The translations under genes and the position numbers were made by a program. From the NCBI RefSeq assembly GCF_041355105.1, contig NZ_JBFUPK010000002.1, positions 434,001 to 498,000 on the forward strand: DNA of 64,000 bases. The letters run 5' to 3'. Under the pieces are notes generated by a model that saw only the letters and a program-made list of their open reading frames with translations, did not search any database and was not told the DNA's origin. Positions 1-64,000 of the stretch are shown here, one piece after another; position 1 is the stretch's first letter; each line of letters opens with the position of its first letter. The DNA comes from Terriglobus sp. RCC_193. GTDB lineage: Bacteria; Acidobacteriota; Terriglobia; Terriglobales; Acidobacteriaceae.

Positions 1-1
1 G

Positions 2-883
2 ATCACGGAAGAACAGGCCAAAAGCGACAAGCTGACGCTTCTCCGCACACTGATTGACACGGAGATTACTGAACAGCGCGCCGCCAAGATGAACCTGACA
101 GCCACCAATGAAGAGGTGGACGCCAAGCTGACGGAGATGAAGAGCCACTACACCGAAGAGCAGTTCAACCAGATGCTCAAGGAAAGTGGCCGTTCGCTGG
201 ATGAGGTTCGTCGTGACTTGCGCAAGCAACTGACACTGGAAAAGCTGTTTAATAAAGAGATCAACAGCAAAATCAATGTGACCGATGGCGAAGTCTCAAA
301 CTTCTACAACGCGCACAAGGCCGATTTCAACCTGATTGAAAACAAGATTCACCTTGCCCAGATTGTGGTGACGAATCAGCCATCGCAACAGGCGGGCGGC
401 ACGAATCTACAGGGCAGCAAGGCTGGCAACGATGCCGATGCGCGCAAGAAGATTGCCACGCTGAAAGCACAGTTGGACAGTGGCGCGGACTTCAGCGCAC
501 TGGCTGCAAATTATTCCGAAGACCCACAAACTGCGTCCAACGGCGGCGATATGGGCTTCATCTCGGAATCGCAACTGCGGCAGGATGCGCAGGTGTGGGA
601 TGCGGTAAGCAAGCTGAAGGCAGGCGAAAACACGGCCATCATCACGATTACGCCTCCGGGATCGAAGCAGCCCGTTGGTTATTCGATCATCCATCTGGTG
701 AGCCGCGAAGCCGCAGGACAACGCGATCTGACCAATCCTGCGGTGCAGCAGAGCATTCGCGATCAGATTCGCAACACCCGCAGCCAGCTACTGCGCAGCG
801 CGTACATCGAAATGCTGCGTGACCAGGCAAAGGTAGAGAACTACTACGCGGAAAACATCTTCAAGGCTGGCTCAGGCGCGTAA
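2..883 (+). CDS. SurA-like peptidyl-prolyl isomerase/chaperone, 5' end outside window
   Basis: The reading frame is open to the left edge, so the signal peptide and true start lie outside the window. The visible part has a SurA-type N-terminal helical domain (charged helices up to about residue 100 of the visible protein) followed by a PpiC/parvulin rotamase domain. Typical parvulin signatures are present: HLAQIVV, then ADFSALAANYSEDPQTASNGG, a GDMGF turn and a GYSIIHLV strand. Family members act in the periplasm, helping outer-membrane proteins fold, with prolyl cis-trans isomerase activity. That suits a genome with huge TonB receptors. A stem-loop terminator follows at 909-933. The fold assignment is firm; the exact family (SurA, PrsA or PpiC) is less certain because the start is missing. 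Confidence 0.88.
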   Translation: MTEEQAKSDKLTLLRTLIDTEITEQRAAKMNLTATNEEVDAKLTEMKSHYTEEQFNQMLKESGRSLDEVRRDLRKQLTLEKLFNKEINSKINVTDGEVSNFYNAHKADFNLIENKIHLAQIVVTNQPSQQAGGTNLQGSKAGNDADARKKIATLKAQLDSGADFSALAANYSEDPQTASNGGDMGFISESQLRQDAQVWDAVSKLKAGENTAIITITPPGSKQPVGYSIIHLVSREAAGQRDLTNPAVQQSIRDQIRNTRSQLLRSAYIEMLRDQAKVENYYAENIFKAGSGA

Positions 884-908
884 CGGATTCGCAACTTACG
901 AATGAGAG

Positions 909-933
909 AGGCCTGGCGATTGCCGGGCCTTTC
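909..933 (+). terminator. Rho-independent terminator after the isomerase gene
   Basis: A 9-bp stem (AGGCCTGGC with GCCGGGCCT, one G-T wobble) is followed by TTTCT, 25 bases after the stop codon. Confidence 0.7.
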
Positions 934-957
934 TGTTGGCATGTGTAATCCCGCCTA

Positions 958-1094
958 TCATTCTGAGGAGCGTAGCGACGAAGAATCCCCGCGATGCTTC
1001 CTGTGCGATGCGGCCTCTGTCTTTCTCGCCAGGAACCTTTAACCGCTGTGCCACTGCCAAACCTATCGGATTCTTCGCTGCGCTCAGAATGACG
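958..1094. repeat. Inverted pair of dispersed repeat 'A'
   Basis: Two copies of a roughly 27-bp element face each other. The left copy (958-991) reads as the reverse complement of the right copy (1068-1094), which has the core GGATTCTTCGC..CGCTCAGAATGACG. The same element occurs as another inverted pair at 4624-4652/4731-4760 and singly at 41487-41514. The arrangement resembles the REP/BIME intergenic repeats of other bacteria. All copies lie outside genes. Confidence 0.75.
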
Positions 1095-1118
1095 GCCTTT
1101 GTGCACTAACAGAAAGTC

Positions 1119-1146
1119 AAAGAGCGGCCTTGAAGGCCGCTCTTTT
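1119..1146. terminator. Strong bidirectional terminator hairpin
   Basis: A 12-bp perfect stem (AAAGAGCGGCCT with AGGCCGCTCTTT) has a 3-base loop and T-rich flanks on both strands. It lies just after the stop codon of the leftward cytochrome gene. Confidence 0.75.
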
Positions 1147-1167
1147 CTATGGCTGACTTACTCTGAT

Positions 1168-1701
1168 TTAGAACTGCAGATCCGCTGCGTGCGAATCGAA
1201 TTTCGCGGCGTCAATGCCCGGCACTTTCTTCAGGTCGTCAATGGTCTTGAAGGTGCCGTTCTTATCGCGGTAGGCCACGAGTGCCTTCGATTCGTCGTCC
1301 GTAAGGCCCAAATCTGTGGCGAGTTCGGTGGCAGATTCCGTATTGACGGCAATCTTGTGTGCCGCGGCGGGAGCGGGAGCGGTCGCACCTGCGCTGTCCA
1401 GACCGTAGTTCTTCGTCACGTAGTCCAGGATGGCCTGAAAGTCCTCATCAGATCCCGTGGCGCCATAGCCCACCATCTTGGTGATGGTCGCTGTCCATCC
1501 ATCGCGGTCCTTGTGCTGGCCGGTGATGTTGGTGATGGAGTGGCACTTGGTGCAGGTGGCCACGGTAATGTCCTTGCCGGGGCCTGCGGGCATCTGGTCC
1601 GCAGCGGACTGGGCGGAGACAGCGCTGCCCAGGGAAACACCCCAGACCAGCAGCGGAAGGCCAAACGTTAAGCTAAGAAGGACCGGTTTTGCATGCTTCA
1701 T
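1168..1701 (-). CDS. Secreted cytochrome c fused to a ComEA-like helix-hairpin-helix domain
   Basis: The 177-residue protein starts with a signal peptide (MKHAKP, a hydrophobic stretch, cleavage near SAVSAQS). A single haem c motif CTKCH follows about 50 residues in, with a plausible distal Met in the MVGYG region. After an Ala/Pro linker the C-terminal ~65 residues read VNTESATELATDLGLTDDES..YRDKNGTFKTIDDLKKVPGID. This is the tandem helix-hairpin-helix pattern of ComEA, usually a DNA-binding or structural module. The start at 1701 was chosen because it gives a compact signal peptide; an ATG six codons upstream is possible. Electron transfer is implied by the haem motif. The role of the HhH part in an exported cytochrome is unknown. 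Confidence 0.82.
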   Translation of the reverse strand: MKHAKPVLLSLTFGLPLLVWGVSLGSAVSAQSAADQMPAGPGKDITVATCTKCHSITNITGQHKDRDGWTATITKMVGYGATGSDEDFQAILDYVTKNYGLDSAGATAPAPAAAHKIAVNTESATELATDLGLTDDESKALVAYRDKNGTFKTIDDLKKVPGIDAAKFDSHAADLQF

Positions 1702-1875
1702 GTGTTCTCTGTCACCCATAAAAAGAATTACAAACAATGAAGACCCGGGGCGCGGACGTGCGTTGCGGTCAGCGGGCCAAGCGATGCAATACACCTTTGC
1801 ACCCGCCTGACGGCAGGCGGCGAACTTTGCAGTAGGATTGCAGCGGTTATTCCGACGCGTCCAGTGTATCGCGTT

Positions 1876-2940
1876 TCATCCGCGTTTTTTGCTGCGGGGA
1901 CGCGCCGTTCCGCGCGCGCCGTGCGGTTCACTGCTGGATTCTCGCACCACAAGCGTTGCCGGCAGGCGAACGGTCTCCAATGGCAGCGGGGTTTCGCCGC
2001 TACTGCGGATGCGGCGTAAAAGGACCTGTACGGCCCGCGCGCCGATATCTGCCGCCGGCTGAACAATGGTGGTGATGCCGGGACGGAAGAAGTCCTCGCC
2101 GTTGAGCTCATCAAAACAAACCACTGCCACATCACGCGGCGTTTCCAGGCCGAGCGCGTAGAGCGCCTTCAACATTCCCAGCCCGGTGACGCCATTGGTG
2201 GCGAAGATGGCTGAAGGGCGTTCCCGTGCTCCGAGCAGCCCCTCCTGGCAGACGCGAGCAATCTCTCCCTGCTGGAAACCGGCCTGCCAAACAAGTCGTT
2301 CACGTACTTGCAGACCGTGGTGTTGCATCGCCGTGCGATAGCCACGAAGGCGCGCCTGCTCATTGCGCAGCGTGGGCGGCCCGGTGATGACGGCGATTTC
2401 GCGATGACCGCGCTCCACCAGATGCGAGACGGCCATCGCGGCGGCTCGTGCATCGTCCACGCAGACGGAATCAACGGCAAGCCCTTCGGGCAGACGATCG
2501 AGGCAGACCAGCGGTGCTTGCGCGGTAACAGATGTCGCCTGTTCTTTCGTCCATCCGTGACCACCGGCGGCAACCAGCAGCGTGCCTTCACTGCGCTGCG
2601 ACCGCAGCAGTTCCAGCATGGCGCTTTCACGATCGTGATCGTTTTCGCTGTCGAGCACCATCAGGAAGTAGCCCGCTTCGCGCGCGGCAGACTCCGCACC
2701 GCGAATGATGTGTGGATAGAACGGTACCGTGATGTCCGGCACCACAATGCCCAGCGTATGCGTGCGATTGGTGCGCAGGCTGCGGGCGATCAGATTCGGC
2801 TGGTAGTTCAGTTCACGGATGGCCGCCAGCACACGCTGACGCGCCGCTTCACTGACGCCGGCGACGCCATTGACAACATTCGAAACCGTTCCGGCCGAGA
2901 CGCCTGCCAGCTTGGCCAGCTCTTTTTGCGTGGGTGCCAT
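1876..2940 (-). CDS. LacI-family transcriptional regulator, probably of rhamnose genes
   Basis: The 354-residue protein begins MAPTQKELAKLAGVSAGTVS, the classic LacI helix-turn-helix, followed by the hinge helix (NLIARSLRT). A periplasmic-binding-protein-like sensor domain runs from about residue 60 (TLGIVVPDITVPFYPHI) to the end and includes the usual CFDELNGEDFF segment. The gene lies beside rhamnulokinase and the rhamnulose-1-phosphate aldolase, so a rhamnose-derived effector is likely. A CG-centred LacI-type site, TGANNCGNNTCA, is found upstream of the aldolase gene, lutA and a TonB receptor. An inverted repeat overlaps the start codon at 2938-2940 and may be autoregulatory. Family is certain; effector and targets are inferred. 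Confidence 0.9.
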   Translation of the reverse strand: MAPTQKELAKLAGVSAGTVSNVVNGVAGVSEAARQRVLAAIRELNYQPNLIARSLRTNRTHTLGIVVPDITVPFYPHIIRGAESAAREAGYFLMVLDSENDHDRESAMLELLRSQRSEGTLLVAAGGHGWTKEQATSVTAQAPLVCLDRLPEGLAVDSVCVDDARAAAMAVSHLVERGHREIAVITGPPTLRNEQARLRGYRTAMQHHGLQVRERLVWQAGFQQGEIARVCQEGLLGARERPSAIFATNGVTGLGMLKALYALGLETPRDVAVVCFDELNGEDFFRPGITTIVQPAADIGARAVQVLLRRIRSSGETPLPLETVRLPATLVVRESSSEPHGARGTARPRSKKRG

Positions 2941-2992
2941 TGCACTGGAATTGTAGCGGGAAATAAGGCTGTAGCGAGCATTCCAGTGCAAT
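2939..2992. promoter_or_regulatory. 13-bp perfect inverted repeat at the lacI-family gene start
   Basis: ATTGCACTGGAAT (2939-2951) and its exact reverse complement ATTCCAGTGCAAT (2980-2992) are separated by 28 bases, and the first overlaps the start codon. Each arm is itself partly palindromic (GCATT..AATGC). This fits paired operator sites for autoregulation or a leader hairpin; the sequence alone does not decide. Confidence 0.5.
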
Positions 2993-3173
2993 GCAACAAC
3001 ACATTTCGTACCCCAGCCGTGGTAGTCATGGAGTATGTTCCTGCATCCGACCGCGTCCAAAACAGAAACCACGCTGGTGCAGGCTGTTGTGGAATCCAGC
3101 ACCCATGATCTGATCTGCTGCAAAGCCTGCGGATGCTACCGTGGGCCGATTCAGAAAACGAATGAGACCCCTC

Positions 3174-4607
3174 TCAGAATGCAGTTCGTAGTGTTGCAGC
3201 CCATTCCGCAATGCTTTGTGCATCTGCAGAGTTTTCCAGCGCTGCCATCTGCACCGCGAAGTTGCCCAGCGTGGAGGATTCCATCGCACCACGGACCACT
3301 TCTAACCCCGTTGCCAGTGCTGTGAGGCGGTTCAGCACTTCGTTGCGACTGCCTCCGCCTACGATGTAGACCTTCTTCAGCTTCTTGCCGGTGATGGATG
3401 CGATCGCATCAAGCACTTCTGCATAACGGAAGGCGAGGCTATGCAGGATGAGCGCGGTGATTCCCGGTGCATCTTCGGGATAAGGCGAGAGTGTGGGATG
3501 ACCGTTCTCCGCAAGCTGCCGATTGATGCGGGCGGGCATATCGCCGGGCAACAGCAGATCGGGAGCGTCCACGTCGATGAGGTATTGCGGCTTCCCCAAT
3601 GCTTCGGCCAGCGGTAGCAGTTCTTCGTATGTCCAGTCACGCCCCGCTGCGCGCCAGGTGTCCAGGCAGTTGCGCAGAAGCCACATGCCATTCACATTCT
3701 TGTGGAAGAGGATGCGTCCGCCTGCAGCGCCAAAATTAGTCAGGTTCTCGTCACGTGCGGGCTGCGAGTTGTTCGGTTCTTTCAGCAGCGTTCCCACCAG
3801 AGACCACGTGCCGCTGGAGATGTACGCCCAATCCTCTGCAGCATCAGGAATGCCAGCGATGGCCGATGCCGTGTCGTGGCAGCAGGGCGCAATCAATTGC
3901 GTATCGCGGAATGCAGGCAACGATGCGAGCGGCCCGCTGAGTTTGCCCACGATAGTTCCCGGCGGCACGATGGGAGAAGCCATCTCGGGATCCAGATCCA
4001 GCTTCTCAAAGATGCCGGTGGCCCATTCGCCGCGATGCAGATCGATAAGTTGCGTATGCGTGGCGTTGGTGTACTCGCTGACTGCCTGGCCGCCCAGCCG
4101 ATGGAGGATGTACTCCGGCAGATGCAGCCATCGCGTCTGCGGCATGCCCGCCATCTTGTCCGCGTAGAGCTGATAAAGCGTGTTGATGCGCATGATGCCG
4201 ATGGCAGTAAGCACGCGCATCTGCGACGCGGGAAGAATCTGATGCACAGCCTCTTCGCTGGCAATGTTGCGCACATCGCGATAGCAATAAGGATCGCCAA
4301 TGGCCGCGCCATTTTCGTCGAGGCGCGCATAGTCCACGGCCCATCCATCCACCGCGATGGAACGGATGCCTTCCGTGGCAATCTCCGCGGACTTTTTCAG
4401 GCCTTCGTTAAGGCCCGCTTCAATCTTTGCCAGGTTCCAGCGGAGTCCTTCGGGTGTTTCCACCGCGTTATTCGGAAAACGATGCACCAGCGTGCTCTGC
4501 GGACCATTTGCGGTCCAGCGCAGCAATGAGACGCGGCAGCTTTCCGCTCCAAGGTCGATGGCGATGAGTGCACGTGTGTCGGCGGGTGTCACTGTGTGCT
4601 TCTCCAT
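3174..4607 (-). CDS. rhaB: Rhamnulokinase (FGGY family)
   Basis: The 477-residue FGGY carbohydrate kinase has the length expected for RhaB. Visible motifs are the phosphate-1 loop AIDLGAESCRV (about residues 16-26), the substrate-side VDGWAVDYARLD (86-97), HDTASAIAGIP followed by YISSGTWSLVG in the middle, and the C-terminal adenosine loop VGGGSRNEVLNRL. The enzyme phosphorylates L-rhamnulose to L-rhamnulose-1-phosphate, the substrate of the next gene upstream. The start at 4607 is the ATG immediately before the conserved N-terminus; the frame is open further upstream but runs into repeat sequence. The 208-base gap to the aldolase gene holds two inverted repeat copies. L-rhamnose isomerase was not seen in the window. 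Confidence 0.9.
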   Translation of the reverse strand: MEKHTVTPADTRALIAIDLGAESCRVSLLRWTANGPQSTLVHRFPNNAVETPEGLRWNLAKIEAGLNEGLKKSAEIATEGIRSIAVDGWAVDYARLDENGAAIGDPYCYRDVRNIASEEAVHQILPASQMRVLTAIGIMRINTLYQLYADKMAGMPQTRWLHLPEYILHRLGGQAVSEYTNATHTQLIDLHRGEWATGIFEKLDLDPEMASPIVPPGTIVGKLSGPLASLPAFRDTQLIAPCCHDTASAIAGIPDAAEDWAYISSGTWSLVGTLLKEPNNSQPARDENLTNFGAAGGRILFHKNVNGMWLLRNCLDTWRAAGRDWTYEELLPLAEALGKPQYLIDVDAPDLLLPGDMPARINRQLAENGHPTLSPYPEDAPGITALILHSLAFRYAEVLDAIASITGKKLKKVYIVGGGSRNEVLNRLTALATGLEVVRGAMESSTLGNFAVQMAALENSADAQSIAEWAATLRTAF

Positions 4608-4623
4608 AGGATCGTTTCTGGCT

Positions 4624-4760
4624 GTCATTACTGAGCGAAGCGAAGAATCCCCACGGTGCTGGCAGTGGCAATGCACTTGAGAGTTTCTTGTGAGAAAGCT
4701 CGAAGCTATATCAGTGATTAAAGATGCCCAGGGATTCTTCGCGTTGCTCAGAATGACAGC
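4624..4760. repeat. Second inverted pair of dispersed repeat 'A'
   Basis: Copies at 4624-4652 and 4731-4760 are in opposite orientation, with the same core as the pair at 958-1094. They fill most of the gap between the aldolase gene and rhaB and could form a large stem in the operon mRNA. Confidence 0.75.
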
Positions 4761-4815
4761 TCTTTGTTCTGCAACGGATGACCGGAAGCAGAGGTGCTTC
4801 CGGTCATCTGCGTTC

Positions 4816-7029
4816 TTAACGGAGGAAGGCTTCCGGCAGACCACCATCCACGGGAATGAGGTGGCCGCTGGTCACCGGAGCCTTGGGGCCACCGATAAAG
4901 AGGATTGCCTCTGCGTTGTCCTTCGGATCAATGGGAACATGCGTGAGCGTGCGGCGTGCGTAGAACTCCGCCAGCTTGTCGCGCAGGTCATCATCGCTGT
5001 CGTTCTCTTCGAACGCGATGTTGTACTTCGCAAGCGAAGCCTTCACGCGATCGCGCGGGAACATGGTCGATCCCTTTACGACAGTGGCCGGACTGATGCC
5101 ATTCACACGTACATCGGGCGAGAAGGTGATGGCGAGTTCACGCACCAGGTGGCTAAGCGCCGCCTTGGAGATGTCGTAGACTTCGCTTCCCTTCTTCGGC
5201 ACCACAGCGTTGGCCGAGCTGGTGAGCACGATCGACGAACCCTTCAGACCCTGCGCCTTGAAGACCTTGTTCGCTTCATCGCCCAGCAGCCAGTTGGCGG
5301 TCACGTTGATCTCCAGCGTGGTGGCCCACTGCGCGTCGCTGATGACGCCCGAGGGCGACGATGGGAAGATAGCCGCGGTGTTGACCAGAATGTCGAGACC
5401 GCCGAAGGCCGCGACAGCTTTGTTGAGTGCTTCGCGGATCTTCTCACGATTGCGGATGTCGATGGTGACACCGATAGCCGCTTCCTTGCCCGCAATGGCC
5501 TGCGCCTCTGCCGCAACCCTATCCGCACCTTCCTGCGTCAGGTCGGCAACGACAATGTGTGCGCCACGCTGCGCTGCGAGCAATACCGTCTCCCGGCCGA
5601 TGCCGGAGGCTCCACCGACGACCATGACGATGCGGCGGCTTAGCTCCTTCTCAGGTGGCTGACGCTGAATCTTGGCCTCTTCCAGCGCCCAGTATTCAAT
5701 GCGAAAAGCCTCGCTGGGCGGCAGTGCAACGTAGTTCTCTTCCGTAGCGAAGGCCGACGTATCCGCCGCAGGGCCGGACTGTGGCAGCACCGGCGGGCAT
5801 TTGCCTTCGCCAAGCTGACCAGCGCCGCCCATCACGTGGATGGCGTTGGTGTAGAACTCGCCGGTGATGCGGCTTTCGGCCTTGTTCTTGCCGAAGCTGA
5901 ACATGCCCACACCCGGGATCAGAACGACCGTCGGATTGGGATCGCGCATCTTCGGCGATTCGGGCAACGCGTGGTTGGAATAGTACTGCGCATACTCCTT
6001 GCGATACGTTTCCAGCGTGGAGGCGATGGCCTTCTTCAGCGATTCGACATCGCCACCCTTCACGTTCCACTCCACGTACATGGGGCGAATCTTGGTGCGG
6101 ATGAAGTGGTCCGGGCAGGAGGTGCCCAGGTGCGCCAGCTTCTTTGCGAACGCAGAGTTCACAAACTCCAGCACATCTTCCTTGTCGCTGAAGGTGCCGA
6201 TGAGGCGCTGCCTTTGCGAGACGCCGCCGCGGATAATCGGCATCAACTGCGCTGCAAGAACTTCGCGCTCGGCGTGGTTCGCGTGCTTAGCCCCACCAAA
6301 GGCAGGCGCGCCCTTCTTCAGATTGTGCGCTTCAATGAACTGGCCGATCTGGTCAATGATCGTCACCGTGTTCAGATAGCTTTCCCGCTGCGTTTCGCCC
6401 CATGTGAACAGGCCGTGTCCGCCCAGAACGATGCCATCGCAGCCGGGATTGTCCGCAACTGCCTTCGTCAGCATCATGCCCAGTTCAAAGCCCGGACGTT
6501 GCCAGGGAACCCAGACGATCTTGTGGCCAAACTCCGCGTTGAACTGCTCCATCTTCTCTTTGCCGTTGGCCGATGCAGCCAGCGCAATACCCCAGTCAGG
6601 ATGCAGGTGATCGACGTGCGGGAAGGGAAGATAGCCGTGCAGCGGCGTATCAATGGATGCGGGCGTGGGGTTGTTGTTGAAGGTGCAGAGGGGGTACATG
6701 GCCACCATCTCGTCCTCAAGGTCCACACCGCGGTAGCGTTTGACCAGCGCCAGCAGCTTGTCGAGATAGAGCGTGGCAAAGCCCGAACGCTTGATGGAAC
6801 CCAGGTCGCCGCCGGAGCCCTTCACCCAGAGGACCTTTACGGTCTCGCCGGTCAGCGGATCGATCTCATCGAGCTTCGACGAGGTGTTGCCGCCACCAAA
6901 GTTGGTCAGGCGCAGGTCTGATCCCAGCAGGTTCGAGCGATAACGGAGCAGTTCCGCAGGATCAAGCTTTGACGCGATGGCGTCGTCCCAGCGGTCTTCC
7001 AGAAACTTCAGCTTTGCAGTGCTTTCCAT
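4816..7029 (-). CDS. rhaEW: Bifunctional rhamnulose-1-phosphate aldolase / lactaldehyde dehydrogenase
   Basis: The 737-residue protein joins two enzymes. Residues ~1-430 are a class II (zinc) aldolase domain with HVDHLHPDWGIALAAS and GGHGLFTWGE, providing His ligands. Residues ~465-737 are a short-chain dehydrogenase with VVGGASGIGRE (nucleotide loop), NTAAIFPSS, a Ser/Tyr/Lys set (LTSSAN, YDISK) and a C-terminal VDGG. This is the architecture called RhaEW/YuxG in other bacteria: it splits L-rhamnulose-1-phosphate into DHAP and L-lactaldehyde, then oxidises the aldehyde to L-lactate. The lactate would feed lutABC at 14.9 kb. The ATG at 7029 precedes the conserved start and has GAAGGGA upstream. 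A LacI-type operator lies about 130 bases upstream. Confidence 0.92.
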   Translation of the reverse strand: MESTAKLKFLEDRWDDAIASKLDPAELLRYRSNLLGSDLRLTNFGGGNTSSKLDEIDPLTGETVKVLWVKGSGGDLGSIKRSGFATLYLDKLLALVKRYRGVDLEDEMVAMYPLCTFNNNPTPASIDTPLHGYLPFPHVDHLHPDWGIALAASANGKEKMEQFNAEFGHKIVWVPWQRPGFELGMMLTKAVADNPGCDGIVLGGHGLFTWGETQRESYLNTVTIIDQIGQFIEAHNLKKGAPAFGGAKHANHAEREVLAAQLMPIIRGGVSQRQRLIGTFSDKEDVLEFVNSAFAKKLAHLGTSCPDHFIRTKIRPMYVEWNVKGGDVESLKKAIASTLETYRKEYAQYYSNHALPESPKMRDPNPTVVLIPGVGMFSFGKNKAESRITGEFYTNAIHVMGGAGQLGEGKCPPVLPQSGPAADTSAFATEENYVALPPSEAFRIEYWALEEAKIQRQPPEKELSRRIVMVVGGASGIGRETVLLAAQRGAHIVVADLTQEGADRVAAEAQAIAGKEAAIGVTIDIRNREKIREALNKAVAAFGGLDILVNTAAIFPSSPSGVISDAQWATTLEINVTANWLLGDEANKVFKAQGLKGSSIVLTSSANAVVPKKGSEVYDISKAALSHLVRELAITFSPDVRVNGISPATVVKGSTMFPRDRVKASLAKYNIAFEENDSDDDLRDKLAEFYARRTLTHVPIDPKDNAEAILFIGGPKAPVTSGHLIPVDGGLPEAFLR

Positions 7030-7155
7030 GAGGTCCCTTCTGAACATTCCAAGCGCCGCCAGACGGGCGAAGAAGGCCAAGCCGTCTTTGCCCTAAAGTC
7101 CGCGGACGCCCGCATCATCGCACAGCGAAAGTGGAGTTGGCCACGCTCGCTGAGA

Positions 7156-7177
7156 GAATTTTGAATCGTCTCAATTC
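7156..7177. promoter_or_regulatory. LacI-type operator upstream of the rhamnose operon
   Basis: An imperfect palindrome centred on CG contains TGAATCGTCTCA (7162-7173), fitting TGANNCGNNTCA. Its 16-base core ATTTTGAATCGTCTCA (7158-7173) recurs exactly, on the other strand, at 27805-27820 upstream of a TonB receptor. Confidence 0.65.
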
Positions 7178-7298
7178 TACGCGCAAATTTTTACTCGCGT
7201 CCGTGTGGCTGGACAAATTCCCCGCCCTTTCATCGCCCGGGCGAGCAGGACCATGCCGCCGCAAAGTACAGTGGTTGGCAGAGGAAACCTAACCGACC

Positions 7299-8147
7299 AT
7301 GAAACTTGTTCGTTATGGCCGTCCGGGACACGAGCATCCCGGCATTGTGGCTCCGGATGGAACCGTGCGTGATCTGACCGGTATTGTGCCGGATATTGCC
7401 GGCGACGCCCTGCGCCCCGAGGCGCTAGCAGAACTGGCCGCGCTGGATCTGAATCGCCTGCCCACTGTCGCGGCGGGAACGCGTATCGGCGCCTGCGTGG
7501 GCCACGTGGGCAAGTTCCTGTGCATCGGCCTGAACTACGCCGACCACGCCGCGGAATCCGGCATGGAAGTGCCGAAGGAACCTGTTGTATTTATGAAGGC
7601 CACCTCATCCATCTGCGGCCCCAATGACGGCATTGTGATTCCGAAGGACTCCGAGAAGACGGACTGGGAAGTAGAACTGGGCATAGTCATTGGCCGCGAA
7701 GCCCGCTACGTCTCCAAAGCGGACGCGCTGGATTACGTCGCTGGATACTGCGTGATCAACGATCTCTCCGAGCGTGCGTTTCAACTCGAAGGCACAGGCC
7801 AGTGGGTGAAGGGCAAGAGTGCCGACACCTTTGGGCCCATCGGCCCGTGGCTGGTAACGAAGGACGAAGTGCCCGATCCGCAGAACCTGAAGATGTGGCT
7901 GGAAGTAGACGGCCACCGCTACCAGGACGGATCAACAAAGACGATGGTGTACGGCGTGGCGCATCTCGTCAGCTACTTGAGCAAGTTTATGAGCCTGCAA
8001 CCGGGCGACATCATCTCCACGGGCACGCCGCCGGGCGTGGGCCTGGGACAGAAGCCGCCGGTGTACCTGAAGCCGGGACAAGTGGTGAAGCTAGGCATTG
8101 AAGGACTTGGAACGCAGACGCAGAACGTGACAGCGTACAGCGCGTAG
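7299..8147 (+). CDS. Fumarylacetoacetate-hydrolase-family enzyme, probably a 2,4-diketo-3-deoxy-sugar-acid hydrolase
   Basis: The 282-residue protein has a short N-terminal domain (MKLVRYGRPGHEHPGIV) and a C-terminal FAH domain from about residue 75. Signature stretches are GLNYADHAAESG, the acidic metal ligands in DWEVELGIVIG, the CVINDLSERAFQ segment and GTPPGVGLGQKP. Among FAH proteins this length and pattern fit hydrolases of 2,4-diketo-3-deoxy-fuconate or -rhamnonate in non-phosphorylated sugar pathways. Its position, divergent from the rhamnose operon across a shared regulatory region, supports deoxyhexose breakdown. Substrate is inferred. A perfect terminator follows. Confidence 0.83.
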   Translation: MKLVRYGRPGHEHPGIVAPDGTVRDLTGIVPDIAGDALRPEALAELAALDLNRLPTVAAGTRIGACVGHVGKFLCIGLNYADHAAESGMEVPKEPVVFMKATSSICGPNDGIVIPKDSEKTDWEVELGIVIGREARYVSKADALDYVAGYCVINDLSERAFQLEGTGQWVKGKSADTFGPIGPWLVTKDEVPDPQNLKMWLEVDGHRYQDGSTKTMVYGVAHLVSYLSKFMSLQPGDIISTGTPPGVGLGQKPPVYLKPGQVVKLGIEGLGTQTQNVTAYSA

Positions 8148-8166
8148 TTGAAACTATGAGCCGACA

Positions 8167-8202
8167 AATGGGGGCAGGCCGCATAGCCTGCCCCCATTCT
8201 TT
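8167..8202. terminator. Bidirectional terminator between convergent genes
   Basis: A 13-bp perfect stem (AATGGGGGCAGGC with its reverse complement) with a 5-base loop and following Ts lies between the FAH gene and the convergent surface-protein gene. Confidence 0.85.
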
Positions 8203-8213
8203 TCGGGCGGAAA

Positions 8214-11200
8214 TTATTGGACAGTAACGGTAATGGATTGAGTAGCAGTGACACTGCCGCTCGTGGCGGAGACGATGTAGGTGTAGGTGCCTGCGGCCGT
8301 CCCATTGGGATTCGACGTTGTGCCGGAACCTCCACCAGCACAGCCGGTCAAACCGAGGCTCACAAAGAGCAGCAGGGTTAGCAGGCTAGCGGCACGCACT
8401 GCGCTGCCTGCGCGTCGCACTGCGAAAAGGGCTACCGACAGCATTCCCAGTAGCACCATGTACGCCAGTCTGCCATGGTGAGGCAATGCAGCCACGCCCG
8501 CCGTCTGCGTTCGCGATGTAGTGGTGATGGTAACGGTCGCTGTCGCTGTGCCGCCCGCAGTGAGCGTCACAGGAGACGTAACGGTGCAAGCCGCCTCCGT
8601 TGGGGGAGCGCCCTGTGTTGTACAAGTGAGCGCAATGCTACCCGCAAAGCCGTTTGTCGAAGTGAACTTCAATGTGCCTGTCGCTGTGCTGCCTGCAGTT
8701 ACCAGAAGTGTTGTTGACGTACTACCAGACGTGTTATCGCCAAGAGTAAAGCTAGGAGCGGGGATACCTGTACCACTTAGTATTGCCGCCGGGATTGCAA
8801 CCTTAGCGTTCGACGTGACAACAAGAGTTCCGGTACGGGAGCCCACGAGTGTGGGTGTAAAGACGACGACGATATCGCACGCTGCGCCTCCGGCAAGCGA
8901 TGTTCCGCATGTGGTGGTCTTGCTGAAATCGCCTGTCGTCGTAATGCCGCTAATGACGAGCGTGTCATTCCCGGTGTTGGTGAGTACAAATGTTTGCGGT
9001 TGAGAGGATGTGGTAAGGGCAACCAATCCGAAGTCAGTTCCGCTGGTAAGTGAAGCCTGTACGAGCGTGCCCGTGCCGCTGAGCGAGACGGGCGGAATAG
9101 TTGTAGTGGCGTTGGTTGTGACCGTGAGGGTACCAGCACGTGAGCCCATAGCCGTGGGGTTGAATGTTACGGAGATGTTGCAGGTTTCGCCTGGGGCCAA
9201 CGATGCGCCGCATTGATTTGTCTGGCTGAAATCCCCGGTTGTGGCAATGCCTGAAATAGAGAGAGTGCCAGTGCCTGTGTTTGTAAAGGTGAACGATTGG
9301 ACTGCAGAAGGGCTACCCACTGATGTGGATGGAAAATCACCTCTTCCCACAAGCGTTCCTGTATACGAAATACCTTTCCCACTAAGAAGCAAGGACGGTA
9401 CTGCGCCAGTTAGGCTGGTAGTTGAGACTGAGAGAGTGCCAGTCCGTACACCGCCTGCGGTGGGTTTAAACGTAACTGCGATGGCGCATTGTGCACCAAC
9501 TGCAAGCGACGTGTCACATTGATTTGTCTGACTAAAGTCGCCCGTCGTAGCGATGCTGCTAATTCCAACAACGCTACCGCTCACGTTCGTCAACATGATG
9601 TTCTGCGGTGTTGAAGTAACGTTTACGTCTGTGCTCGGAAACGCACCTGTACCAACGAGCCTTGCGACAGTTGGAGCAGAGGTCCCCACAAGTGTAATGG
9701 TCTGCGTATATCCCGATGCGGTGGACGCCAGGGTGAAGGTGCCTAAGCGCGTTCCTATGGTGAGCGGGCGGAAGGTTATTGTGATGTTGCAGCTATCACC
9801 TGCGGCGAGCGTGAGACCGCATGTATTTGTCTGCATGAACTCCGGCGCGGTATATACCGCGAGCGAGGTAATGTTCAACGAGATTGAACTTGTATTGGTA
9901 AAGACGAAGGTCTGCGAAGCCGTGGATTGGACCGCCGTTAGCGGAAATGTAGCATTGCCCGTGAGACTGGCTGTGGGTTGTTGCGATACATCAAAGGGAT
10001 TGCTGGTGGTTGATACCTTATAAGGCCCCACGGTAAGCGAAGCAGTGAGCTTATCTGCTGTCTGAACGCTCGTGACATAAAGATTTGAGAATGCCGCAAC
10101 ACCAGTGGAGTCTGTCCTTGCAGAGGTTTGTCCGCCTAAAGCGCCAGTCTGGACAGTGGCAGTCACCAGACTGTTAGCTTGTGCGAGATTCTGACCGCTC
10201 TCCTGAATGCGTACCGATGGGGCGGGTGCGATAGCTACATTGGCAACTGCTGAGACAGGCTGCTGGGAAAAATTCAATCCGTAGTTCGTTTGCACGGAAC
10301 CGGAATCCTGGCAGAGATCCGTCCCATAAGTTGTGGCGCGTGGCAAGCCACGCTGATCCTTCCCGGTAGCGTTCGTTGGAGTAATAGTGCATAGTGCCAC
10401 GCTCCCGGGCAGCGGCAGAATTGTCTGCGTAGGACCACCATAGTTAGCCAGCAAGGAGAGATTGGCAGCCGTCGTGCCAACTGCGACAGTGTTGCCAGTA
10501 CCTGAGATCACCGAGTTAGGCACTGGAGTAACAGTGAAGTATGAGGATGGATTTTGGAATTGAACTGAAGTGATCGAGCCGCTTTGTGGTGCGATTACCA
10601 AGGTGGATCCGAAACCCTGCGCGGAGAGTGCAGAGTAATAATTATTCGAGATATACCCACCAAAATAAGAAGCCAGACTGTCGGCGGTTGAATATTGTCC
10701 ATATCCGCCGTTGACCGTTATAACCTGGCCATTGGAGAGTGTGACGATCATTGTGATCGTGCCACTCTCATTGGCCCCGTTAGGCTCACTGCCAGCAAAA
10801 ACGAAAGCTTGTCCGGTATTGCTGCAACCAACACCATCACACTCATTACCGCCGGTATCGCCGCTGAGGATGCTGTTTGTCACGCGGGAGAGGCCGCTGC
10901 CGTTGTTGATGTAAACTGCGGCTCCCGAACGCGAAGCGCTGTTGCCGGTAAATGTGCTGTTGTCAATCGACCCCACACTGGCTATTCCAATGTAGATGGC
11001 ACCACCATCTGTCGATGAGATGTTGCCCTGGAAGGTCGAACCAGAGACTGTGAGATTTCTAGCGGTAACGACAGGCCCTGTCGAATTGGGTCCAGTGCTA
11101 TAAATGGCACCGCCGTATGACGAAGCAGAGTTTCCATTAAATGTTGAATTTTGAACGACTAGAGTGCCGGAATTACGGATAGCGCCACCACTGATAGTGG

Positions 11201-11753
11201 AATTGCTTGAGAAGGTGCATTGCGAAACCGCAATAACACCAGCAGCGTCTACGGCTGGTGCGCCATGCGTAACGGTGAGGTTATTCAACCCTGAATTTGT
11301 GACCGTCCCGGCGACCGTGAATGCAGTATGTCCGCCACCGTGAATGCTGATGAGATTCGTCAGCATGGGACCACTGCCTGCGGTTAGCCCCTGTACTGTG
11401 GTGTAGCTAGGTAATGAAAGTGCGGTCGCACCAAGCTGGATGGTCCCTGGGTTCCCGACGGCTGCAAGCGAGGAAGCGAAATTAACAGTAACCGGGACTG
11501 TGCCCGACGACCCGTTGAACGCAGCAGCGGCGGCAAGAGCATCGCGCAGACTGCAGCTTGCATCAAGCGAAACACCTGATGTTTGGTTAGTACAGTTTGC
11601 CGCGATGCCTGAAGTGGGGTCGGTTAACGTGGTGACGGTAAAAATGGCTTGGGCTGAAGAGGCGGCAACACACATTGTTCCCATCAACAGGAGCCCAGTG
11701 AACCGAACCAAGGATGAGAAGGAATATAGAGGCAGAAGGCGACGCAAAGGCAT
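8214..11753 (-). CDS. Large exported protein: CSLREA-type beta-helix region plus choice-of-anchor-D repeats
   Basis: The 1179-residue protein has a signal peptide (hydrophobic RFTGLLLMGTMCVAASSAQA). Next comes a CSLRDALAAA segment like the CSLREA domain, followed by parallel-beta-helix-like text with repeated GNSAS..GGAIY turns to about residue 330. From about residue 590 there are four immunoglobulin-like choice-of-anchor-D repeats, each with a pattern like TGDFSQTNQC..L..G..C.I.VTF.P...G.R.G.L. Near the C-terminus lie a hydrophobic pair and LGLTGCAGG, which looks like an internal lipobox, then a final beta domain. A cell-surface structural or adhesive role is likely; no catalytic residues are evident. 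The start is the first ATG giving a normal signal peptide. Confidence 0.78.
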   Translation of the reverse strand: MPLRRLLPLYSFSSLVRFTGLLLMGTMCVAASSAQAIFTVTTLTDPTSGIAANCTNQTSGVSLDASCSLRDALAAAAAFNGSSGTVPVTVNFASSLAAVGNPGTIQLGATALSLPSYTTVQGLTAGSGPMLTNLISIHGGGHTAFTVAGTVTNSGLNNLTVTHGAPAVDAAGVIAVSQCTFSSNSTISGGAIRNSGTLVVQNSTFNGNSASSYGGAIYSTGPNSTGPVVTARNLTVSGSTFQGNISSTDGGAIYIGIASVGSIDNSTFTGNSASRSGAAVYINNGSGLSRVTNSILSGDTGGNECDGVGCSNTGQAFVFAGSEPNGANESGTITMIVTLSNGQVITVNGGYGQYSTADSLASYFGGYISNNYYSALSAQGFGSTLVIAPQSGSITSVQFQNPSSYFTVTPVPNSVISGTGNTVAVGTTAANLSLLANYGGPTQTILPLPGSVALCTITPTNATGKDQRGLPRATTYGTDLCQDSGSVQTNYGLNFSQQPVSAVANVAIAPAPSVRIQESGQNLAQANSLVTATVQTGALGGQTSARTDSTGVAAFSNLYVTSVQTADKLTASLTVGPYKVSTTSNPFDVSQQPTASLTGNATFPLTAVQSTASQTFVFTNTSSISLNITSLAVYTAPEFMQTNTCGLTLAAGDSCNITITFRPLTIGTRLGTFTLASTASGYTQTITLVGTSAPTVARLVGTGAFPSTDVNVTSTPQNIMLTNVSGSVVGISSIATTGDFSQTNQCDTSLAVGAQCAIAVTFKPTAGGVRTGTLSVSTTSLTGAVPSLLLSGKGISYTGTLVGRGDFPSTSVGSPSAVQSFTFTNTGTGTLSISGIATTGDFSQTNQCGASLAPGETCNISVTFNPTAMGSRAGTLTVTTNATTTIPPVSLSGTGTLVQASLTSGTDFGLVALTTSSQPQTFVLTNTGNDTLVISGITTTGDFSKTTTCGTSLAGGAACDIVVVFTPTLVGSRTGTLVVTSNAKVAIPAAILSGTGIPAPSFTLGDNTSGSTSTTLLVTAGSTATGTLKFTSTNGFAGSIALTCTTQGAPPTEAACTVTSPVTLTAGGTATATVTITTTSRTQTAGVAALPHHGRLAYMVLLGMLSVALFAVRRAGSAVRAASLLTLLLFVSLGLTGCAGGGSGTTSNPNGTAAGTYTYIVSATSGSVTATQSITVTVQ

Positions 11754-11996
11754 TCAAGAGTCCCGTAAGTTGTATCTGTAGGATTCGCCGAATATACCCC
11801 CTCGAATGCTTCAAGACAATATCTTTGAAAGAATGGCGTGGATACGGATGCTCAAGGAAAAGCGGCATGGTGACGGAACACCGCTTGTATCAATTGATTC
11901 GTCAAAGCGGATCGCCGTCCGATCACACATTTGCAATTGAGTTTCTTGATCCGCGTGCAGGCGTACTCTTTCACATTCGGATGAGGGGATGGTTTT

Positions 11997-12437
11997 CTAC
12001 TTGCGGAAAATCCTGAAACATCCGAAGCCGATACACACACCTAGAGCGTTCAGCAGGATGTCGTCTACATCGAAGATGCCGACGCGGAAGATTACTTCCA
12101 GAACTTCCATCAACAGGCCAGTTCCTACAGCGAGTGCGACTGTCTTTGGCCACGTCATCTTCCGATAGATCAGCGGGACGAGAAAACCTACCGGGATAAA
12201 CGGAAGGATGTTGCCGAGGAGGTTCACCTTGGCTATGAGTCCGTGGCCGTGACCGCGAAGCTGCGGCAGGATCGTTTTGAATGGGACAAGATTCGCGGGG
12301 CCGGTCTGCGTACGGCCGCCGAAGCGGTAGCGCATGCGGCCGATTTGGATGGTTGGGATTGCCTTGAAGACGATGAAGCGGATGAGCAGCGCGCTCCACA
12401 GAACCAGTGCCACTGACGGGAATAGACGCTTCTTCAT
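11997..12437 (-). CDS. VanZ-family membrane protein
   Basis: The 146-residue protein has four predicted membrane segments: residues ~6-22, a middle helix after NLLGNILPFIPVGFLVPLIY, GLLMEVLEVIF, and ALGVCIGFGCF. NLVPFKTI, NLLGNILPFIPVGF and VDDILLNALG are the conserved VanZ motifs. VanZ itself gives low-level teicoplanin resistance, but most family members have no known job. It lies 5 bases downstream of the SDR gene and is probably in one transcript with it and the glycosidase, although no functional link is evident. Confidence 0.85.
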   Translation of the reverse strand: MKKRLFPSVALVLWSALLIRFIVFKAIPTIQIGRMRYRFGGRTQTGPANLVPFKTILPQLRGHGHGLIAKVNLLGNILPFIPVGFLVPLIYRKMTWPKTVALAVGTGLLMEVLEVIFRVGIFDVDDILLNALGVCIGFGCFRIFRK

Positions 12438-12442
12438 AACGT

Positions 12443-13216
12443 CTACACCCAGCCGCCATCAACGATGAAGCTTTGATTGGTGATGGCTGAGCTATCATCC
12501 GCTGCCAGGAACAGCACGGTGCGTGCCACGTCGTCCGCATAAAGATGGCGTTTGATTGCCTGCCGCGACATAACTTCTGCGGTATATTCCGCTGTCATCC
12601 ACAGACGTTTCTGCCGCTCCGTGAGGATGGCCCCGGGAAGCACTGCATTCACACGGATATTGTCCTTGCCCACTTCGTGCGCCAGCGTTCGTGTGAGGCC
12701 AACGATGGCGGCTTTTGCTGTGACGTAAGCGGGAAGGCCGGTGGACGGGATGATCCACGAGATGGAGCTGAGGTTGATGATGGACCCGCGTTGCTGACGC
12801 TGCATGGCCGGCAATACTGCTTGTGACAGGAAGAACTGGTGCCGCAGATTTACCTGCATGGCCGCGTCCCACATCTCCGGTGTGACGTCTTCGATACGAT
12901 GTCGCGTGTCGTTTCCTGCGTTATTCACCAGCGCATCCACTGTGCCGTGCACCTGTTCAATCTGCGCGGCAACGCTGCGTAGTGCTGCAATGTTTGTTAG
13001 ATCGCAGTGATAGTACGCGGGCTCTGTATGACCCGCAGAAGCAACGCGTTCGATGAGTGCCTGCGCTGCTTCATCCTGAATATCCAGGAACGCCACACGT
13101 GCGCCTTGTGCGGCGAAGGCCTCCACAATCGCTTCACCGATACCGCTGGCACCGCCAGACACAATGACGGAGCGATTGCGAAGGCTTGGGTAAACGGCAA
13201 AGGTAAAGGTTTCCAT
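12443..13216 (-). CDS. Short-chain dehydrogenase resembling NAD-dependent aldose 1-dehydrogenases
   Basis: The 257-residue SDR carries GGASGIGEAIVEAF (NAD loop), an Asp in FLDI suggesting NAD preference, NNAGNDTRH, the catalytic Ser in LSSISW, YVTAK (Tyr/Lys) and PGAILTERQ..W. The NAGND.RH, VNLRH and SISW elements recall Caulobacter D-xylose 1-dehydrogenase XylB and related L-arabinose/L-fucose dehydrogenases from memory. An aldose-to-lactone role is therefore likely. It would pair with the FAH-family hydrolase at 7.3 kb in a non-phosphorylating route. It lies 29 bases after the upstream GH gene and just before vanZ. Substrate unproven. Confidence 0.85.
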   Translation of the reverse strand: METFTFAVYPSLRNRSVIVSGGASGIGEAIVEAFAAQGARVAFLDIQDEAAQALIERVASAGHTEPAYYHCDLTNIAALRSVAAQIEQVHGTVDALVNNAGNDTRHRIEDVTPEMWDAAMQVNLRHQFFLSQAVLPAMQRQQRGSIINLSSISWIIPSTGLPAYVTAKAAIVGLTRTLAHEVGKDNIRVNAVLPGAILTERQKRLWMTAEYTAEVMSRQAIKRHLYADDVARTVLFLAADDSSAITNQSFIVDGGWV

Positions 13217-13245
13217 TGCCGTCCATTGTATGGAAGCGGATGTTG

Positions 13246-14745
13246 CTACGGCACATCAATAACAGCAACTTCAAATGGTTCCAGCGCAACTTCGCTACCG
13301 CTGATAGCTTTCTTCGCTGGAGGATTGTCGCCTGTGCTGGGTGCAACGTATGTGATAGATTTCGCCGTGTCGGCACCAAGCTTCAGTGTCTGCGGTACAG
13401 CACGCTTATTCAGCACAAGGATCTTCTTGCCACGCGCCGTAGCGAAAGCCTGCACAGTTATATCGCTACCCGCGCTGGTGGTGGCAACGAGTTTGTCGCC
13501 GGGACCCAAATTGTCATGCAGCAGCTTCAGCGTCCAGAAACGCGCATTGGGCTGGGCCGTGTTGTAGTCCATCATGCTGACGGATGGATACTGCGTGGGA
13601 TAGCCGACGAGCTGCGATTCACCCACCACGTCAATCCCCATCTGCGCAGACTTCACGTAGAGATACGCGTACAGCGCGGATGCAAGGTTCCAGTAACCTT
13701 CGGGTTCCGCTACAGTGCCTTTGCCATTGTTGCTGTCGCTGTCCGTGGGGAGAATGACGCCGAGTTCGTTCAGGTCAGTCTTCGTTGCGGGCATCATGCG
13801 CTGCTTGATCTGCTCAATGAACTTGGTGCCGGTAAGAAAGCCGTCCGCCTGATCGAAGAAGGTGTACTGCATGGCCGCAATGGGTTCGCCACGAGGCGGA
13901 GTCGCATAAAAGTGGTAACTAATGCAGTCCACATCCACGCCGGGCTTATGGTTCTTCGGGTTCAGGAAGTATTCCCACATGGCGCCGTCGTCGCGCGGAG
14001 CTGCCGCGGCAATCGCCACAAATTTCAGATCGGGCTGCACCTTGCGCATGGCTTCCACCACGGTGTCGAAAAATTTCGTATAGCCCTCGGGTGTCCAGTG
14101 GTGCTCAAAGTCGATTTCGTTCAACACTTCCCAATACGCAATCTTGTAGTGGTGACCGCTGGCGTGCCATTTGCCGTTTTCATCGGTAAGGCCGCCCTTG
14201 GTGTACCAGCTCAGCAGACGCGCGTAATAATCAGCGGCCTGTTTGTAGGTGGGATCGACGATCTCCGTTCCCTGCGTGTACCCCCAGAAAACCTGGTTGG
14301 GATCAGACGGGTAGGTCACAGGCTTGTCCGTCTTCCACATCCATGCGGGTATGGTGCTGAAGTTCAGCATCACGCTGTGGCCCGCGGTGGCCTGCATGAA
14401 GTCATCCAGGGTGGGATCAATGTATTGGAAATCCCAGCTTGTCCGTTCTTTTGTGGGCGGCTCCAGCTCGGCCACCGCCTGCCTGGGGTAGGGGAGCCAA
14501 GGCACATAACGCACATAATCCGCGCCGAGCAGCTTCAATGCAGCAAAGGAACCATCGTGCAGTTTTGCGCCGCGAAGCAGTTGCGGGTTCACAACCACCT
14601 GCAGCGTCGGTGTGGTGCGCGACACGGTAACGGTCTTTGTCCAGTCCACACGCACGGCTGGAGCAGGAGGCAGTTGCGCGGTTGCAAGCAGAGGGATACC
14701 CGCAAGTCCGACTGCAAGAACAGAAATCCAGTGAGGCATACGCAT
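13246..14745 (-). CDS. Secreted clan GH-A glycoside hydrolase (GH39-like)
   Basis: The 499-residue protein begins with a signal peptide (cleavage near ATAQL). A TIM-barrel sequence follows, with WEVLNEIDFEHH carrying the likely acid/base Glu210 and TDLNELGV carrying a candidate nucleophile Glu327. ISYHFYATP fits the strand between them. A C-terminal beta domain (from ~residue 420) ends in LEPFEVAVIDVP, typical of GH39/GH30/GH51 accessory domains. The start at 14745 was chosen because AAGGAG lies 7 bases upstream. The order GH-SDR-VanZ on one strand, with short gaps, suggests release of a sugar and its oxidation. Exact family and linkage specificity cannot be read from sequence. Confidence 0.78.
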   Translation of the reverse strand: MRMPHWISVLAVGLAGIPLLATAQLPPAPAVRVDWTKTVTVSRTTPTLQVVVNPQLLRGAKLHDGSFAALKLLGADYVRYVPWLPYPRQAVAELEPPTKERTSWDFQYIDPTLDDFMQATAGHSVMLNFSTIPAWMWKTDKPVTYPSDPNQVFWGYTQGTEIVDPTYKQAADYYARLLSWYTKGGLTDENGKWHASGHHYKIAYWEVLNEIDFEHHWTPEGYTKFFDTVVEAMRKVQPDLKFVAIAAAAPRDDGAMWEYFLNPKNHKPGVDVDCISYHFYATPPRGEPIAAMQYTFFDQADGFLTGTKFIEQIKQRMMPATKTDLNELGVILPTDSDSNNGKGTVAEPEGYWNLASALYAYLYVKSAQMGIDVVGESQLVGYPTQYPSVSMMDYNTAQPNARFWTLKLLHDNLGPGDKLVATTSAGSDITVQAFATARGKKILVLNKRAVPQTLKLGADTAKSITYVAPSTGDNPPAKKAISGSEVALEPFEVAVIDVP

Positions 14746-14896
14746 CCGTTTCTCCTTCGCTGCACGCAAATGGCCTGCCAGTGAAACGCCATGAGCCTAA
14801 CGCGCCTATGGGGTGTGCGCAAGTTGCTAATGGGAAGGCCATAGCCTCCCGATGCACTCCGGTAGTAGCATGGCTGGTGAAAGATTCTGTTTGGAC

Positions 14897-14908
14897 TGAA
14901 TCGTTTCA
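14897..14908. promoter_or_regulatory. LacI-type site TGAATCGTTTCA upstream of lutA
   Basis: A 12-base CG-centred near-palindrome lies 18 bases before the lutA start. It matches TGANNCGNNTCA, found also upstream of the rhamnose operon and a TonB receptor. A repressor here would block lut transcription. Confidence 0.6.
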
Positions 14909-14926
14909 TATCAGGGAAAAACTGCC

Positions 14927-15712
14927 TTGCGCATTCATCTGTTCATCGCCTGCTACAACGACACGCTGTTCCCACGCACGGGCATGGCCGTGGTCAACCT
15001 GCTGGAGCGCCTGGGGCACGAGGTGGTTTTTCCCACCAGCCAGACCTGCTGCGGCCAGATGCATTACAACACCGGCTATCACGCGGAAGCGTTGCCCATT
15101 GTGCAGAAGTTGCTGCATGAGTTTCTGGATGCGGAGACCATCGTTGTCCCCAGCGCAAGCTGCGTGGCCATGATGCGCGACCATTACGAACTGATGGCGC
15201 ACAACGCGAACGACCTGCACATGATGGGCGACGTGAAGAGTTTTCTGCCGCGTGTGTTCGAGTTCAGCGAGCTCCTCACTGACAAGCTGGGGCTGACTGA
15301 CGTGGGCGCGTATTTTCCGCATCGTGTGACGTATCACCCAAGCTGCCATTCGCTGCGGCTGTTGCACGTGGGCGATCGGCCCATCCGTTTGTTGCAGGGT
15401 GTGGAAGGCCTGGAGTACACGCCGATGGAAGGCAGTGACCAGTGCTGCGGATTCGGCGGCACGTTTGCCGTGAAGAATGCAGAGGTGTCGTCTGCCATGC
15501 TGGCGGACAAGATCGGCTGCGTGAAGAAATCGAATGCAGAGTTTGTAGCAGCACTGGATAACTCCTGCCTCATGCAGATTGATGGTGGACTGCATCGCGA
15601 ATTGGGTTCACGGGATCGCATTCGGACAGTACATCTGGCAGAGATATTGAACAGCACCCGCGAAAATCCGCTGACCGCGGAAGCGCTGGCATGGGAAGGA
15701 GCCACCGCATGA
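14927..15712 (+). CDS. lutA: L-lactate oxidation protein LutA (Fe-S oxidoreductase)
   Basis: The 261-residue protein has two CCG (cysteine-rich) domains: TCCGQMHYNTGYH near residue 40 and CHSLR ... CCGFGGTFAVK near residues 140-185. These motifs bind Fe-S clusters in LutA/GlcF/heterodisulfide-reductase-type proteins. With LutB and LutC it oxidises L-lactate to pyruvate. The start is a TTG at 14927 preceded by AGGGAAAA; the translation IHLFIACYNDTLFP is the normal LutA N-terminus. The stop overlaps the lutB start (ATGA), so the genes are translationally coupled. A LacI-type site lies directly upstream. Confidence 0.93.
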   Translation: MRIHLFIACYNDTLFPRTGMAVVNLLERLGHEVVFPTSQTCCGQMHYNTGYHAEALPIVQKLLHEFLDAETIVVPSASCVAMMRDHYELMAHNANDLHMMGDVKSFLPRVFEFSELLTDKLGLTDVGAYFPHRVTYHPSCHSLRLLHVGDRPIRLLQGVEGLEYTPMEGSDQCCGFGGTFAVKNAEVSSAMLADKIGCVKKSNAEFVAALDNSCLMQIDGGLHRELGSRDRIRTVHLAEILNSTRENPLTAEALAWEGATA

Positions 15713-17196
15713 GCGTTCGCGTGGGCCACACCGCGGAGAAGCCTGCATTCCCGATTCTTGCGCATGAGTTGTTGCAGGACGACCAGACACGGCGCAATGT
15801 GCGCCATGCCACCGATGTCATTCGCAATAAGCGTGCGTTGCGCGTGGAAGAGATGCCGGATTGGCAGGACCTGCGCACCACGGCGCACGCCATCAAGACG
15901 CATACGCTGCTGCATCTGCCGCATTATCTGGAAGAGTTTGAGCGCAACTGCATCCGCGCTGGCGGACAGGTGCATTGGGCGCAAGATGCGGATGAAGCCA
16001 ACACCATCGCGATTCGCCTGATTCGCAAAGCAGCAGAACGACAGGCGGTGGAACATCCTGAGGTCATCAAGGTGAAGACCATGACCTCGGACGAGATCGG
16101 TATGAACCGCGCGCTGGAGCAGCAGGGCATTACTCCGTGGGAGACCGATCTGGCTGACATGATCGTGCAGATGGCGAAGGACGAGCCATCGCACATCGTC
16201 GTTCCCGCGCTGCATAAGAATCGCCACCAGGTGCGTGAACTATTCCTGCAGAACATGGGGCTTACGGAACTTGGCACCGAAGCCGAAGATTTAACCGGGG
16301 CCGCTCGACATTATCTGCGCAAGAAATTTCTCGAAGTGGGCATCGGCATCAGCGGCGCGAATTTTGCCATTGCAGAAACAGGCAGCGTTTGTGTTGTCGA
16401 AAGCGAAGGCAACGGACGCATGTGCGTCACCATGCCGAAGACGCTGATCACACTCATCGGTATTGAGAAAGTCATTCCGAAGTTCGATGATCTGGAAGTG
16501 TTCCTGCAACTGTTGCCGCGCTCCGCAACGGGCGAACGCATGAACCCGTACAACAGCATCTGGACAGGCGTCACGCCGGGCGATGGACCGCAGGAGTTTC
16601 ACGTGATCCTGCTGGACAACGGCCGCACACGCATGATGGCCAATGTCCGCGAGCGCGAGACGTTGAACTGCATCCGTTGCGGCGCATGTTTGAATCAGTG
16701 CCCTGTGTATCGCGAAACAGGCGGTCATGCCTATGGATCGATTTACTCTGGCCCCATCGGCGCGATTCTTTCGCCGCAGTTGAATGACATGAAGCATTCT
16801 CGCTCGTTGCCATATGCTTCATCGCTGTGTGGCGCGTGCTATGAAGTGTGCCCTGTGAAGATCAATATCCCGGAGACGCTGATTCATCTCCGCGGCAAGA
16901 TTGTTGCGCAGGACCAGAACACGCTTGCCGGAAAACTCTCGCAGGAGAGCATGGGCATGAAGATGGCAGCGCATCTCTTCGAACATCCGAAGCAATACGA
17001 AGCCGCGCAGCGCCTGGCACGCACCGGACAAGGCCTGTTTGAGAAGGATGGCCAACTGGTGAACCTGCCTGGCATGGCCGCGGGATGGACGCAGTTCCGC
17101 GATCTGCGTGTGCTTCCAAAACAGAGCTTCCGCGAGTGGTGGAAGCGCAGCCATGCAAACCGCGGCGACGGCAGCACCGGAGTAGGCAATGACTGA
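15709..17196 (+). CDS. lutB: L-lactate oxidation protein LutB (ferredoxin-like, LUD domain)
   Basis: The 495-residue protein carries an N-terminal LUD domain (about residues 60-300, with NFAIAETGSVCVVESEGNGR). Two [4Fe-4S] motifs follow, CIRCGACLNQCPVY and CGACYEVCPVKI (about residues 320-385), and the end is a Lut-type C-terminal domain rich in Trp/Arg. It passes electrons between LutA and the respiratory chain. GGGAAGGAG precedes the ATG at 15709, which overlaps the lutA stop by four bases. Confidence 0.94.
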   Translation: MSVRVGHTAEKPAFPILAHELLQDDQTRRNVRHATDVIRNKRALRVEEMPDWQDLRTTAHAIKTHTLLHLPHYLEEFERNCIRAGGQVHWAQDADEANTIAIRLIRKAAERQAVEHPEVIKVKTMTSDEIGMNRALEQQGITPWETDLADMIVQMAKDEPSHIVVPALHKNRHQVRELFLQNMGLTELGTEAEDLTGAARHYLRKKFLEVGIGISGANFAIAETGSVCVVESEGNGRMCVTMPKTLITLIGIEKVIPKFDDLEVFLQLLPRSATGERMNPYNSIWTGVTPGDGPQEFHVILLDNGRTRMMANVRERETLNCIRCGACLNQCPVYRETGGHAYGSIYSGPIGAILSPQLNDMKHSRSLPYASSLCGACYEVCPVKINIPETLIHLRGKIVAQDQNTLAGKLSQESMGMKMAAHLFEHPKQYEAAQRLARTGQGLFEKDGQLVNLPGMAAGWTQFRDLRVLPKQSFREWWKRSHANRGDGSTGVGND

Positions 17197-17845
17197 CGCG
17201 CGTTTCACCGTACTGGACACCATCCGTCGCCAGCTGGAAGCAGATCCTGACGTGGAGATGCTGATTGGCGAATCGCCCGAAGCCGCGTATGCCCGCATCC
17301 CGCGCGCTTATCAGCGCACCGCAAATCTGAACCGTGAAGAGACTTTGGAACTCTTCTACGACCGGCTGCGCGATTACGATTCCGAACTTATCTTCACGGA
17401 TGAAGCGGGTGTTGCAGAGGCTGTTGCCCATGCCATGCGTGAAGCAAACGAAACGCTTCTACTTGTTCCCGCCGGGATTCCACAGGAGTGGCTGCCACGG
17501 AACGACGTGCAAGTACGCCGCGATTTTGATCTGCCCTTGCAAACGCTGGAAGAACCTCGCGTGGTGCTTACGCCGTGCACCGTGGCCATTGCGATGAGCG
17601 GCACCATCATCCTGGAACATAGCGACGATCAGGGCCGCCGTGCAGCAACCTTGCTACCCGACCACCACATCTGCGTGCTCTGGCGCAACCAGGTGGTGGA
17701 GACGATTGCAGAAGCGCTGCAACGCATCACGCATCGCACTTCTCCCATCACCACCATCGCAGGGCCATCCGCCACCAGCGACATTGAGATGACTCGCATT
17801 CGCGGCGTACATGGGCCAAGGCGGCTGACTGCCATCATCCTGTAA
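17189..17845 (+). CDS. lutC: L-lactate oxidation protein LutC (LUD domain)
   Basis: The 218-residue LUD-domain protein is the third member of the LutABC complex. Typical segments are VPAGIPQEWLP, CTVAIAMSGTIILEHSDDQGRRAATLLPDHHICV and GPSATSDIEMTRIRGVHGPRRL at the C-terminus. The start overlaps the lutB stop by 8 bases, completing a tightly coupled three-gene operon. In this window its lactate could come from the lactaldehyde dehydrogenase domain of the rhamnose enzyme. Confidence 0.93.
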   Translation: MTDARFTVLDTIRRQLEADPDVEMLIGESPEAAYARIPRAYQRTANLNREETLELFYDRLRDYDSELIFTDEAGVAEAVAHAMREANETLLLVPAGIPQEWLPRNDVQVRRDFDLPLQTLEEPRVVLTPCTVAIAMSGTIILEHSDDQGRRAATLLPDHHICVLWRNQVVETIAEALQRITHRTSPITTIAGPSATSDIEMTRIRGVHGPRRLTAIIL

Positions 17846-17855
17846 AACAGATGCC

Positions 17856-18683
17856 ATGAGATTCCTCCGCCTGCTGCCGCTGCTGTTCGCCGTCGCGCTT
17901 CCTGCGCAACAACCGGCAACACCGCCGGGCGGCGCGCCGGTGCCGTGGGATACCATCTCGATTCATGTCACAGATCCAGCACGTGCTGACAATGGCTTCG
18001 AACACAACGTGGCGAATGGACTGTCTCAACATGCCATGACCATAAATTTCTTCATTGCGGCGGCTTATACCTTCACCATCTTTCCGTCGAATGACCTGCT
18101 TGAAGGTTTGCCGGATTGGACTAAAGAAACCCACTATGACGTGGAAGCGCGCGTGGCGCCGGAAGATGTGGCTGCCTATAAGAAACTGACGAGTCTTTCC
18201 ATTCCAGATACAGTAAAGGCTTTTTCCGCGCAGCAGTACACCGGCGAGATGCTAATGGCTCAAGCGCTGCTAGTGGAACGTTTTCACCTGAAGGTTCACA
18301 CCGAGATGCGCGAACGCAATGTGTTCCTACTCACCCTTGCCAAGGGTGGCCTGAAGATGAAGCCGGCCGCGGACCCGGCGCACGGCTCTCTAAATTTCTC
18401 GCGCGGGAAGTTGTCGGGCAGGGGAGTTCCCGTTTCCTTCATTGGCAGCATCCTGGGCATGCCTGCGGGCGGCATCGTGGTGGATAGATCAGGCGCAGAC
18501 GGGCAATACGATTTTGAATTGCACTACGCTCCGGAGGATATGAGCCCGTCCGAAGCCGGGTCAAGCAACGATCCGGATTTCTTCATCGCTATCCAGGAAC
18601 AGCTTGGGTTGAAACTGACACGCGGCAAGGCACAGGTGCCGGTAGTAGTCATTGACCACATCGAAAAGCCCACCGATAACTAG
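17856..18683 (+). CDS. TIGR03435-family exported protein
   Basis: The 275-residue protein has a signal peptide (LRLLPLLFAVALPAQ). Its body matches the family seen in many copies in Acidobacteria: DTISIHVTDP near the start, INFFIAAAYTF, GLPDWTKETHYDVEARV, MLMAQALLVERFHLKVHTEMRERNVFLLTLAKGG, and a late VDRSGADGQYDFELHYAPED. It ends GLKLTRGKAQVPVVVIDHIEKPTDN, the usual family ending. Function is unknown. It begins 10 bases after lutC, so it may be cotranscribed, but nothing links it to lactate. Its stop codon abuts that of the convergent GH39 gene with no spacer. Confidence 0.88.
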   Translation: MRFLRLLPLLFAVALPAQQPATPPGGAPVPWDTISIHVTDPARADNGFEHNVANGLSQHAMTINFFIAAAYTFTIFPSNDLLEGLPDWTKETHYDVEARVAPEDVAAYKKLTSLSIPDTVKAFSAQQYTGEMLMAQALLVERFHLKVHTEMRERNVFLLTLAKGGLKMKPAADPAHGSLNFSRGKLSGRGVPVSFIGSILGMPAGGIVVDRSGADGQYDFELHYAPEDMSPSEAGSSNDPDFFIAIQEQLGLKLTRGKAQVPVVVIDHIEKPTDN

Positions 18684-20402
18684 CTACCAATCGAAGAGAA
18701 ACAACGCCACACTTTGCGCGGGTAGAGCAACCGAGATGGTCACGTTTGCGTTCTTCACTGCGACACGATGTGCTGGGCCTGTCGACTGCAGACCATCGAC
18801 GGACTTCAGTCTACGGAGTTGATCCGGCGTGGGATGAGCAGGAGAGCCGAGTTGCTGCCACACCGTGTAGGCATTGCTGTGTGTGCTGTCAATGCGGTAT
18901 TCCGTCACGCGTACGGTATGTACGGTGTTGGGAAGTTGCGTCATCGTGAGTTGGACTGACGCCGCTGTTGTGGATGCCGCGGCGTCGTTGTAATTCCACA
19001 ACATGGAAGCGACGCTGTGAGAATCGCGGGTAGCCATGCCTGCAACGTCGGGCTCGCCACGAATCCCCTCGGCGAGCGCCTTGTCGAGCGGAACTTCGGC
19101 GCTGCTGGTTACTGACACACGTGTGCCGCTCATCTTTGCTGCCATGCGGAAGAAGTTCAGAATCGGCTTGTCGACACCATTGGTAGAAAGATCGCGAAAG
19201 CCTTCAAATGAGTCGCGATCCTCAAACTCAAACGACCAGCTCAACATGCTGATGAGGTTGACACCATGCTTATCCGCAAGTTCGAAGAGCCGCTTATATG
19301 CCGCTGCTGTGTAGGCCGGATACAGCGTGCCGTTACGGTAGTTGTTCGCAGGATTGACCTTGCTGGAACAAGCTGCACAACCCTCCGGATCAGCCTCGGA
19401 GAGAATGATGGGCAGTGGCTTGAACTGCGGATAACTTGCGATAAGCGAAAAGCCCCGATCTACATCGCGCAGTTCGCTGCGGATACCCATGGCGACTTCG
19501 CCATTCTGGATAATCGGCTGGCCCTTCGCGTGAAAGCTGATGAAGTTGAGAGGAATGGCGTTGCCATCGGCTGCGCTACGATCATCGCGTACGTGATCGA
19601 GAAAGGCCTTAAGAAATGCATATGCCTTGTCAGAGCGCGGACTGGTTGTCGCGGGACCACCAACAATCGCATTGGGAAGAGCAGCACGTACTCCAGCTAC
19701 GGCGTAGTCGTACAGCTTGAAGTAATCCTGCGGTGAGCCGTGCCAGTAGTCGATGTCCGGCTCATTCCATACTTCGAAATACCATCGCCGCACGGCATCG
19801 TGGCCATAACGCTGCACAAGATGCTGCGTAACCATGCGGCACAGTTCACCCCACTTCGCATAATCCTTTGGAGGATTGTTGCTGCGACCGCTGACGGTGC
19901 TTGCCGGATAGTGCACCTGGTACGGTTCGGGGCGTCCTGGTACATCTGCTGCCAGGTCTTTCGGCATAAAGCCAAGCTCCACCATCGGTCGCACACCGGC
20001 ATCGCGATACGCATCAAAGATACCGTCAAGCAGCGTGAAGTTGTACATGGGCTTCCCATGCTCATCTTCGCTGTAGACGCCGGTGGAACTCCACTTCAGT
20101 TCCGGTACACCGTTGCCGCTGGTCAGCATGTGATGAGCACGAATGGTAATGGGTACAGGGCTGAGATCATGCAGTTCCTTCATCAACGTGCGACCGTCGC
20201 GCATCGTGGTGAAGTTCGCTTCGTCGTAACCGAACCATGCGTAAATTGGTTTGTACGCGCCTATACGTTGATCGAGATCAACCTTGATGGTTACCGGATG
20301 GGCTGTTTCTCCAGATGGCGTGTGCTGCGCAACGGCAGAACTTGCAATCGCAAATAATCCGGATAGTACGCATGACGTCCACTTCACACATTTTCGGTTC
20401 AC
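18684..20402 (-). CDS. Secreted GH39-like glycosidase (beta-xylosidase type)
   Basis: The 572-residue protein has a signal peptide (SCVLSGLFAIASSAVAQ) and a TIM-barrel catalytic domain with FEVWNEPDIDYW (acid/base Glu214) and PIILSEADPEGC (nucleophile Glu336), the two GH39 hallmarks. A beta-sandwich domain fills the last ~150 residues (WNYNDAAAS...VSVALPAQSVALFLF). GH39 enzymes release xylose, or in some branches other sugars such as arabinose. The start is a GTG at 20402 with GGGGAG 8 bases upstream. The stop touches the stop of the preceding convergent gene (TAG|CTA). Confidence 0.87.
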   Translation of the reverse strand: MNRKCVKWTSCVLSGLFAIASSAVAQHTPSGETAHPVTIKVDLDQRIGAYKPIYAWFGYDEANFTTMRDGRTLMKELHDLSPVPITIRAHHMLTSGNGVPELKWSSTGVYSEDEHGKPMYNFTLLDGIFDAYRDAGVRPMVELGFMPKDLAADVPGRPEPYQVHYPASTVSGRSNNPPKDYAKWGELCRMVTQHLVQRYGHDAVRRWYFEVWNEPDIDYWHGSPQDYFKLYDYAVAGVRAALPNAIVGGPATTSPRSDKAYAFLKAFLDHVRDDRSAADGNAIPLNFISFHAKGQPIIQNGEVAMGIRSELRDVDRGFSLIASYPQFKPLPIILSEADPEGCAACSSKVNPANNYRNGTLYPAYTAAAYKRLFELADKHGVNLISMLSWSFEFEDRDSFEGFRDLSTNGVDKPILNFFRMAAKMSGTRVSVTSSAEVPLDKALAEGIRGEPDVAGMATRDSHSVASMLWNYNDAAASTTAASVQLTMTQLPNTVHTVRVTEYRIDSTHSNAYTVWQQLGSPAHPTPDQLRRLKSVDGLQSTGPAHRVAVKNANVTISVALPAQSVALFLFDW

Positions 20403-20532
20403 AGCAGCACTCCCCGAACTAAGGCTCAGACTGCAAGCCTACTACTGCCTGAATCGGTCCACGGCTGAACGTGCTTCCACTGAAAGACAGGTTTGCATAA
20501 CAGTAGCTGACAGCCTTATCTTCATAGAACCC

Positions 20533-20640
20533 ATGACAATACCTTCACGACGTGTTTCTGCTGATACCTGGGCCGTGCTGCTTGCACTGGCGCTGGCTTT
20601 ACTGGTGCGCTTTGGCGTGTTCAACGTTGTGCCCTGGTAA
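20533..20640 (+). CDS. Small single-helix membrane protein before yeiH
   Basis: A 35-residue frame encodes a short basic leader and one membrane helix (SADTWAVLLALALALLVRFG) ending VVPW, with its stop 18 bases before the yeiH start. From memory, the text resembles the first helix of longer YeiH-family proteins, which begin with a '..DWWAV..GLLL..' segment. It could therefore be a split first helix or a small subunit. The ribosome site is poor, and no other evidence of expression exists. Confidence 0.45.
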   Translation: MTIPSRRVSADTWAVLLALALALLVRFGVFNVVPW

Positions 20641-20658
20641 AGGTTCGGGAGACCACTG

Positions 20659-21735
20659 ATGATAGATACTCGTCCTGACACTTCATCTAATGCTGCCCTG
20701 AATCTGCTGCGCACACTGCCGGGCGTTTTGTTGTTATTTGTTGTTGGTTATGCAGGCAAGTTTCTTGAGCAGTTCATCGCTCGTTACGGCAAGACACATC
20801 ATCTTGTGTTGCCGAACATCGAGTATGTGCTGTGGGCCATTCTTATTGGGTTACTCATCTCCAATACCGTTGGCGTGCCGAAGGTCTTCCGCAGCGGCGT
20901 GGCCACGTATGAGTTCTGGCTGAAACTCGGCATCGTGCTATTGGGCGCTCGATTCCTGATGGGCGACATTCTGAAGCTGGGCGGCCTGGCGCTGGCTCTG
21001 GTGTTTGTTGAGATCATCCTTGCGCTTGCTTTTATGACCTGGCTGGGCAAGCGTTTCCGGCTGGCTCCAAAGCTGGTTTCGCTGCTGTCTGTTGGCGCTT
21101 CGGTGTGTGGTGTCTCCGCCATCATTGCCACGCAGGGCGCGATTGATGCGGATGAAGAAGATTCGTCCTACGCGATTGCGGCCATCCTTGCTTTGGGTGC
21201 GGTGTCGCTGTTTCTGTTTCCGCTGATTGGTCATGCACTGCACCTCAGCGATCAGGCTTACGGTGTATGGACGGGATTGGCCGTAGACAACACTGCGGAG
21301 ACAGCCGCGGCAGGCGCGCTGTATTCCGATGCGGCGGGTAAGGTCGCCGTTCTGGTGAAGACATGCCGCAATGCCATGATCGGCTTTGTTGTGCTGGGCT
21401 ACGCCATCTACTGGGCGTCAAAAGGACAAGCTGCAGGCGTGGAAAACAAGGCAGCGTTTTTGTGGAAGAAGTTTCCGAAGTTCGTCCTGGGTTTTCTGCT
21501 GATTTCTACGCTGGCCAGCGTGGGCTTCTTCTCCAGGACAAACCTGCTGGCGCTGGGAAATCTTTCGCGATGGGCGTTTCTGCTGACGTTCGCCGGTGTT
21601 GGCCTGCGCACCAGCTTCCGCGACCTGAGCCGGCAGGGTGTGCGTCCGCTGATGGTGGGTGTCATTGGCGAAGTGGTCATTGCGGTGATGACACTTGCGC
21701 TGGTGTGGGGTGTAGATCGCGCCTTTCATCTCTGA
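20659..21735 (+). CDS. yeiH: YeiH/UPF0324-family putative sulfate exporter
   Basis: The 358-residue protein has about ten membrane helices with the family signatures: VLWAILIGLLISN near the first helices, FWLKLGIVLLGARF, LLSVGASVCGVSAIIA, IGHALHLSDQAYGVWTGLAVDNTAETAAAG and FAGVGLRTSF. Family members are annotated as sulfate or organosulfonate exporters with little direct proof. A candidate one-helix reading frame lies just upstream. GGGAGA precedes the ATG. It is divergent from the GH39 gene. Confidence 0.9.
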   Translation: MIDTRPDTSSNAALNLLRTLPGVLLLFVVGYAGKFLEQFIARYGKTHHLVLPNIEYVLWAILIGLLISNTVGVPKVFRSGVATYEFWLKLGIVLLGARFLMGDILKLGGLALALVFVEIILALAFMTWLGKRFRLAPKLVSLLSVGASVCGVSAIIATQGAIDADEEDSSYAIAAILALGAVSLFLFPLIGHALHLSDQAYGVWTGLAVDNTAETAAAGALYSDAAGKVAVLVKTCRNAMIGFVVLGYAIYWASKGQAAGVENKAAFLWKKFPKFVLGFLLISTLASVGFFSRTNLLALGNLSRWAFLLTFAGVGLRTSFRDLSRQGVRPLMVGVIGEVVIAVMTLALVWGVDRAFHL

Positions 21736-21833
21736 TTGGCCATCGCAGTCATCAGAAATAAACAGGTAAGAACCAAGCCATCCTGCGCTACACTTCGCGC
21801 AGCCCCCGCCATCTCAAACCGAGGTTGCCTCCT

Positions 21834-22469
21834 ATGGCAACGCTTCCTGCATCCGCTGCACCCGGAACACCGGCACACCGTCTGCGTCCACGTCACTATC
21901 TCTGGATAGTGCTGGGCATCATGGGACTTAGTGTTCTGGCCTACACAGACTATCCAACCTTTCTCGGCTCCGACCCGCTCCATGCACGAGCGCGCTTTCT
22001 GCGAGAACTGGTAATCCTGATACCGCATGCTGTCTGTGGCGTAACTGCGATGGTCCTGGGGCCATTCCTGTTCTCCACGCGCTTTCGGCAGCGCCACCTG
22101 TTGCGGCATCGCGTGATGGGCCGCGTGTATGTGATCTGCATTGCAGTCGCTGCTCCCACGGCATATCTTCTGGAGCCGAACATCGCGAATGGCGTCGGCG
22201 GACTGTTGTGGGCCGCATGCACGTTTGCTGCTTACCAGACCGCTCGCAATCGCCAGATACAGGCGCACCGGCAATGGATGGTGCGCTCTTACCTGTTCAC
22301 ACTGAACTTTATCTTTACGCGTGTTGCCAATCCGGTGCCTGCGTGGGTCCACCTCAGCGATGAGCGATTCTTCCTGATCCTCATGGGCCTCTTCGCGGCT
22401 TACCTGTTCTTCCCGGACATCTACTTCAACTGGCGTGAACTTACGACCAGCCGCAAAGCCGCGGCGTAA
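21834..22469 (+). CDS. DUF2306-type multi-pass membrane protein
   Basis: The 211-residue protein has five or six hydrophobic helices (YLWIVLGIMGLSVLAY; IPHAVCGVTAMVLGPFLF; VMGRVYVICIAVAAPTAY; LFFPDIYF). It also has the conserved RHRVMGRVYV and QAHRQWMVRSY segments of the DUF2306 (YoaK-like) family, whose conserved His residues suggest haem or metal binding. Function is unknown. The ATG at 21834 has GAGG upstream; a TTG three codons earlier is less likely. Confidence 0.82.
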   Translation: MATLPASAAPGTPAHRLRPRHYLWIVLGIMGLSVLAYTDYPTFLGSDPLHARARFLRELVILIPHAVCGVTAMVLGPFLFSTRFRQRHLLRHRVMGRVYVICIAVAAPTAYLLEPNIANGVGGLLWAACTFAAYQTARNRQIQAHRQWMVRSYLFTLNFIFTRVANPVPAWVHLSDERFFLILMGLFAAYLFFPDIYFNWRELTTSRKAAA

Positions 22470-22499
22470 TGAGCAACGACAGTTCTAACTTGAGATCGT

Positions 22500-22952
22500 T
22501 CAGGCGCTCTTTGCCAGCATCTTGGTGAAGTAGAACGTCATCTGTGTTGTGCCGGTGTTGATGATGCCGTGCAGCACGTTGGCCTCTGCGTACATCATGT
22601 CGCCGGGGCCCACGTGGGTGGTGATGCCATCCACCACAATCTCGCCGGTGCCTTCCGCGATGATGACGAGTTCCTCTTCCGGGTGACGGTGCGGTGGGTG
22701 GGGGCGCGCGCCGGGCTCCAGCGTCACCAATCCCGATGCCAGCGCCGCGAGTTGCCGTGTGGGGCCGTTGAAGTGGGTCTTCGCCTTCGCTCCGGGGCTG
22801 TCGCCGGTGGCTTGGAGGCTGGAGGACTTCACCACGGAGCTCTTGAGCGGTGGCCCGTTGCGCACGGTGTCCACATGCGTAGTCCCCTGTGAATGCTGGA
22901 CGAGCGCAGAGGGCAACACGCCCGCCGCTCCGAGAAAGTCTCTCCTGTTCAT
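22500..22952 (-). CDS. Exported single-domain cupin
   Basis: The 150-residue protein starts MNRRDFLGAAGV, a Tat-type twin-arginine leader. The rest is one cupin barrel with metal ligands in HPPHRHPEEELVII and a second motif GDMMYAEANVLHGIINTG. Such proteins bind a metal and often a small sugar-like or acid ligand; no enzyme activity can be assigned. AGGAGAGGG precedes the ATG. It is transcribed convergently to the DUF2306 gene with a 30-base gap. Confidence 0.85.
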   Translation of the reverse strand: MNRRDFLGAAGVLPSALVQHSQGTTHVDTVRNGPPLKSSVVKSSSLQATGDSPGAKAKTHFNGPTRQLAALASGLVTLEPGARPHPPHRHPEEELVIIAEGTGEIVVDGITTHVGPGDMMYAEANVLHGIINTGTTQMTFYFTKMLAKSA

Positions 22953-23006
22953 TCCCTCTCCTGACGACTGATTGCGTTCGGCACTGAGAGCACCAGCATA
23001 CGATGC

Positions 23007-23873
23007 CTATTGATCAAAGGTGCGCAGCCAGATATTGCGCACGCTGATCCTGCACGGCTGTGACTCGATCTCGAAGCCGATATTGCCGCTCTGGTTGTTA
23101 GCGTCGTTCGGGTTGTCGTCGACGAAGATGGCCATCAACTGGCCGTTCATGATGTGCATCATCACACCGCCGCGCGCAATGATTTCGTAATCGTTCCACT
23201 CGTTGGTGCGGACGTACCCACCCAGGCCCTGGCGGTCGCCGATGTTGGCTACGAGGCGGTTGCCGTCGCCGGGGAGGGCCTGGGTTACCTGCCCCCGGTA
23301 GGCCAAGATGCCCTGCATGGTGTTCTCGGAGTACCACTGGCCGGTATGTTGCTGCGCGGCCTTGTTCACGGGGAACCAGAAGTCTGCCTGTGGGCCGGTG
23401 AGCAGCCACTTCGCCGGTGTGCCGTTGGGGCCTGCGCCAGCGGGCTGCGGCCGCGTCCAGGGTGTTCCGGCGTGGGAGCGGTACTGGATGCCGCCACCGC
23501 CACCCTTCTCGATCTTCATCTGGAGCTTCAGGTCGAAGTCGCGGGTCTTCTTGTCCGTGTAGACGATGTAGCTGTTGCCGCGTGGCTTGTCCTGCAGGGT
23601 TTCGCCGACCATGAGGCCGTCTTCCACCCGCCAGATGGTGGGATCGCCGTCCCATCCTTTGAGTGAGGCGCCATCGAATATCTGCGTGTAACCGGTGTGC
23701 GCGTCGATGTCGTAGGGCAGCGGCTCATGGAACTTCGGCATGCCGATGAGGGTTTCGCCGTTTGGGCCGGTGACCGGTGGACGGACTGGTTGTGATTCCA
23801 ACTCCCTTGGCACGGACTGTGCGGAGACGGAAACGGCGGTTGCGAGAAACAGAAGTGCGACGTACTTGCGCAT
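23007..23873 (-). CDS. Exported DUF1080 protein (3-keto-glycoside hydrolase-like)
   Basis: The 288-residue protein has a signal peptide and a concanavalin-like DUF1080 fold: FDGASLKGWDGDPTIWRVEDGLMVGE, DFDLKLQMKIEKGGGGGIQYRS, a WNDYEIIARGGVMMHIMNGQLMA strand and the terminal IGFEIESQPCRISVRNIWLR. DUF1080 members include 3-keto-glycoside hydrolases and GH16-like proteins and are very common in Acidobacteria. A related partial gene ends the window at 63452. Three AAAATCGTC repeats lie just upstream. Confidence 0.87.
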   Translation of the reverse strand: MRKYVALLFLATAVSVSAQSVPRELESQPVRPPVTGPNGETLIGMPKFHEPLPYDIDAHTGYTQIFDGASLKGWDGDPTIWRVEDGLMVGETLQDKPRGNSYIVYTDKKTRDFDLKLQMKIEKGGGGGIQYRSHAGTPWTRPQPAGAGPNGTPAKWLLTGPQADFWFPVNKAAQQHTGQWYSENTMQGILAYRGQVTQALPGDGNRLVANIGDRQGLGGYVRTNEWNDYEIIARGGVMMHIMNGQLMAIFVDDNPNDANNQSGNIGFEIESQPCRISVRNIWLRTFDQ

Positions 23874-23900
23874 GGATAACCCCCTCCCCCCTTGTTTTCT

Positions 23901-23999
23901 AAAATCGTCATTCGAAACGGCTTACACCGGAGGGTGGGCGTAAAATCGTCTTCCCATTGGGGTTACGGGCAAAATCGTCATTCCATTGGATTTACATGT
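23901..23999. repeat. Three AAAATCGTC direct repeats upstream of the DUF1080 gene
   Basis: Copies begin at 23901, 23942 and 23971. The last two are adjacent 29-base units with similar bodies (..TTCCCATTGGGGTTAC and ..ATTCCATTGGATTTAC); the first unit is 41 bases. They begin 28 bases from the DUF1080 start and may be regulator sites. The rest of 23874-24163 shows nothing else recognisable. Confidence 0.6.
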
Positions 24000-24163
24000 A
24001 AAAGTGGGCCGGTTCATGCGTTCGCAAAGGGGCTACTCCTTCATTGTAAGCATCCGGAACAGGAAACATGCCACCCGCATTCTATTGATTTGGAAAGAGT
24101 TATAAGAAAAGGGGCTTGACAGATTTTCTGCCAAGCCCCGGGGAGTGTTTATGACGTGGATGT

Positions 24164-27100
24164 TTAGAACAACAGCTTGGCCGCGAACTGCAGGCTGCGC
24201 TGGTCAGCAGAGGTGCCCGTGATCTTGCCCACTGCCGTTGGGCTGCCGAGGGCACCTGACGGGTTGGAGAAGATGGGGTGGTTCAGGATGTTGTAGGCTT
24301 CGGCGCGAATCTGCATCCTGAATCGCTGAGTAATGGCGAAGTTCTTGATGCCAGAAAAGTCGAACGCGGCAGTTCCTGGACCGCGGCCCACGTTACGGGT
24401 TACCCAGCCCTGAAGGTTCGGGATGGGGCGAGCAAGAGATACGTAGTTGCCGGGCGTACCAGTGAACGTTGCCGCTGTGGGCGATTGCGAGAACGCCGTG
24501 GGATCAAACCAATTGCTGATGCCACGATCGCTTCCCTTGTAGGAGCTTGCCACCGAACGGCCCGGTGCCAGGAAGACGCGGCAGCCAATGTAGTTGGCAA
24601 ACGAGCAACCTGAACCGGAGACGTTGAAAGGATAGCCCGTGCGGAGCTGCACCGCAGGCTGGAGACTCCATCCACCCAGGATGGCATTGCCGACCTTACC
24701 CTGCAGGAAGGCCTTGCCCTTGCCGAAGGGCAGTTCATATCCACCCGAGATGACCGCGCGGTTACGCGTGTCAAAGTTCGAGTAGGAGTGATCGAAGGAG
24801 GTGGTGGTTGCGTACGACGAATCGTTTGCACCCGCTTCACCGGAGATGTTATCCAGGTTCTTCGACCACTGGTAGCTGCCCAGGTAATAGAGACCGTGCT
24901 TGGTGCGCTGCTCAATCTTGATGGAGCCGCCGTTGAAGTTGGCCGAACCAAGAGTGGAGCTGGTAAGGATACCGGCGCCAAACTGCGGGAACGGACGTAC
25001 CGTGAGGTTGGTGGGAATCGCGTACGGATACTGGATGTACATGTTCTGGTCGTAGCGCTTCCACATGTGGTGGGAGTTGCTGCCGGTGTATGCCATTTCC
25101 AGCATTACGCCGTGGCCCAGATCCTGCTGCAGGCTGACATTCCACTCCTGTGTGAGCGGCTGCTTGTTGGTCGGGAAGATGGAGAACGGCGCCGGAAGAA
25201 CGGTCGACGTTGTGGGATCCGGATAAAGCTGATTGGTGAAGACGTTGTTGAAGGACTGCTGGTAATACAGCGGAGCGGCATACCGAGTGAACTGCAGTTC
25301 GTTCGTGTTCAGGTTGTCGAAGTAAATACCGTAGCCAGCGCGCACCACAGTTCCGGGGCGTGCTTCATATGCCAGACCGACGCGAGGCATGAAGCCCTTC
25401 TTGAATGGGTTAATGATGCCCGGCTGGTAGGTACGGGTGGTGTCAATGTACGGCAGATACGCTGCCGGGATCACCGACGGGATCTTGGTGAAGGTGATCT
25501 TGCCAGTTCCGGGATCCAGTGAACCTTCCAACTGGTTCTGCTCATGGAAGGGCTGGTTGTATTCCCAGCGGAGACCCAGGTTAGCCGTCAGCTTACGCGT
25601 GAGGGTCCAGGTATCGCTGACGAAGGCACCGTAGGTGTTATCGCGGTAATGTCCGAGGGTGGTACCGGCATTGCCGTTGCAACCCGAGGTGCACATGCCA
25701 CGCGCGTAGTTCTGGAACTTATTGTAGAAGTACGTGGTTCCATTCAGCGTGTAGCTCTTGCTGCCAAGGGAGCAATTGCCGACAGAAGTCACGTTATTGG
25801 GATCATCCGGTCCGGTTGGCTGGTACCCCGCAGCATAGGTTGCCGGTGTGCAGTTGTCGAAGGTGGCTGCGCCACGTGACTGGTTATCGGCGATCTGCCA
25901 GAGACGGCGGTTCTGGAACTGGAAGCCGATCTTCAGCGTGTGCTTGCCGAGAACGTCAGAGAGTGTATCGCCCACACTGATGACGTTTTCGTGACCACCC
26001 TGATCGCCCGAACCGTCACCCACGGACGCATATCCATTGATGGCAAAGGCTGCGCGACCATTCTGGCGGGGGGAGGAAAGCGCGGTCACATTTGTGAGGC
26101 CTTCAGCAGAAGCCCAGTTGCCGTTGGGGCCTGCGCTTTGCAGAACACCCAGCGTGATGTTGTAAAACTCGTTCCAGCCGATACGGACTTCATTCACGAG
26201 TTTGGAGGTGATGAGATACGTATCGCCGAGAACCGCGTTGCGACCAAGCAGCGGGTTCGAGGTGGAGCTTCCCGTTGCCGTGGGGCTGAGCTGGTTGGAA
26301 TCGAAGTTAACGTAACGGCCGAACATGGAATGCTTCTGACTCCACGTCACGTCGCCGCGGACAGTGTACTGGTCGTAGTTGTCCTGGAATGGCAGCACAA
26401 GCGAGTAATTGGAATTGCCATTGACCGTCAAAGCATCGCTGTTCAGGACGGGATAGGTGGGGTTCAGTACCTGGGCGACCCTGTTGGTTACGGCGAATCC
26501 CGTGGGATTGCTGGCGGAGTATCCAACCTTGCCCCCCACGACGCCACTGTAGCCGCCGGTGGGTCCAGTGGAGCCTGGCAGGGCCGTGCTAACGCTGGTC
26601 CAGTTACCGGCGAGTTCACTCTGCGTGGGAAAGAGTGCCGTGTTCACTGTCTGGCGCTGTGACCGCTGGCCTTCGTATCCACCAAAGATGAAGAGTTTGT
26701 CCTTGATGACGGGGAAGCCGATTGTGCCGCCGAACTGATGACGGTAGAAGTCCGGCTTGGGGTTGAACTGCTGTGCGCCGTTGACCGTGGTGTAAGCCGG
26801 CGCGAAGTATGCGCGCGCATCAAACACGGCGTTACGAGCAAACTCATAAGCCGAGCCATGAATCTTGTTGGTACCGGACTTGGTCACCATGGAGACGACC
26901 GCCTGGCCCTGTCCGTACTCCGTGGAGAAGGTGGAACGCAGCAGGTTGAACTCCTGCAGGGTGTCCGTGTTGGGCTGCAGCGACATGTTGTTGAATCGCA
27001 CGGAACGGACATATGTGCCGTCGAGCACGTAGTTTGTCGAGTTGCCACGACCGCCGTCGACCGTGATGTACAGCGAACGCGAACCCGTCTGGGCGGGTGC

Positions 27101-27739
27101 GCCGGTCTGGCCGGTCTGCGCGGGCGAAACACCCGGGGCCAGTGTGGCGAGCTGCAACACGTTACGGCCGTTCAGCGGAAGGTCGTTGATCTGCTTCTGA
27201 TCGATAACCTGGCCGACGGTGGCTTCCTGCGTCTGGAGCTGCGGCGGAAGCGTGGTGACCTCAACCGTTTCGCTGGTGCCGCCAATCGCCAGCGTTACAG
27301 AACCATTGGCCGTCTGGCCGATCTGGATGTCCAGCGACGGGATGACGGAAGTCTTGAAGCCGTCTTTCTCCACGCGGATGCTGTAGTTCGACGGCGGAAT
27401 GTTGGGAATGGACCAGTCGCCGGCGCTGTTCGACTTGGTGGTTCTTTCGGCCTTGGTGCCGTTGTTGATGAGATGGATGGTGGCTCCGGGAATTTTTGCA
27501 CCGGTCGCGTCCGAAACGGTACCGGCAGCGTCTGTGGATGCAGATGCCTGGCCCCATGCGGAGGGTGCGCCCACGGAAAGCACGGCAACGGGTGCCGCCG
27601 CCAGCATAAAGGCGAATGCGCTGCGACGGAAGGTACGCAGAATGGCTTTGTGGGAGATGAGATTCAAGGTGGACTCTTCCGTCGTGCCGGAGTCCGGTGC
27701 GGGGACGCGGGGTCCTATGTTTTTGTGTGGTCCATGCAT
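24164..27739 (-). CDS. Oar-type TonB-dependent receptor with carboxypeptidase-regulatory N-domain
   Basis: The 1191-residue outer-membrane protein has a long leader ending GAPSAWGQ. A carboxypeptidase-regulatory-like beta domain follows (~residues 70-150: AGTVSDATGAKIPGATIHLIN..). Next are a plug region (LPLNGRNVLQLATLAPGV; NSTNYVLDGTYVRS) and a ~900-residue beta-barrel with aromatic ends. The last residues (SLQFAAKLLF) match the usual terminal strand. Such receptors in Acidobacteria take up glycan fragments, substrate unknown. GGAGAGG precedes the ATG. Two LacI-type sites (27805-27816, 28050-28061) upstream match that of the rhamnose operon, so rhamnose-containing oligosaccharides are a reasonable guess. 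Confidence 0.92.
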   Translation of the reverse strand: MHGPHKNIGPRVPAPDSGTTEESTLNLISHKAILRTFRRSAFAFMLAAAPVAVLSVGAPSAWGQASASTDAAGTVSDATGAKIPGATIHLINNGTKAERTTKSNSAGDWSIPNIPPSNYSIRVEKDGFKTSVIPSLDIQIGQTANGSVTLAIGGTSETVEVTTLPPQLQTQEATVGQVIDQKQINDLPLNGRNVLQLATLAPGVSPAQTGQTGAPAQTGSRSLYITVDGGRGNSTNYVLDGTYVRSVRFNNMSLQPNTDTLQEFNLLRSTFSTEYGQGQAVVSMVTKSGTNKIHGSAYEFARNAVFDARAYFAPAYTTVNGAQQFNPKPDFYRHQFGGTIGFPVIKDKLFIFGGYEGQRSQRQTVNTALFPTQSELAGNWTSVSTALPGSTGPTGGYSGVVGGKVGYSASNPTGFAVTNRVAQVLNPTYPVLNSDALTVNGNSNYSLVLPFQDNYDQYTVRGDVTWSQKHSMFGRYVNFDSNQLSPTATGSSTSNPLLGRNAVLGDTYLITSKLVNEVRIGWNEFYNITLGVLQSAGPNGNWASAEGLTNVTALSSPRQNGRAAFAINGYASVGDGSGDQGGHENVISVGDTLSDVLGKHTLKIGFQFQNRRLWQIADNQSRGAATFDNCTPATYAAGYQPTGPDDPNNVTSVGNCSLGSKSYTLNGTTYFYNKFQNYARGMCTSGCNGNAGTTLGHYRDNTYGAFVSDTWTLTRKLTANLGLRWEYNQPFHEQNQLEGSLDPGTGKITFTKIPSVIPAAYLPYIDTTRTYQPGIINPFKKGFMPRVGLAYEARPGTVVRAGYGIYFDNLNTNELQFTRYAAPLYYQQSFNNVFTNQLYPDPTTSTVLPAPFSIFPTNKQPLTQEWNVSLQQDLGHGVMLEMAYTGSNSHHMWKRYDQNMYIQYPYAIPTNLTVRPFPQFGAGILTSSTLGSANFNGGSIKIEQRTKHGLYYLGSYQWSKNLDNISGEAGANDSSYATTTSFDHSYSNFDTRNRAVISGGYELPFGKGKAFLQGKVGNAILGGWSLQPAVQLRTGYPFNVSGSGCSFANYIGCRVFLAPGRSVASSYKGSDRGISNWFDPTAFSQSPTAATFTGTPGNYVSLARPIPNLQGWVTRNVGRGPGTAAFDFSGIKNFAITQRFRMQIRAEAYNILNHPIFSNPSGALGSPTAVGKITGTSADQRSLQFAAKLLF

Positions 27740-28090
27740 GGTGATGTTGGCCTCTCCGTTTGCAGCACTATGACAACGTTTGCGCGGATGGTTGGGTTAC
27801 GCCCTGAGACGATTCAAAATCCGCGATATTTTTTCGCCGCTGGAACGCCGCCCGATGCACCTCTCCCACGGCAGCGCAGGAGGCTTTCAGTGCAAATAAA
27901 CGGTGCTCTCTTCGACGGCGGGACTTATATCACACCGAAATGAAGAAAAGAAACATGCTTTTTTCACGTTTTTTAGCGAGGTTCTTCCATGCGAAACCTC
28001 TCCTGGCAGAAGCACCGGAGAAATGTGGTTGTTTTGTCGACAAAACCTCTGAATCGAATCAAATGGTTCAGGAGGTCAGACCAGCCAGTT
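27740..28090. promoter_or_regulatory. Regulatory region of the TonB receptor with several operator-like sites
   Basis: No gene is seen in this 351-base gap. It holds TGAGACGATTCA (27805-27816; 16 bases identical to the rhamnose-operon site), a second LacI-type site TGAATCGAATCA (28050-28061), a perfect 16-base palindrome GTTTTGTCGACAAAAC (28031-28046), and AGGTCAGACCA (28073-28083), one mismatch from the GntR-type palindrome at 32464. Several regulators may act here. Confidence 0.55.
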
Positions 28091-29359
28091 TCAGAGGATA
28101 AGCACCGCGCGGACATCGTTCACGTTGGTCAGGGTGGGGCCGGTGATGACCAGATCGTGGAGGGTGGCGAAGAAGGAATAGCTGTCATGACGGCGTAGAA
28201 AATCCGCCGCCGTGGTCGATGCCTCCTTCGCGCGGGTGAGCGTGGCGGGGGTCACGATGGCGCCTGCGGCATCGTCTGATCCGTCGATGCCGTCCGTGTC
28301 GCCTGCGATAGCGTAGGTGCCGGGTGCGCCTTTCAGGGCGATGGCCAGCGAGAGCAGGAACTCAGTGTTTCTGCCGCCGCGGCCGGGCTTTTCGCGGCCC
28401 AGCGTCACCGTGGTTTCGCCGCCGGAGAGCAGCACCGCGGGTTTGGCGATGGGATGCCCGTAGTGGCGTACGGACGTGGCGATGCCTGCCATTACCGTGC
28501 CGAGTTGCGCACTCTCGCCTTCAAGGGCGTCGCCCAGGATCAATGGATTCCAGCCAAATTCCCGCGCTTTGGCAGCGGCAGCCTCCAAGGCTTGAAGCGG
28601 GGAGGCGATCATGCGGACGTCTGCTTCAAACTTTGCGGGGGCTTCTTCGCTCTGCGATTCCAGTACGCGCAGGACGCTGGCCGGGACTTCCATGTTGTAT
28701 TCGCGGAGGATGCGCAGCGCGTCGGCAGCGGTGGTGGCGGAGGGGACGGTGGGGCCGGAGGCAATGATGGCCGGGTCGTCGCCGGGGACGTCGCTGATGA
28801 CGAGCGTGACCACGCGGGCAGGTGCCGCGGCCTGGGCCAGTTTGCCGCCCTTGATGCGCGAGAGCGCCTTGCGCACGGTGTTCATGGCGTGGATGGGAGC
28901 GCCGGATGCCAGCAGCGCCGCGTTGACCGCCTGCTTGTCTGCGAGGGAAATGCCGTCGACGGGCAGCGTCAGCAAGGCCGATCCGCCACCGGAGATGAGC
29001 GCCAGAACGAGGTCGTCGGGCGAGAGATTCTGGACGGCGGCGAGGATGTCTTCTGCGGCGCGCATCCCGGCTGCGTCCGGTACGGGGTGCGACGCTTCCA
29101 CGATGCGGATGTGGCGCGTGGGAACTGCGTGGCCGTAGCGCGTGACCACGACGCCTTGCATGGGGACGGTGGGCCATGCCTCCTCGACGGCTGCGGCCAT
29201 CGCAGCCGAGGCTTTGCCTGCTCCTACGACGATACAGCGGCCTTTGGGTGGTTCGGGGAGGGAACGCGCGACGACGATGTGAGGGTTGGCGGCCGCTACA
29301 GCAGTGTCAAACAGGGTGCGAAGTTGCTGGCGGACGACGGCTTCCTGATGGGCAGGCAT
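28091..29359 (-). CDS. Glycerate 2-kinase, MOFRL/GckA family
   Basis: The 422-residue protein has the two-domain MOFRL layout: a Rossmann-like N-terminal part with CIVVGAGKASAAMAAAVEE and ALISGGGSALLTLP..AVNAALLASGAPIHAMNTVRKALSRIKGGKLA, and a C-terminal MOFRL domain with LLSGGETTVT..GRGGRNTEFLLSLAIAL and AGDTDGIDGSDDAAGA. These are the family's binding loops. It makes 2-phosphoglycerate from glycerate, a step reached from tartronate semialdehyde or related sugar-acid breakdown. The ATG at 29359 has GGAG just upstream. It is divergent from uxaC across 129 bases, which ties it to the hexuronate region. Confidence 0.88.
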   Translation of the reverse strand: MPAHQEAVVRQQLRTLFDTAVAAANPHIVVARSLPEPPKGRCIVVGAGKASAAMAAAVEEAWPTVPMQGVVVTRYGHAVPTRHIRIVEASHPVPDAAGMRAAEDILAAVQNLSPDDLVLALISGGGSALLTLPVDGISLADKQAVNAALLASGAPIHAMNTVRKALSRIKGGKLAQAAAPARVVTLVISDVPGDDPAIIASGPTVPSATTAADALRILREYNMEVPASVLRVLESQSEEAPAKFEADVRMIASPLQALEAAAAKAREFGWNPLILGDALEGESAQLGTVMAGIATSVRHYGHPIAKPAVLLSGGETTVTLGREKPGRGGRNTEFLLSLAIALKGAPGTYAIAGDTDGIDGSDDAAGAIVTPATLTRAKEASTTAADFLRRHDSYSFFATLHDLVITGPTLTNVNDVRAVLIL

Positions 29360-29404
29360 GACTCCATGATCCACTATCGTTTCGCGGAAAAGGCTGGGAG
29401 TTTG

Positions 29405-29419
29405 TATCGAAACGTTTTT
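29405..29419. promoter_or_regulatory. Motif TATCGAAACGTTTTT shared with the transporter promoter
   Basis: This 15-base string lies about 70 bases upstream of uxaC. The same string with one change, TATCGAAGCGTTTTT, lies 77 bases upstream of the hexuronate transporter gene (32495-32509). AAACGTTT is palindromic with a CG centre, as in LacI-family sites. Confidence 0.4.
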
Positions 29420-29488
29420 GGGAGGATGATGGTATGGCCCGCGGGATGGCGTGCCTGCCGCCGCGAAAATTCCAGGAGGACCTCTACG

Positions 29489-30883
29489 ATGTCCCTGCTG
29501 CACGATGACCGCCTTTTTCCGGCCGACCCGACCACTCGCTCCATTGCGCAACGCCTGTTTGCGACTGTGCGCAACCTGCCGATCGTAAGTCCGCACGGAC
29601 ATACGCAGGCCGGATGGTTTGCCACGAACGAGGCCTTCCCTGACCCAGCGAAGCTGTTCATCCAGCCGGATCATTATGTCCATCGGATGCTGTACAGCCA
29701 GGGCGTGAAGCTGGAAGACCTGGAGATTGGCAAGGCGGTCATTGAGAATCCGCGCAAGGTGTGGAAGATCTTCGCGGACCACTACTACCTGTTTCGCGGA
29801 ACGCCTTCGCGTCTGTGGCTGGACTATGCGTTTCAGGAACACTTTGGCATGACGGAACGCCTGTCGCCGAAGACTGCGGACCTGTATTACGACACGATTG
29901 CAGAGAAGCTGCAGACACCGGAGTTCCGTCCGCGTGCGTTGTTTGAGAGCTTCAAGATTGATGTGCTGGCTACAACCGATTCTGCGATTGATCCGCTGAC
30001 CGATATTCAAGCGCTGCGCAAGGGCGACTGGAAGGGGCGTATTGTTCCCACGTTCCGTCCGGATTCGGTTGTCGATCCGGAGTTTGCTGGCTTCCGCGAG
30101 AACATTGCCAGGCTGGGCGAGATTACCGGCGAGAACACGGAGACGTGGGAAGGTTATCTGAATGCGCTGCGCAATCGCCGTGCGTTCTTCCAGTCGCTGG
30201 GGGCAACGGCTACGGATCATGGGCATCCGACGGCACGGACTGCCGACCTTGAGCCGGAAGAGTGCGCGCAGCTTTTCGATGTGATTCTGAGCGGCGAAGC
30301 GGATGAGGATGATGAAGAAGTTTTCCGTGCGCAGATGCTGACGGAGATGGCGCGCATGAGTGTGGAAGATGGCCTGGTGATGCAGATCCATCCCGGCAGT
30401 ATGCGCAACCACAACCAGGTAGTCTTCGAGAAGTTTGGCCGTGACATGGGCGCGGACATTCCCACCGCCACCGACTACGTGCATGCATTGCAGCCGATGC
30501 TGGACCTCTTCGGCAATGAGCCGAACCTGACGGTGATTCTGTTCACGCTGGATGAGACAGCCTTCAGCCGCGAGCTGGCGCCGCTGGCCGGGCACTATCC
30601 CGCGCTAAGACTGGGACCGCCGTGGTGGTTCCACGATAGCCCCGAAGGCATGATGCGTTTCCGCGAAACGGCCACGGAAACCGCAGGCTTCTACAACACG
30701 GTGGGTTTCAACGACGACACGCGCGCGTTCCTGAGTATTCCGGCGCGGCACGATGTGGCTCGCCGCATTGACTGCGCGTTCCTGGCGCGGCTGGTGGCGG
30801 AACATCGGATTGAAGAAGATGAAGCGTTTGAGCTGGCGCAGGACCTGACAGTGAACCTGGTGAAGAAGGCTTACCGGCTGTAG
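29489..30883 (+). CDS. uxaC: Uronate isomerase
   Basis: The 464-residue protein matches UxaC in length and text: SPHGHTQAGWF (metal His pair near residue 36), FQEHFGMTERLS, ATTDSAIDPLTDI, IVPTFRPDSVVDPEF, a middle ATDHGH, MQIHPGSMRNHN and a C-terminal GPPWWFHDSPEGMMRFRETATETAGFYNTVGFNDDTRAF. It converts D-galacturonate to D-tagaturonate and D-glucuronate to D-fructuronate, the first cytoplasmic step of hexuronate breakdown. AGGAGG precedes the ATG. A strong terminator follows at once, so it is its own transcript, separate from the transporter/uxaE run at 32.6 kb. Confidence 0.95.
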   Translation: MSLLHDDRLFPADPTTRSIAQRLFATVRNLPIVSPHGHTQAGWFATNEAFPDPAKLFIQPDHYVHRMLYSQGVKLEDLEIGKAVIENPRKVWKIFADHYYLFRGTPSRLWLDYAFQEHFGMTERLSPKTADLYYDTIAEKLQTPEFRPRALFESFKIDVLATTDSAIDPLTDIQALRKGDWKGRIVPTFRPDSVVDPEFAGFRENIARLGEITGENTETWEGYLNALRNRRAFFQSLGATATDHGHPTARTADLEPEECAQLFDVILSGEADEDDEEVFRAQMLTEMARMSVEDGLVMQIHPGSMRNHNQVVFEKFGRDMGADIPTATDYVHALQPMLDLFGNEPNLTVILFTLDETAFSRELAPLAGHYPALRLGPPWWFHDSPEGMMRFRETATETAGFYNTVGFNDDTRAFLSIPARHDVARRIDCAFLARLVAEHRIEEDEAFELAQDLTVNLVKKAYRL

Positions 30884-30900
30884 GGTTTTGTTGCTGTTGC

Positions 30901-30926
30901 AGGGCCCGGTTAATCCGGGCCCTTTT
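30901..30926 (+). terminator. Terminator after uxaC
   Basis: A perfect 9-bp stem AGGGCCCGG/CCGGGCCCT with a 5-base loop, then TTTT. Confidence 0.85.
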
Positions 30927-30935
30927 ATCTGCTTT

Positions 30936-31346
30936 CTATCTATCGTCATCCTGAGCGTAGCGCAGCGAAGTCGAAGGACCTGCATTCTGTTGTGCCCTCT
31001 GCAATGCCTCATGGAGTGCAATCAACTCTTCACGCTTCCATTTATAAGGCTGCACCGGTTTTCCCAGGTTTTCCGCGAGATCGAGCCACGTTGGATTCAA
31101 CGATTCAATAAGAGCGAGTTTCTTCTCGCGCCGCCATCCCTTGAGTTGTTTTTCCCGCGTAATGGCAGCCATCGGACCATCGTAGATTTCGTAATACACC
31201 AAGCGGGTGCAACGATAGTCCCTGCTGAAGCCTGCAAATAAACCCAGCTTATGTTCAGAGATGCGGCCATCCAGTTCTGTGGTCATGCCGATGTACAAAG
31301 TGCGACTTCGGCTGGCCATGATGTATATGTAGGCTTTTTTGGACAT
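30936..31346 (-). CDS. Small GIY-YIG domain protein flanked by inverted repeats
   Basis: The 136-residue protein has a UvrC/YhbQ-type GIY-YIG fold at the N-terminus: AYIYIMASRSRTLYIGMT (the GIY..YIG pair in divergent form), then the Arg helix (RISEHKLGLFAGFSRDYRCTRLVYYEIYD) and the Glu-containing REKQLKGWRREKKLALIESLNP. These are the expected catalytic positions. The last ~16 residues (NAGPSTSLRYAQDDDR) are simply the translation of repeat element B at 30942-30988. An inverted copy of that repeat lies 31 bases upstream of the start. Function is unknown; a nuclease acting on repeat hairpins is a speculation. The start is the ATG before KKAYIYIM. Confidence 0.82.
   Translation of the reverse strand: MSKKAYIYIMASRSRTLYIGMTTELDGRISEHKLGLFAGFSRDYRCTRLVYYEIYDGPMAAITREKQLKGWRREKKLALIESLNPTWLDLAENLGKPVQPYKWKREELIALHEALQRAQQNAGPSTSLRYAQDDDR
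30942..30988 (-). repeat. Dispersed repeat B, copy 1 (inverted)
   Basis: 47 bases, reverse complement of copies 2 and 3 with a single mismatch each, lying inside the 3' end of the GIY-YIG gene and providing its final codons and stop. Confidence 0.85.
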
Positions 31347-31376
31347 GGCTTCCCGAAACATTGTAGAGCGGCGAGA

Positions 31377-31423
31377 AGAATGCAGGTCCTTCGACTTCGC
31401 TGCGCTTCGCTCAGGATGACGAT
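31377..31423 (+). repeat. Dispersed repeat B, copy 2
   Basis: The element begins AGAATGCAGGTCCTTCGACT and ends CGCTCAGGATGACGAT. Together with copy 1 it brackets the GIY-YIG gene as near-perfect inverted repeats. Confidence 0.88.
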
Positions 31424-31493
31424 CTTTAGGGGTTTACAGTAAGGAGCTGGATTCGGAAGCGGTGCTCTCCGTCAGAAGCGTAGCGGCGTGGGA

Positions 31494-31540
31494 AGAATGC
31501 AGGTCCTTCGACTTCGCTGCGCTCCGCTCAGGATGACGAT
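31494..31540 (+). repeat. Dispersed repeat B, copy 3
   Basis: This direct copy of 31377-31423 has one mismatch in 47 bases, and the identity continues for 8 more bases (CTTTAGGG). Confidence 0.88.
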
Positions 31541-31564
31541 CTTTAGGGGAGGAGCTTCGCTGGG

Positions 31565-31630
31565 ACGATCTTTGATCGTAGGATCGCGTGTTGCGCGATG
31601 CGCAGGTTAGCTGCGTGAAGCTGCGGTGCC
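31565..31630. repeat. Triple-hairpin repeat, diverged copy, overlapping the gntR 3' end
   Basis: Three consecutive stems: ACGATC/GATCGT (31565-31579), ATCGCG/CGCGAT (31583-31599) and CGCAG/CTGCG (31601-31625). Order and spacing match 39496-39557 and 41236-41297, but the stem bases differ in paired fashion. It supplies the last seven codons and the stop (31607-31609) of the GntR gene. Confidence 0.6.
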
Positions 31631-32368
31631 TGTTTTGGATTTTGCCGGGTGGCGATTCCTTGACCTGGGAGGTTTTTCGTCGTCGGCTTCTGCGCTGGTC
31701 AGATGCTTTTCCATGGCAGCACGCGAAGTCCGTGGGTTGCCGCTGCGAATGGCTCGATAAATGTCACGATGGAATTTTGTGGTGACGGCCAGATCCGCAA
31801 TCTGCTCGGTGGCGGAATGACGCACCTCGTACAGCGCCCCGGTGAGGCTTTCCATGATGGCCGCCAGAATGGAATTGCCTGCGGCCTGGGCCACGATGCG
31901 ATGAAAACGCACATCATGGATGAGGTACTCCTGCGGCTGGTCGATGGAGGCTTCCATCTCTTCCAGCTCTTCTGCCATCTGTTGCAGGTGGCGTTCGGTG
32001 GTGCGTTCCGCGGCCAGAGAGGCGATGTGTCCCTCAAGGATGCGTCGTGCTTCAAAGAGCTGGTGCATGTCGTATCCGTGCAGGGCATCGAGAAATGGCA
32101 GCGAGGCTGCGCCGAACTGCGTTGGCGACTCTGAGATGAACGCGCCTACGCCATGCCGCACCTGCAGCAGCCCCATTGCCGCGAGATAGCCCAGGCCGGA
32201 GCGGAGGCTGGAACGGCTGATGCCGAGGGTAGTGGCAAACTCGCGTTCGGGTGGCAGCTTGTCGCCGGGTTTCCAGGTGCCGTCCTGCAGCGCCTCGCGG
32301 ATGCGTTCCACCACTCGCATGGCGATCTGGCGGTCGGCGGCTGGGGGACGGGAAACGGCGTTTGACAT
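31607..32368 (-). CDS. FadR-subfamily GntR regulator, probably of hexuronate genes
   Basis: The 253-residue protein has an N-terminal winged helix (GDKLPPEREFATTLGISRSSLRSGLGYLAAMGLLQVRHGVGAFI, residues ~35-80). An FCD effector domain follows with the metal-site residues spread over IHDVRFHRIVA and FHRDIYRAI...MEKHL. This is the ExuR/UxuR/LldR type, whose effectors are usually carboxylic acids. It is divergent from the transporter-SDR-uxaE-lar run, and the palindrome AGTGGTCAGACCACT lies between. A near-copy, TGGTCAGACCC, overlaps its own start codon, suggesting autoregulation. The last residues come from a repeat element, so the C-terminus may have been replaced. Confidence 0.9.
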   Translation of the reverse strand: MSNAVSRPPAADRQIAMRVVERIREALQDGTWKPGDKLPPEREFATTLGISRSSLRSGLGYLAAMGLLQVRHGVGAFISESPTQFGAASLPFLDALHGYDMHQLFEARRILEGHIASLAAERTTERHLQQMAEELEEMEASIDQPQEYLIHDVRFHRIVAQAAGNSILAAIMESLTGALYEVRHSATEQIADLAVTTKFHRDIYRAIRSGNPRTSRAAMEKHLTSAEADDEKPPRSRNRHPAKSKTGTAASRS

Positions 32369-32378
32369 GGTCAGACCC
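32368..32378. promoter_or_regulatory. GntR half-perfect operator at the gntR start
   Basis: TGGTCAGACCC differs from the perfect TGGTCAGACCA by one base and overlaps the start codon of the GntR gene. Confidence 0.5.
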
Positions 32379-32463
32379 CATTCTGCACACAGAACGGAGC
32401 ATTGGGAAGCCGAATGTGTTCAAAACGTTTGACAGCCGCTCTTTGGCAGGCGTACACATACAG

Positions 32464-32478
32464 AGTGGTCAGACCACT
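32464..32478. promoter_or_regulatory. Perfect GntR-type operator AGTGGTCAGACCACT
   Basis: A 15-base perfect palindrome about the central A, of the TGGTC-N-GACCA type bound by FadR-subfamily GntR proteins. It sits in the 217-base gap between the divergent gntR and MFS genes. Confidence 0.72.
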
Positions 32479-32494
32479 TACGGCCTGCTATCTT

Positions 32495-32509
32495 TATCGA
32501 AGCGTTTTT
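32495..32509. promoter_or_regulatory. Motif TATCGAAGCGTTTTT before the transporter gene
   Basis: One base differs from the motif at 29405-29419 upstream of uxaC, at nearly the same distance from the start codon. Confidence 0.4.
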
Positions 32510-32585
32510 ATGAAGGGCGTGCCAACGGTACGCCATTGGCTGTAAGCTTGTCCGGCATACCTGAACGCCCTTTTTCGGAGCGCGA

Positions 32586-33911
32586 GTGAGCCCCTTGGAA
32601 CCGACTGCAGACCTGTCGCCCGGCCAACGCCGGACGCACGTGGGGAATGTCCGCTGGACAATCTGCGCCATGCTGTTTGTGGCAACCACCATCAACTATA
32701 TGGACCGGCAGGTCCTCAGCATTCTTAAACCCACGCTCCAGCACAGTATTGGACTGAGCGAAGAGGGGTATGGCAACGTGATCGCCATGTTCCAGGTGGC
32801 GTATGCCATTGGGCTGCTGGGTGTGGGACGCCTGATTGACAAGGTGGGAACGCGACTGGGCTACAGCATTGTGATGGCAGTGTGGAGCCTGGCCGCGCTG
32901 GCGCATGCTTTTGTCAGCACGGTTACGGGCTTCGGCATTGCGCGTGTGGCGCTTGGCCTGGGAGAGTCTGGTAATTTCCCTGCTGCGATCAAGACGGTTG
33001 CCGATTGGTTTCCGCGCAGCGAACGTTCGCTGGCCACCGGCATCTTCAATGCAGGTGCGACGGCGGGCGCGATCATCTGCCCGCTGACGATTCCGTGGAT
33101 CACCATTCATTACGGCTGGCATGCCGCATTTCTCTTCACGGGATTGGTTGGTTTGCCGTGGATCATCTGGTGGTCCGTCTACTATCGCAAGCCCAAAGAT
33201 CACCCGACGCTGACGGGTGAAGAGCTGCGCCACATTTACGAAGAAAACGCCGCGCAGATGGATGCGGCGAACATTCCGTGGCTGAAGCTGCTGACCTATC
33301 GCCAGACATGGGGCATTGTGCTGGGCAAGGGCCTGACGGACCCCATCTGGTGGTTTTATCTGTTCTGGATTCCGGGCTATCTGGATAGCCGCTTTCACGT
33401 GGACCTGAAGAACCTTGGTTTGCCCATCATGGTGGTGTACCTGACATCGACTGTGGGCGGCATCCTGGGTGGGTGGCTGCCAGCGCTGTTTGAACGCTTT
33501 GGACTGCATGGCGCGAAGGCACGCTACGGCACGATGTTCTTCTGCGCCCTGTTCTCGTTGCCGATGCTGTACATCCATCATGTGAATGACATGTGGACGG
33601 CCGTGGCGCTGTTGAGCCTGGCAACTGCTGGTCACCAGGGTTGGAGCGCGAATGTGTACACCTGTGCCTCTGACGTTTTCCCGAACAGCGTTGTTGGTTC
33701 CGTGGTTGGTTTGGCAGGGATGGTGGGTTCGGTGCTTGGAACGCTGCTGTCCGTCTCCGCGGGCCGCATTTTGCAGCTGACCGGCAGCTACAACACACTG
33801 TTTATCCTTGCGGGCTCCATCTACATGGTTGCGTTTGTGTGCCTGCAGATTTTTGCGCCCGGCCTGCGCCGAGCGGATGTTCCCGTTACACACGAGAGGT
33901 TGGAAGCATGA
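32586..33911 (+). CDS. MFS hexuronate-type transporter (ExuT-like)
   Basis: The 441-residue protein has twelve predicted membrane helices and the anion:cation symporter signature of hexuronate/glucarate carriers: TTINYMDRQVLSILKP in helix 1, GLGESGNFPAAIKTVADWFPRSERSLATGIFNAG in the helix 4 region, FYLFWIPGYLDSRF and ASDVFPNSVVGSVVGLAGMVGS late. NYMDR and the GE..NFPA segment are typical of ExuT/GudP proteins. It should bring galacturonate or glucuronate into the cytoplasm. The start is a GTG with CGGAG 6 bases upstream. Its stop overlaps the SDR start (ATGA). Confidence 0.88.
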   Translation: MSPLEPTADLSPGQRRTHVGNVRWTICAMLFVATTINYMDRQVLSILKPTLQHSIGLSEEGYGNVIAMFQVAYAIGLLGVGRLIDKVGTRLGYSIVMAVWSLAALAHAFVSTVTGFGIARVALGLGESGNFPAAIKTVADWFPRSERSLATGIFNAGATAGAIICPLTIPWITIHYGWHAAFLFTGLVGLPWIIWWSVYYRKPKDHPTLTGEELRHIYEENAAQMDAANIPWLKLLTYRQTWGIVLGKGLTDPIWWFYLFWIPGYLDSRFHVDLKNLGLPIMVVYLTSTVGGILGGWLPALFERFGLHGAKARYGTMFFCALFSLPMLYIHHVNDMWTAVALLSLATAGHQGWSANVYTCASDVFPNSVVGSVVGLAGMVGSVLGTLLSVSAGRILQLTGSYNTLFILAGSIYMVAFVCLQIFAPGLRRADVPVTHERLEA

Positions 33912-34681
33912 AACATCCTTTGAGTCTTGAGGGCCGCGTGGCGGTCGTAATTGGTGGAACGAGCGGCATTGGCCGCGCCATGGCAATTGGTCTGGCACAG
34001 GCTGGTGCGGATGTGGTGAGCACCGGTCGCCGCGCAGAGCAGGTGAATGAGGTTGCCGCAGAGATTGAAGCGCTGGGCCGCAAGACTGTGCGACAGACGT
34101 GCGATCAGACCGACCGCGCACAGATTGAAGCTCTGCTGGCTGCTGTGCTGAAGGAGTTTGGCAAGGTCGACATCCTGATTAACTCCGCTGGCATCATCAA
34201 GCGGCAACCCACGCTGACGTATCCGGAAGCCGAGTGGCAGCAGATTATGGACACCAACCTGACCGGGATGCTGCGTAGTTGCCAGGTGTTTGGCAAGCAG
34301 ATGATCGAGCAGAAGTATGGCCGCATTATCAACATTGCTTCGCTGAACAGCTTTGTGGCTCTGAACGAAGTGGCGGGCTATGCCGCCAGCAAGGCCGCGG
34401 TGCTTTCGCTGACACGCTCGCTGGCGGTGGAGTGGTCAAAGCATGGCCTGACGATCAACGGTATTGCACCGGGCGTCTTCCGCACGGAACTGAACGCAGC
34501 GTTGCTGGACGGTTCACCGCGCGGACAGGAACTGCGTATGCGTTGCCCGATGGATCGCTTTGGCAAGACGGAAGAGCTTGTGGGTGCGGCGATTTATCTG
34601 GCAAGCGACTCTGCCAGCTTCACCAATGGACACACGATTGTGGTGGATGGTGGATTCCTGGCCAGTGGTGTGAATCAGTAA
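33908..34681 (+). CDS. KduD-like short-chain dehydrogenase, candidate fructuronate reductase
   Basis: The 257-residue SDR has VVIGGTSGIGRAMAIGLAQAGADVV (cofactor loop), NSAGIIKRQP, the catalytic Ser in NIASLNSFV, YAASK (Tyr/Lys) and a VDGGFLASGVNQ end. It is close to KduD and gluconate 5-dehydrogenase-type enzymes acting on keto sugar acids. Translational coupling to the hexuronate carrier and proximity to UxaC and UxaE make reduction of fructuronate (to mannonate) or tagaturonate the likely step, since no UxuB or UxaB is present in the window. A clear paralogue with the same C-terminus lies at 51932-52690. Confidence 0.85.
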   Translation: MKHPLSLEGRVAVVIGGTSGIGRAMAIGLAQAGADVVSTGRRAEQVNEVAAEIEALGRKTVRQTCDQTDRAQIEALLAAVLKEFGKVDILINSAGIIKRQPTLTYPEAEWQQIMDTNLTGMLRSCQVFGKQMIEQKYGRIINIASLNSFVALNEVAGYAASKAAVLSLTRSLAVEWSKHGLTINGIAPGVFRTELNAALLDGSPRGQELRMRCPMDRFGKTEELVGAAIYLASDSASFTNGHTIVVDGGFLASGVNQ

Positions 34682-34812
34682 CAAACTTAACGATTGGCCA
34701 TTGGCCTTTCGTCATGACACGTGCACCTTTTTCGGAACAAAGCGCAGACAGCATACGCGCCGACAACAAGAGCTGACAGCTTGGAAAGCTGAGTAGCCAA
34801 GGAGGTATCCCA

Positions 34813-36060
34813 ATGCAGCTCCCTAAATTTTCGCTCGGTATGGGCGACCGCTTCGCGCATCAGGCAAAGGCACAGTTGCAGGCATGCATCATGGCTGCTG
34901 AGGCCGGTGCAGACATTACGCCCGTGTGGAACAAGTCGAACCGCGAGCACCTGATCATTGGTTCGGAACCCAGCCAGACGCGCGCTGCAATTGACGTTGC
35001 CGTGAAGGAACTGGGATGGACGAAGCCCTACTTCGCGGATGCGGACCATATCAACCTGAAGACCTATGAGCGTTTCGTTGCGCCGTGCGATTTCTTCACG
35101 CTGGATGTGGCAGACAACATTGGCCAGAAGAGCGATGAGAACGAGATTGCGCAGTTTGTGGAGCGCCATCCGGAACTGATTGGCGAGATCACCATTCCGG
35201 GCATTGAGAAGCCGTTCTCGCTGGATAAGGGATTCGTTGAGAAGACTGCGAAGACCTTTCTTGCTGCTGTGCAGGAAGCTGCTGCTATCTACAAGGCAGT
35301 CGTAGCGGAGAAGGGCTCTGAGGATTTCGTCGCGGAAATCTCGATGGATGAAACGGACAATCCACAGACGCCGCCGGAGTTGTTGATTATCCTGGCCGCG
35401 ATTGCGGATGAGAAGCTGCCGATTCAGACGATTGCACCGAAGTTCACGGGCCGCTTCAACAAGGGCGTGGATTACGTGGGCAATGTGGCGCAGTTTGAAA
35501 AGGAATTCCGCGAAGACATTGCCACCATTGCGTATGCGGTGAAGGCCTATGGCCTGCCTGCGAACCTGAAGCTGAGCGTTCACTCCGGCTCAGACAAATT
35601 CAGCATCTACGAACCGATTCGCAAGGCACTGAAGGATACCGGCGCGGGCGTTCACGTGAAGACTGCCGGCACCACATGGCTGGAAGAATTGATCGGGCTT
35701 GCGGAAGCAGGCGGCGATGCTCTGGCTCTTGCAAAAGAAGTGTACGCAGAAGCATTTGCGCATGCGGAAGAACTCTGCGCTCCGTATGCCACTGTGATCG
35801 ACATTGATATGCCGAAGCTGCCGAAGCCGGATGCCGTGAACGCGTGGACGAGCGAGCAGTATGTACGCGCACTGCGGCATGACGAGAAGGACCCGCAGTA
35901 CGATCCGAATTTTCGCCAGCTTCTGCATGTTGGCTTCAAAGTGGCAGCGAAAATGGGCAATCGCTACATTGATGCGCTGGAGACAAACGAGGAAGTTGTG
36001 GCTCGTAATGTGACCACGAACCTTTTCGACCGTCACATCAAGCATCTGTTCCTGGGGTAG
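34813..36060 (+). CDS. uxaE: Tagaturonate/fructuronate 3-epimerase
   Basis: The 415-residue protein matches the UxaE family described in Thermotoga: MGDRFAHQAKAQLQA near the start, ADHINLKTYERFVAPCDFFTLDVADNIG (residues ~75-105), AEISMDETDNPQTPPELL, IQTIAPKFTGRFNKGVDYVG and KLSVHSGSDKFSIYEPI. It joins the galacturonate and glucuronate branches by interconverting D-tagaturonate and D-fructuronate, so one downstream reductase is enough. A full Shine-Dalgarno AAGGAGGT precedes the ATG. It lies 131 bases after the SDR gene. Confidence 0.9.
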   Translation: MQLPKFSLGMGDRFAHQAKAQLQACIMAAEAGADITPVWNKSNREHLIIGSEPSQTRAAIDVAVKELGWTKPYFADADHINLKTYERFVAPCDFFTLDVADNIGQKSDENEIAQFVERHPELIGEITIPGIEKPFSLDKGFVEKTAKTFLAAVQEAAAIYKAVVAEKGSEDFVAEISMDETDNPQTPPELLIILAAIADEKLPIQTIAPKFTGRFNKGVDYVGNVAQFEKEFREDIATIAYAVKAYGLPANLKLSVHSGSDKFSIYEPIRKALKDTGAGVHVKTAGTTWLEELIGLAEAGGDALALAKEVYAEAFAHAEELCAPYATVIDIDMPKLPKPDAVNAWTSEQYVRALRHDEKDPQYDPNFRQLLHVGFKVAAKMGNRYIDALETNEEVVARNVTTNLFDRHIKHLFLG

Positions 36061-36071
36061 AGGGAACCTCC

Positions 36072-36112
36072 TTCTTCGGCATTTCGTATTGCTGAAGAAA
36101 GATTCGTTTTTG
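36072..36112 (+). terminator. Weak hairpin with T-run between uxaE and the larA-like gene
   Basis: TTCTTCGGC pairs with GCTGAAGAA (one wobble) with TTTTT about 12 bases later. It may attenuate or terminate transcription, or be incidental. Confidence 0.3.
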
Positions 36113-36184
36113 CAGTGGCTCGGCTTTACCGGGCCTTCTCAATCAGTTTGGAAGGGCGGCATTCGCCGCTGAAGGAAGAACATC

Positions 36185-37498
36185 GTGGCCTGGTTTACCG
36201 TACAAGCACCGCACGTCTCGGACACACAGATCAAGGAAGCCTGCGACCGCCTTCTGAGTGAAGCGCGCACACGCATCAACAAGGACCTGAAGCGCGTCCT
36301 GCTGCTGCCACCCGATCTGACCCGCGCGCACTCCGGCGCTGGCTGGATCACGGAATACCTCTACAACGCGCTACCCGATGCGCATGTGGAAGTGATCCCG
36401 ACGCTGGGCCAGCATGTACCGCACACCGAAGCGGAGAACAAATGGATGTTCGGATCAATTCCGAATGACCGTATCTTTCCGCATGACTGGCGCAACGGCG
36501 TGACCAAGGTTGCAAACATTCCTGCTGCGATGGTGAAGGACACTACCGATGGCGCGGCGGATTGGGATATTCCTGTTGATCTGAACAGCAAGCTCATCGA
36601 CGAGCAATGGGACCTGATCATCAACGTGGGCCACGTGGTGCCGCATGAAGTGCTTGGCTTCGCGAACCATAACAAGAACTACTACATCGGCCTGGGCGGC
36701 AAGGACACCATCTGCGCGTCGCACATTGCGGCGGCGGTGTATGGCATTGAGAACAATCTTGGCTGCCTGATTACGCCGTTGCGCGCCTGCTACAACTGGA
36801 GCGAGAACGAGCACCTGCAGAACCTTCCCGATGTGTATCTGCAGATTGTGATGCAGCGCGATGCGAACAATAAGCTGGTGACCAGCGGCATCTTTGTGGG
36901 CGACGATCTGGACACGTATCTGCAAGCGGCAAAGCAGAGCCGCGAACAGAACATTACGCTGTTCGATAAGCCCATCAAGAAGGTTGTCGCAGTGATGCAG
37001 GCGGATGAGTTCCGCGCAACGTGGGTGGCGAACAAGGCTGTCTACCGTACGCGTATGGCGATTGCCGATGGTGGCGAACTGCTGATCATTGCTCCCGGTG
37101 TGGAGCGCTTTGGCGAACAGCCGGAAGTGGACGCGCTGATCCGCAAGTATGGTTACAAGGGCACACCGCGTACGCTGGCGCTGTACAAGACCGAGGCCGA
37201 CATGCAGGAGATTCCGCATGGCGTGGCGCATCTGATCCACGGCAGCAGCGAAGGGCGTTTCCACATCACGTATGCACCGGGTCATCTCACGAAGGAAGAG
37301 ATTGAGCAGGTTGGCTATGGTTACGCGGACTGCGAAGAGATGCAGAAGCGTTATGACCCTGCCGTGATGAAGGAAGGCTGGAACACGATGCCGGATGGCG
37401 AGGAAGTGTTCTACATCAGTACGCCTTCGGCTGGTTTGTGGGCCACGAAGGAAAAACTGGACAACCCATCGCGCAAGGACCTGTCGAAGGGCCTTTAG
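36185..37498 (+). CDS. LarA-superfamily nickel-pincer-dependent epimerase/racemase homologue
   Basis: The 437-residue protein aligns by eye with Lactobacillus plantarum LarA (its residues recalled from memory). Asp44/Arg47 in PPDLTR match the active-site D.TR; His77 in GQHVPH matches His108; His154 in VVPH matches His174. In GFANHNK, Lys164 falls where Lys184 carries the nickel-pincer nucleotide, and His180, 16 residues on, matches the nickel ligand His200. LarA enzymes swap configuration at C2 of 2-hydroxyacids. Next to uxaE and the SDR, with larE and larB just downstream, a C2 epimerase of a hexonate (such as mannonate/gluconate) is my inference; lactate racemase is less likely here. Starts with GTG after GGAAGAA. 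Confidence 0.82.
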   Translation: MAWFTVQAPHVSDTQIKEACDRLLSEARTRINKDLKRVLLLPPDLTRAHSGAGWITEYLYNALPDAHVEVIPTLGQHVPHTEAENKWMFGSIPNDRIFPHDWRNGVTKVANIPAAMVKDTTDGAADWDIPVDLNSKLIDEQWDLIINVGHVVPHEVLGFANHNKNYYIGLGGKDTICASHIAAAVYGIENNLGCLITPLRACYNWSENEHLQNLPDVYLQIVMQRDANNKLVTSGIFVGDDLDTYLQAAKQSREQNITLFDKPIKKVVAVMQADEFRATWVANKAVYRTRMAIADGGELLIIAPGVERFGEQPEVDALIRKYGYKGTPRTLALYKTEADMQEIPHGVAHLIHGSSEGRFHITYAPGHLTKEEIEQVGYGYADCEEMQKRYDPAVMKEGWNTMPDGEEVFYISTPSAGLWATKEKLDNPSRKDLSKGL

Positions 37499-37523
37499 CT
37501 ATTAGCTCTTGAAAGGAGGGCAT

Positions 37524-38369
37524 ATGCAGACATTGGAAGAGCACCGCAATGTCCTCCATGAGGAGCTTCGCAAGTACGACGCGCTTGCCGTGGCATATAG
37601 CGGCGGCGTGGACTCCGCCTATCTTGCATGGGAGGCGTTTCAGGTGCTTGGCGACCGCATGGTTGCCGTGATTGCCGATTCGCCTTCGCTGCCGCGTACG
37701 CATCTTGCTTTTGCAATGAAGTTTGCAGAAGACAATAAGATTCCTTTGCGCGTGGTGCAGACCAGCGAGATGGATCGTGCGGAGTATGTGCGCAATGATG
37801 GGGCGCGTTGCTTTCATTGCAAGGACGAGCTCTTTCTTACGATGGAACGCATGTTGAGCGAGACCGGCATTGCGACGATTGCCTATGGGCGCAATCGCGA
37901 TGACAGTGGAGATTTTCGCCCGGGTCAGCGTGCGGCTGCGAATCATCATGCGGTGGCGCCGCTTGCCGATGCTTTGCTGGGGAAGCAGGAGATTCGCGCG
38001 CTGGCACAGCATTTTGGATTGGAAGTGTGGGATCGCCCTGCATCCGCGTGTCTGTCTTCGCGGCTGGAGTATGGGCGGCCTGTGACGGCAGAAGCGCTGC
38101 GGCAGGTGGAAGAGGCGGAAGAGGCTTTGCTCGTGCTTGGGTTCCGACAGCTTCGTGTGCGCCATCATGGTGAGCTGGCACGCGTGGAGATTGAGCGCAG
38201 TGAATTGGTGAAGGCGTTATCGCTCGATATGCTTTCGCAGATCACCGCAGCGGTGAAGGCTGCGGGATTCACGTACGTCACACTGGACACGGAAGGCTAT
38301 CGCAGCGGCAGCATGAATGCGCTGTTGCCGGTGGCTTCGCTTTTGCAGGCTGGCAATCATGCAGCGTGA
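37524..38369 (+). CDS. larE: LarE, sulfur-donating enzyme of nickel-pincer cofactor synthesis
   Basis: The 281-residue PP-loop protein has AYSGGVDSAYLA (ATP loop, ~residues 24-34), RCFHCKDEL (Cys96, Cys99) and RPASACLSSR, in which Cys176 falls at the position of the sacrificial cysteine of L. plantarum LarE. LarE adenylates the nicotinate-derived dinucleotide and gives up cysteine sulfur to make the thiocarboxylates of the pincer cofactor. GAAAGGAGGG precedes the ATG, 25 bases after the LarA homologue, strongly suggesting one transcript and a shared purpose. Confidence 0.93.
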   Translation: MQTLEEHRNVLHEELRKYDALAVAYSGGVDSAYLAWEAFQVLGDRMVAVIADSPSLPRTHLAFAMKFAEDNKIPLRVVQTSEMDRAEYVRNDGARCFHCKDELFLTMERMLSETGIATIAYGRNRDDSGDFRPGQRAAANHHAVAPLADALLGKQEIRALAQHFGLEVWDRPASACLSSRLEYGRPVTAEALRQVEEAEEALLVLGFRQLRVRHHGELARVEIERSELVKALSLDMLSQITAAVKAAGFTYVTLDTEGYRSGSMNALLPVASLLQAGNHAA

Positions 38370-38446
38370 TCAGTCACAAACAATCGGAAGTGGCCGTCCG
38401 GATAAAACGGACCGTTGGCCCGCACTCGCGTTTTTAGAATCCGCTA

Positions 38447-38465
38447 CCTGGGCCTGCAGCCCAGG
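38447..38465. promoter_or_regulatory. 19-base inverted repeat upstream of larB
   Basis: CCTGGGC-CTGCA-GCCCAGG is directly followed by CTACAAT, a plausible -10 box (38466-38472). It could be an operator or a hairpin of the local repeat family. The 194-base larE-larB gap holds nothing else clear. Confidence 0.4.
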
Positions 38466-38563
38466 CTACAATTGCGGCGCGCCGTTGGCGCTTGTTGTAT
38501 CGGCAGGCCAAGCCTTTTCGAAACAGCATCTCTCACGCACGCCTGGTCGAAAGAAATCCGACT

Positions 38564-39316
38564 ATGCAGCGTGACACCCTTCTGCAACTTCTGCGGCAAC
38601 TGGAAGCGGGCTACATTACCGCAGAGCAGACCGCGGACAAGTTAGCTTCGTTACCTTTCGAAGACCTTGAGTTTGCCAAGGTCGATCATCATCGTTCCCT
38701 GCGTAGTGGTCTACCGGAAGTGGTGTTTGCTGCGGGAAAAACTTCGGAAGAAACGGCCGCTATTCTTGCGCGCATTCATGCGAACGGCACGCCCGCATTG
38801 GCTACTCGCGCGGACGCTGCTGCGTTTGAAGCGACGCAGAAGCTGATTCCCGATGCGAAGTACCATGCACGCGCACGCTGCATTACTTGTGGCGATGGCG
38901 CGAAGAAGAGCGGTGGTCGTGTTGCCGTGATCTGTGCGGGCACGAGCGATCTGAATGTTGCGGAAGAAGCCGCCATCACCGCGGATTTCTTTGGTGCAAC
39001 GGTTTCGCGATTCACGGATGTGGGTGTTGCGGGACTGCATCGGCTGCTTGCGCATCTGAATGCAATTCGTGAAGCGGATGCGGTGATTTGTTGTGCTGGC
39101 ATGGAAGGTGCTTTGCCTTCGGTTGTTGGTGGGCTTGTTGCCGTGCCGGTGATCGCCGTGCCAACGAGCGTTGGTTATGGTGCAGCCTTTGGCGGCGTGG
39201 CGGCGCTGCTGGGTATGTTGAACAGTTGTTCGCCCAATATCACCGTCACCAATATCGACAACGGCTTCGGCGCCGGTTACGTGGCTACATTGTACGCAAA
39301 CCGCACCGGGCGCTGA
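38564..39316 (+). CDS. larB: LarB, carboxylase/hydrolase of nickel-pincer cofactor synthesis
   Basis: The 250-residue protein has the PurE-like C-terminal domain of LarB: VAVICAGTSDLNVAEEAA (~residues 120-137), TDVGVAGLHRLL, CCAGMEGALPSVVGGLVAVPVIAVPTSVGYGA and MLNSCSPNITVTNIDNGFGAGY. Cys222 in that last stretch corresponds to the substrate-binding Cys221 of L. plantarum LarB. It carboxylates and hydrolyses nicotinate adenine dinucleotide, the first step of the cofactor. An unusual CITCGDG (Cys106/Cys109) sits before the PurE-like domain. LarC, the nickel-inserting enzyme, is not in the window. Confidence 0.93.
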   Translation: MQRDTLLQLLRQLEAGYITAEQTADKLASLPFEDLEFAKVDHHRSLRSGLPEVVFAAGKTSEETAAILARIHANGTPALATRADAAAFEATQKLIPDAKYHARARCITCGDGAKKSGGRVAVICAGTSDLNVAEEAAITADFFGATVSRFTDVGVAGLHRLLAHLNAIREADAVICCAGMEGALPSVVGGLVAVPVIAVPTSVGYGAAFGGVAALLGMLNSCSPNITVTNIDNGFGAGYVATLYANRTGR

Positions 39317-39460
39317 CCTTTCTTCACCGACTCCGTCGTCCTGGGCAAAACGTAGCGTGGTGTCGGCAGAGGTGGTCTTTCTTCGTAGCAATGCTGCTGG
39401 ATTTTCAGCAGCATTGCAGAGCGCACAGAAGAAAGCATCTCCCCTTCGCTTCGCTCGAGG

Positions 39461-39820
39461 GCATGCTTCGACTTCACTTCGTTTCGCTCAGGATGACGAC
39501 CTTACGGTCGTATGAGCGTGCTTTGCACGCTGCCCAGGTTAGCTTCGCGAACCTGGGGCACCCGGTTCTTGGCTGCAGGTCGTTTTTGCTTTCCTGACAC
39601 GTTGTAGAGGGTGTGGAGGAATGCAGGTCCTTCAGCTACGCTTCGCTTCGTTCAGGATGACGGTCTTCGACCGTACGAGCTTCGCTGGGGATGGTCTTTG
39701 ACCGCAGGAGCTTTGTAGCGCTCACAGGGAAGGTCTGCGACCATACGAGCTTTGCTGGGGACGGTCTTTGACCGTAGGAGCTTCGCTGGAATACAAGGTT
39801 TCGTTGGAATACAAGGTATT
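39461..39820. repeat. Repeat cluster 1: element B copies, triple hairpin and a four-unit tandem array
   Basis: The 574-base gap 39317-39890 has no gene. It holds B-type elements (39461-39503, 39618-39667), an 87-base block 39486-39572 repeated exactly at 41226-41312 with stems ACGACC/GGTCGT, AGCGTGC/GCACGCT and CCCAGGTT/AACCTGGG, and a tandem array with units starting at 39660, 39691, 39730 and 39771. Each unit carries a GGTCTTTGACC-like mini-hairpin plus GAGCTTCGCTGG. Two TGGAATACAAGG copies end it. Confidence 0.8.
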
Positions 39821-39890
39821 GATGGCCTTTCCTATGTCAGAAGAATTGCTCTAAAGTGGATTTATTCCAACGGCATACGAGGCTGATGTT

Positions 39891-41138
39891 TTGAACTCAG
39901 GAAAACAGGAACGCAGCCTGCGTGCCCACCAGGGCATCACGCTTGTCCTGCTGTTCGCGGCAGGCATTGTGAACTTCTTTGATCGTTCGTCTTTGTCCGT
40001 TGCAAATACTGTCGTACGCGGTGAGCTGCATCTGAACAACGCGCAGATGGGCTGGCTGCTCTCCTCTTTCTCGTTGTCTTATGGCTTTGCGCAGCTTGGG
40101 TTGGTCGCGTGGCTGGATCGATTAGGCACGCGAGTAATGCTGGGCATTGGGCTGGCGGTGTGGAGCCTGGCGCAACTGCTCACTGGATTCGTTACGTCGT
40201 TCCCCGTGTTCATCATTCTGCGCATTTTGTTGGGAGCGGGTGAAGCGCCGTTTTATCCCAGCGGCATTCGAAGCGTTCGCGAATGGTTCAGCCGTGGCAC
40301 ACGCGGACGCGCCACGGCGCTGATGAGTTCGTCGCAGACGTTTGGGCTTGCTGCTGCGCCGCCGTTGCTCACACTGTTAATGCTGCGCATTGGTTGGCGC
40401 GGCATGTTTGAGGTTTTGGGTGCCGCAGGACTTGTCGTTGCGTTGTTGTGGCTTGTGCTGCATCGCCCACGTTCGGCGACGATGCATAGTGATGAGACAC
40501 TCACGGTTATCCCAACAGGCAGCGTCTATCGTGAATTGCTGACGCAGCGCACGGTGTGGGGCATGATGCTGGGCTTTGGTGGCGTGAATTACACGGCGTG
40601 GTTATACATCGCGTGGTTGCCGGGATATCTGCAAACGGAACGTCATCTCTCGCTGTCGCAGAGTGGATGGCTTGCGGCGATTCCGTTTCTGGCGGGTGCG
40701 TTCGGCATGTTGGCCAGCGGTTTTCTTGCAGATGCGTTTGCTGCACGTGGGTATAAGCTGACTTCGATTCATCGCACGCAGATCATCCTGGGTATGGTGA
40801 TGAGTGCGGCTGCGTCGTTCTTTGCGTCGCATGCGTATTCGTTGCCTGCCGCGGTCATCAGCATCAGCGTTGCGTTTGGGTTTATCCAGTTTGGCGGCAC
40901 CAGCGGATGGGGTTATGTGCAGGCGGTCAGTCCGCCACATCTGGTTTCTGCGTTGGGTGCGTTGCAGAATTTTGCAAGCTTCCTGATCGCGTCGGTTGCA
41001 CCGGTGGTCACGGGTATGATCGTGGATCGCACACATAGTTTTACGCTGGCGTTTGCGGTATGTTCTGCGGTTACGCTGCTGGGTGCGTTGAGTTATGCCA
41101 CGCTGGCTGCTCCGGGTGGTATGAAGATCGACGATTAG
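39891..41138 (+). CDS. MFS transporter of the sugar-acid/anion symporter type
   Basis: The 415-residue protein has twelve predicted helices. It opens with AGIVNFFDRSSLSVANTVV, the helix-1 motif of the ACS family, and has LGAGEAPFYPSGIRSVREWFSRGTRGRATALMSSSQTFG around helix 4, GGVNYTAWLYIAWLPGYL in the second half and GYVQAVSPPHLVSALGALQNF late. The family includes glucarate, galactonate and hexuronate carriers, so a sugar-acid substrate is likely. The start is a TTG with GAGG 8 bases upstream. The gene stands alone between two clusters of nearly identical repeats. Confidence 0.85.
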   Translation: MNSGKQERSLRAHQGITLVLLFAAGIVNFFDRSSLSVANTVVRGELHLNNAQMGWLLSSFSLSYGFAQLGLVAWLDRLGTRVMLGIGLAVWSLAQLLTGFVTSFPVFIILRILLGAGEAPFYPSGIRSVREWFSRGTRGRATALMSSSQTFGLAAAPPLLTLLMLRIGWRGMFEVLGAAGLVVALLWLVLHRPRSATMHSDETLTVIPTGSVYRELLTQRTVWGMMLGFGGVNYTAWLYIAWLPGYLQTERHLSLSQSGWLAAIPFLAGAFGMLASGFLADAFAARGYKLTSIHRTQIILGMVMSAAASFFASHAYSLPAAVISISVAFGFIQFGGTSGWGYVQAVSPPHLVSALGALQNFASFLIASVAPVVTGMIVDRTHSFTLAFAVCSAVTLLGALSYATLAAPGGMKIDD

Positions 41139-41204
41139 GGTTTCATCGAAAACATGTACTACGGAGTCGTACGGCTTTCCAGAAACATTGCAGGGAGTGG
41201 AGAG

Positions 41205-41540
41205 GAATGCAGGTCCTTCGACTCTGCTCAGGATGACGACCTTACGGTCGTATGAGCGTGCTTTGCACGCTGCCCAGGTTAGCTTCGCGAACCTGGGGCA
41301 CCCGGTTCTTGGGTTATGGATGCTTTTTTAGCTTTTCCTGAAGCGTTGTAGAGGGTTGAGAAACAAAGCAGGTCCTTCGACTCCGCTCAGGATGACGGCT
41401 TTGGCCGTTTGAGCTTCGCTTTCGCGAAGCTGGTTTGGGTTGGTGGCTGAAAGCTTCCTGTGACCTTGGCAGGATGTGAGTTCGTCGGGATTCTTCGCTT
41501 CGCTCAGAATGACGTTTTTGGCCGCATGAGCTTCGCTGGG
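41205..41540. repeat. Repeat cluster 2 downstream of the MFS gene
   Basis: The 476-base gap 41139-41614 has no gene. It holds B-type elements (41205-41243, 41368-41397), the exact 87-base duplicate of 39486-39572 at 41226-41312, a further hairpin pair ACGGC/GCCGT and AGCTTCGC/GCGAAGCT (41395-41431), and an A-type element (41487-41514) followed by the same GAGCTTCGCTGGG tail. Confidence 0.82.
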
Positions 41541-41614
41541 TGAGGGGCTTTATTTGTATGAGCAGTGCTGGATGACGGACTTTGTTTGTATCGCTGGATG
41601 CACGGACTATGGGC

Positions 41615-42538
41615 TTACGAGTTGCTCTGTGATTTCAACAGCGCGTCCACGTCTGCTCGATAGGGCATGCCTGTCTGCGCGCCGGAACGTGTGATGGAAA
41701 GTGCGGCGGCGGCGCATGCGAAACGTGCTGCTTCGACGGGAGTGCGGCCTTCTGTGAGCGCAACGGCGAATGCTCCGTTAAAGCAGTCGCCGGCGGCGGT
41801 GGTATCTACGGGGCGGAGGTCGGGTGTGGGGACCAGCACAGGCGTTGGCACGTCCGCACCGGCCAGGTAAGCGCCGCGCGGCCCCAGCTTCAGGATGACG
41901 TTGCGTGTGCCCAAAGCCAGCAGGCGTTCTGCCGCTTTGGCTTCTGTCATGGCAGTGGTGCGGCCCAGCAGTGTGCGTGTTTCCGATTCGTTTGGCGTGA
42001 GCCAGGTAACGCAGCGCAGCAGGTCCAGCGGCAATGGCTGTGCCGGAGCAGGGTCGAGGATGAATGGGATTTTGGCGTCGCCGCATTCCTTTGCCAGCGC
42101 TGCAACGGTTTCCAGCGGCGTCTCCAACTGCGCCAGGACGATTGAGGCTTTGCGAATCTCCGCGCGTGCGGCGACGATATCCGCGGGTTGCAGGGTGGCG
42201 TTGGCTGCGGGTGTGACGACGATGCTGTTGTTGCCATCTGCGGCTACCGTGATGGCGGCTACGCCGCTTGGGCCTTCCACAGTGACCACCGTGGAGGTGT
42301 CAATTTTCTCCACAATCAGCGCATTGCGCAGAAGTTCACCAAAGCTGTCTGCGCCGACGCGTCCGATCATGTGGACGGCGGCTCCCAGGCGCGCGGCCGC
42401 GACGGCCTGATTGGCGCCCTTGCCGCCGGGGATGGTAGCAAAACTGCTCCCCAGCAGCGTTTCACCAGGCGTGGGGATGCGGTCCACGGTGCTGACCAGG
42501 TCCAGATTGATGCTTCCAACGACAAGGATCACGCTCAT
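41615..42538 (-). CDS. rbsK: Ribokinase (PfkB family)
   Basis: The 307-residue PfkB kinase has the ribokinase N-terminal signature VVGSINLDLVSTVDRIPTPGETL followed by the glycine-rich PGGKGANQAVAAARLGA (~residues 38-54). It also has QLETPLE, the LTPNESE segment and the C-terminal DTTAAGDCFNGAFAVALTEG loop with the catalytic Asp. It phosphorylates D-ribose at O5. The ATG at 42538 was chosen because AGAGG lies just upstream; an ATG five codons earlier is possible. No ribose transporter is nearby. It is divergent from yidC. Confidence 0.9.
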   Translation of the reverse strand: MSVILVVGSINLDLVSTVDRIPTPGETLLGSSFATIPGGKGANQAVAAARLGAAVHMIGRVGADSFGELLRNALIVEKIDTSTVVTVEGPSGVAAITVAADGNNSIVVTPAANATLQPADIVAARAEIRKASIVLAQLETPLETVAALAKECGDAKIPFILDPAPAQPLPLDLLRCVTWLTPNESETRTLLGRTTAMTEAKAAERLLALGTRNVILKLGPRGAYLAGADVPTPVLVPTPDLRPVDTTAAGDCFNGAFAVALTEGRTPVEAARFACAAAALSITRSGAQTGMPYRADVDALLKSQSNS

Positions 42539-42671
42539 GCTGCCTCTTTTCATAGCACGTCATAGCGCGCCGTAATCCTTTGGACGAAAAAAGCGTTGGG
42601 ATTATTCCCGATTTAGAATGGGAAATAGATACTTTGGCGCGGAACCCGGCGCGCCAACCAGACAGGAAAAC

Positions 42672-44459
42672 GTGGCAGAGATCAAGAACCCTAATCAGGG
42701 AGGTGGCGGCTCACAGAGCAATACCACCTTCCTCGTAATGTTGGTCGTCATGTTCGGCGTGTTTGCCGGGCTTCAGTTCTATAAGTCGAAGCAGAAGCAG
42801 CCACTGCAGCCGCCTACGGCGCAGACGCAAACCGCGAATGCCCCGGTCAGCGCGCCTACCGGCAGCAAGGCCGAGTTCAACGCGAAGGCGGTGCAGGCCC
42901 CCGCGGCCAGCGGTGCCAGCAACACGGTTTCTGCTGCGGCAGAGCAGACCACGACGATTGAAAACGAGCTGTACAAGATCACCTTTACCAATCGCGGCGC
43001 CGAAGTGCGCTCGTGGGTGTTGAAGAAGTTCAAGAGCCGCTATGGCGCTCCGCTGGACCTGGTGAATGCGAAGGCGAGCCAGCAGTTTGGCTTCCCCATG
43101 TCGCTGCACACATATGACGCAGGCACCACCGCCGGGCTGAAGCAGGCGCTGTTTGTGCCCAGCGCGACAGGCAACCTGACCGCTCCGCAGACCCTGACGT
43201 ATCACTACACGCAGGGCAACGTGGATGTGACCAAGACGTTCAGCTTTGACAGCACGTACGTGCTGAAGGCAACGGTCAGCGCGACGGTGAATGGATCGCC
43301 GGTACGCGCCCTGCTGGCTTGGCCCGCGGGCTTTGGCGACCAGGAGCAGGTGCTGGACTACAACGGATCGCGCATTGAAACGATGAAGGACGGCAAGGCC
43401 GAACACATCGAATTCAAGAAGGTTTCCGGCGGCGAAACGCTGAATGCTCCGCTGCAGTATGCGGGCACGTCGGACGGTTATTTTGCCGCGGCTTTTCTGC
43501 CCGACGACGCCGGTTCCGCAACCGCAGTCACGCTGCACAACACGATTGACGTGAACAAACTGCACCGCGATGGAACAGTCTCAGAGAAGGCCCTGGATGT
43601 TCCGGTGGTGGGAATTGCCGTGGGCAACACGGACAACACCAGCAGCATGCGTGTGTTCGTTGGACCGAAATCCGTGGACGTTCTGAAGGGCATTACGGTC
43701 TCGGGATCGAGTGCGACTCTGGAACCGCTCGTCGACTTCGGCTTCTGGGGACCGTTCGCAAAGGCCCTGTTCCTGCTGCTGAACTGGATTCACGATCACG
43801 TTGCCAGCAACTGGGGATGGGCGATTGTGGTGCTCACCATCGTGGTGAACGTTGTGATCCTGCCCTTCCGCTACCAGACCATGAAGAGCGGCCTGAAGAT
43901 GCAGCGTATCCAGCCGCAGATGGACGCCATCAAGGCGAAGTATGCCAAGTACAAGGTGACCGATCCGAAGCGCGCCGACATGAACAGCGAAATCATGGCG
44001 CTGCAGAAGGAAAACGGCGTGAACATGTTTGGCGGCTGCGTTCCCACGCTGCTGACGTTCCCGCTGCTGTTTGCCATGCTGGGCATGTTGCCCAAGGTGG
44101 TGGAGCTGCGTGAGGCACACTGGTTCTGGCTGCATGACCTGACGGTTGCCGACCCGTACCACATCCTGCCCATTGTGATGGTGCTGACGCAGTTCCTGAC
44201 GCAGTTCTACATGCCTGCACCGGGCATGGACCCGCAGCAGCAGAAGATGATGGCATTCACCATGCCGCTGTTCTCCGGCTTCATTACGTGGAACTACTCG
44301 TCGGGTCTGGCACTGTACTGGTGCGTGGGTAACATCATCATGATCCTGGCGCAGTTTGCCATGAATCAAACCAAGGAAGGCCGCGAGATGCGCGAACTGG
44401 CAGCAAAGCGCGCACGCCGCAAGGCAGGCCAGCCGCGCACCATCCAAGGCAAACGATAA
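42672..44459 (+). CDS. yidC: Membrane protein insertase YidC
   Basis: The 595-residue YidC has an N-terminal helix (LVMLVVMFGVFAGLQF), a periplasmic beta domain (~residues 85-330: IENELYKITFTNRGAEVRSW...) and a conserved C-terminal membrane core with GWAIVVLTIVVNVVILPFRYQTMKSGLKMQRIQPQMDAIKAKY, FGGCVPTLLTFPLLFAMLGML and FSGFITWNYSSGLALYWCVGN. It inserts proteins into the cytoplasmic membrane with Sec or alone. The GTG at 42672 (VAEIKNPNQ) was preferred because AGGAAA lies 5 bases upstream; an ATG at 42618 has no such site. A terminator-like hairpin follows before jag. Confidence 0.95.
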   Translation: MAEIKNPNQGGGGSQSNTTFLVMLVVMFGVFAGLQFYKSKQKQPLQPPTAQTQTANAPVSAPTGSKAEFNAKAVQAPAASGASNTVSAAAEQTTTIENELYKITFTNRGAEVRSWVLKKFKSRYGAPLDLVNAKASQQFGFPMSLHTYDAGTTAGLKQALFVPSATGNLTAPQTLTYHYTQGNVDVTKTFSFDSTYVLKATVSATVNGSPVRALLAWPAGFGDQEQVLDYNGSRIETMKDGKAEHIEFKKVSGGETLNAPLQYAGTSDGYFAAAFLPDDAGSATAVTLHNTIDVNKLHRDGTVSEKALDVPVVGIAVGNTDNTSSMRVFVGPKSVDVLKGITVSGSSATLEPLVDFGFWGPFAKALFLLLNWIHDHVASNWGWAIVVLTIVVNVVILPFRYQTMKSGLKMQRIQPQMDAIKAKYAKYKVTDPKRADMNSEIMALQKENGVNMFGGCVPTLLTFPLLFAMLGMLPKVVELREAHWFWLHDLTVADPYHILPIVMVLTQFLTQFYMPAPGMDPQQQKMMAFTMPLFSGFITWNYSSGLALYWCVGNIIMILAQFAMNQTKEGREMRELAAKRARRKAGQPRTIQGKR

Positions 44460-44466
44460 ACTGCTG

Positions 44467-44515
44467 AAAATACGCGGGAAGGTGCAACCATCACGGCCTT
44501 TCCTGCGTATTTTTA
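44467..44515 (+). terminator. Terminator-like hairpin after yidC
   Basis: TACGCGGGAAGG pairs with CCTTTCCTGCGTA through two G-T wobbles, flanked by AAAA and TTTTT. This would separate yidC from jag, which are often one operon. Confidence 0.6.
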
Positions 44516-44599
44516 GAAGTAAAACCGATAACCTTTTGCTATGCAGGACGGCCACCGCCCCTGGCGGCGACGATCCTGAGGAAAGAAGACAGCGCCCGC

Positions 44600-45151
44600 A
44601 TGCAGGATCTGAAGACCGCAGCCCAGCAGACACAAGACTTTCTGAGAATGCTGACCTCCACCGGTGGGTTCAAACTCCGCTTCCGCATTGTGGCCGGTGC
44701 GGGCGCCGCTGATCCGGATGGGCTTGAGGACCGCCTGATCTATGTGGAGTTGAGCGGCCCGGATGAGCAGATGCTGTTGCAGCGCGACGGTGAGTTGCTG
44801 CGCTCGCTGGAGCATGTGTGCGCGAAGATTCTGCGCCTGGAGCCGGAAGAACACGACCGCATCAGCTTCGATGCCTGCGGCTATAAGGCGGCCCGTAATC
44901 GCGAGATCCTGGACCTGGCCGAAGAGGGCATTGAGGCCGTGAAGAACAGCCGTAAGCCCTATCGCTTTGAGCCCATGAGCAGCCGCGAACGCCGCATGCT
45001 GCACCTGGCGCTGAAGCGTGCCGAGGGGCTGCGTACGGAGTCCAGCGGTGAGGGGCCGAGCCGGTTCGTGGTGCTGTACCCGGAAGGCTGGCAGGTACGC
45101 GAACGTGATGACCGCGCCGCGAAGATTCGTGAACGCTTCCGTCGTCGATAA
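44600..45151 (+). CDS. jag: Jag/KhpB-type KH-R3H RNA-binding protein
   Basis: The 183-residue protein has a KH-like domain (~residues 20-95, with DRLIYVELSGPDEQMLLQRDGELLRSLEHVCAKIL) and an R3H domain (AARNREILDLAEEGIEAVKNSRKPYRFEPMSSRERRMLHLAL) with the conserved Arg and His-like position. It lacks the ~50-residue Jag-N domain found in Firmicutes proteins. Such proteins bind RNA and usually follow yidC near the chromosome origin, as here. SD-like GAGGAAAGAAG lies rather far upstream of the ATG. Confidence 0.88.
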   Translation: MQDLKTAAQQTQDFLRMLTSTGGFKLRFRIVAGAGAADPDGLEDRLIYVELSGPDEQMLLQRDGELLRSLEHVCAKILRLEPEEHDRISFDACGYKAARNREILDLAEEGIEAVKNSRKPYRFEPMSSRERRMLHLALKRAEGLRTESSGEGPSRFVVLYPEGWQVRERDDRAAKIRERFRRR

Positions 45152-45168
45152 AACGCTTATTGCAATTT

Positions 45169-45564
45169 CTATGTTTCGATTTCACGGCCGTATTCCGCTG
45201 GCAGGTGACGTTTCAGGTCACGACTGTCATGCAGGATACGGCCAATTTCAATCGCGCCGTCTTTCCCAATGCGATAGAGCAGGAAGTGACGTGGTTCCTT
45301 TACGCGCTCTCCCAAGACATGATCGCGGCTGAAAAAGAGATGATACGTTCTGACGCCTTTCACTTTTAGTTCCGGGCGTTCTTTGGTCCCGAGTCGAAAT
45401 GGATCGTTGCGGATGTCTTTGAGCGCCTGTGCAAACAAGGCCTCGTAAAGCAGAGCCGCTGCTGCTCCGAAGTTCCGGGAATTCCACGCAAGGATGTCCG
45501 CCACATCCCGCTGCGCAGGGCCACTGACACGCAATATGGGGAGATGTTTCTTCGGAGTTGCCAT
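45169..45564 (-). CDS. RelE/ParE-type toxin
   Basis: The 131-residue protein has the ParE/RelE fold pattern: SGPAQRDVADILAWNSRNFGAAAALLYEALFAQALKDIRNDPFRLGTKERPEL followed by VRTYHLFFSRD and a C-terminal HFLLYRIGKDGAIEIGRILHDSRDLKRHLP. The RILHDSRD ending is typical of ParE toxins that target gyrase or of RelE mRNA nucleases; which one cannot be told. It is slightly longer than usual (~100). It starts 3 bases after the antitoxin stop, forming a normal toxin-antitoxin pair inserted between jag and the peptidase gene. Confidence 0.87.
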   Translation of the reverse strand: MATPKKHLPILRVSGPAQRDVADILAWNSRNFGAAAALLYEALFAQALKDIRNDPFRLGTKERPELKVKGVRTYHLFFSRDHVLGERVKEPRHFLLYRIGKDGAIEIGRILHDSRDLKRHLPAEYGREIET

Positions 45565-45567
45565 GTG

Positions 45568-45852
45568 TTAGCTGGCGCGAGCCAAGGCCTTTTTACGTGC
45601 GCCTTTCAGGAACGAAGCGATCTCCGCATCAGACCCCAGAGAGATAGAGTCGCCGCGCTCGATGGCATCAAAGCCCTCTTTCGCAGCCGAACGCAGCCAT
45701 TCGATCCTGGCCTGATCTTCACGTTCGCGTTGTTCCAGCAGTCGAAGCCCTTCCCGCACAATCTCACTGGCATTGCTGAAGCGACCGGACTCAATGGCGG
45801 CATCAATGAACTGGTCGAAATGTTCCGTTAAGTTCACGTTGCGCTGCGGCAT
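45568..45852 (-). CDS. ParD-type ribbon-helix-helix antitoxin
   Basis: The 94-residue protein has an N-terminal ribbon-helix-helix (RNVNLTEHFDQFIDAAIESGRFSNASEIVREGLRLLEQRE), the ParD DNA-binding and dimer domain, and a charged C-terminal tail that should wrap the toxin. ParD proteins also repress their own operon. The ATG at 45852 fits GAGAGAA upstream; a TTG two codons earlier is possible. Antitoxin precedes toxin, as usual for parDE. Confidence 0.88.
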   Translation of the reverse strand: MPQRNVNLTEHFDQFIDAAIESGRFSNASEIVREGLRLLEQREREDQARIEWLRSAAKEGFDAIERGDSISLGSDAEIASFLKGARKKALARAS

Positions 45853-46020
45853 GGGCAAATTCTCTCGCGCTGTCGATCGATTGTCAATTATTGACTACCC
45901 CGTCCGCAGGAGTACTTCGGTCCTGCAAGCGGGATGCAGTGGGTTACTGGAGACGTAGTGTAGTCGTTTCGGTATATTGCGTTCTGTTTTTCGCTTTTAC
46001 CTTCTGCTAGGCTCATCTGC

Positions 46021-47769
46021 ATGCGAATTACGCCTGCCCTGTTGCTTGCCTGCACAGCCGTTTCTGTGTGCGTTTCACTGCCTGCCCAGACTTCCGTTGC
46101 GGACCGTGTGACGGCGCAGAATGCGCTGTTTGAGGAGTATTTCCAGAACGGCCTGAAGCGCAACCCTACTGGCGCAACGTCGTTCGGCGACTACCGCTAC
46201 AACGATAAGCTGGGCGACTATTCGCTTGCCTCCATCCAGCGTGACCACGCCGAGAACGATGATTTCCTGAAGCGGCTGAAGGCCATCTCCACAGACGGCA
46301 TGAGCGATACCGATACAACATCGCATGCGCTGTTGCAGGATCGGCTGGAGCGCGGCGATGTGGGCTATGCGCTGAAGAACTATGAGATGCCCATCAATCA
46401 GCAGAACGGCGTGCACACCGGAATGGCTGATCTGCCGCTGAGCATGCCGTTCGATTCGGTGAAGCATTACGAGGACTACATTGCGCGTTTGAAGCAGATT
46501 CCGCGCGTGCTGAGCGAGACCACGGACGTGATGCGCATTGGCCTGCAAGACGGCCTGATGCCGCCGAAGATCATTACGGAAAAGCTGGCAGGACAGTGCG
46601 ATGGTGTGGTGAAGGCGAACCCGTTTCTATTGCCCACGAAGAAGTTTCCTGCCAGTTTCAGCGATGCGGATAAGACGCGACTGACGCAGGAGATCCATGA
46701 TGCAGTGAACGGCGATGTTCTTCCCGCGTATGCCAGGTTCTCCGCGTTCCTGCGCAGTGATTATGCGCCAAAGGGACGCGAGGCGCTCTCGATTGAATCG
46801 CTGCCGGATGGCAAGCGCCGCTATGCTGAAGCCGTGAAGCAGATGACGACGCTGGACATTACGCCTGCAGCGGTTCATCAGCTTGGTCTGGATGAGGTGA
46901 AGCGCATCACGGCTGAGATGACCGTGCTGGCGAAGAAGGCTGGATACAAGGATCTGGCAACGTGGCGCGCGGCGATCAACAGCGATCCGAAATGGAAGCC
47001 GCAGAGCGAAGAACAGATTGTGGAAGACTTCCGCAAGTACATTGCGCAGATGGAGCCGAAGTTGCCGGAGCTGTTCGGTCTGTTGCCAAAGTCGCCTGTC
47101 ACAGTGGAGCCCATTCCTGATTTTGCCGCTGCGGAAGCCACGCATTACAACGCAGGCACGCCGGATGGAAAACGTCCGGGGCGTGTGGTGGTTGCGGTTG
47201 CGAATCCGATGACACGCACGCTGGTGCTGGATGAGGCCGTTGCGTATCACGAGGGAGTGCCGGGCCATCACATGCAGATCAGCGTGGCGCAGCAGTTGAA
47301 GGGATTGCCGAAGTTCCGTCTGCGCGGTGGCTATTCGGCTTTCAGTGAAGGCTGGGCGCTGTATGCGGAAGAGCTGGGCAAGGAAGTTGGTTTCTACCAG
47401 AACCCTGTCAGCGACTACGGACGTTTGAACAGCGAACTGTTCCGCGCGGTGCGTCTCGTTGTGGACACCGGCATTCATGACAAGGGATGGACACGGCAGC
47501 AGGTGATTGATTACATGCACGCCAACGATGTAAACGATGCGCTGGCGCAGACCGAGACCGACCGCTACATTGCATGGCCGGGACAGGCTCTGAGTTACAA
47601 GATGGGACAGCTTGAGATTCGCAAGCTGCGCGAGAAAGCAAAGGCGAAGCTGGGCGCGAAGTTCGACATCAAGGCGTTTCATGACGAGGTGCTGAACGGC
47701 GGCGCGTTGCCGTTGACCGTGCTGGATGCGCGTGTGTCGAAGTGGATTGACGAGCAGGCGAAGAAGTAA
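46021..47769 (+). CDS. Exported DUF885 zinc peptidase-like protein
   Basis: The 582-residue protein has a signal peptide (ALLLACTAVSVCVSLPAQT) and a DUF885 body. The hallmark HEGVPGHHMQ (~residue 410) is the HExxH-like metal site of this family. FSEGWALYAEELGKEVGFY and TDRYIAWPGQALSYKMGQLEI provide the third ligand and the conserved C-terminal core. DUF885 proteins resemble thermostable carboxypeptidase/oligopeptidases, so a periplasmic peptidase role is likely. It is in the same orientation as jag and mnmE but not obviously related to them. Confidence 0.88.
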   Translation: MRITPALLLACTAVSVCVSLPAQTSVADRVTAQNALFEEYFQNGLKRNPTGATSFGDYRYNDKLGDYSLASIQRDHAENDDFLKRLKAISTDGMSDTDTTSHALLQDRLERGDVGYALKNYEMPINQQNGVHTGMADLPLSMPFDSVKHYEDYIARLKQIPRVLSETTDVMRIGLQDGLMPPKIITEKLAGQCDGVVKANPFLLPTKKFPASFSDADKTRLTQEIHDAVNGDVLPAYARFSAFLRSDYAPKGREALSIESLPDGKRRYAEAVKQMTTLDITPAAVHQLGLDEVKRITAEMTVLAKKAGYKDLATWRAAINSDPKWKPQSEEQIVEDFRKYIAQMEPKLPELFGLLPKSPVTVEPIPDFAAAEATHYNAGTPDGKRPGRVVVAVANPMTRTLVLDEAVAYHEGVPGHHMQISVAQQLKGLPKFRLRGGYSAFSEGWALYAEELGKEVGFYQNPVSDYGRLNSELFRAVRLVVDTGIHDKGWTRQQVIDYMHANDVNDALAQTETDRYIAWPGQALSYKMGQLEIRKLREKAKAKLGAKFDIKAFHDEVLNGGALPLTVLDARVSKWIDEQAKK

Positions 47770-47783
47770 GAGAAAAGCGAAAG

Positions 47784-47884
47784 AGAGCGTCCGCAAAGGC
47801 CGCAGGGTTTCCGCAAAGTGCGCAGTAGGATTTTTTGCGTATATTGCGAATTACTTTGCGTCCTTCGTGGACGCTCTTTTCTTT
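47784..47884. terminator. Long imperfect inverted repeat between the peptidase and mnmE genes
   Basis: AGAGCGTCC (47784-47792) pairs with GGACGCTCT (47869-47877), and the inner CGCAAAG with CTTTGCG (47854-47860); Ts follow. It fits a bulged terminator with a long loop, or a repeat element. Confidence 0.5.
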
Positions 47885-47908
47885 TCACAAGTTCACTAAG
47901 ATAAGTGC

Positions 47909-49291
47909 ATGAGTGTTGCGCACGATTTTCTGGACGAAACGACCATTGTTGCTGTTGCAACGCCCGTGGGGCGGGGCGGCATTGGAGTGGTTCGTCTGTC
48001 CGGCAACAACGCGCTGTCGATTGCTCAGCAGCTACTCCCAAAGATTTCGGAGTCTGGGCCGCGTCATGCGCACTACGGCATTCTGCGCGATGTGGATGGC
48101 ACACGCATCGATGACGCTATTGCCACGTATTACAAGGCGCCGCACAGTTATACGGGCGAAGATGTTGTTGAGATTGCCGCTCATGGATCGCCTGTGGTGC
48201 TGGATTGGCTGCTGCGACGATGCGTTGCGCTGGGCGCAATGCCGGCACGCGCGGGTGAGTTTACAGAACGCGCGTTTCTGCGTGGACGTCTTGATTTGAC
48301 GGAAGCAGAAGCCGTGCGCGACCTGATTGATGCACAGACGCTGGAGCAGGCAAAGCTGGCGGCGGAGCAGATGAGCGGCAGCATTGCCGCGGAGATTCGT
48401 CCCGCGAAAGATGCGCTGCTTGTTCTGATCGCAACGCTTGAGGCAGGCATCGATTTTGCTGAAGACGACACGCCGACGATGGCGGCGGATGAAATCATTG
48501 CGAGCATTCGCACGGTGCAGCAGCCATTGCAGATGTTGGTGGCCAGCTTTACGCACGGCCGTCTGATGCGGGAAGGGCTTCAGCTTGCCATTGTGGGAAA
48601 ACCGAACGCGGGCAAGAGTTCGCTTTTCAACCGGCTGGTGGAGCAGGACCGCGCGATTGTGACCGCCACGCCGGGCACCACGCGCGATGTGATTGCGGAG
48701 CGCGTGAACCTGAACGGCATTCCGGTGGAGCTGCTGGATACTGCGGGGATTCGCGAAACAGCAGATGAAGCGGAGCGCATGGGCGTGGAGCGCTCGCGTC
48801 GTGCGATTGCCGATGCCGACGCAGTGTTACTGGTGGTGGATGCGACGGAAGACTCGCTGACGGAAGGCGATCCGCTGCGAGGCGTTCTGGACGAAGCCAC
48901 TGCGGATGCCTTAGAGGGACGCGCTTTGCTGGTGGTGTGGAACAAGGCCGATCTTTGCGCCCCATCGAAGCTGCCAGCTTCAGAAGATGTGTTGCTGACT
49001 TCTGCTGTAACGGGAGAAGGCATGACGCAACTTCGTGAAGCGATTCTGCTCATGGCCGGAAAGCAACCCTCCGCAGGCGCGACGCTGACCAATCTGCGCC
49101 AGCGCGATGCCGTGATGGGTGCGCTGGATGCGCTGGAACGCGCTATCTATGCCGCCGCAACCCATACGCCGCATGAGATGGTGCTGCTGGATGTGTACGA
49201 CGGCCTGCGCGCGCTGGATGCATTGACCGGACAGACCACGGCAGACGATGTGCTGAACCGTATCTTCTCCAGCTTCTGCATTGGAAAGTAA
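47909..49291 (+). CDS. mnmE: tRNA modification GTPase MnmE
   Basis: The 460-residue protein has an N-terminal tetrahydrofolate-binding domain (TIVAVATPVGRGGIGVVRLSG; GEDVVEIAAHGSPVV) and a helical domain. An inserted G domain has GKPNAGKSS (G1), TTRD (G2), DTAG (G3) and NKAD (G4), and the chain ends FCIGK with the essential Cys. With MnmG it modifies U34 of certain tRNAs. mnmE usually follows yidC-jag in bacteria; here a toxin-antitoxin pair and a peptidase gene lie between. The ATG at 47909 gives the standard N-terminus. Confidence 0.96.
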   Translation: MSVAHDFLDETTIVAVATPVGRGGIGVVRLSGNNALSIAQQLLPKISESGPRHAHYGILRDVDGTRIDDAIATYYKAPHSYTGEDVVEIAAHGSPVVLDWLLRRCVALGAMPARAGEFTERAFLRGRLDLTEAEAVRDLIDAQTLEQAKLAAEQMSGSIAAEIRPAKDALLVLIATLEAGIDFAEDDTPTMAADEIIASIRTVQQPLQMLVASFTHGRLMREGLQLAIVGKPNAGKSSLFNRLVEQDRAIVTATPGTTRDVIAERVNLNGIPVELLDTAGIRETADEAERMGVERSRRAIADADAVLLVVDATEDSLTEGDPLRGVLDEATADALEGRALLVVWNKADLCAPSKLPASEDVLLTSAVTGEGMTQLREAILLMAGKQPSAGATLTNLRQRDAVMGALDALERAIYAAATHTPHEMVLLDVYDGLRALDALTGQTTADDVLNRIFSSFCIGK

Positions 49292-49297
49292 CGCAGC

Positions 49298-49327
49298 AAA
49301 GCCCTCCCGCGGTTCATGAGAGGGCTT
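49298..49327. terminator. Terminator shared by mnmE and a convergent small gene
   Basis: AAAGCCCTC pairs perfectly with GAGGGCTTT around a 12-base loop, flanked by A/T runs. Confidence 0.75.
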
Positions 49328-49352
49328 TACAGCAGATGAGTGGTTAAGGAAG

Positions 49353-49541
49353 TTAACTTTCCTTTTGCTCGCCTTCGCCTTCTTCTTTATTGATGAAATC
49401 TTTCAGAGCTCCGGTTCCTTCAAAGCCGGCAACGGCAGCCGCAGCTTTCGCGAGGAAAGAGGGGTCGGAGTCCACCTTTTCCAGTCCTTCGACAGCAACC
49501 ACTGCACCGGCGATTTTTTCCACTTCGTCCAACAGTCCCAT
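49353..49541 (-). CDS. Small acidic/alanine-rich protein of unknown function
   Basis: The 62-residue protein starts MGLLDEVEKIAGAVVAVEGLEK, is Ala/Val-rich in the middle and ends in a Glu-rich tail (NKEEGEGEQKES). AAGGAG lies 7 bases before the ATG and a terminator follows the stop, which supports a real gene. No membrane helix or known domain is apparent. The length and amphipathic character recall small stress or structural proteins, but no function is assigned. Confidence 0.6.
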   Translation of the reverse strand: MGLLDEVEKIAGAVVAVEGLEKVDSDPSFLAKAAAAVAGFEGTGALKDFINKEEGEGEQKES

Positions 49542-49935
49542 GAGGTCTCCTTATTAACATTCCTGTGCGTGGGGGCTCTCTATCAGGTACCGCGCATGCA
49601 GGGGCTTCAGCATACACCCGTTTTCATGGGCAGGTTTTTAACTGCGCAGAAAATCTGTAGGGGCTGACTCCTGTCCTCCAAATCCAGACCGGCAGTATGA
49701 ACCACTTTTGCAGCAGTTTTGTATTGATGAGTTTCCGCGGAAGCCCTACGGCATGAGCTTTCGTTTAGGGATGCCCTATTGCCGGGACGGATTCTCTTTG
49801 CTCCTTGCGCATGTACCGCACATGGCAACAGCGGATGGAAACAAATATGTTGCAAAAACCGTGCAACGGAAGTAAAGAGTTCACACTCCCATCACACAGC
49901 GCACGAACACTACAGTGCAGGGAGGGAACACGCAT
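49542..49935. other. Intergenic region without recognisable genes
   Basis: No coding frame with good codon use, RNA gene or long repeat is seen. A short inverted repeat GTTGCA..TGCAAC lies near 49850. Promoters for the leftward small gene and the rightward KTSC gene must lie here. Confidence 0.5.
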
Positions 49936-50136
49936 ATGGTTTCAATCCGGGCAATGCGCTATGACGAAGTGGGCCAGGTGCTGACGGTGGATTTCCGCAA
50001 CTGGGGCGGCACCACGCGGTATTTCAACGTGCCTCCCAGCGAGTGGGCGCAACTGCAGGCGGTCTTTGCGAAGGCGGCCTACCTGCAGAATGTGATCGCG
50101 CAGCGGCATCGCTCCGAAGCTCTGCTGGCCGCCTGA
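49936..50136 (+). CDS. KTSC-like small protein
   Basis: The 66-residue protein reads SIRAMRYDEVGQVLTVDFRNWGGTTRYFNVPPSEWAQLQAVFAKAAYLQNVI. It follows the pattern of KTSC domains (a beta-sheet of the form 'Y....L.V.F..G..Y.Y..VP...Y..L..A.S.G.Y.N..I'), named after lysyl-tRNA synthetase C-terminal association. GGAGGG sits 8 bases before the ATG. These small proteins may bind nucleic acids, but their role is unknown. Confidence 0.72.
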   Translation: MVSIRAMRYDEVGQVLTVDFRNWGGTTRYFNVPPSEWAQLQAVFAKAAYLQNVIAQRHRSEALLAA

Positions 50137-50182
50137 AAGCTTCGGCAGCGCACTGTATGTGCGCTTTGATAGGCTTGCGTGC

Positions 50183-50581
50183 GTGAAGCTGCGTTCTCTT
50201 GTCTTCGTCTTTGGAATACTTCTGGTGGCAACTCTTGTTGCCGGGGCGGAGACGTTGCGCTATCGCGGCACCATCGGTCAGCGCACCGCCATGATCACGC
50301 TGGATGTGACTGGCGAGAATGTGACTGACGCCAGCTATCGCTACGACCGCGAGACCGTCACCACAACGTTCTCGCAGGCACATCTGATGGGCACAACTGT
50401 GGTGCTGGCCGATGAAGATGGCAACATCTTTCATCTGCATCTGCAGGACGCTGCGGGGAGCGGAGTGAAGGACTTTCCTCATGCGCAGCAACTGCAGGGC
50501 AATATGACACGCGATGAGTTGGATCTGCCCGTGATGTTGAAGAGGGTCAGTGCATCCACTACAGATGCGTCGGTTCGTTAA
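50183..50581 (+). CDS. Exported small protein of unknown function
   Basis: The 132-residue frame starts at a GTG (MKLRSLVFVFGILLVATLVAGAE) with a good signal peptide. The rest is beta-rich (TLRYRGTIGQRTAMITLDVTGENVTDASYRYDRE.., VVLADEDGNIFHLHLQD). The pattern 'YRGTIG...MTLDV.G..V.G.Y.Y' is seen in small periplasmic proteins with beta-clam or lipocalin-like folds. No active site is evident. A GTG eight codons upstream is an alternative start. It converges on the SGNH hydrolase gene. Confidence 0.6.
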   Translation: MKLRSLVFVFGILLVATLVAGAETLRYRGTIGQRTAMITLDVTGENVTDASYRYDRETVTTTFSQAHLMGTTVVLADEDGNIFHLHLQDAAGSGVKDFPHAQQLQGNMTRDELDLPVMLKRVSASTTDASVR

Positions 50582-50587
50582 CTCACT

Positions 50588-51805
50588 TTATTTTGCAAAC
50601 AACGACAGCGGGATGCTTTCCGCGATGGCGTGGTATGCCGCCTGATTCGGATGGATGTGATCGCCGGAATCGAATTTCGGCAATAACCGCGCGGGATTCA
50701 CAGGATCGGCAACGATCTTGTCGAAATCCAGAACTGCGTCGAAGTGGCCTGCTGTGCGTATCCAGGCGTTGATCCTCTGGCGGTCCGCTTCATTCGCTGC
50801 GGTGGGGTGGTAGAAGGTGAATCCCTGATACGGCGTGATAGTTGCCCCGTAGATTTTCAAGCCTGCGGTGTGTGCGCGATCGATCATCTGTTGATACGCA
50901 CCGAGGATGTGCGCCACCAGCGCGGCGTGTTCTTCCGGAGAAATCTCCGCGTCCTTGGTGGACATGCCGAGATCGTTCACGCCTTCAAAGACGATCACGT
51001 ACTTCACGCCGGGCTGCGCCAGAACATCGCGGCTGAAGCGCGCCAATGCGTTTGGCCCCTGTCCGTCCAACAGCACACGATTGCCGCCGAGACCATGATT
51101 CAACACGCCGCGCGAGTGCGTTTTTGCATCGGCCAGCAAACGCGCTGCCAGATCGTCGGGCCAGCGATCATTGCCGTTATCTGTGGCGCCGTGGCCATCC
51201 GTAATGGAGTCGCCCAGGGTGACGACTGTGGCGTAGTCTTTCGTCGCGGGAACATCCACGCCGCTTATCTGGAACCAGTGTTCAAACTTCTTCGCATCCG
51301 GCATCGCTGCGGCGTCGACCGTTGCTGTGTGCGAAAGATAGGACGTTGCGCGCGAGCCGGGATGGCTGGTCTGCACCTCCGGCGCGTCGGTGTAGCGGAT
51401 CGTAATGGCCAGGTCCGACGCTGCTGGTGCATGAAATGCAATCGGATCGGAGAGGTATTCCGCACCTGCCGGAATCACCACATCCGGCTTGCCATCAAAT
51501 TGCAATGCGTGATCGGTGGAAGGATCAATCGCAGCGTCGGAAACGGATTTCGGTTTGGCGATATGCACGGCGGCGAGGTGCAGCGGTGTTGTGCCAAACG
51601 TATTGGCGATACGAATACGAAGCTGTTCGCCGCAGAGCGAAAGATGCACGATCTGGCGCAGCGTCGCGGACTGCAACTCATTCACCGCCAGCGCATTGGT
51701 TCCGGTGGGAATCTGTTGCGACGCAGCCCAACTGCCGACCCATGTCTGCGCGGGGAGAGACAGACAGATACCGAAGAGGAGAGGCAGGAAACGAAGGGTT
51801 TTCAT
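50588..51805 (-). CDS. Exported SGNH/GDSL hydrolase
   Basis: The 405-residue protein has a signal peptide (LRFLPLLFGICLSLPAQ), followed by TWVGSWAASQQ, a start typical of acidobacterial and actinobacterial GDSL esterases. Catalytic blocks are VVTLGDSITDGHG (Ser), LGGNRVL (Gly/Asn), FEGVNDLG (Asn) and DHIHPNQAAYHAIA (Asp/His). An accessory beta region lies between. It probably removes acetyl or other acyl groups from plant glycans such as acetylated rhamnogalacturonan; that substrate is inferred from neighbours. The frame is open far upstream, but the ATG at 51805 directly precedes the signal peptide. Divergent from the SDR gene. Confidence 0.87.
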   Translation of the reverse strand: MKTLRFLPLLFGICLSLPAQTWVGSWAASQQIPTGTNALAVNELQSATLRQIVHLSLCGEQLRIRIANTFGTTPLHLAAVHIAKPKSVSDAAIDPSTDHALQFDGKPDVVIPAGAEYLSDPIAFHAPAASDLAITIRYTDAPEVQTSHPGSRATSYLSHTATVDAAAMPDAKKFEHWFQISGVDVPATKDYATVVTLGDSITDGHGATDNGNDRWPDDLAARLLADAKTHSRGVLNHGLGGNRVLLDGQGPNALARFSRDVLAQPGVKYVIVFEGVNDLGMSTKDAEISPEEHAALVAHILGAYQQMIDRAHTAGLKIYGATITPYQGFTFYHPTAANEADRQRINAWIRTAGHFDAVLDFDKIVADPVNPARLLPKFDSGDHIHPNQAAYHAIAESIPLSLFAK

Positions 51806-51806
51806 A

Positions 51807-51829
51807 TATAGTTTGTGACGCGAACTATA
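51807..51829. promoter_or_regulatory. Inverted repeat between divergent SGNH and SDR genes
   Basis: TATAGTT (51807-51813) and AACTATA (51823-51829) form perfect 7-base arms around a 9-base spacer directly upstream of the SGNH start. This is the geometry of a dimeric repressor site. Confidence 0.45.
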
Positions 51830-51931
51830 CGAATGCCGCGGCTGCGTTGTCAACGAAGCTGCCGGCTTCCCATGTATCTTGGGCTGGATTGTCCCGCGAC
51901 GTGAAATGCAACTTGAGATGAGGGAAACAGA

Positions 51932-52690
51932 ATGGACCTGAACGGACGCACAGCGGTTGTGATTGGCGGAACATCCGGTATCGGCAAAGCTATTGCGCTT
52001 GGATTCGCAAAGGCAGGTGCGGATGTGGTGGCGTCTTCGCGTTCCGCAGAGGGTGTGGCAGAGACTGCGAAAGAGATTCGCGCGCATGGCCGCAGGACTC
52101 TTGAAGCAACGTCCGATGTGCAGTCGCGCGTTTCGCTGGAAGGCCTTTGCATCCGCGTGTTGGCGGACTTCCCTTCCGTGGACATCCTGGTGAATGCCGC
52201 GGGCATTACCAAGCGCGAGCCAACGCTGGATGTTCTGGATGACACGTGGAACAACATTCTGGATGTGAACCTTACAGGCACGCTGCGCAGTTGCCAGGTT
52301 TTTGGTCGTCACATGATTCAGCAGAAGCGTGGGCGCATCATCAACATTGCGTCGCTCTCCAGCTTTGTTGCGTTCATGGAAGTGACAGCGTACTGCGCCA
52401 GCAAAGCGGCGGTGGCGTCGCTTACGCGTTCGCTTGCGGTGGAATGGTCGCGGCATGGCGTGCTGGTAAACGCGATTGCGCCGGGCATTTTCCCCACCGC
52501 GTTGAACAGCAAGATCATTGATAGCCCACGTGGTCAGGAGCTGAAAATGCGTACGCCCATGGATCGCTTTGGCGCGACGGAGGAACTCGTCAGCACCGCA
52601 ATCTATCTGGCGAGCGATGCCACCAGCTTCACCACAGGACAAATCATCGCGGTGGATGGAGGCTTTCTTGCCAGCGGTGTCAATCAATAG
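51932..52690 (+). CDS. KduD-like short-chain dehydrogenase, paralogue of the hexuronate SDR
   Basis: The 252-residue SDR is similar along its length to the protein at 33908-34681: IGGTSGIGKAIALGFAKAGADVV, NAAGITKREPT, TLRSCQVFGRHMIQQKRGRIINIASLSSF, YCASK and the same VDGGFLASGVNQ ending. It lies between an SGNH esterase and a GH43 gene, so it may act on a keto sugar acid from another pectin component, such as 5-keto-4-deoxyuronate products. GATGAGGGAAAC precedes the ATG. It is 4 bases from the end of the convergent GH43 gene. Confidence 0.85.
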   Translation: MDLNGRTAVVIGGTSGIGKAIALGFAKAGADVVASSRSAEGVAETAKEIRAHGRRTLEATSDVQSRVSLEGLCIRVLADFPSVDILVNAAGITKREPTLDVLDDTWNNILDVNLTGTLRSCQVFGRHMIQQKRGRIINIASLSSFVAFMEVTAYCASKAAVASLTRSLAVEWSRHGVLVNAIAPGIFPTALNSKIIDSPRGQELKMRTPMDRFGATEELVSTAIYLASDATSFTTGQIIAVDGGFLASGVNQ

Positions 52691-52694
52691 ATCG

Positions 52695-54260
52695 CTATTG
52701 ATTTAGCGCCCTGTAGTGGAACCAGTCCACGTCCACGCAGCCTGCATCGCCATTGGCTGAAGTGCGATAGGCGAAGATGGCCGGACGCGTACCCTTCCAC
52801 CACGAGAACGTCATCTTTGTTTCTGTGCCAAGTGGCTGAAAGTTCGTGCCGTTATCTGTGCTGTAGGCATACGCAGCCATATCGCCATGCACAGTCACGC
52901 GAAGATCGATTACGCCGCGTGTTAATTCAGGACCGGCGACGCGATCGGTTCCGTGGAAGAAGAACAACTGACGTTTGCCTTGTGCGTTGGCAGTAATCTC
53001 TACGCCTCCTGCAGCTTTCTCAAACATGCTGAAACCCGCATGGCCGCTGGACGGAAGCTTTGTTACATCCAGTCGCACGGTTGCTTCCAGATTGTTGTCC
53101 TGCATCTGTTGCGTCAGCGTGTTGTGCGCGGTGAATAGGTCCATTGCAACCGATGGTGTCAGGCTCAGATAGCCACGGCGTTTGGTCAGCGACCATATGG
53201 CATTGTCAGGATTGTGGTTCCACTCCCATTGCGGGCCTAGAGTCTTCGCGGTGAATTCATCAGATGTTTGTGGCGATCCTTTGCCAACTGATGCACGAGG
53301 AACAGTCACTTCGCCAGAAGCGACAGGGGTTCCCTGTGTTGCGCCTGCGAGGGCATCGCCCATGATGGGCCAATCATCCTCCCAACGCACAGGCTGCAAA
53401 TGCAGAATGCGCCCGTGCGAGTCGCGTTTCTGGAAATGGATGAACCAGCCTTTGCCGTCGGGTGTTTCAATGTAGCCGCCCTGGTGTGGTCCATTGATTT
53501 CAGTATTGCCCTGCGCCAGTACGGTGCGATAGTCGTATGGCCCCCATACGTTCTTTGATCGCATCACCGCCTGCGCTCCCGTGCCCACACCGCCGTATGG
53601 GGCAAAGATGTAGTACCAGCCATTGCGCTTGTACATCTTCGGGCCTTCCAGCGTGTGCAGATTCTTGGGATCGTCCACGATGACCTTGCCTTCATCCAGC
53701 ACATGTAATCCATCCGGCGACATGCGATGCAGAATCAGTGGCCCTGCGCCTTTGCGCGAGTGGATAAGATAGGCGTTGCCGTCGTCGTCCCAGAAGGGGC
53801 ATGGGTCTTCCAGCTTCGCCTGCGCAATCACGGCGACGGGCTTTGACCACGGACCACGAATCGACTTCGCAGTGGTTACGAATATGCCTTCATCCGGCGT
53901 AGGGAAGTAGATGAAGTAGGTGCCGTTGTGTTTGCGAATGGCGGGCGCCCAGATGCCTGCGCCATAACGATTGCCATCGACAAGGTCATATTGCGGCGCC
54001 AACGTGACGCGATCGACAGCGTGCCCGAGAATCGTCCAATGCACCAGGTCGGTCGACTCAAGGATAGGAATGCCCGGCACGTAATGAAATGTAGATGCAA
54101 CAAGGTAATACTTGCCGCCGTCAGCAATCACGTCCGGATCGGAGTAGTCGGCGAAGAGAATGGGATTGTGGAAGGGAACGGACACCTCTTTCTTCTGCGC
54201 AGGAGCTTGCCCCACAAACATTCCGCCTGCCAACAACAGAGCCGCAATCCAATGCCGCAT
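52695..54260 (-). CDS. Secreted GH43 glycosidase (beta-xylosidase/arabinofuranosidase)
   Basis: The 521-residue protein has a signal peptide and a five-bladed propeller catalytic domain with the GH43 residues: Asp in FADYSDPDVIADGGKYYL, a central Asp in PFWDDDGNAYLIHSRKG and Glu in LEGPKMYKRNGWYYIFAP. A C-terminal beta-sandwich (~residues 320-521; SDEFTAKTLGPQWEWNHNPDNAIWSL..) matches the GH43 accessory domain. Such enzymes trim xylose or arabinose from xylan or from arabinan side chains of rhamnogalacturonan. AGGAGG-like GGAGGAA precedes the ATG. Confidence 0.92.
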   Translation of the reverse strand: MRHWIAALLLAGGMFVGQAPAQKKEVSVPFHNPILFADYSDPDVIADGGKYYLVASTFHYVPGIPILESTDLVHWTILGHAVDRVTLAPQYDLVDGNRYGAGIWAPAIRKHNGTYFIYFPTPDEGIFVTTAKSIRGPWSKPVAVIAQAKLEDPCPFWDDDGNAYLIHSRKGAGPLILHRMSPDGLHVLDEGKVIVDDPKNLHTLEGPKMYKRNGWYYIFAPYGGVGTGAQAVMRSKNVWGPYDYRTVLAQGNTEINGPHQGGYIETPDGKGWFIHFQKRDSHGRILHLQPVRWEDDWPIMGDALAGATQGTPVASGEVTVPRASVGKGSPQTSDEFTAKTLGPQWEWNHNPDNAIWSLTKRRGYLSLTPSVAMDLFTAHNTLTQQMQDNNLEATVRLDVTKLPSSGHAGFSMFEKAAGGVEITANAQGKRQLFFFHGTDRVAGPELTRGVIDLRVTVHGDMAAYAYSTDNGTNFQPLGTETKMTFSWWKGTRPAIFAYRTSANGDAGCVDVDWFHYRALNQ

Positions 54261-54378
54261 ACTTCCTCCACGTCCACGACTTATCTCTTTCAGTGAGCCA
54301 TGGAAGCATCAGGATGCGCAACCTGCACGCAGATACAAAGTCCAGAGAAATCGCGGAAGCACCTAAAATAGAGATTGC

Positions 54379-55992
54379 TTGGCGGACACGACCTCATCTC
54401 AGAACACGCGCCGGCGCGCTTCGTCTGCGTTCTCCGCGTCGCTGCTGCTCATGGCCTCTGCACTGCTCAGCGGTGTGCTGGGGTTGGTGCGCAGCAAAAT
54501 CATTGCGTACTTCTTCGGCGTTGGCCCTGCGGTGGATGCATATAACGGTGCATTCCAGCTGCCGGATACCGTCTCGTACCTGTTGATCGGTGGCATCGCG
54601 TCTACGACCTTCGTGAAATTACTGACGCAGTACGAAAGCGAAGGACGACAGGCCGATGGTGACCGCGCACTTTCCAACGTGCTCAATGTGATGACAATTG
54701 TGTTGAGCGGGGCGCTTGCCATCGCCGGGGTCTTTGCGCCGTGGTATGTGCGACATGTGCTGGAGCTCCGCGATCCTGAGACCACACGTCTCTGCGTACA
54801 ACTCACACGCATTCTGCTGGTGAACCAGTTGCTGCTGTTTGCCGGAGGCATCTTCGGATCGCGACTGCTGGTGCGGAAAATCTTTATCTACCAAGCGTTG
54901 CAGCCGCTGTTATATAACGGCGGCATTATCGCAGGCGCGCTTTTGCTGCACGCGCGTCTGGGGGTTCATTCGCTGGCCATTGGTGCAGTTGCCGGCGCGT
55001 TCTTCGGGTTCTTTCTGATCAACTACATCGGCGCGCGTTCCATTGGAATGCGCTGGTCCCCCGTGCTGAATCTGCGCGATCCGGCGTTGCGAGAGTGGCT
55101 GAAGCTGAGTCTGCCGCTGATGCTGGGACAATCGCTGGTGACGCTGGATCTGTGGATACGAAACCATTTCGCGGGCCATACGCCCGGTGCGATCTCGTTG
55201 ATGAGCTATTCGCGGCAGTTGTTTAACGCCCCCATGCAAATCATCGGGCCTGCAGCAGGCGCGGCTTCCCTGCCGTTTTTCGCGTCGCTTTGGGTGAAAG
55301 ATAAATCCGCGTTTAATTCCTCGGTAAATCGTTCCGTCTCTCGACTCCTGGCGGTCAGTCTTCTGCTGACCTCCGTGATGATTGCGCTGGCGCATCCCAT
55401 CATCGACGTAGCGTTGCGTGGCGGAAAGTTCCACAGCAGCGATGCCTCTGCCACGGCGTATTTATTCGTTCTGTTCTGCTTTTCGCTGGCCTTCTGGGCC
55501 TCGCAAAATCTGTATTCGCGTGCCTTTTACGCCGCAGGCGACACGCTTACGCCCATGATCTCCGGCACCACCGTTACGGTGCTTGCGCTGCCCCTGTATG
55601 CGCTGCTGTTCCGCACGCATGGGCTTCCAGGACTGGTCATTGCGTCAGACATTGGCATTGCCGCGCACATGATTGCGCTGGTGGTGCTGCTGGATCGCAA
55701 GGGGATGGTGCGCGTTGCAGACCTGGAATGGCCCGAGCTTGGAAAGTCTTTGCTGGCGGCCATCCTGGGTGGATGTGCCGCAGCATTTTCGCTGCGTTAT
55801 CTGCCGCAGGGAGTTACGTTTGCCACGGCGCTTTTGCGGCTGGCGACAGGCACGGGAGCGTGGCTCGTCGTGGTGGTCGTCGTGCTGCTGTTGACGCGTT
55901 CCGCGCTGCCGGATGTTGTTCTGCGCAGAAGAGCGAAATCGGCACTCGCTGCTGTGCCCTTGGCTGAGGCATCCGATGCTCCCGACCGATAG
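54379..55992 (+). CDS. murJ: Lipid II flippase MurJ
   Basis: The 537-residue protein has about fourteen membrane helices and MurJ hallmarks: GLVRSKIIAYFFGVGPAVDAYNGAFQLPDTV in helices 1-2, SYLLIGGIASTTFVKLL, then SLPLMLGQSLVTLDLWIRNHFAGHTPGAISLMSYSRQLFNAPMQIIG with the charged central cavity, and FYAAGDTLTPMISG. It moves lipid II across the cytoplasmic membrane for peptidoglycan synthesis. The start is a TTG at 54379, agreeing with the expected N-terminus. The next gene overlaps its end by 17 bases. Confidence 0.93.
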   Translation: MADTTSSQNTRRRASSAFSASLLLMASALLSGVLGLVRSKIIAYFFGVGPAVDAYNGAFQLPDTVSYLLIGGIASTTFVKLLTQYESEGRQADGDRALSNVLNVMTIVLSGALAIAGVFAPWYVRHVLELRDPETTRLCVQLTRILLVNQLLLFAGGIFGSRLLVRKIFIYQALQPLLYNGGIIAGALLLHARLGVHSLAIGAVAGAFFGFFLINYIGARSIGMRWSPVLNLRDPALREWLKLSLPLMLGQSLVTLDLWIRNHFAGHTPGAISLMSYSRQLFNAPMQIIGPAAGAASLPFFASLWVKDKSAFNSSVNRSVSRLLAVSLLLTSVMIALAHPIIDVALRGGKFHSSDASATAYLFVLFCFSLAFWASQNLYSRAFYAAGDTLTPMISGTTVTVLALPLYALLFRTHGLPGLVIASDIGIAAHMIALVVLLDRKGMVRVADLEWPELGKSLLAAILGGCAAAFSLRYLPQGVTFATALLRLATGTGAWLVVVVVVLLLTRSALPDVVLRRRAKSALAAVPLAEASDAPDR

Positions 55993-56485
55993 CGCGCGTC
56001 TTCACTTTCGCACTTGGCAAGACGAGGATCTCCCGTTGGCCATTGCGCTCTGGACGGATGAAGATGTCATGCATCACATGGGCGGCGCTCGTTCCGTGGC
56101 GCAGGCTGCGGAACGTTTTCAAGAGGAATGTGCCAACCAGCAGAAGTACGGTTTTCAATACTGGCCGGTGTTTTCGCTGGAGACAAAGGAACACGCCGGA
56201 TGCGCGGGGCTTCGTCCCTTCCATGCGTCTCTCAGTATGTTGGAAATAGGCGTGCATATTGCACGTCCCTTTTGGAGCGGACGCTACGGTGAAGAAGCCG
56301 CACGTGCTGTGATGGCGCATGCGTGGGCTCACACGCCTGCATCATCACTTGTTGCAGGACACGGCCCGGACAATGCAAATTCTCAGGCTCTGATTGAGCG
56401 CCTGGGGTTCGTGTACACGCACCGCGAACCCTGGGGTCCGCAGCAGCGCATGCATCCGTACTACCGGTTGGATCGGCCTCTGTAG
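55976..56485 (+). CDS. GNAT-family N-acetyltransferase
   Basis: The 169-residue protein has the RimJ/RimL-type GNAT pattern: LHFRTWQDEDLPLAIALWTDEDVMHHMGG, a QYWPVFSLETKEHAGCAGLRPF strand pair, MLEIGVHIARPFWSGRYGEEAARAVMAHAW with an acetyl-CoA loop and NANSQALIERLGFVYTHRE at the end. Its target is unknown. The ATG lies inside the murJ 3' end in another frame, so the two are likely cotranslated. Confidence 0.88.
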   Translation: MLPTDSARLHFRTWQDEDLPLAIALWTDEDVMHHMGGARSVAQAAERFQEECANQQKYGFQYWPVFSLETKEHAGCAGLRPFHASLSMLEIGVHIARPFWSGRYGEEAARAVMAHAWAHTPASSLVAGHGPDNANSQALIERLGFVYTHREPWGPQQRMHPYYRLDRPL

Positions 56486-56503
56486 CTAATACGCGAAGGG
56501 TGC

Positions 56504-58063
56504 TTAATCTGCTTTGCAGGTGAAGCTGCCCGGTTGATTCGGATCGCCTTTGCCGTTGTACACAGCGCGTTTTGGATAGGCGCACAATGGACGCACCGTC
56601 TGCGGTGCTCGCGGATCTTTCAGAGTGGTGGCCAGAATCAGCTCCGGTGCAGTGCCTCTCTCTACCCATACCTGCAGCAGATCCAGCACACCGCTGCCTT
56701 TGCCGTTCGCTGCGGGAAATCCAAGTTGACCAAAGAGACTTGGCCCCGGACCTCCGAGACAGTGTTCTACGCCGGGCGCCATGAATAGCCGCACCGTTTG
56801 CGCTACTTTCGCTTCGCCCATCGTTTTCTTCACGGCGTTGAAGTAGTTCACCGTGTTCCACGGCGAGATGCCGGGATCATTCCAGCCGTGATACAGAATC
56901 AGCTTGCCGCCGTGCGCTGCGAATGCGGAGAGATCAGAGTTCGTGGCGTCGACGTCCTTTGCCGCACCTTCCATGCCGCGACGCAGAGCATCGTCTGTGT
57001 TGGCAGCGAGTGGGTTCCACTTCGGATCGTTGTAGACCATGTAACGGAAGTAGTTGGTGACGTAAGCGCCGCCACTGCCCGTGGTGGGCGCGGTACCCAG
57101 AATCCAGTTCTTCCACCCCGCAGCTTCATCGCCCGGAACGTAGCCGGGAAAGATCACCTGTCCCTTTGTGTCTGTGCTGCCGCGATACAGCGTTCGCGCG
57201 GTCTGTGCCTGTTTCGGCGTCAGGCAACTGATGTCTTCCGCACCTTTGCAGGTCAGTACAGCCGGGTCAAAGCGGCAGTGTTCCGGATCGCTAAGGATGC
57301 CGTCTTTCACGCCGTCCTGCGCATCGCATGCGGTCAGCGAAGCCGCATGAATTGCAGGCAGCTTCATGCTGGAGAAGAACGTCGTTGGGTCATCGCCCAT
57401 AGCCTTCATCATCGCGAGACCGTTGGCCAGCATGTGCGTCCAGTTGTTCGCGGGAGCGCCAGCCAGAATGCCGTCGTAATCCTGCGGGAAGCGCTGCGCC
57501 TCCATCAACGCTTCGCGGCCGCCGTCGCTGCATGAATCGAAGTACGCCTTCTCCTGCGGCTTGCCGTAGTAGGACTTCACCATGATCTTCGACACGCCTG
57601 CCGTCAGATGAACTGCGCGCCAGCCAAAGTCCTTGATCTTCTCCGGATGTTGGAAGGCCCAGCTTGCATCCTCAGAATCTGCCTGATGTCCTGCGTCGGA
57701 GTCGGCTGTGGCGTAACCCGCCAACACGTTTGCGCCCATCTGCTGATAGGCAATGGAGCCGGCGAAGCCGCCATTGCCCACGTCCACAATCCTGCCGTTC
57801 CATCCGGTCTGTGGCAGCCATACTTCAAAGCGGATTTTGGAATCCGCCGAGGGATGCAGGATGCCTTTCACCACGCACAGCGGCGGCAACATGAGCCCCG
57901 GTGTGGATATGGGCGCGGCAAACGGCTGCGAGGGAACTTCGGTGGCAGAAAGGATGGTGGCATCCGGCACCGCAACCCGTTTCAGTGATGCGCAATCCTG
58001 CGCGGCAAAGGCGGAAACGGGGAGGGAAATGAGACTGAGCGCAAGCAGAGAGGAGCGAATCAT
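56504..58063 (-). CDS. Secreted tannase/feruloyl-esterase-family protein
   Basis: The 519-residue protein has a signal peptide (SLLALSLISLPVSAFAAQ) and an alpha/beta-hydrolase with an inserted lid. Signature segments are VWLPQTGWNGRIVDVGNGGFAGSI, YFDSCSDGGREALMEAQRFPQDYDGILAGAPANNW with Cys-Ser (the Ser is the nucleophile), LILYHGWNDPGISP with the Asp, and GVEHCLGGPGP with His-Cys that pairs with the nucleophile Cys. Family members cut gallate or ferulate esters. In a plant-polymer setting, removal of feruloyl groups from pectin or xylan is plausible. Confidence 0.9.
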   Translation of the reverse strand: MIRSSLLALSLISLPVSAFAAQDCASLKRVAVPDATILSATEVPSQPFAAPISTPGLMLPPLCVVKGILHPSADSKIRFEVWLPQTGWNGRIVDVGNGGFAGSIAYQQMGANVLAGYATADSDAGHQADSEDASWAFQHPEKIKDFGWRAVHLTAGVSKIMVKSYYGKPQEKAYFDSCSDGGREALMEAQRFPQDYDGILAGAPANNWTHMLANGLAMMKAMGDDPTTFFSSMKLPAIHAASLTACDAQDGVKDGILSDPEHCRFDPAVLTCKGAEDISCLTPKQAQTARTLYRGSTDTKGQVIFPGYVPGDEAAGWKNWILGTAPTTGSGGAYVTNYFRYMVYNDPKWNPLAANTDDALRRGMEGAAKDVDATNSDLSAFAAHGGKLILYHGWNDPGISPWNTVNYFNAVKKTMGEAKVAQTVRLFMAPGVEHCLGGPGPSLFGQLGFPAANGKGSGVLDLLQVWVERGTAPELILATTLKDPRAPQTVRPLCAYPKRAVYNGKGDPNQPGSFTCKAD

Positions 58064-58420
58064 AACGCGACCACTCTATACCTGCGTTGACAGGAAACAC
58101 GTGAAATTTATGCGGAAGCAGGCATGTATTGCTTTGCAATTTCAGGGGATTGAGGCGATAATCGCACTATGGTGATTCGCTCCTTCGCAGCCTGTACCTG
58201 TTGTTGCCGCTAAGTTTTTGAGCGTTCGCCCCTCCGTGTTTTCCCCTACTCTTTCGTTTCTTCCGGCCTGATCCCCTTCAGGCAGCGAGCTTGGTCCCCG
58301 TGCATCCTGGTTCCGCGAATCCCTGTTGTTGTTGTCGCTGAAACCCCGCTCGCTGTTGCGGCAGATCGCCGCGTATTTCTCACTCCACAGAATCGACATA
58401 CAAAAGGATTTCCCCGCGCC
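58064..58420. promoter_or_regulatory. Divergent promoter region of the tannase and TonB receptor genes
   Basis: No gene is seen in this 357-base gap. Two small palindromes are present: ATTGCTTTGCAAT (58128-58140) and GCGATAATCGC (58155-58165), either of which could be an operator. The stretch 58200-58330 is C/T-rich on the + strand. No TGANNCGNNTCA site was found here. Confidence 0.45.
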
Positions 58421-61400
58421 ATGCTTTCGCGTCGCTATCGTCTTGCATCTTTTGCACTCGCTCTCATCGCAACCTCTGCTCCACCGTCGCTGGTGGCACA
58501 GGTGGTGGGCAGCACCATTCATGGCGTTGTCACGGATTCGTCCGGAGCCGCTGTATCCGGCGCTACCGTCATCGTGCGCAATGAAGATACGGGGACAGAA
58601 CGTCGCCTGATTTCAGATGCCGCCGGACGCTACGCCGCGCCGTCCGTGGCGGTTGGCACCTACAGTATCTCCGTGCAGGCAGCCGGATTTACGACGGAAA
58701 AACATAGCGGCATCAACCTGACCGTGGGGCAGGCGGTTGCGTTTGATCTGCATCTGCACGTCGCATCGGACACGCAGCAGGTGAGCGTGACCGATGCCGC
58801 ACCGACCGTCAATCTATCCAACGAGCAGGTTTCGGGTCTGGTGGACGAGCGCCAGGTGAAGGACCTGCCACTGAACGGCCGCAGCTATGACCAACTGATC
58901 ACGCTGAATCCTGCGACGGTGAATTACACCTCGCAACGATCGGGTTCCGTGGGTACGTCGAACTCGTCTGTGGGCAATATGTTTTCCGTGTCTGGTCGCC
59001 GTCCGCAGGACAATCTCTACCTGCTGAACGGCGTGGAATACACCGGCGCTTCGCTCATCAATGTGACGCCCGGCGGTACCAGCGGCCAGTTGCTTGGCGT
59101 GGAAGCGGTGCGCGAATTCAACGTGGTCTCTGATACTTACGGAGCCAGCTATGGCAAGCGGCAGGGCGCGCAGATCAGCATTGTTACGGCGTCCGGCACG
59201 AATCGCGTGCATGGCTCGGCGTATGAGTTTCTGCGCAACTCCGCGTTGGATGCGCGCAACTACTTTGATCAGGCAAAGAAGCCGAATTTTCAGCGCAATA
59301 ACTTCGGTGCGGCGCTGGGCGGCCCCATCCGCACTGACAAGGTCTTCCTCTTCGGCAACTACGAAGGCTATCGCCAGAACCTTGGCTTGAGCGACGTTAC
59401 GCTGGTACCCAATGCGGCATCGCGCGCAGCCGCGGTGGCATCAGTAAAGCCGCTGCTGAATCTGTGGCCCATTGCGAACGGACCGGACCTTGGTTCGGGT
59501 ATCGCCATTGCTTATTCCACGCCGACGCAGCATATCCGCGAAGACTTTGGCACGGCGCGCGCCGATGCGAATCTCACGGCGAATGACCTGCTGTTTGGCG
59601 TGTACACCGTGGACGATTCCACGGCGCACACACCCACACAAAATCCGCTTTCACTGATTGATGAAGCGTTGCGCGAACAGGTGTTCAGCGTGCAGGAACA
59701 GCATGTGTTTTCGCCGCGCGTGCTGAATACGGCGCGCTTCGGCTTCTCGCGCGCCAGCTTTTACTTCCTGGGTTCGGTGCCTCCGGATATTGCAGCGGTC
59801 TCCGGCACGTTCGTTCCCGGCAAGCCTGTGGGCGCGATCGTGATTGCGGGATCGACTGCCTCCAATGGCTCTTCGCAGATCACCGGCGCAGGTGCGAACG
59901 TGGGATCGAACAATGCGATCACACGCAACCTGTTTACGTTCGATGACCATGTCTACATCACGCTGGGCAATCACACGCTGGAAGCAGGCGGCTGGTTGCA
60001 GCGTCTGCAATCGAATGACAATCTGGCGCAGAACCAATACGGTCAGGCCAGCTTTGCATCGTTGTCCACGTTCCTTGCAGGCAACATCAAGACCTTTACC
60101 GTGGTGCCATCGCCGACGGAGCTGGCATGGCGAAGCTGGTTTGGTGCGGCCTATGTGGAAGACACGTGGAAGGCGCACCGCAATCTTGAATTAAGCTACG
60201 GTCTGCGTTTTGAGAGCAGCAACGGCTTCAACGAAGCGCGGGGCCGCGCTGGTGTGTACACGTTGACCAACGGCGTGATCAGCACCAATCCAACCGTTGG
60301 CAGCAATGGGCTGTTGAACAACCGCGCGAAGTTCCTGCCGCAGCCGCGTGTTGGGCTTGCATGGAACGTTTCCGGCGATGGCAAGACCGCCGTGCGTGCG
60401 AGTTTTGGTCTGCATCATTCGCTGCTGGATAACCTGGACTACCGCTTCGATCAGGCGGCGCCGTTTAACACCACGCTCTCGTACAGCGGTACGACGGTGG
60501 CGAACCCAACATCTGGTGCGGCAGGTTTGATCTCGCCTTCGAATGTGCAGACGGATATTGCGACGCCGACCGTAGCGTCCTATACGCTGCGCATCGAACG
60601 CCAGCTTGCTCCGAATCTTTCGTTGACCGCGGGTTACATCGGATCGCACGGTTATCACCAGATCCTGAGCGAAAACCAGAATGAGCCTTTGTCCATAACC
60701 TGCAACAACAACTGCCCCGTAGGCATTCCCAATGGCACGCTGTACTATCCGACAGCCATCAAGGTAAATCCCGCGGTTGCGAACACCACATCGTGGGTGT
60801 CACAGGGCAACAGCAATTACAACGGCCTGGTGCTGGACCTGAAGCGCAGCTTCGGCAGTGGTCTGCAGTTCCGCGGCGTGTACACGTTCAGCAAGAATCT
60901 GGACAACGGATCCGCGTGGAATACCAGCGTCTCTGCAAATACACCTGCGTTCGTTTCGTATCCGAAGAACCCGGCGCTGGATTACGGTCCTGCTGCCACG
61001 GACGTTCGTCATCTCGCGGCGTTCAATGGAACATATAACCTGCCCTTTGGTCATGGTCATGCGTTCGCTTCGAACAGCGGTGCGTTGACCAATCAACTGG
61101 TCAGCGGATGGACCGTCAGCACGATCCTTACGCTGCAGAGTGGCCTGCCATTCTCGCCGCAGCTTGGCTATAACCCCACCGGCTCTGGTGATACACGCAA
61201 CCCGGTTCGCCCGAATGTAAACCCCGGCTTCAATGGCAAGCTCATCAACAAGGGCACTACCGCGCAGCGTGTGGCGCAGTACTTCAATCCTGCTGCGTTC
61301 AGCGCACCTGCGTATGGCACGGTGGGCAACCTGGGGCGCGACACGCTGAACGCGCCTGGCTATGCGGATTGGGACCTCTCGTTGCAGAAGACCACAACGA

Positions 61401-61618
61401 TTGGCGAACGCGTTCTGGCGCAGTTCCGTGTGGAGAGTTTCAACCTGCTGAACCATACCAATCTGCTTGGCCCAAACGCGGTGATCTATTCCTCAGGCCC
61501 ATCGCAGGGCACCACGGCGAACCAGACGGCAGCGGTCGTCGCCAGCCCCACGGCAGGTGTCATTACAGCCGCCGCAACATCTCGGCAATTGCAACTCAGT
61601 CTGAAATTGAGCTTCTGA
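58421..61618 (+). CDS. Oar-type TonB-dependent receptor
   Basis: The 1065-residue protein has a signal peptide (SFALALIATSAPPSLVAQ) and a carboxypeptidase-regulatory-like domain (IHGVVTDSSGAAVSGATVIVRNEDTGTERRLISDAAGRY, ~residues 30-110). A plug follows (DLPLNGRSYDQLITLNPA; DNLYLLNGVEYTG; VREFNVVSDTYGASYGKRQGAQISIVTASGTN), then a long beta-barrel ending LQLSLKLSF. It is smaller than, and distinct from, the receptor at 24.2 kb. Next to esterase and GH43 genes it probably imports a plant glycan fragment. AAGGA lies about 12 bases before the ATG. Confidence 0.92.
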   Translation: MLSRRYRLASFALALIATSAPPSLVAQVVGSTIHGVVTDSSGAAVSGATVIVRNEDTGTERRLISDAAGRYAAPSVAVGTYSISVQAAGFTTEKHSGINLTVGQAVAFDLHLHVASDTQQVSVTDAAPTVNLSNEQVSGLVDERQVKDLPLNGRSYDQLITLNPATVNYTSQRSGSVGTSNSSVGNMFSVSGRRPQDNLYLLNGVEYTGASLINVTPGGTSGQLLGVEAVREFNVVSDTYGASYGKRQGAQISIVTASGTNRVHGSAYEFLRNSALDARNYFDQAKKPNFQRNNFGAALGGPIRTDKVFLFGNYEGYRQNLGLSDVTLVPNAASRAAAVASVKPLLNLWPIANGPDLGSGIAIAYSTPTQHIREDFGTARADANLTANDLLFGVYTVDDSTAHTPTQNPLSLIDEALREQVFSVQEQHVFSPRVLNTARFGFSRASFYFLGSVPPDIAAVSGTFVPGKPVGAIVIAGSTASNGSSQITGAGANVGSNNAITRNLFTFDDHVYITLGNHTLEAGGWLQRLQSNDNLAQNQYGQASFASLSTFLAGNIKTFTVVPSPTELAWRSWFGAAYVEDTWKAHRNLELSYGLRFESSNGFNEARGRAGVYTLTNGVISTNPTVGSNGLLNNRAKFLPQPRVGLAWNVSGDGKTAVRASFGLHHSLLDNLDYRFDQAAPFNTTLSYSGTTVANPTSGAAGLISPSNVQTDIATPTVASYTLRIERQLAPNLSLTAGYIGSHGYHQILSENQNEPLSITCNNNCPVGIPNGTLYYPTAIKVNPAVANTTSWVSQGNSNYNGLVLDLKRSFGSGLQFRGVYTFSKNLDNGSAWNTSVSANTPAFVSYPKNPALDYGPAATDVRHLAAFNGTYNLPFGHGHAFASNSGALTNQLVSGWTVSTILTLQSGLPFSPQLGYNPTGSGDTRNPVRPNVNPGFNGKLINKGTTAQRVAQYFNPAAFSAPAYGTVGNLGRDTLNAPGYADWDLSLQKTTTIGERVLAQFRVESFNLLNHTNLLGPNAVIYSSGPSQGTTANQTAAVVASPTAGVITAAATSRQLQLSLKLSF

Positions 61619-61756
61619 ACGAACCATTCCTCTACTTTTGATTTCCCGTTGTCACCCTGCTGCATTGCTTCAGGATGGCAACGGGAAATTTCTTTTGCAC
61701 AGGAAGGTGATCCACACACAAACAACGCACACTGCACCAACCCAATCCAACCAAAG

Positions 61757-62386
61757 ATGACGAACCGCACCGAACGCGAGAAGATGCTCGCAGGCGAGCT
61801 TTACGATCCCTTTGATCATGACCTGATGGAAGGCAGGGAACGCGCTCGCGACCTTTGCCATCAGCTGAACAACACGCGTGACCGCGATGCGGATGAACGC
61901 CGTTCGGTGATGCGTCTGCTTTTTGGCAAAGGCGGTGACACCGTGTGGATGCAGCCGCCCTTTTTCTGCGACTATGGCGCGAACATTGAGTTGGGTGAAC
62001 GCGTGTTCTTCAACTTCAACTGCATCGTGCTGGACGTTTGCCGCGTGACCATTGGCGATTACACGCAGATCGGCAGTGGTGTGCAGATCCTGACGCCGCT
62101 GCATCCGCTGGACGCATCCCTGCGTCGTCAGCAGGAATACGGCGCGCCGGTCACCATTGGCAACGACGTGTGGATCGGTGCAGGCGCGCTGATTCTTCCC
62201 GGTGTCACGATCGGGGACCGAACGGTCATCGGCGCGGGCAGTGTAGTGACGCGCGATATTCCTTCCGATGTGCTGGCCGTTGGCAATCCATGCCGCGTGC
62301 TTCGGACCATCACATCGGAAGATCGTGCGAAGACGGCTAAGCCGTCACATCCACCGGCGGCTCGTTCGTCACAAACGTCCGAATGA
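61757..62386 (+). CDS. Maltose/galactoside O-acetyltransferase-type hexapeptide enzyme
   Basis: The 209-residue protein begins REKMLAGELYDPFDHDLMEGRERA, the N-terminal helix pair of Maa/LacA. Left-handed beta-helix repeats follow (FFCDYGANIELGERVFFNFNCIVLDVCRVTIGDYTQIGSGVQILTPLHPLD..). The catalytic His is in LTPLHPLD, and GNDVWIGAGALILPGVTIGDRTVIGAGSVVTRDIPSDVLAVGNPCRVLR completes the fold. It acetylates sugars using acetyl-CoA. The last 16 codons run antisense through the 3' end of the next gene. Confidence 0.9.
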   Translation: MTNRTEREKMLAGELYDPFDHDLMEGRERARDLCHQLNNTRDRDADERRSVMRLLFGKGGDTVWMQPPFFCDYGANIELGERVFFNFNCIVLDVCRVTIGDYTQIGSGVQILTPLHPLDASLRRQQEYGAPVTIGNDVWIGAGALILPGVTIGDRTVIGAGSVVTRDIPSDVLAVGNPCRVLRTITSEDRAKTAKPSHPPAARSSQTSE

Positions 62387-63374
62387 AGTAAGTCGCGCTT
62401 AACGTCCCGTTTGCAGGCAGCCACTTGAATCCGGGCGTATTCAGTGAGTATCCGCGTTCCACCATCGACTGCCGCGATTCAGGGAACGGGCTCACGCCGA
62501 ACTCCATGCCGCGTGTCACGGCCTTGTAATGCCAGGGCGCATGGCTGCGGCTGCGGTTCTCTTCCCATATGCCGAGCCAGGGGAAGTCGCCGCCGTCCCA
62601 GACATAGGCAATGGCAAAGCGATACTTCGGCGACCACGCGCTCCAGTACGCCTGCGGCTTCATCAGGACAGCGACATAACTGCTGGCCGGTGCGATAGGC
62701 TTCATGTCCGTGACATTCACCACACCACTGCCGTTGAGTGCCGGTGCGTTCGGCCATCCAAAGGGTTCGCCTGACTTCAGATAGGAAGCTTCGCCCAGGC
62801 TCTCCGGGTGCGTCATTGCCGGGCCTTCCGCGCTCATGCGAAATTCCGTTGTCGCCGGATCAAGGAACGGCGGCGACAGCGTTACATGCTGTGTCCAGGC
62901 AATGGGACGATCAAATCCGGCTTTGTTCGTTACTTGCTCTTCAATGCGAACGCCTTCACCCTCAAGCGTGAGCGTGCGCACAAAATCAATCTGTGCCAAT
63001 GGAAAGTGCGCGCTGCAGGTGAGCGTATTATCCGATTCCTCAATCGTGTAAGGCAGCAGCGAACTTTCGCCATGCACGGTCAGCCCCAAAGCAGCTTCTG
63101 CTTCGCTTGGTCCACCAAAGATGTCCAGGCAGAGGTTGTGCCCCAGAATACCCGACAGCAGCCTGGCTTCCGAGTTGCCGCCGTAGAGCGCTTCCTGTTC
63201 CGGCTTCAACGCGCTTGGCTCCATCGTCTGCCACGTTGGTGTCCATAGCGGATTTACATCGGCCCGTTTGCTATACACCTCGGCAATGTGACCACCTTCT
63301 TCCGTCACGGTGAGGCGAAGGAATTCGTTTTCAATCGAAACTGTACGACGTCCCAGATAACTCGTCTTTGGCAT
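62337..63374 (-). CDS. Galactose-mutarotase-like fold protein
   Basis: The 345-residue protein has the beta-sandwich pattern of aldose-1-epimerase-like proteins: IENEFLRLTVTEEGGHIAEVYSKRADVNPLW (N-terminal strands), LHG-like LTVHGESSLLPYTIEE, RTLTLEGEGVRIEEQVTNKAGFDRPIAWTQHVTLSPPFLDP, and a late WLGIWEENRSRSHAPWHYKAVTRGMEFG. It lacks a clear signal peptide. Related proteins in sugar clusters bind or epimerise aldoses; the catalytic His/Glu pair is not certain here. It overlaps the convergent acetyltransferase gene by 50 bases. Confidence 0.68.
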   Translation of the reverse strand: MPKTSYLGRRTVSIENEFLRLTVTEEGGHIAEVYSKRADVNPLWTPTWQTMEPSALKPEQEALYGGNSEARLLSGILGHNLCLDIFGGPSEAEAALGLTVHGESSLLPYTIEESDNTLTCSAHFPLAQIDFVRTLTLEGEGVRIEEQVTNKAGFDRPIAWTQHVTLSPPFLDPATTEFRMSAEGPAMTHPESLGEASYLKSGEPFGWPNAPALNGSGVVNVTDMKPIAPASSYVAVLMKPQAYWSAWSPKYRFAIAYVWDGGDFPWLGIWEENRSRSHAPWHYKAVTRGMEFGVSPFPESRQSMVERGYSLNTPGFKWLPANGTLSATYFIRTFVTNEPPVDVTA

Positions 63375-63451
63375 GCCGTTATTCTCTCCTGAAACGGGTG
63401 CAGCGATCGCTGCATGTACGCGGCGACCGCTGCATTTGTTTCTATCTGTTG

Positions 63452-64000
63452 TTACAGCTTCTTGATCGAGATGTTACGCACCCAAAGATCGCCGGTGGAT
63501 TCCGACTCCACACCAATCTTGCCGCTGGGGCGGAAGTAAGTGGGATCGGTGTCGACAAACTGCGTGATCAGGTGGCCGTTCATGTAAATCGACGTGGCAT
63601 GACCAATCGCGACGACGATGAACTGATTCCAGTCATCCTTGTGAAACCATTCGTCATGCTGTGCCTTCTCCACGATCTTTGCCAGGGCATAGCTGCCGCT
63701 GGCATCGCCATACATGGAGTAACCCGGCGTGGCAATGACGGCGCGTCCGCTCTGTTCATAGAACATGCCGCTGTACTTATTGCCTTCGTCAAAGTCAGCC
63801 TGCGGACCGGCGAGATCCCACTTGGACTCGTACTCACGCGTTGGAGGCGTGCCGGGGTTGGCGCATGCTGCCGGACGTGGAGGACGCGGTGCGGCGTTCG
63901 TACCTGCCGGACGCGGCGGCGGCGTGGGGCGTACCACCGGCGGGAACTTTGTGCCGGTGGAAGAAGGATCGCCGGTGATGTAGCTGCGGAACTGCATACC
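63452..64000 (-). CDS. DUF1080 protein, N-terminal part outside window
   Basis: The frame is open at the right edge, so the signal peptide and first strands are missing. The visible ~182 residues contain a GMQFRSY strand, a Pro/Arg-rich loop (PPVVRPTPPPRPAGTNAAPRPP) not usual in the family, then WDLAGPQADFDEGNKYSGMFYEQSGRAVIATPG, WNQFIVVAIGHATSIYMNGHLITQFVD and the terminal KIGVESESTGDLWVRNISIKKL. The last block matches DUF1080. It lies directly upstream, on the same strand, of the mutarotase-like gene and may be cotranscribed with it. Confidence 0.85.
   Translation of the reverse strand, partial: GMQFRSYITGDPSSTGTKFPPVVRPTPPPRPAGTNAAPRPPRPAACANPGTPPTREYESKWDLAGPQADFDEGNKYSGMFYEQSGRAVIATPGYSMYGDASGSYALAKIVEKAQHDEWFHKDDWNQFIVVAIGHATSIYMNGHLITQFVDTDPTYFRPSGKIGVESESTGDLWVRNISIKKL

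Follow-up and report, generated by a model that had tools for sequence, protein, structure and literature searches.

REPs that carry a GTAG tag are moved by RAYTs, as set out in two papers (PMC2817692, PMC6006769). A different group of REPs, tagged with CGTC, apparently lacks a dedicated transposase according to the paper that describes it (Di Nocera 2013, PMC3733652). The locus described here, from Terriglobus sp. RCC_193, has features in common with both groups. As in the RAYT/TnpA-REP systems (REPtron, REPIN), a small nuclease gene lies between inverted, tagged and structured repeats, and there are many gene-less copies, tag-outward dimers and several kinds per genome. It differs from these systems in that the enzyme is a GIY-YIG protein (PF01541) rather than an HUH/Y1 protein (PF01797) and the tag is CGTC or TGTC rather than GTAG. 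The locus is thus REP/RAYT-like in its working, yet it is not a RAYT, since the HUH enzyme and the GTAG tag are both absent. With the CGTC-tagged REPs characterized in PMC3733652 it shares the CGTC/TGTC tag, AT at the first stem positions and the formation of dimers, and the arms found in relatives match the descriptions given there, for instance those for Novosphingobium, S. meliloti, Azospirillum lipoferum and Neisseria (dRS3). Unlike the REPs of that account, the repeats here flank GIY-YIG genes, and those of the Terriglobus locus have longer arms with an interrupted stem.

The proteins nearest to the Terriglobus enzyme by sequence and fold are those of the UPF0213/YhbQ type and Slx1. The solved proteins among these are not known to be mobile, and Slx1 works with Slx4 on branched DNA. 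GIY-YIG nucleases also occur in mobile contexts, including homing endonucleases such as I-TevI and Penelope-like elements. The Terriglobus unit is unlike these in that no intron, reverse transcriptase or separate DNA-binding domain was seen and a core of about 95 residues lies between inverted repeats. None of the titles listed in a search of the open-access literature links GIY-YIG genes with REPs, and a search of the same literature for TCATCCTGAGC returned titles that, among the matches listed, look unrelated.

The Terriglobus unit, its repeat family and its protein

The window, which is the whole stretch of DNA that was analysed, comprises 64,000 nucleotides. The features of the unit and its surroundings, in window coordinates, are:

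30936..31361, minus strand: GIY-YIG nuclease gene, 141 aa, recognized as an open reading frame with a PF01541 match
30942..30988, plus strand: left REP-like arm, the outer end of which bears the CGTC tag (30944-30947)
31377..31423, minus strand: right REP-like arm, with its outer-end CGTC tag appearing as GACG at 31418-31421 on the plus strand
31494..31540, minus strand: third repeat copy, in the same direction as the right arm and within a 70-nt duplication
30884..31606, no strand assigned: interval between a uxaC-like gene and a GntR-type regulator, about 720 bp in the window and about 65 bp, with neither gene nor repeat, in the genus genomes G003 and G013

The first-pass annotation of this DNA had described 47-base inverted repeats with a single mismatch that enclose the GIY-YIG gene, and sequence comparison confirms that the arm at 30942-30988 is the reverse complement of the one at 31377-31423 except at 1 of 47 positions. 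The third, direct copy that it placed at 31494-31540 is likewise present, with one mismatch against the left arm and one against the right, and belongs to a direct duplication of 70 nt (31363-31432 and 31480-31549, 91% identity). The left repeat had also been said to supply both the final residues and the stop codon of the protein. The last ~15 residues are indeed encoded by the left arm, although the final amino-acid codon, AGA, falls just beyond it, as does the TAG stop codon (30936-30938). The unit is placed just behind a terminator. A 35-nt core pattern, allowing up to three mismatches, is matched 3 times in the window, where 100 shuffles give an expectation of 0.00, and only one other inverted pair of exact 20-mers was found within the 64 kb, its members being 37 kb apart. 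Looser copies of the motif occur singly at 1084, 4748 and 16471, and six further copies lie on the minus strand within 39488-41890 (at 39488, 39652, 41228, 41387, 41504 and 41890). At loci L001, L016, L038 and L040 the nuclease reading frame enters the repeat and the protein ends in, for example, QDDN or RDDNH; at L003 the frame ends before the repeat.

The repeat forms a CGTC-tagged REP-like family whose members are scattered over the genome. Exact copies of the 13-mer GTCATCCTGAGCG number 144 in the genome to which the window belongs (4.2 Mb in 9 contigs), 79 forward and 65 reverse, with 0 copies of the reversed control, and the looser pattern GTCATYCYGAGCG has 234 copies (control 1). The designation REP-like is used because the arms in the window lack a perfect stem of 8-9 bp with a loop of 4-5, a structure that many arms of relatives do have; the window arms end in AGGAC and contain one stem mismatch. 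As single-stranded DNA the window arms fold no better than shuffles (z about +0.5), whereas arms from Neisseria and Novosphingobium fold better than shuffles (z about -4.1). The genome has four PF01541 genes, namely uvrC and three small genes, and all three of the small genes are bracketed by inverted repeats. Two of the units, the one in the window and L003, have repeats of type A, and the third (L002) has the distinct type B, TGTCATTCTGAGCRAAGCGAAGAATCCCGACGA. Among the 100 listed of the 144 type-A copies, neighbours no more than 1.5 kb apart make up 10 pairs with the tags outward, 7 in direct orientation and none with the tags inward; eight of the outward pairs are spaced 139-174 bp, and the other two are the GIY-YIG units, at 460 and 463 bp.

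In the gene-bearing units the 48 nt that follow the repeat on its inner side are not alike at the upstream (U) and downstream (D) ends, which allows the arms of gene-less dimers to be scored for either end. All 7 outward dimers that have scores for both arms combine an arm favouring U with an arm favouring D, and in 5 of 8 dimers both arms score at least 24, the 99% shuffle level, one of the five (L063) being nearly tied on one arm (28 versus 30). Random re-pairing of the same 14 arms gives a perfect U/D split with a probability of ~0.04, so the split is suggestive support for an autonomous form accompanied by a MITE-like form. From their subterminal sequences, the gene-less dimers look like MITE-like deletion derivatives that retain both ends of the unit.

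PF01541 was the only domain found in the window protein (E 3.7e-14; 53.2 bits against a cut-off of 22.6), and the Y1 (PF01797) HUH transposase domain is absent. NCBIfam contained no family for this protein or for five others, PHROGs gave no family, and PADLOC assigned 0 anti-phage defence families to four proteins. Across an alignment of 26 proteins there is no variation at the positions of Y13, Y23, G25, R33, H37, E70 and N89 of the window protein, and the Y, YxG, R, E and N, which we take to be the active-site type residues of GIY-YIG enzymes, are also invariant in an alignment of 20 (20/20). A regular expression for the active site matched 56 of 80 loci; its spacing was too strict, and inspection by eye indicates that the loci it missed keep the residues, except L171, where H is changed to R. 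Based on the invariance of the catalytic-type residues in the 26 aligned sequences, the protein is expected to be an active nuclease. Its AlphaFold2 model has a mean pLDDT of 81.6. The closest solved relatives by sequence are the UPF0213 proteins 1zg2 (E 8.3e-11, profile A4) and 1ywl, and the closest fold matches of the predicted model are 1zg2 and Slx1 (Z 7.3, rmsd 3.0, 97 aligned), with I-TevI also among them (Z 5.2). All of the fold Z values are modest, being below 8, a range in which matches can be common according to the tool, and the assignment is carried by the sequence matches to 1zg2 and 1ywl. The likeness of the predicted fold to that of Slx1 would suit recognition of hairpins or junctions.

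Recurrence of repeat-bracketed GIY-YIG genes

A PF01541 search was carried out in 41 genomes and 38 small loci were read, with three long or partial non-UvrC matches and many UvrC ones left unread. Inverted arms, defined by a score of at least 28, are present at 31 of the 38 small loci versus 0 of 14 UvrC loci; a further UvrC locus at a contig end (L028) was left out of the 14 and belongs to a set of 15, none of which scores above 24. The motif faces head-outward on both sides at 20 of 38 small loci versus 0 of 14 UvrC loci. A null distribution of 1040 cross-locus arm pairs has a median of 20, a 95% level of 26 and a 99% level of 41, and is partly spoilt by a few pairs that score 259-435 and are probably orthologous genes in opposite orientation. 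The arms differ strongly between elements and match within one element (e.g., L040, L045 and L052), and their outer stems are paired and covary. The outer 5-nt stem has its own exact complement in 29 of 52 arms, compared with 9.2 (sd 2.35, maximum 18) when stems were dealt among arms, and in L006 and in L052 the two arms differ from each other by compensatory changes. The strict hairpin rule applied to more distant loci (see below) is passed by 0 of 36 loci of the Acidobacterial type, which is why the inverted-arm and stem-complement tests were used for them. Copies of the pattern number 2 to 234 in 25 genomes of the window's own family and 0 to 2 in 14 genomes of a second family of the same order. 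Within the own family, genomes with and without a small GIY-YIG gene do not differ significantly in repeat number (p 0.069, 18 versus 7 genomes), with G010 entered as lacking the gene since its sole non-UvrC match (L047) is weak and repeat-less.

For more distant bacteria, strict bracketing required a CGTC or TGTC tag and a hairpin on both sides of the gene with the tags outward. A tblastn search of a plasmid collection gave 35 matching records, 17 of which, chosen against near-duplicates, were read. Inverted arms scoring at least 33 occur in 14 of these 17 and strict bracketing in 9, while L081, L086 and L089 have no arms; the loci include species of the 2013 CGTC paper, namely S. meliloti, Novosphingobium aromaticivorans, Azospirillum lipoferum and Neisseria (dRS3). 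Genome contigs were scanned with a 20-sequence alignment, taking the protein alone as the criterion, and the best 80 of at least 574 confirmed relatives, a non-random sample, were read. Strict bracketing was found at 44 of the 80 loci, and 75 have an outward hairpin on one side or both. Hairpins number 3.96 per kb close to the gene and 0.37 per kb at distances above 700 bp, with 0.21 per kb in shuffles, and near the gene tag-inward hairpins are also common (73 inward versus 136 outward). According to record titles, bracketed loci outside the Pseudomonadota include a Planctomycetes genome (L108) and Arenibacter (L149), as well as metagenome bins labelled Bacteroidetes (L114, L142), Ignavibacteria (L109), Calditrichaeota (L158) and Uhrbacteria (L156), although bin labels can err. 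In a third set, from the Rhodanobacter family, 15 of 27 loci with full flanks are bracketed and 24 of 27 have a hairpin on one side, three truncated loci (L234, L235 and L238) having been excluded from the original 30.

Arm scores of at least 35 were obtained at 40 of 79 loci (L154 was left out), a count that has no cross-species control, as 218 of 934 cross-species pairs also score at least 35, the repeats being common to different species. Since shared repeats spoil that null, it was replaced by the near/far density given above and by arms dealt within sets. When the 12 nt that follow the tag were compared between the two arms of each of the 68 elements with strict bracketing, agreement was 0.901, versus 0.699 when right arms were dealt within each set (sd 0.017, maximum 0.765, 0 of 5000 deals reaching the observed value). 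The gene and its two arms are one unit and not a coincidence. Protein and repeat covary in the best 80 loci (r 0.53, 0/5000), whereas in the Rhodanobacter-family set r is 0.15 (958/5000) and in the pooled loci 0.07 (1077/5000); because the sets are mixed in this respect, cognate specificity is not established as general. Among 97 Rhodanobacter-family genomes, 53 have the gene at an E value of 1e-20 or better. The CGTC-1 pattern is found in 32 of these 53 genomes and in 12 of the 44 without the gene (Fisher p 0.002), with 523 copies in the gene-positive genomes versus 68 in the gene-negative ones and 0 copies of the reversed control throughout; the 12 gene-negative genomes that keep the repeats have up to 30 copies.

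The initial suggestion of a gene-plus-ends unit with a layout like that of RAYTs and REPs, built on a nuclease fold, is supported by its recurrence, both at the small loci of related genomes (31/38) and in the wider set (44/80). Orthologues that lack the repeats, which the first-pass annotation had named as contrary evidence, do exist, but as a minority: 7 of the 38 related loci have no inverted arms, and 5 of the 80 wider loci have no tagged hairpin on either side.

The genome of Sphingobium terrigena (G047, L222-L229) contains several GIY-YIG copies whose repeat stems differ from copy to copy, one of which (L228) has a compensatory stem change between its arms. On plasmid p1 of Planktothrix agardhii (L075), a GIY-YIG unit lies between an MmeI-type restriction gene and drmA (DISARM).

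Empty and filled sites

The uxaC-like gene to the left of the window unit is present in 19 of 19 genus genomes. G003 and G013 (97% protein identity) can be aligned with the window to the left and right of the unit, and the interval of ~720 bp in the window corresponds to ~65 bp that include the terminator and neither the gene nor a repeat. Conserved synteny without movement, which the first-pass annotation had named as contrary evidence, was not seen. Among more distant genomes, G005 also has neither gene nor repeat at this site, and G011 has one repeat and no gene. The site of the second type-A unit (L003) measures 39 to 214 bp in G003, G013, G011 and G005 versus ~620 bp in the window's genome (G000); all four lack a GIY-YIG match there, and G005 has a repeat. 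A HIT-family gene beside this site is inverted in G003 and G013 relative to G000, G011 and G005. The L002 site is not a clean empty site, as G003 and G013 have ~1.1 kb of other DNA there.

Similar differences are found in other groups. In Azospirillum lipoferum 4B a unit lies between sufB and sufC, and in A. oryzae, A. ramasamyi and strain B510 the same interval is 87-129 bp with no gene or repeat and flanks that are ~95% identical. Shinella sp. PSBB067 (L083) and A. lipoferum (L087) have GIY-YIG units with different CGTC repeats, both in the sufB-sufC interval, apparently as parallel insertions. Among Sphingobium plasmids, TomMM7A (L085) is filled, and TYG72 and TYG65 are without the unit. 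Where TomMM7A has the unit, TYG64 and TYG74 (among L094-L097) have a symmetric CGTC palindrome standing alone, which could be a scar or a pre-insertion target. The flanks have drifted in sister species and are too diverged to place exact junctions or a target-site duplication. From these alignments the unit looks mobile, having been gained or lost between sister genomes, with the direction of the change a matter of interpretation.

Candidate mechanism and alternative explanations

The unit is probably a REP/RAYT-like mobile element in which the GIY-YIG enzyme would nick its own tagged repeats and host repair would copy the interval between them. The enzyme most likely recognizes and nicks its repeats at or near the tag, the substrate perhaps being a hairpin, a cruciform or single-stranded DNA. 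Host repair would then assist in copying the interval between two outward repeats into another intergenic site, or in relocating it there. GIY-YIG enzymes hydrolyse DNA without a covalent intermediate, so the joining must come from elsewhere, and strand transfer by host enzymes would supply it. The nuclease, rather than another enzyme, would be the driver of this process, and it probably acts in trans on gene-less repeat dimers.

Alternatively, the repeats could spread by other means and a GIY-YIG homing endonuclease could cut a repeat dimer and insert its gene there as a parasite. This would account for a gene that lies between two halves which elsewhere make gene-less dimers, GIY-YIG domains are known from homing enzymes (I-TevI being among the fold matches), and two Sphingobium plasmids have a solo palindrome where TomMM7A is filled. 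Homing is nevertheless unlikely, as there is no repeat at the window site in G003 or G013, nor between sufB and sufC in the three Azospirillum sisters, and the dimers bear the upstream and downstream subterminal sequences of the unit, as deletion derivatives would. It is less probable still that the protein is a domesticated nuclease with which the host resolves or trims repeat hairpins, the flanking repeats serving as regulatory or hitch-hiking sites. The predicted fold near the UPF0213 proteins and Slx1 and the persistence of repeats in some gene-negative genomes would fit such a role, but the presence of the gene in 53 of 97 Rhodanobacter-family genomes is patchy, unlike that of a house-keeping gene, and there are several copies with different repeats per genome as well as empty sites. 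Of the two possibilities raised at first pass, self-spreading or domesticated, the former is thus the better fit and the latter the poorer one.

If intergenic gaps simply gather both repeats and small mobile genes, the association could be one of chance or of insertion hotspots, and both the repeats and the gene are indeed intergenic, with the window unit just behind a terminator. This explanation is very improbable given that arms match within an element far beyond those of other elements, that the tags face outward, that the spacing is ~460 bp in both type-A units, and that the motif is absent at the UvrC and Y1 controls. The least probable explanation is that Y1/RAYT transposases of the same genome mobilize the repeats, with the GIY-YIG genes as passengers. 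Y1_Tnp matches are found in 17 of 19 genus genomes, and RAYTs are the established movers of GTAG REPs, but a GTCATYC-type motif is present within 450 bp at 0 of 30 Y1 loci read, a control smaller than the number of Y1 matches listed. Inverted repeats of other sequence, belonging to several unrelated families, occur at 14 of these 30 loci (L259-L288), which serves as a positive control for the method and indicates that the two nucleases keep different repeats. Moreover, G001 and G017 have no Y1 match, yet they have 28 and 15 pattern copies, respectively, together with GIY-YIG units.

Under the preferred reading of a mobile element driven by its own nuclease, the distribution and arrangement of the units suggest that the GIY-YIG enzyme may be the missing mover of the CGTC-tagged REPs. 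The chances appear about even for the broader proposal that a stand-alone GIY-YIG protein of ~95 residues, which brings along neither a recombinase nor a reverse transcriptase, mobilizes both itself and the CGTC-tagged REPs in several phyla, nicking repeat structures by hydrolysis and relying on host repair, in parallel to and independently of RAYT/HUH systems. CGTC-tagged REPs are widespread in bacteria and had no known mover (PMC3733652), and a dedicated enzyme family makes the question of their movement testable with a single small protein and a single oligonucleotide. If the proposal is true, two unrelated nuclease folds would have reached the same life style of repeat plus nuclease, and a DNA element would be spreading by means of a nuclease without covalent strand transfer. 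It would also provide a function for many proteins that are annotated as 'GIY-YIG nuclease family protein' or 'excinuclease ABC subunit C'.
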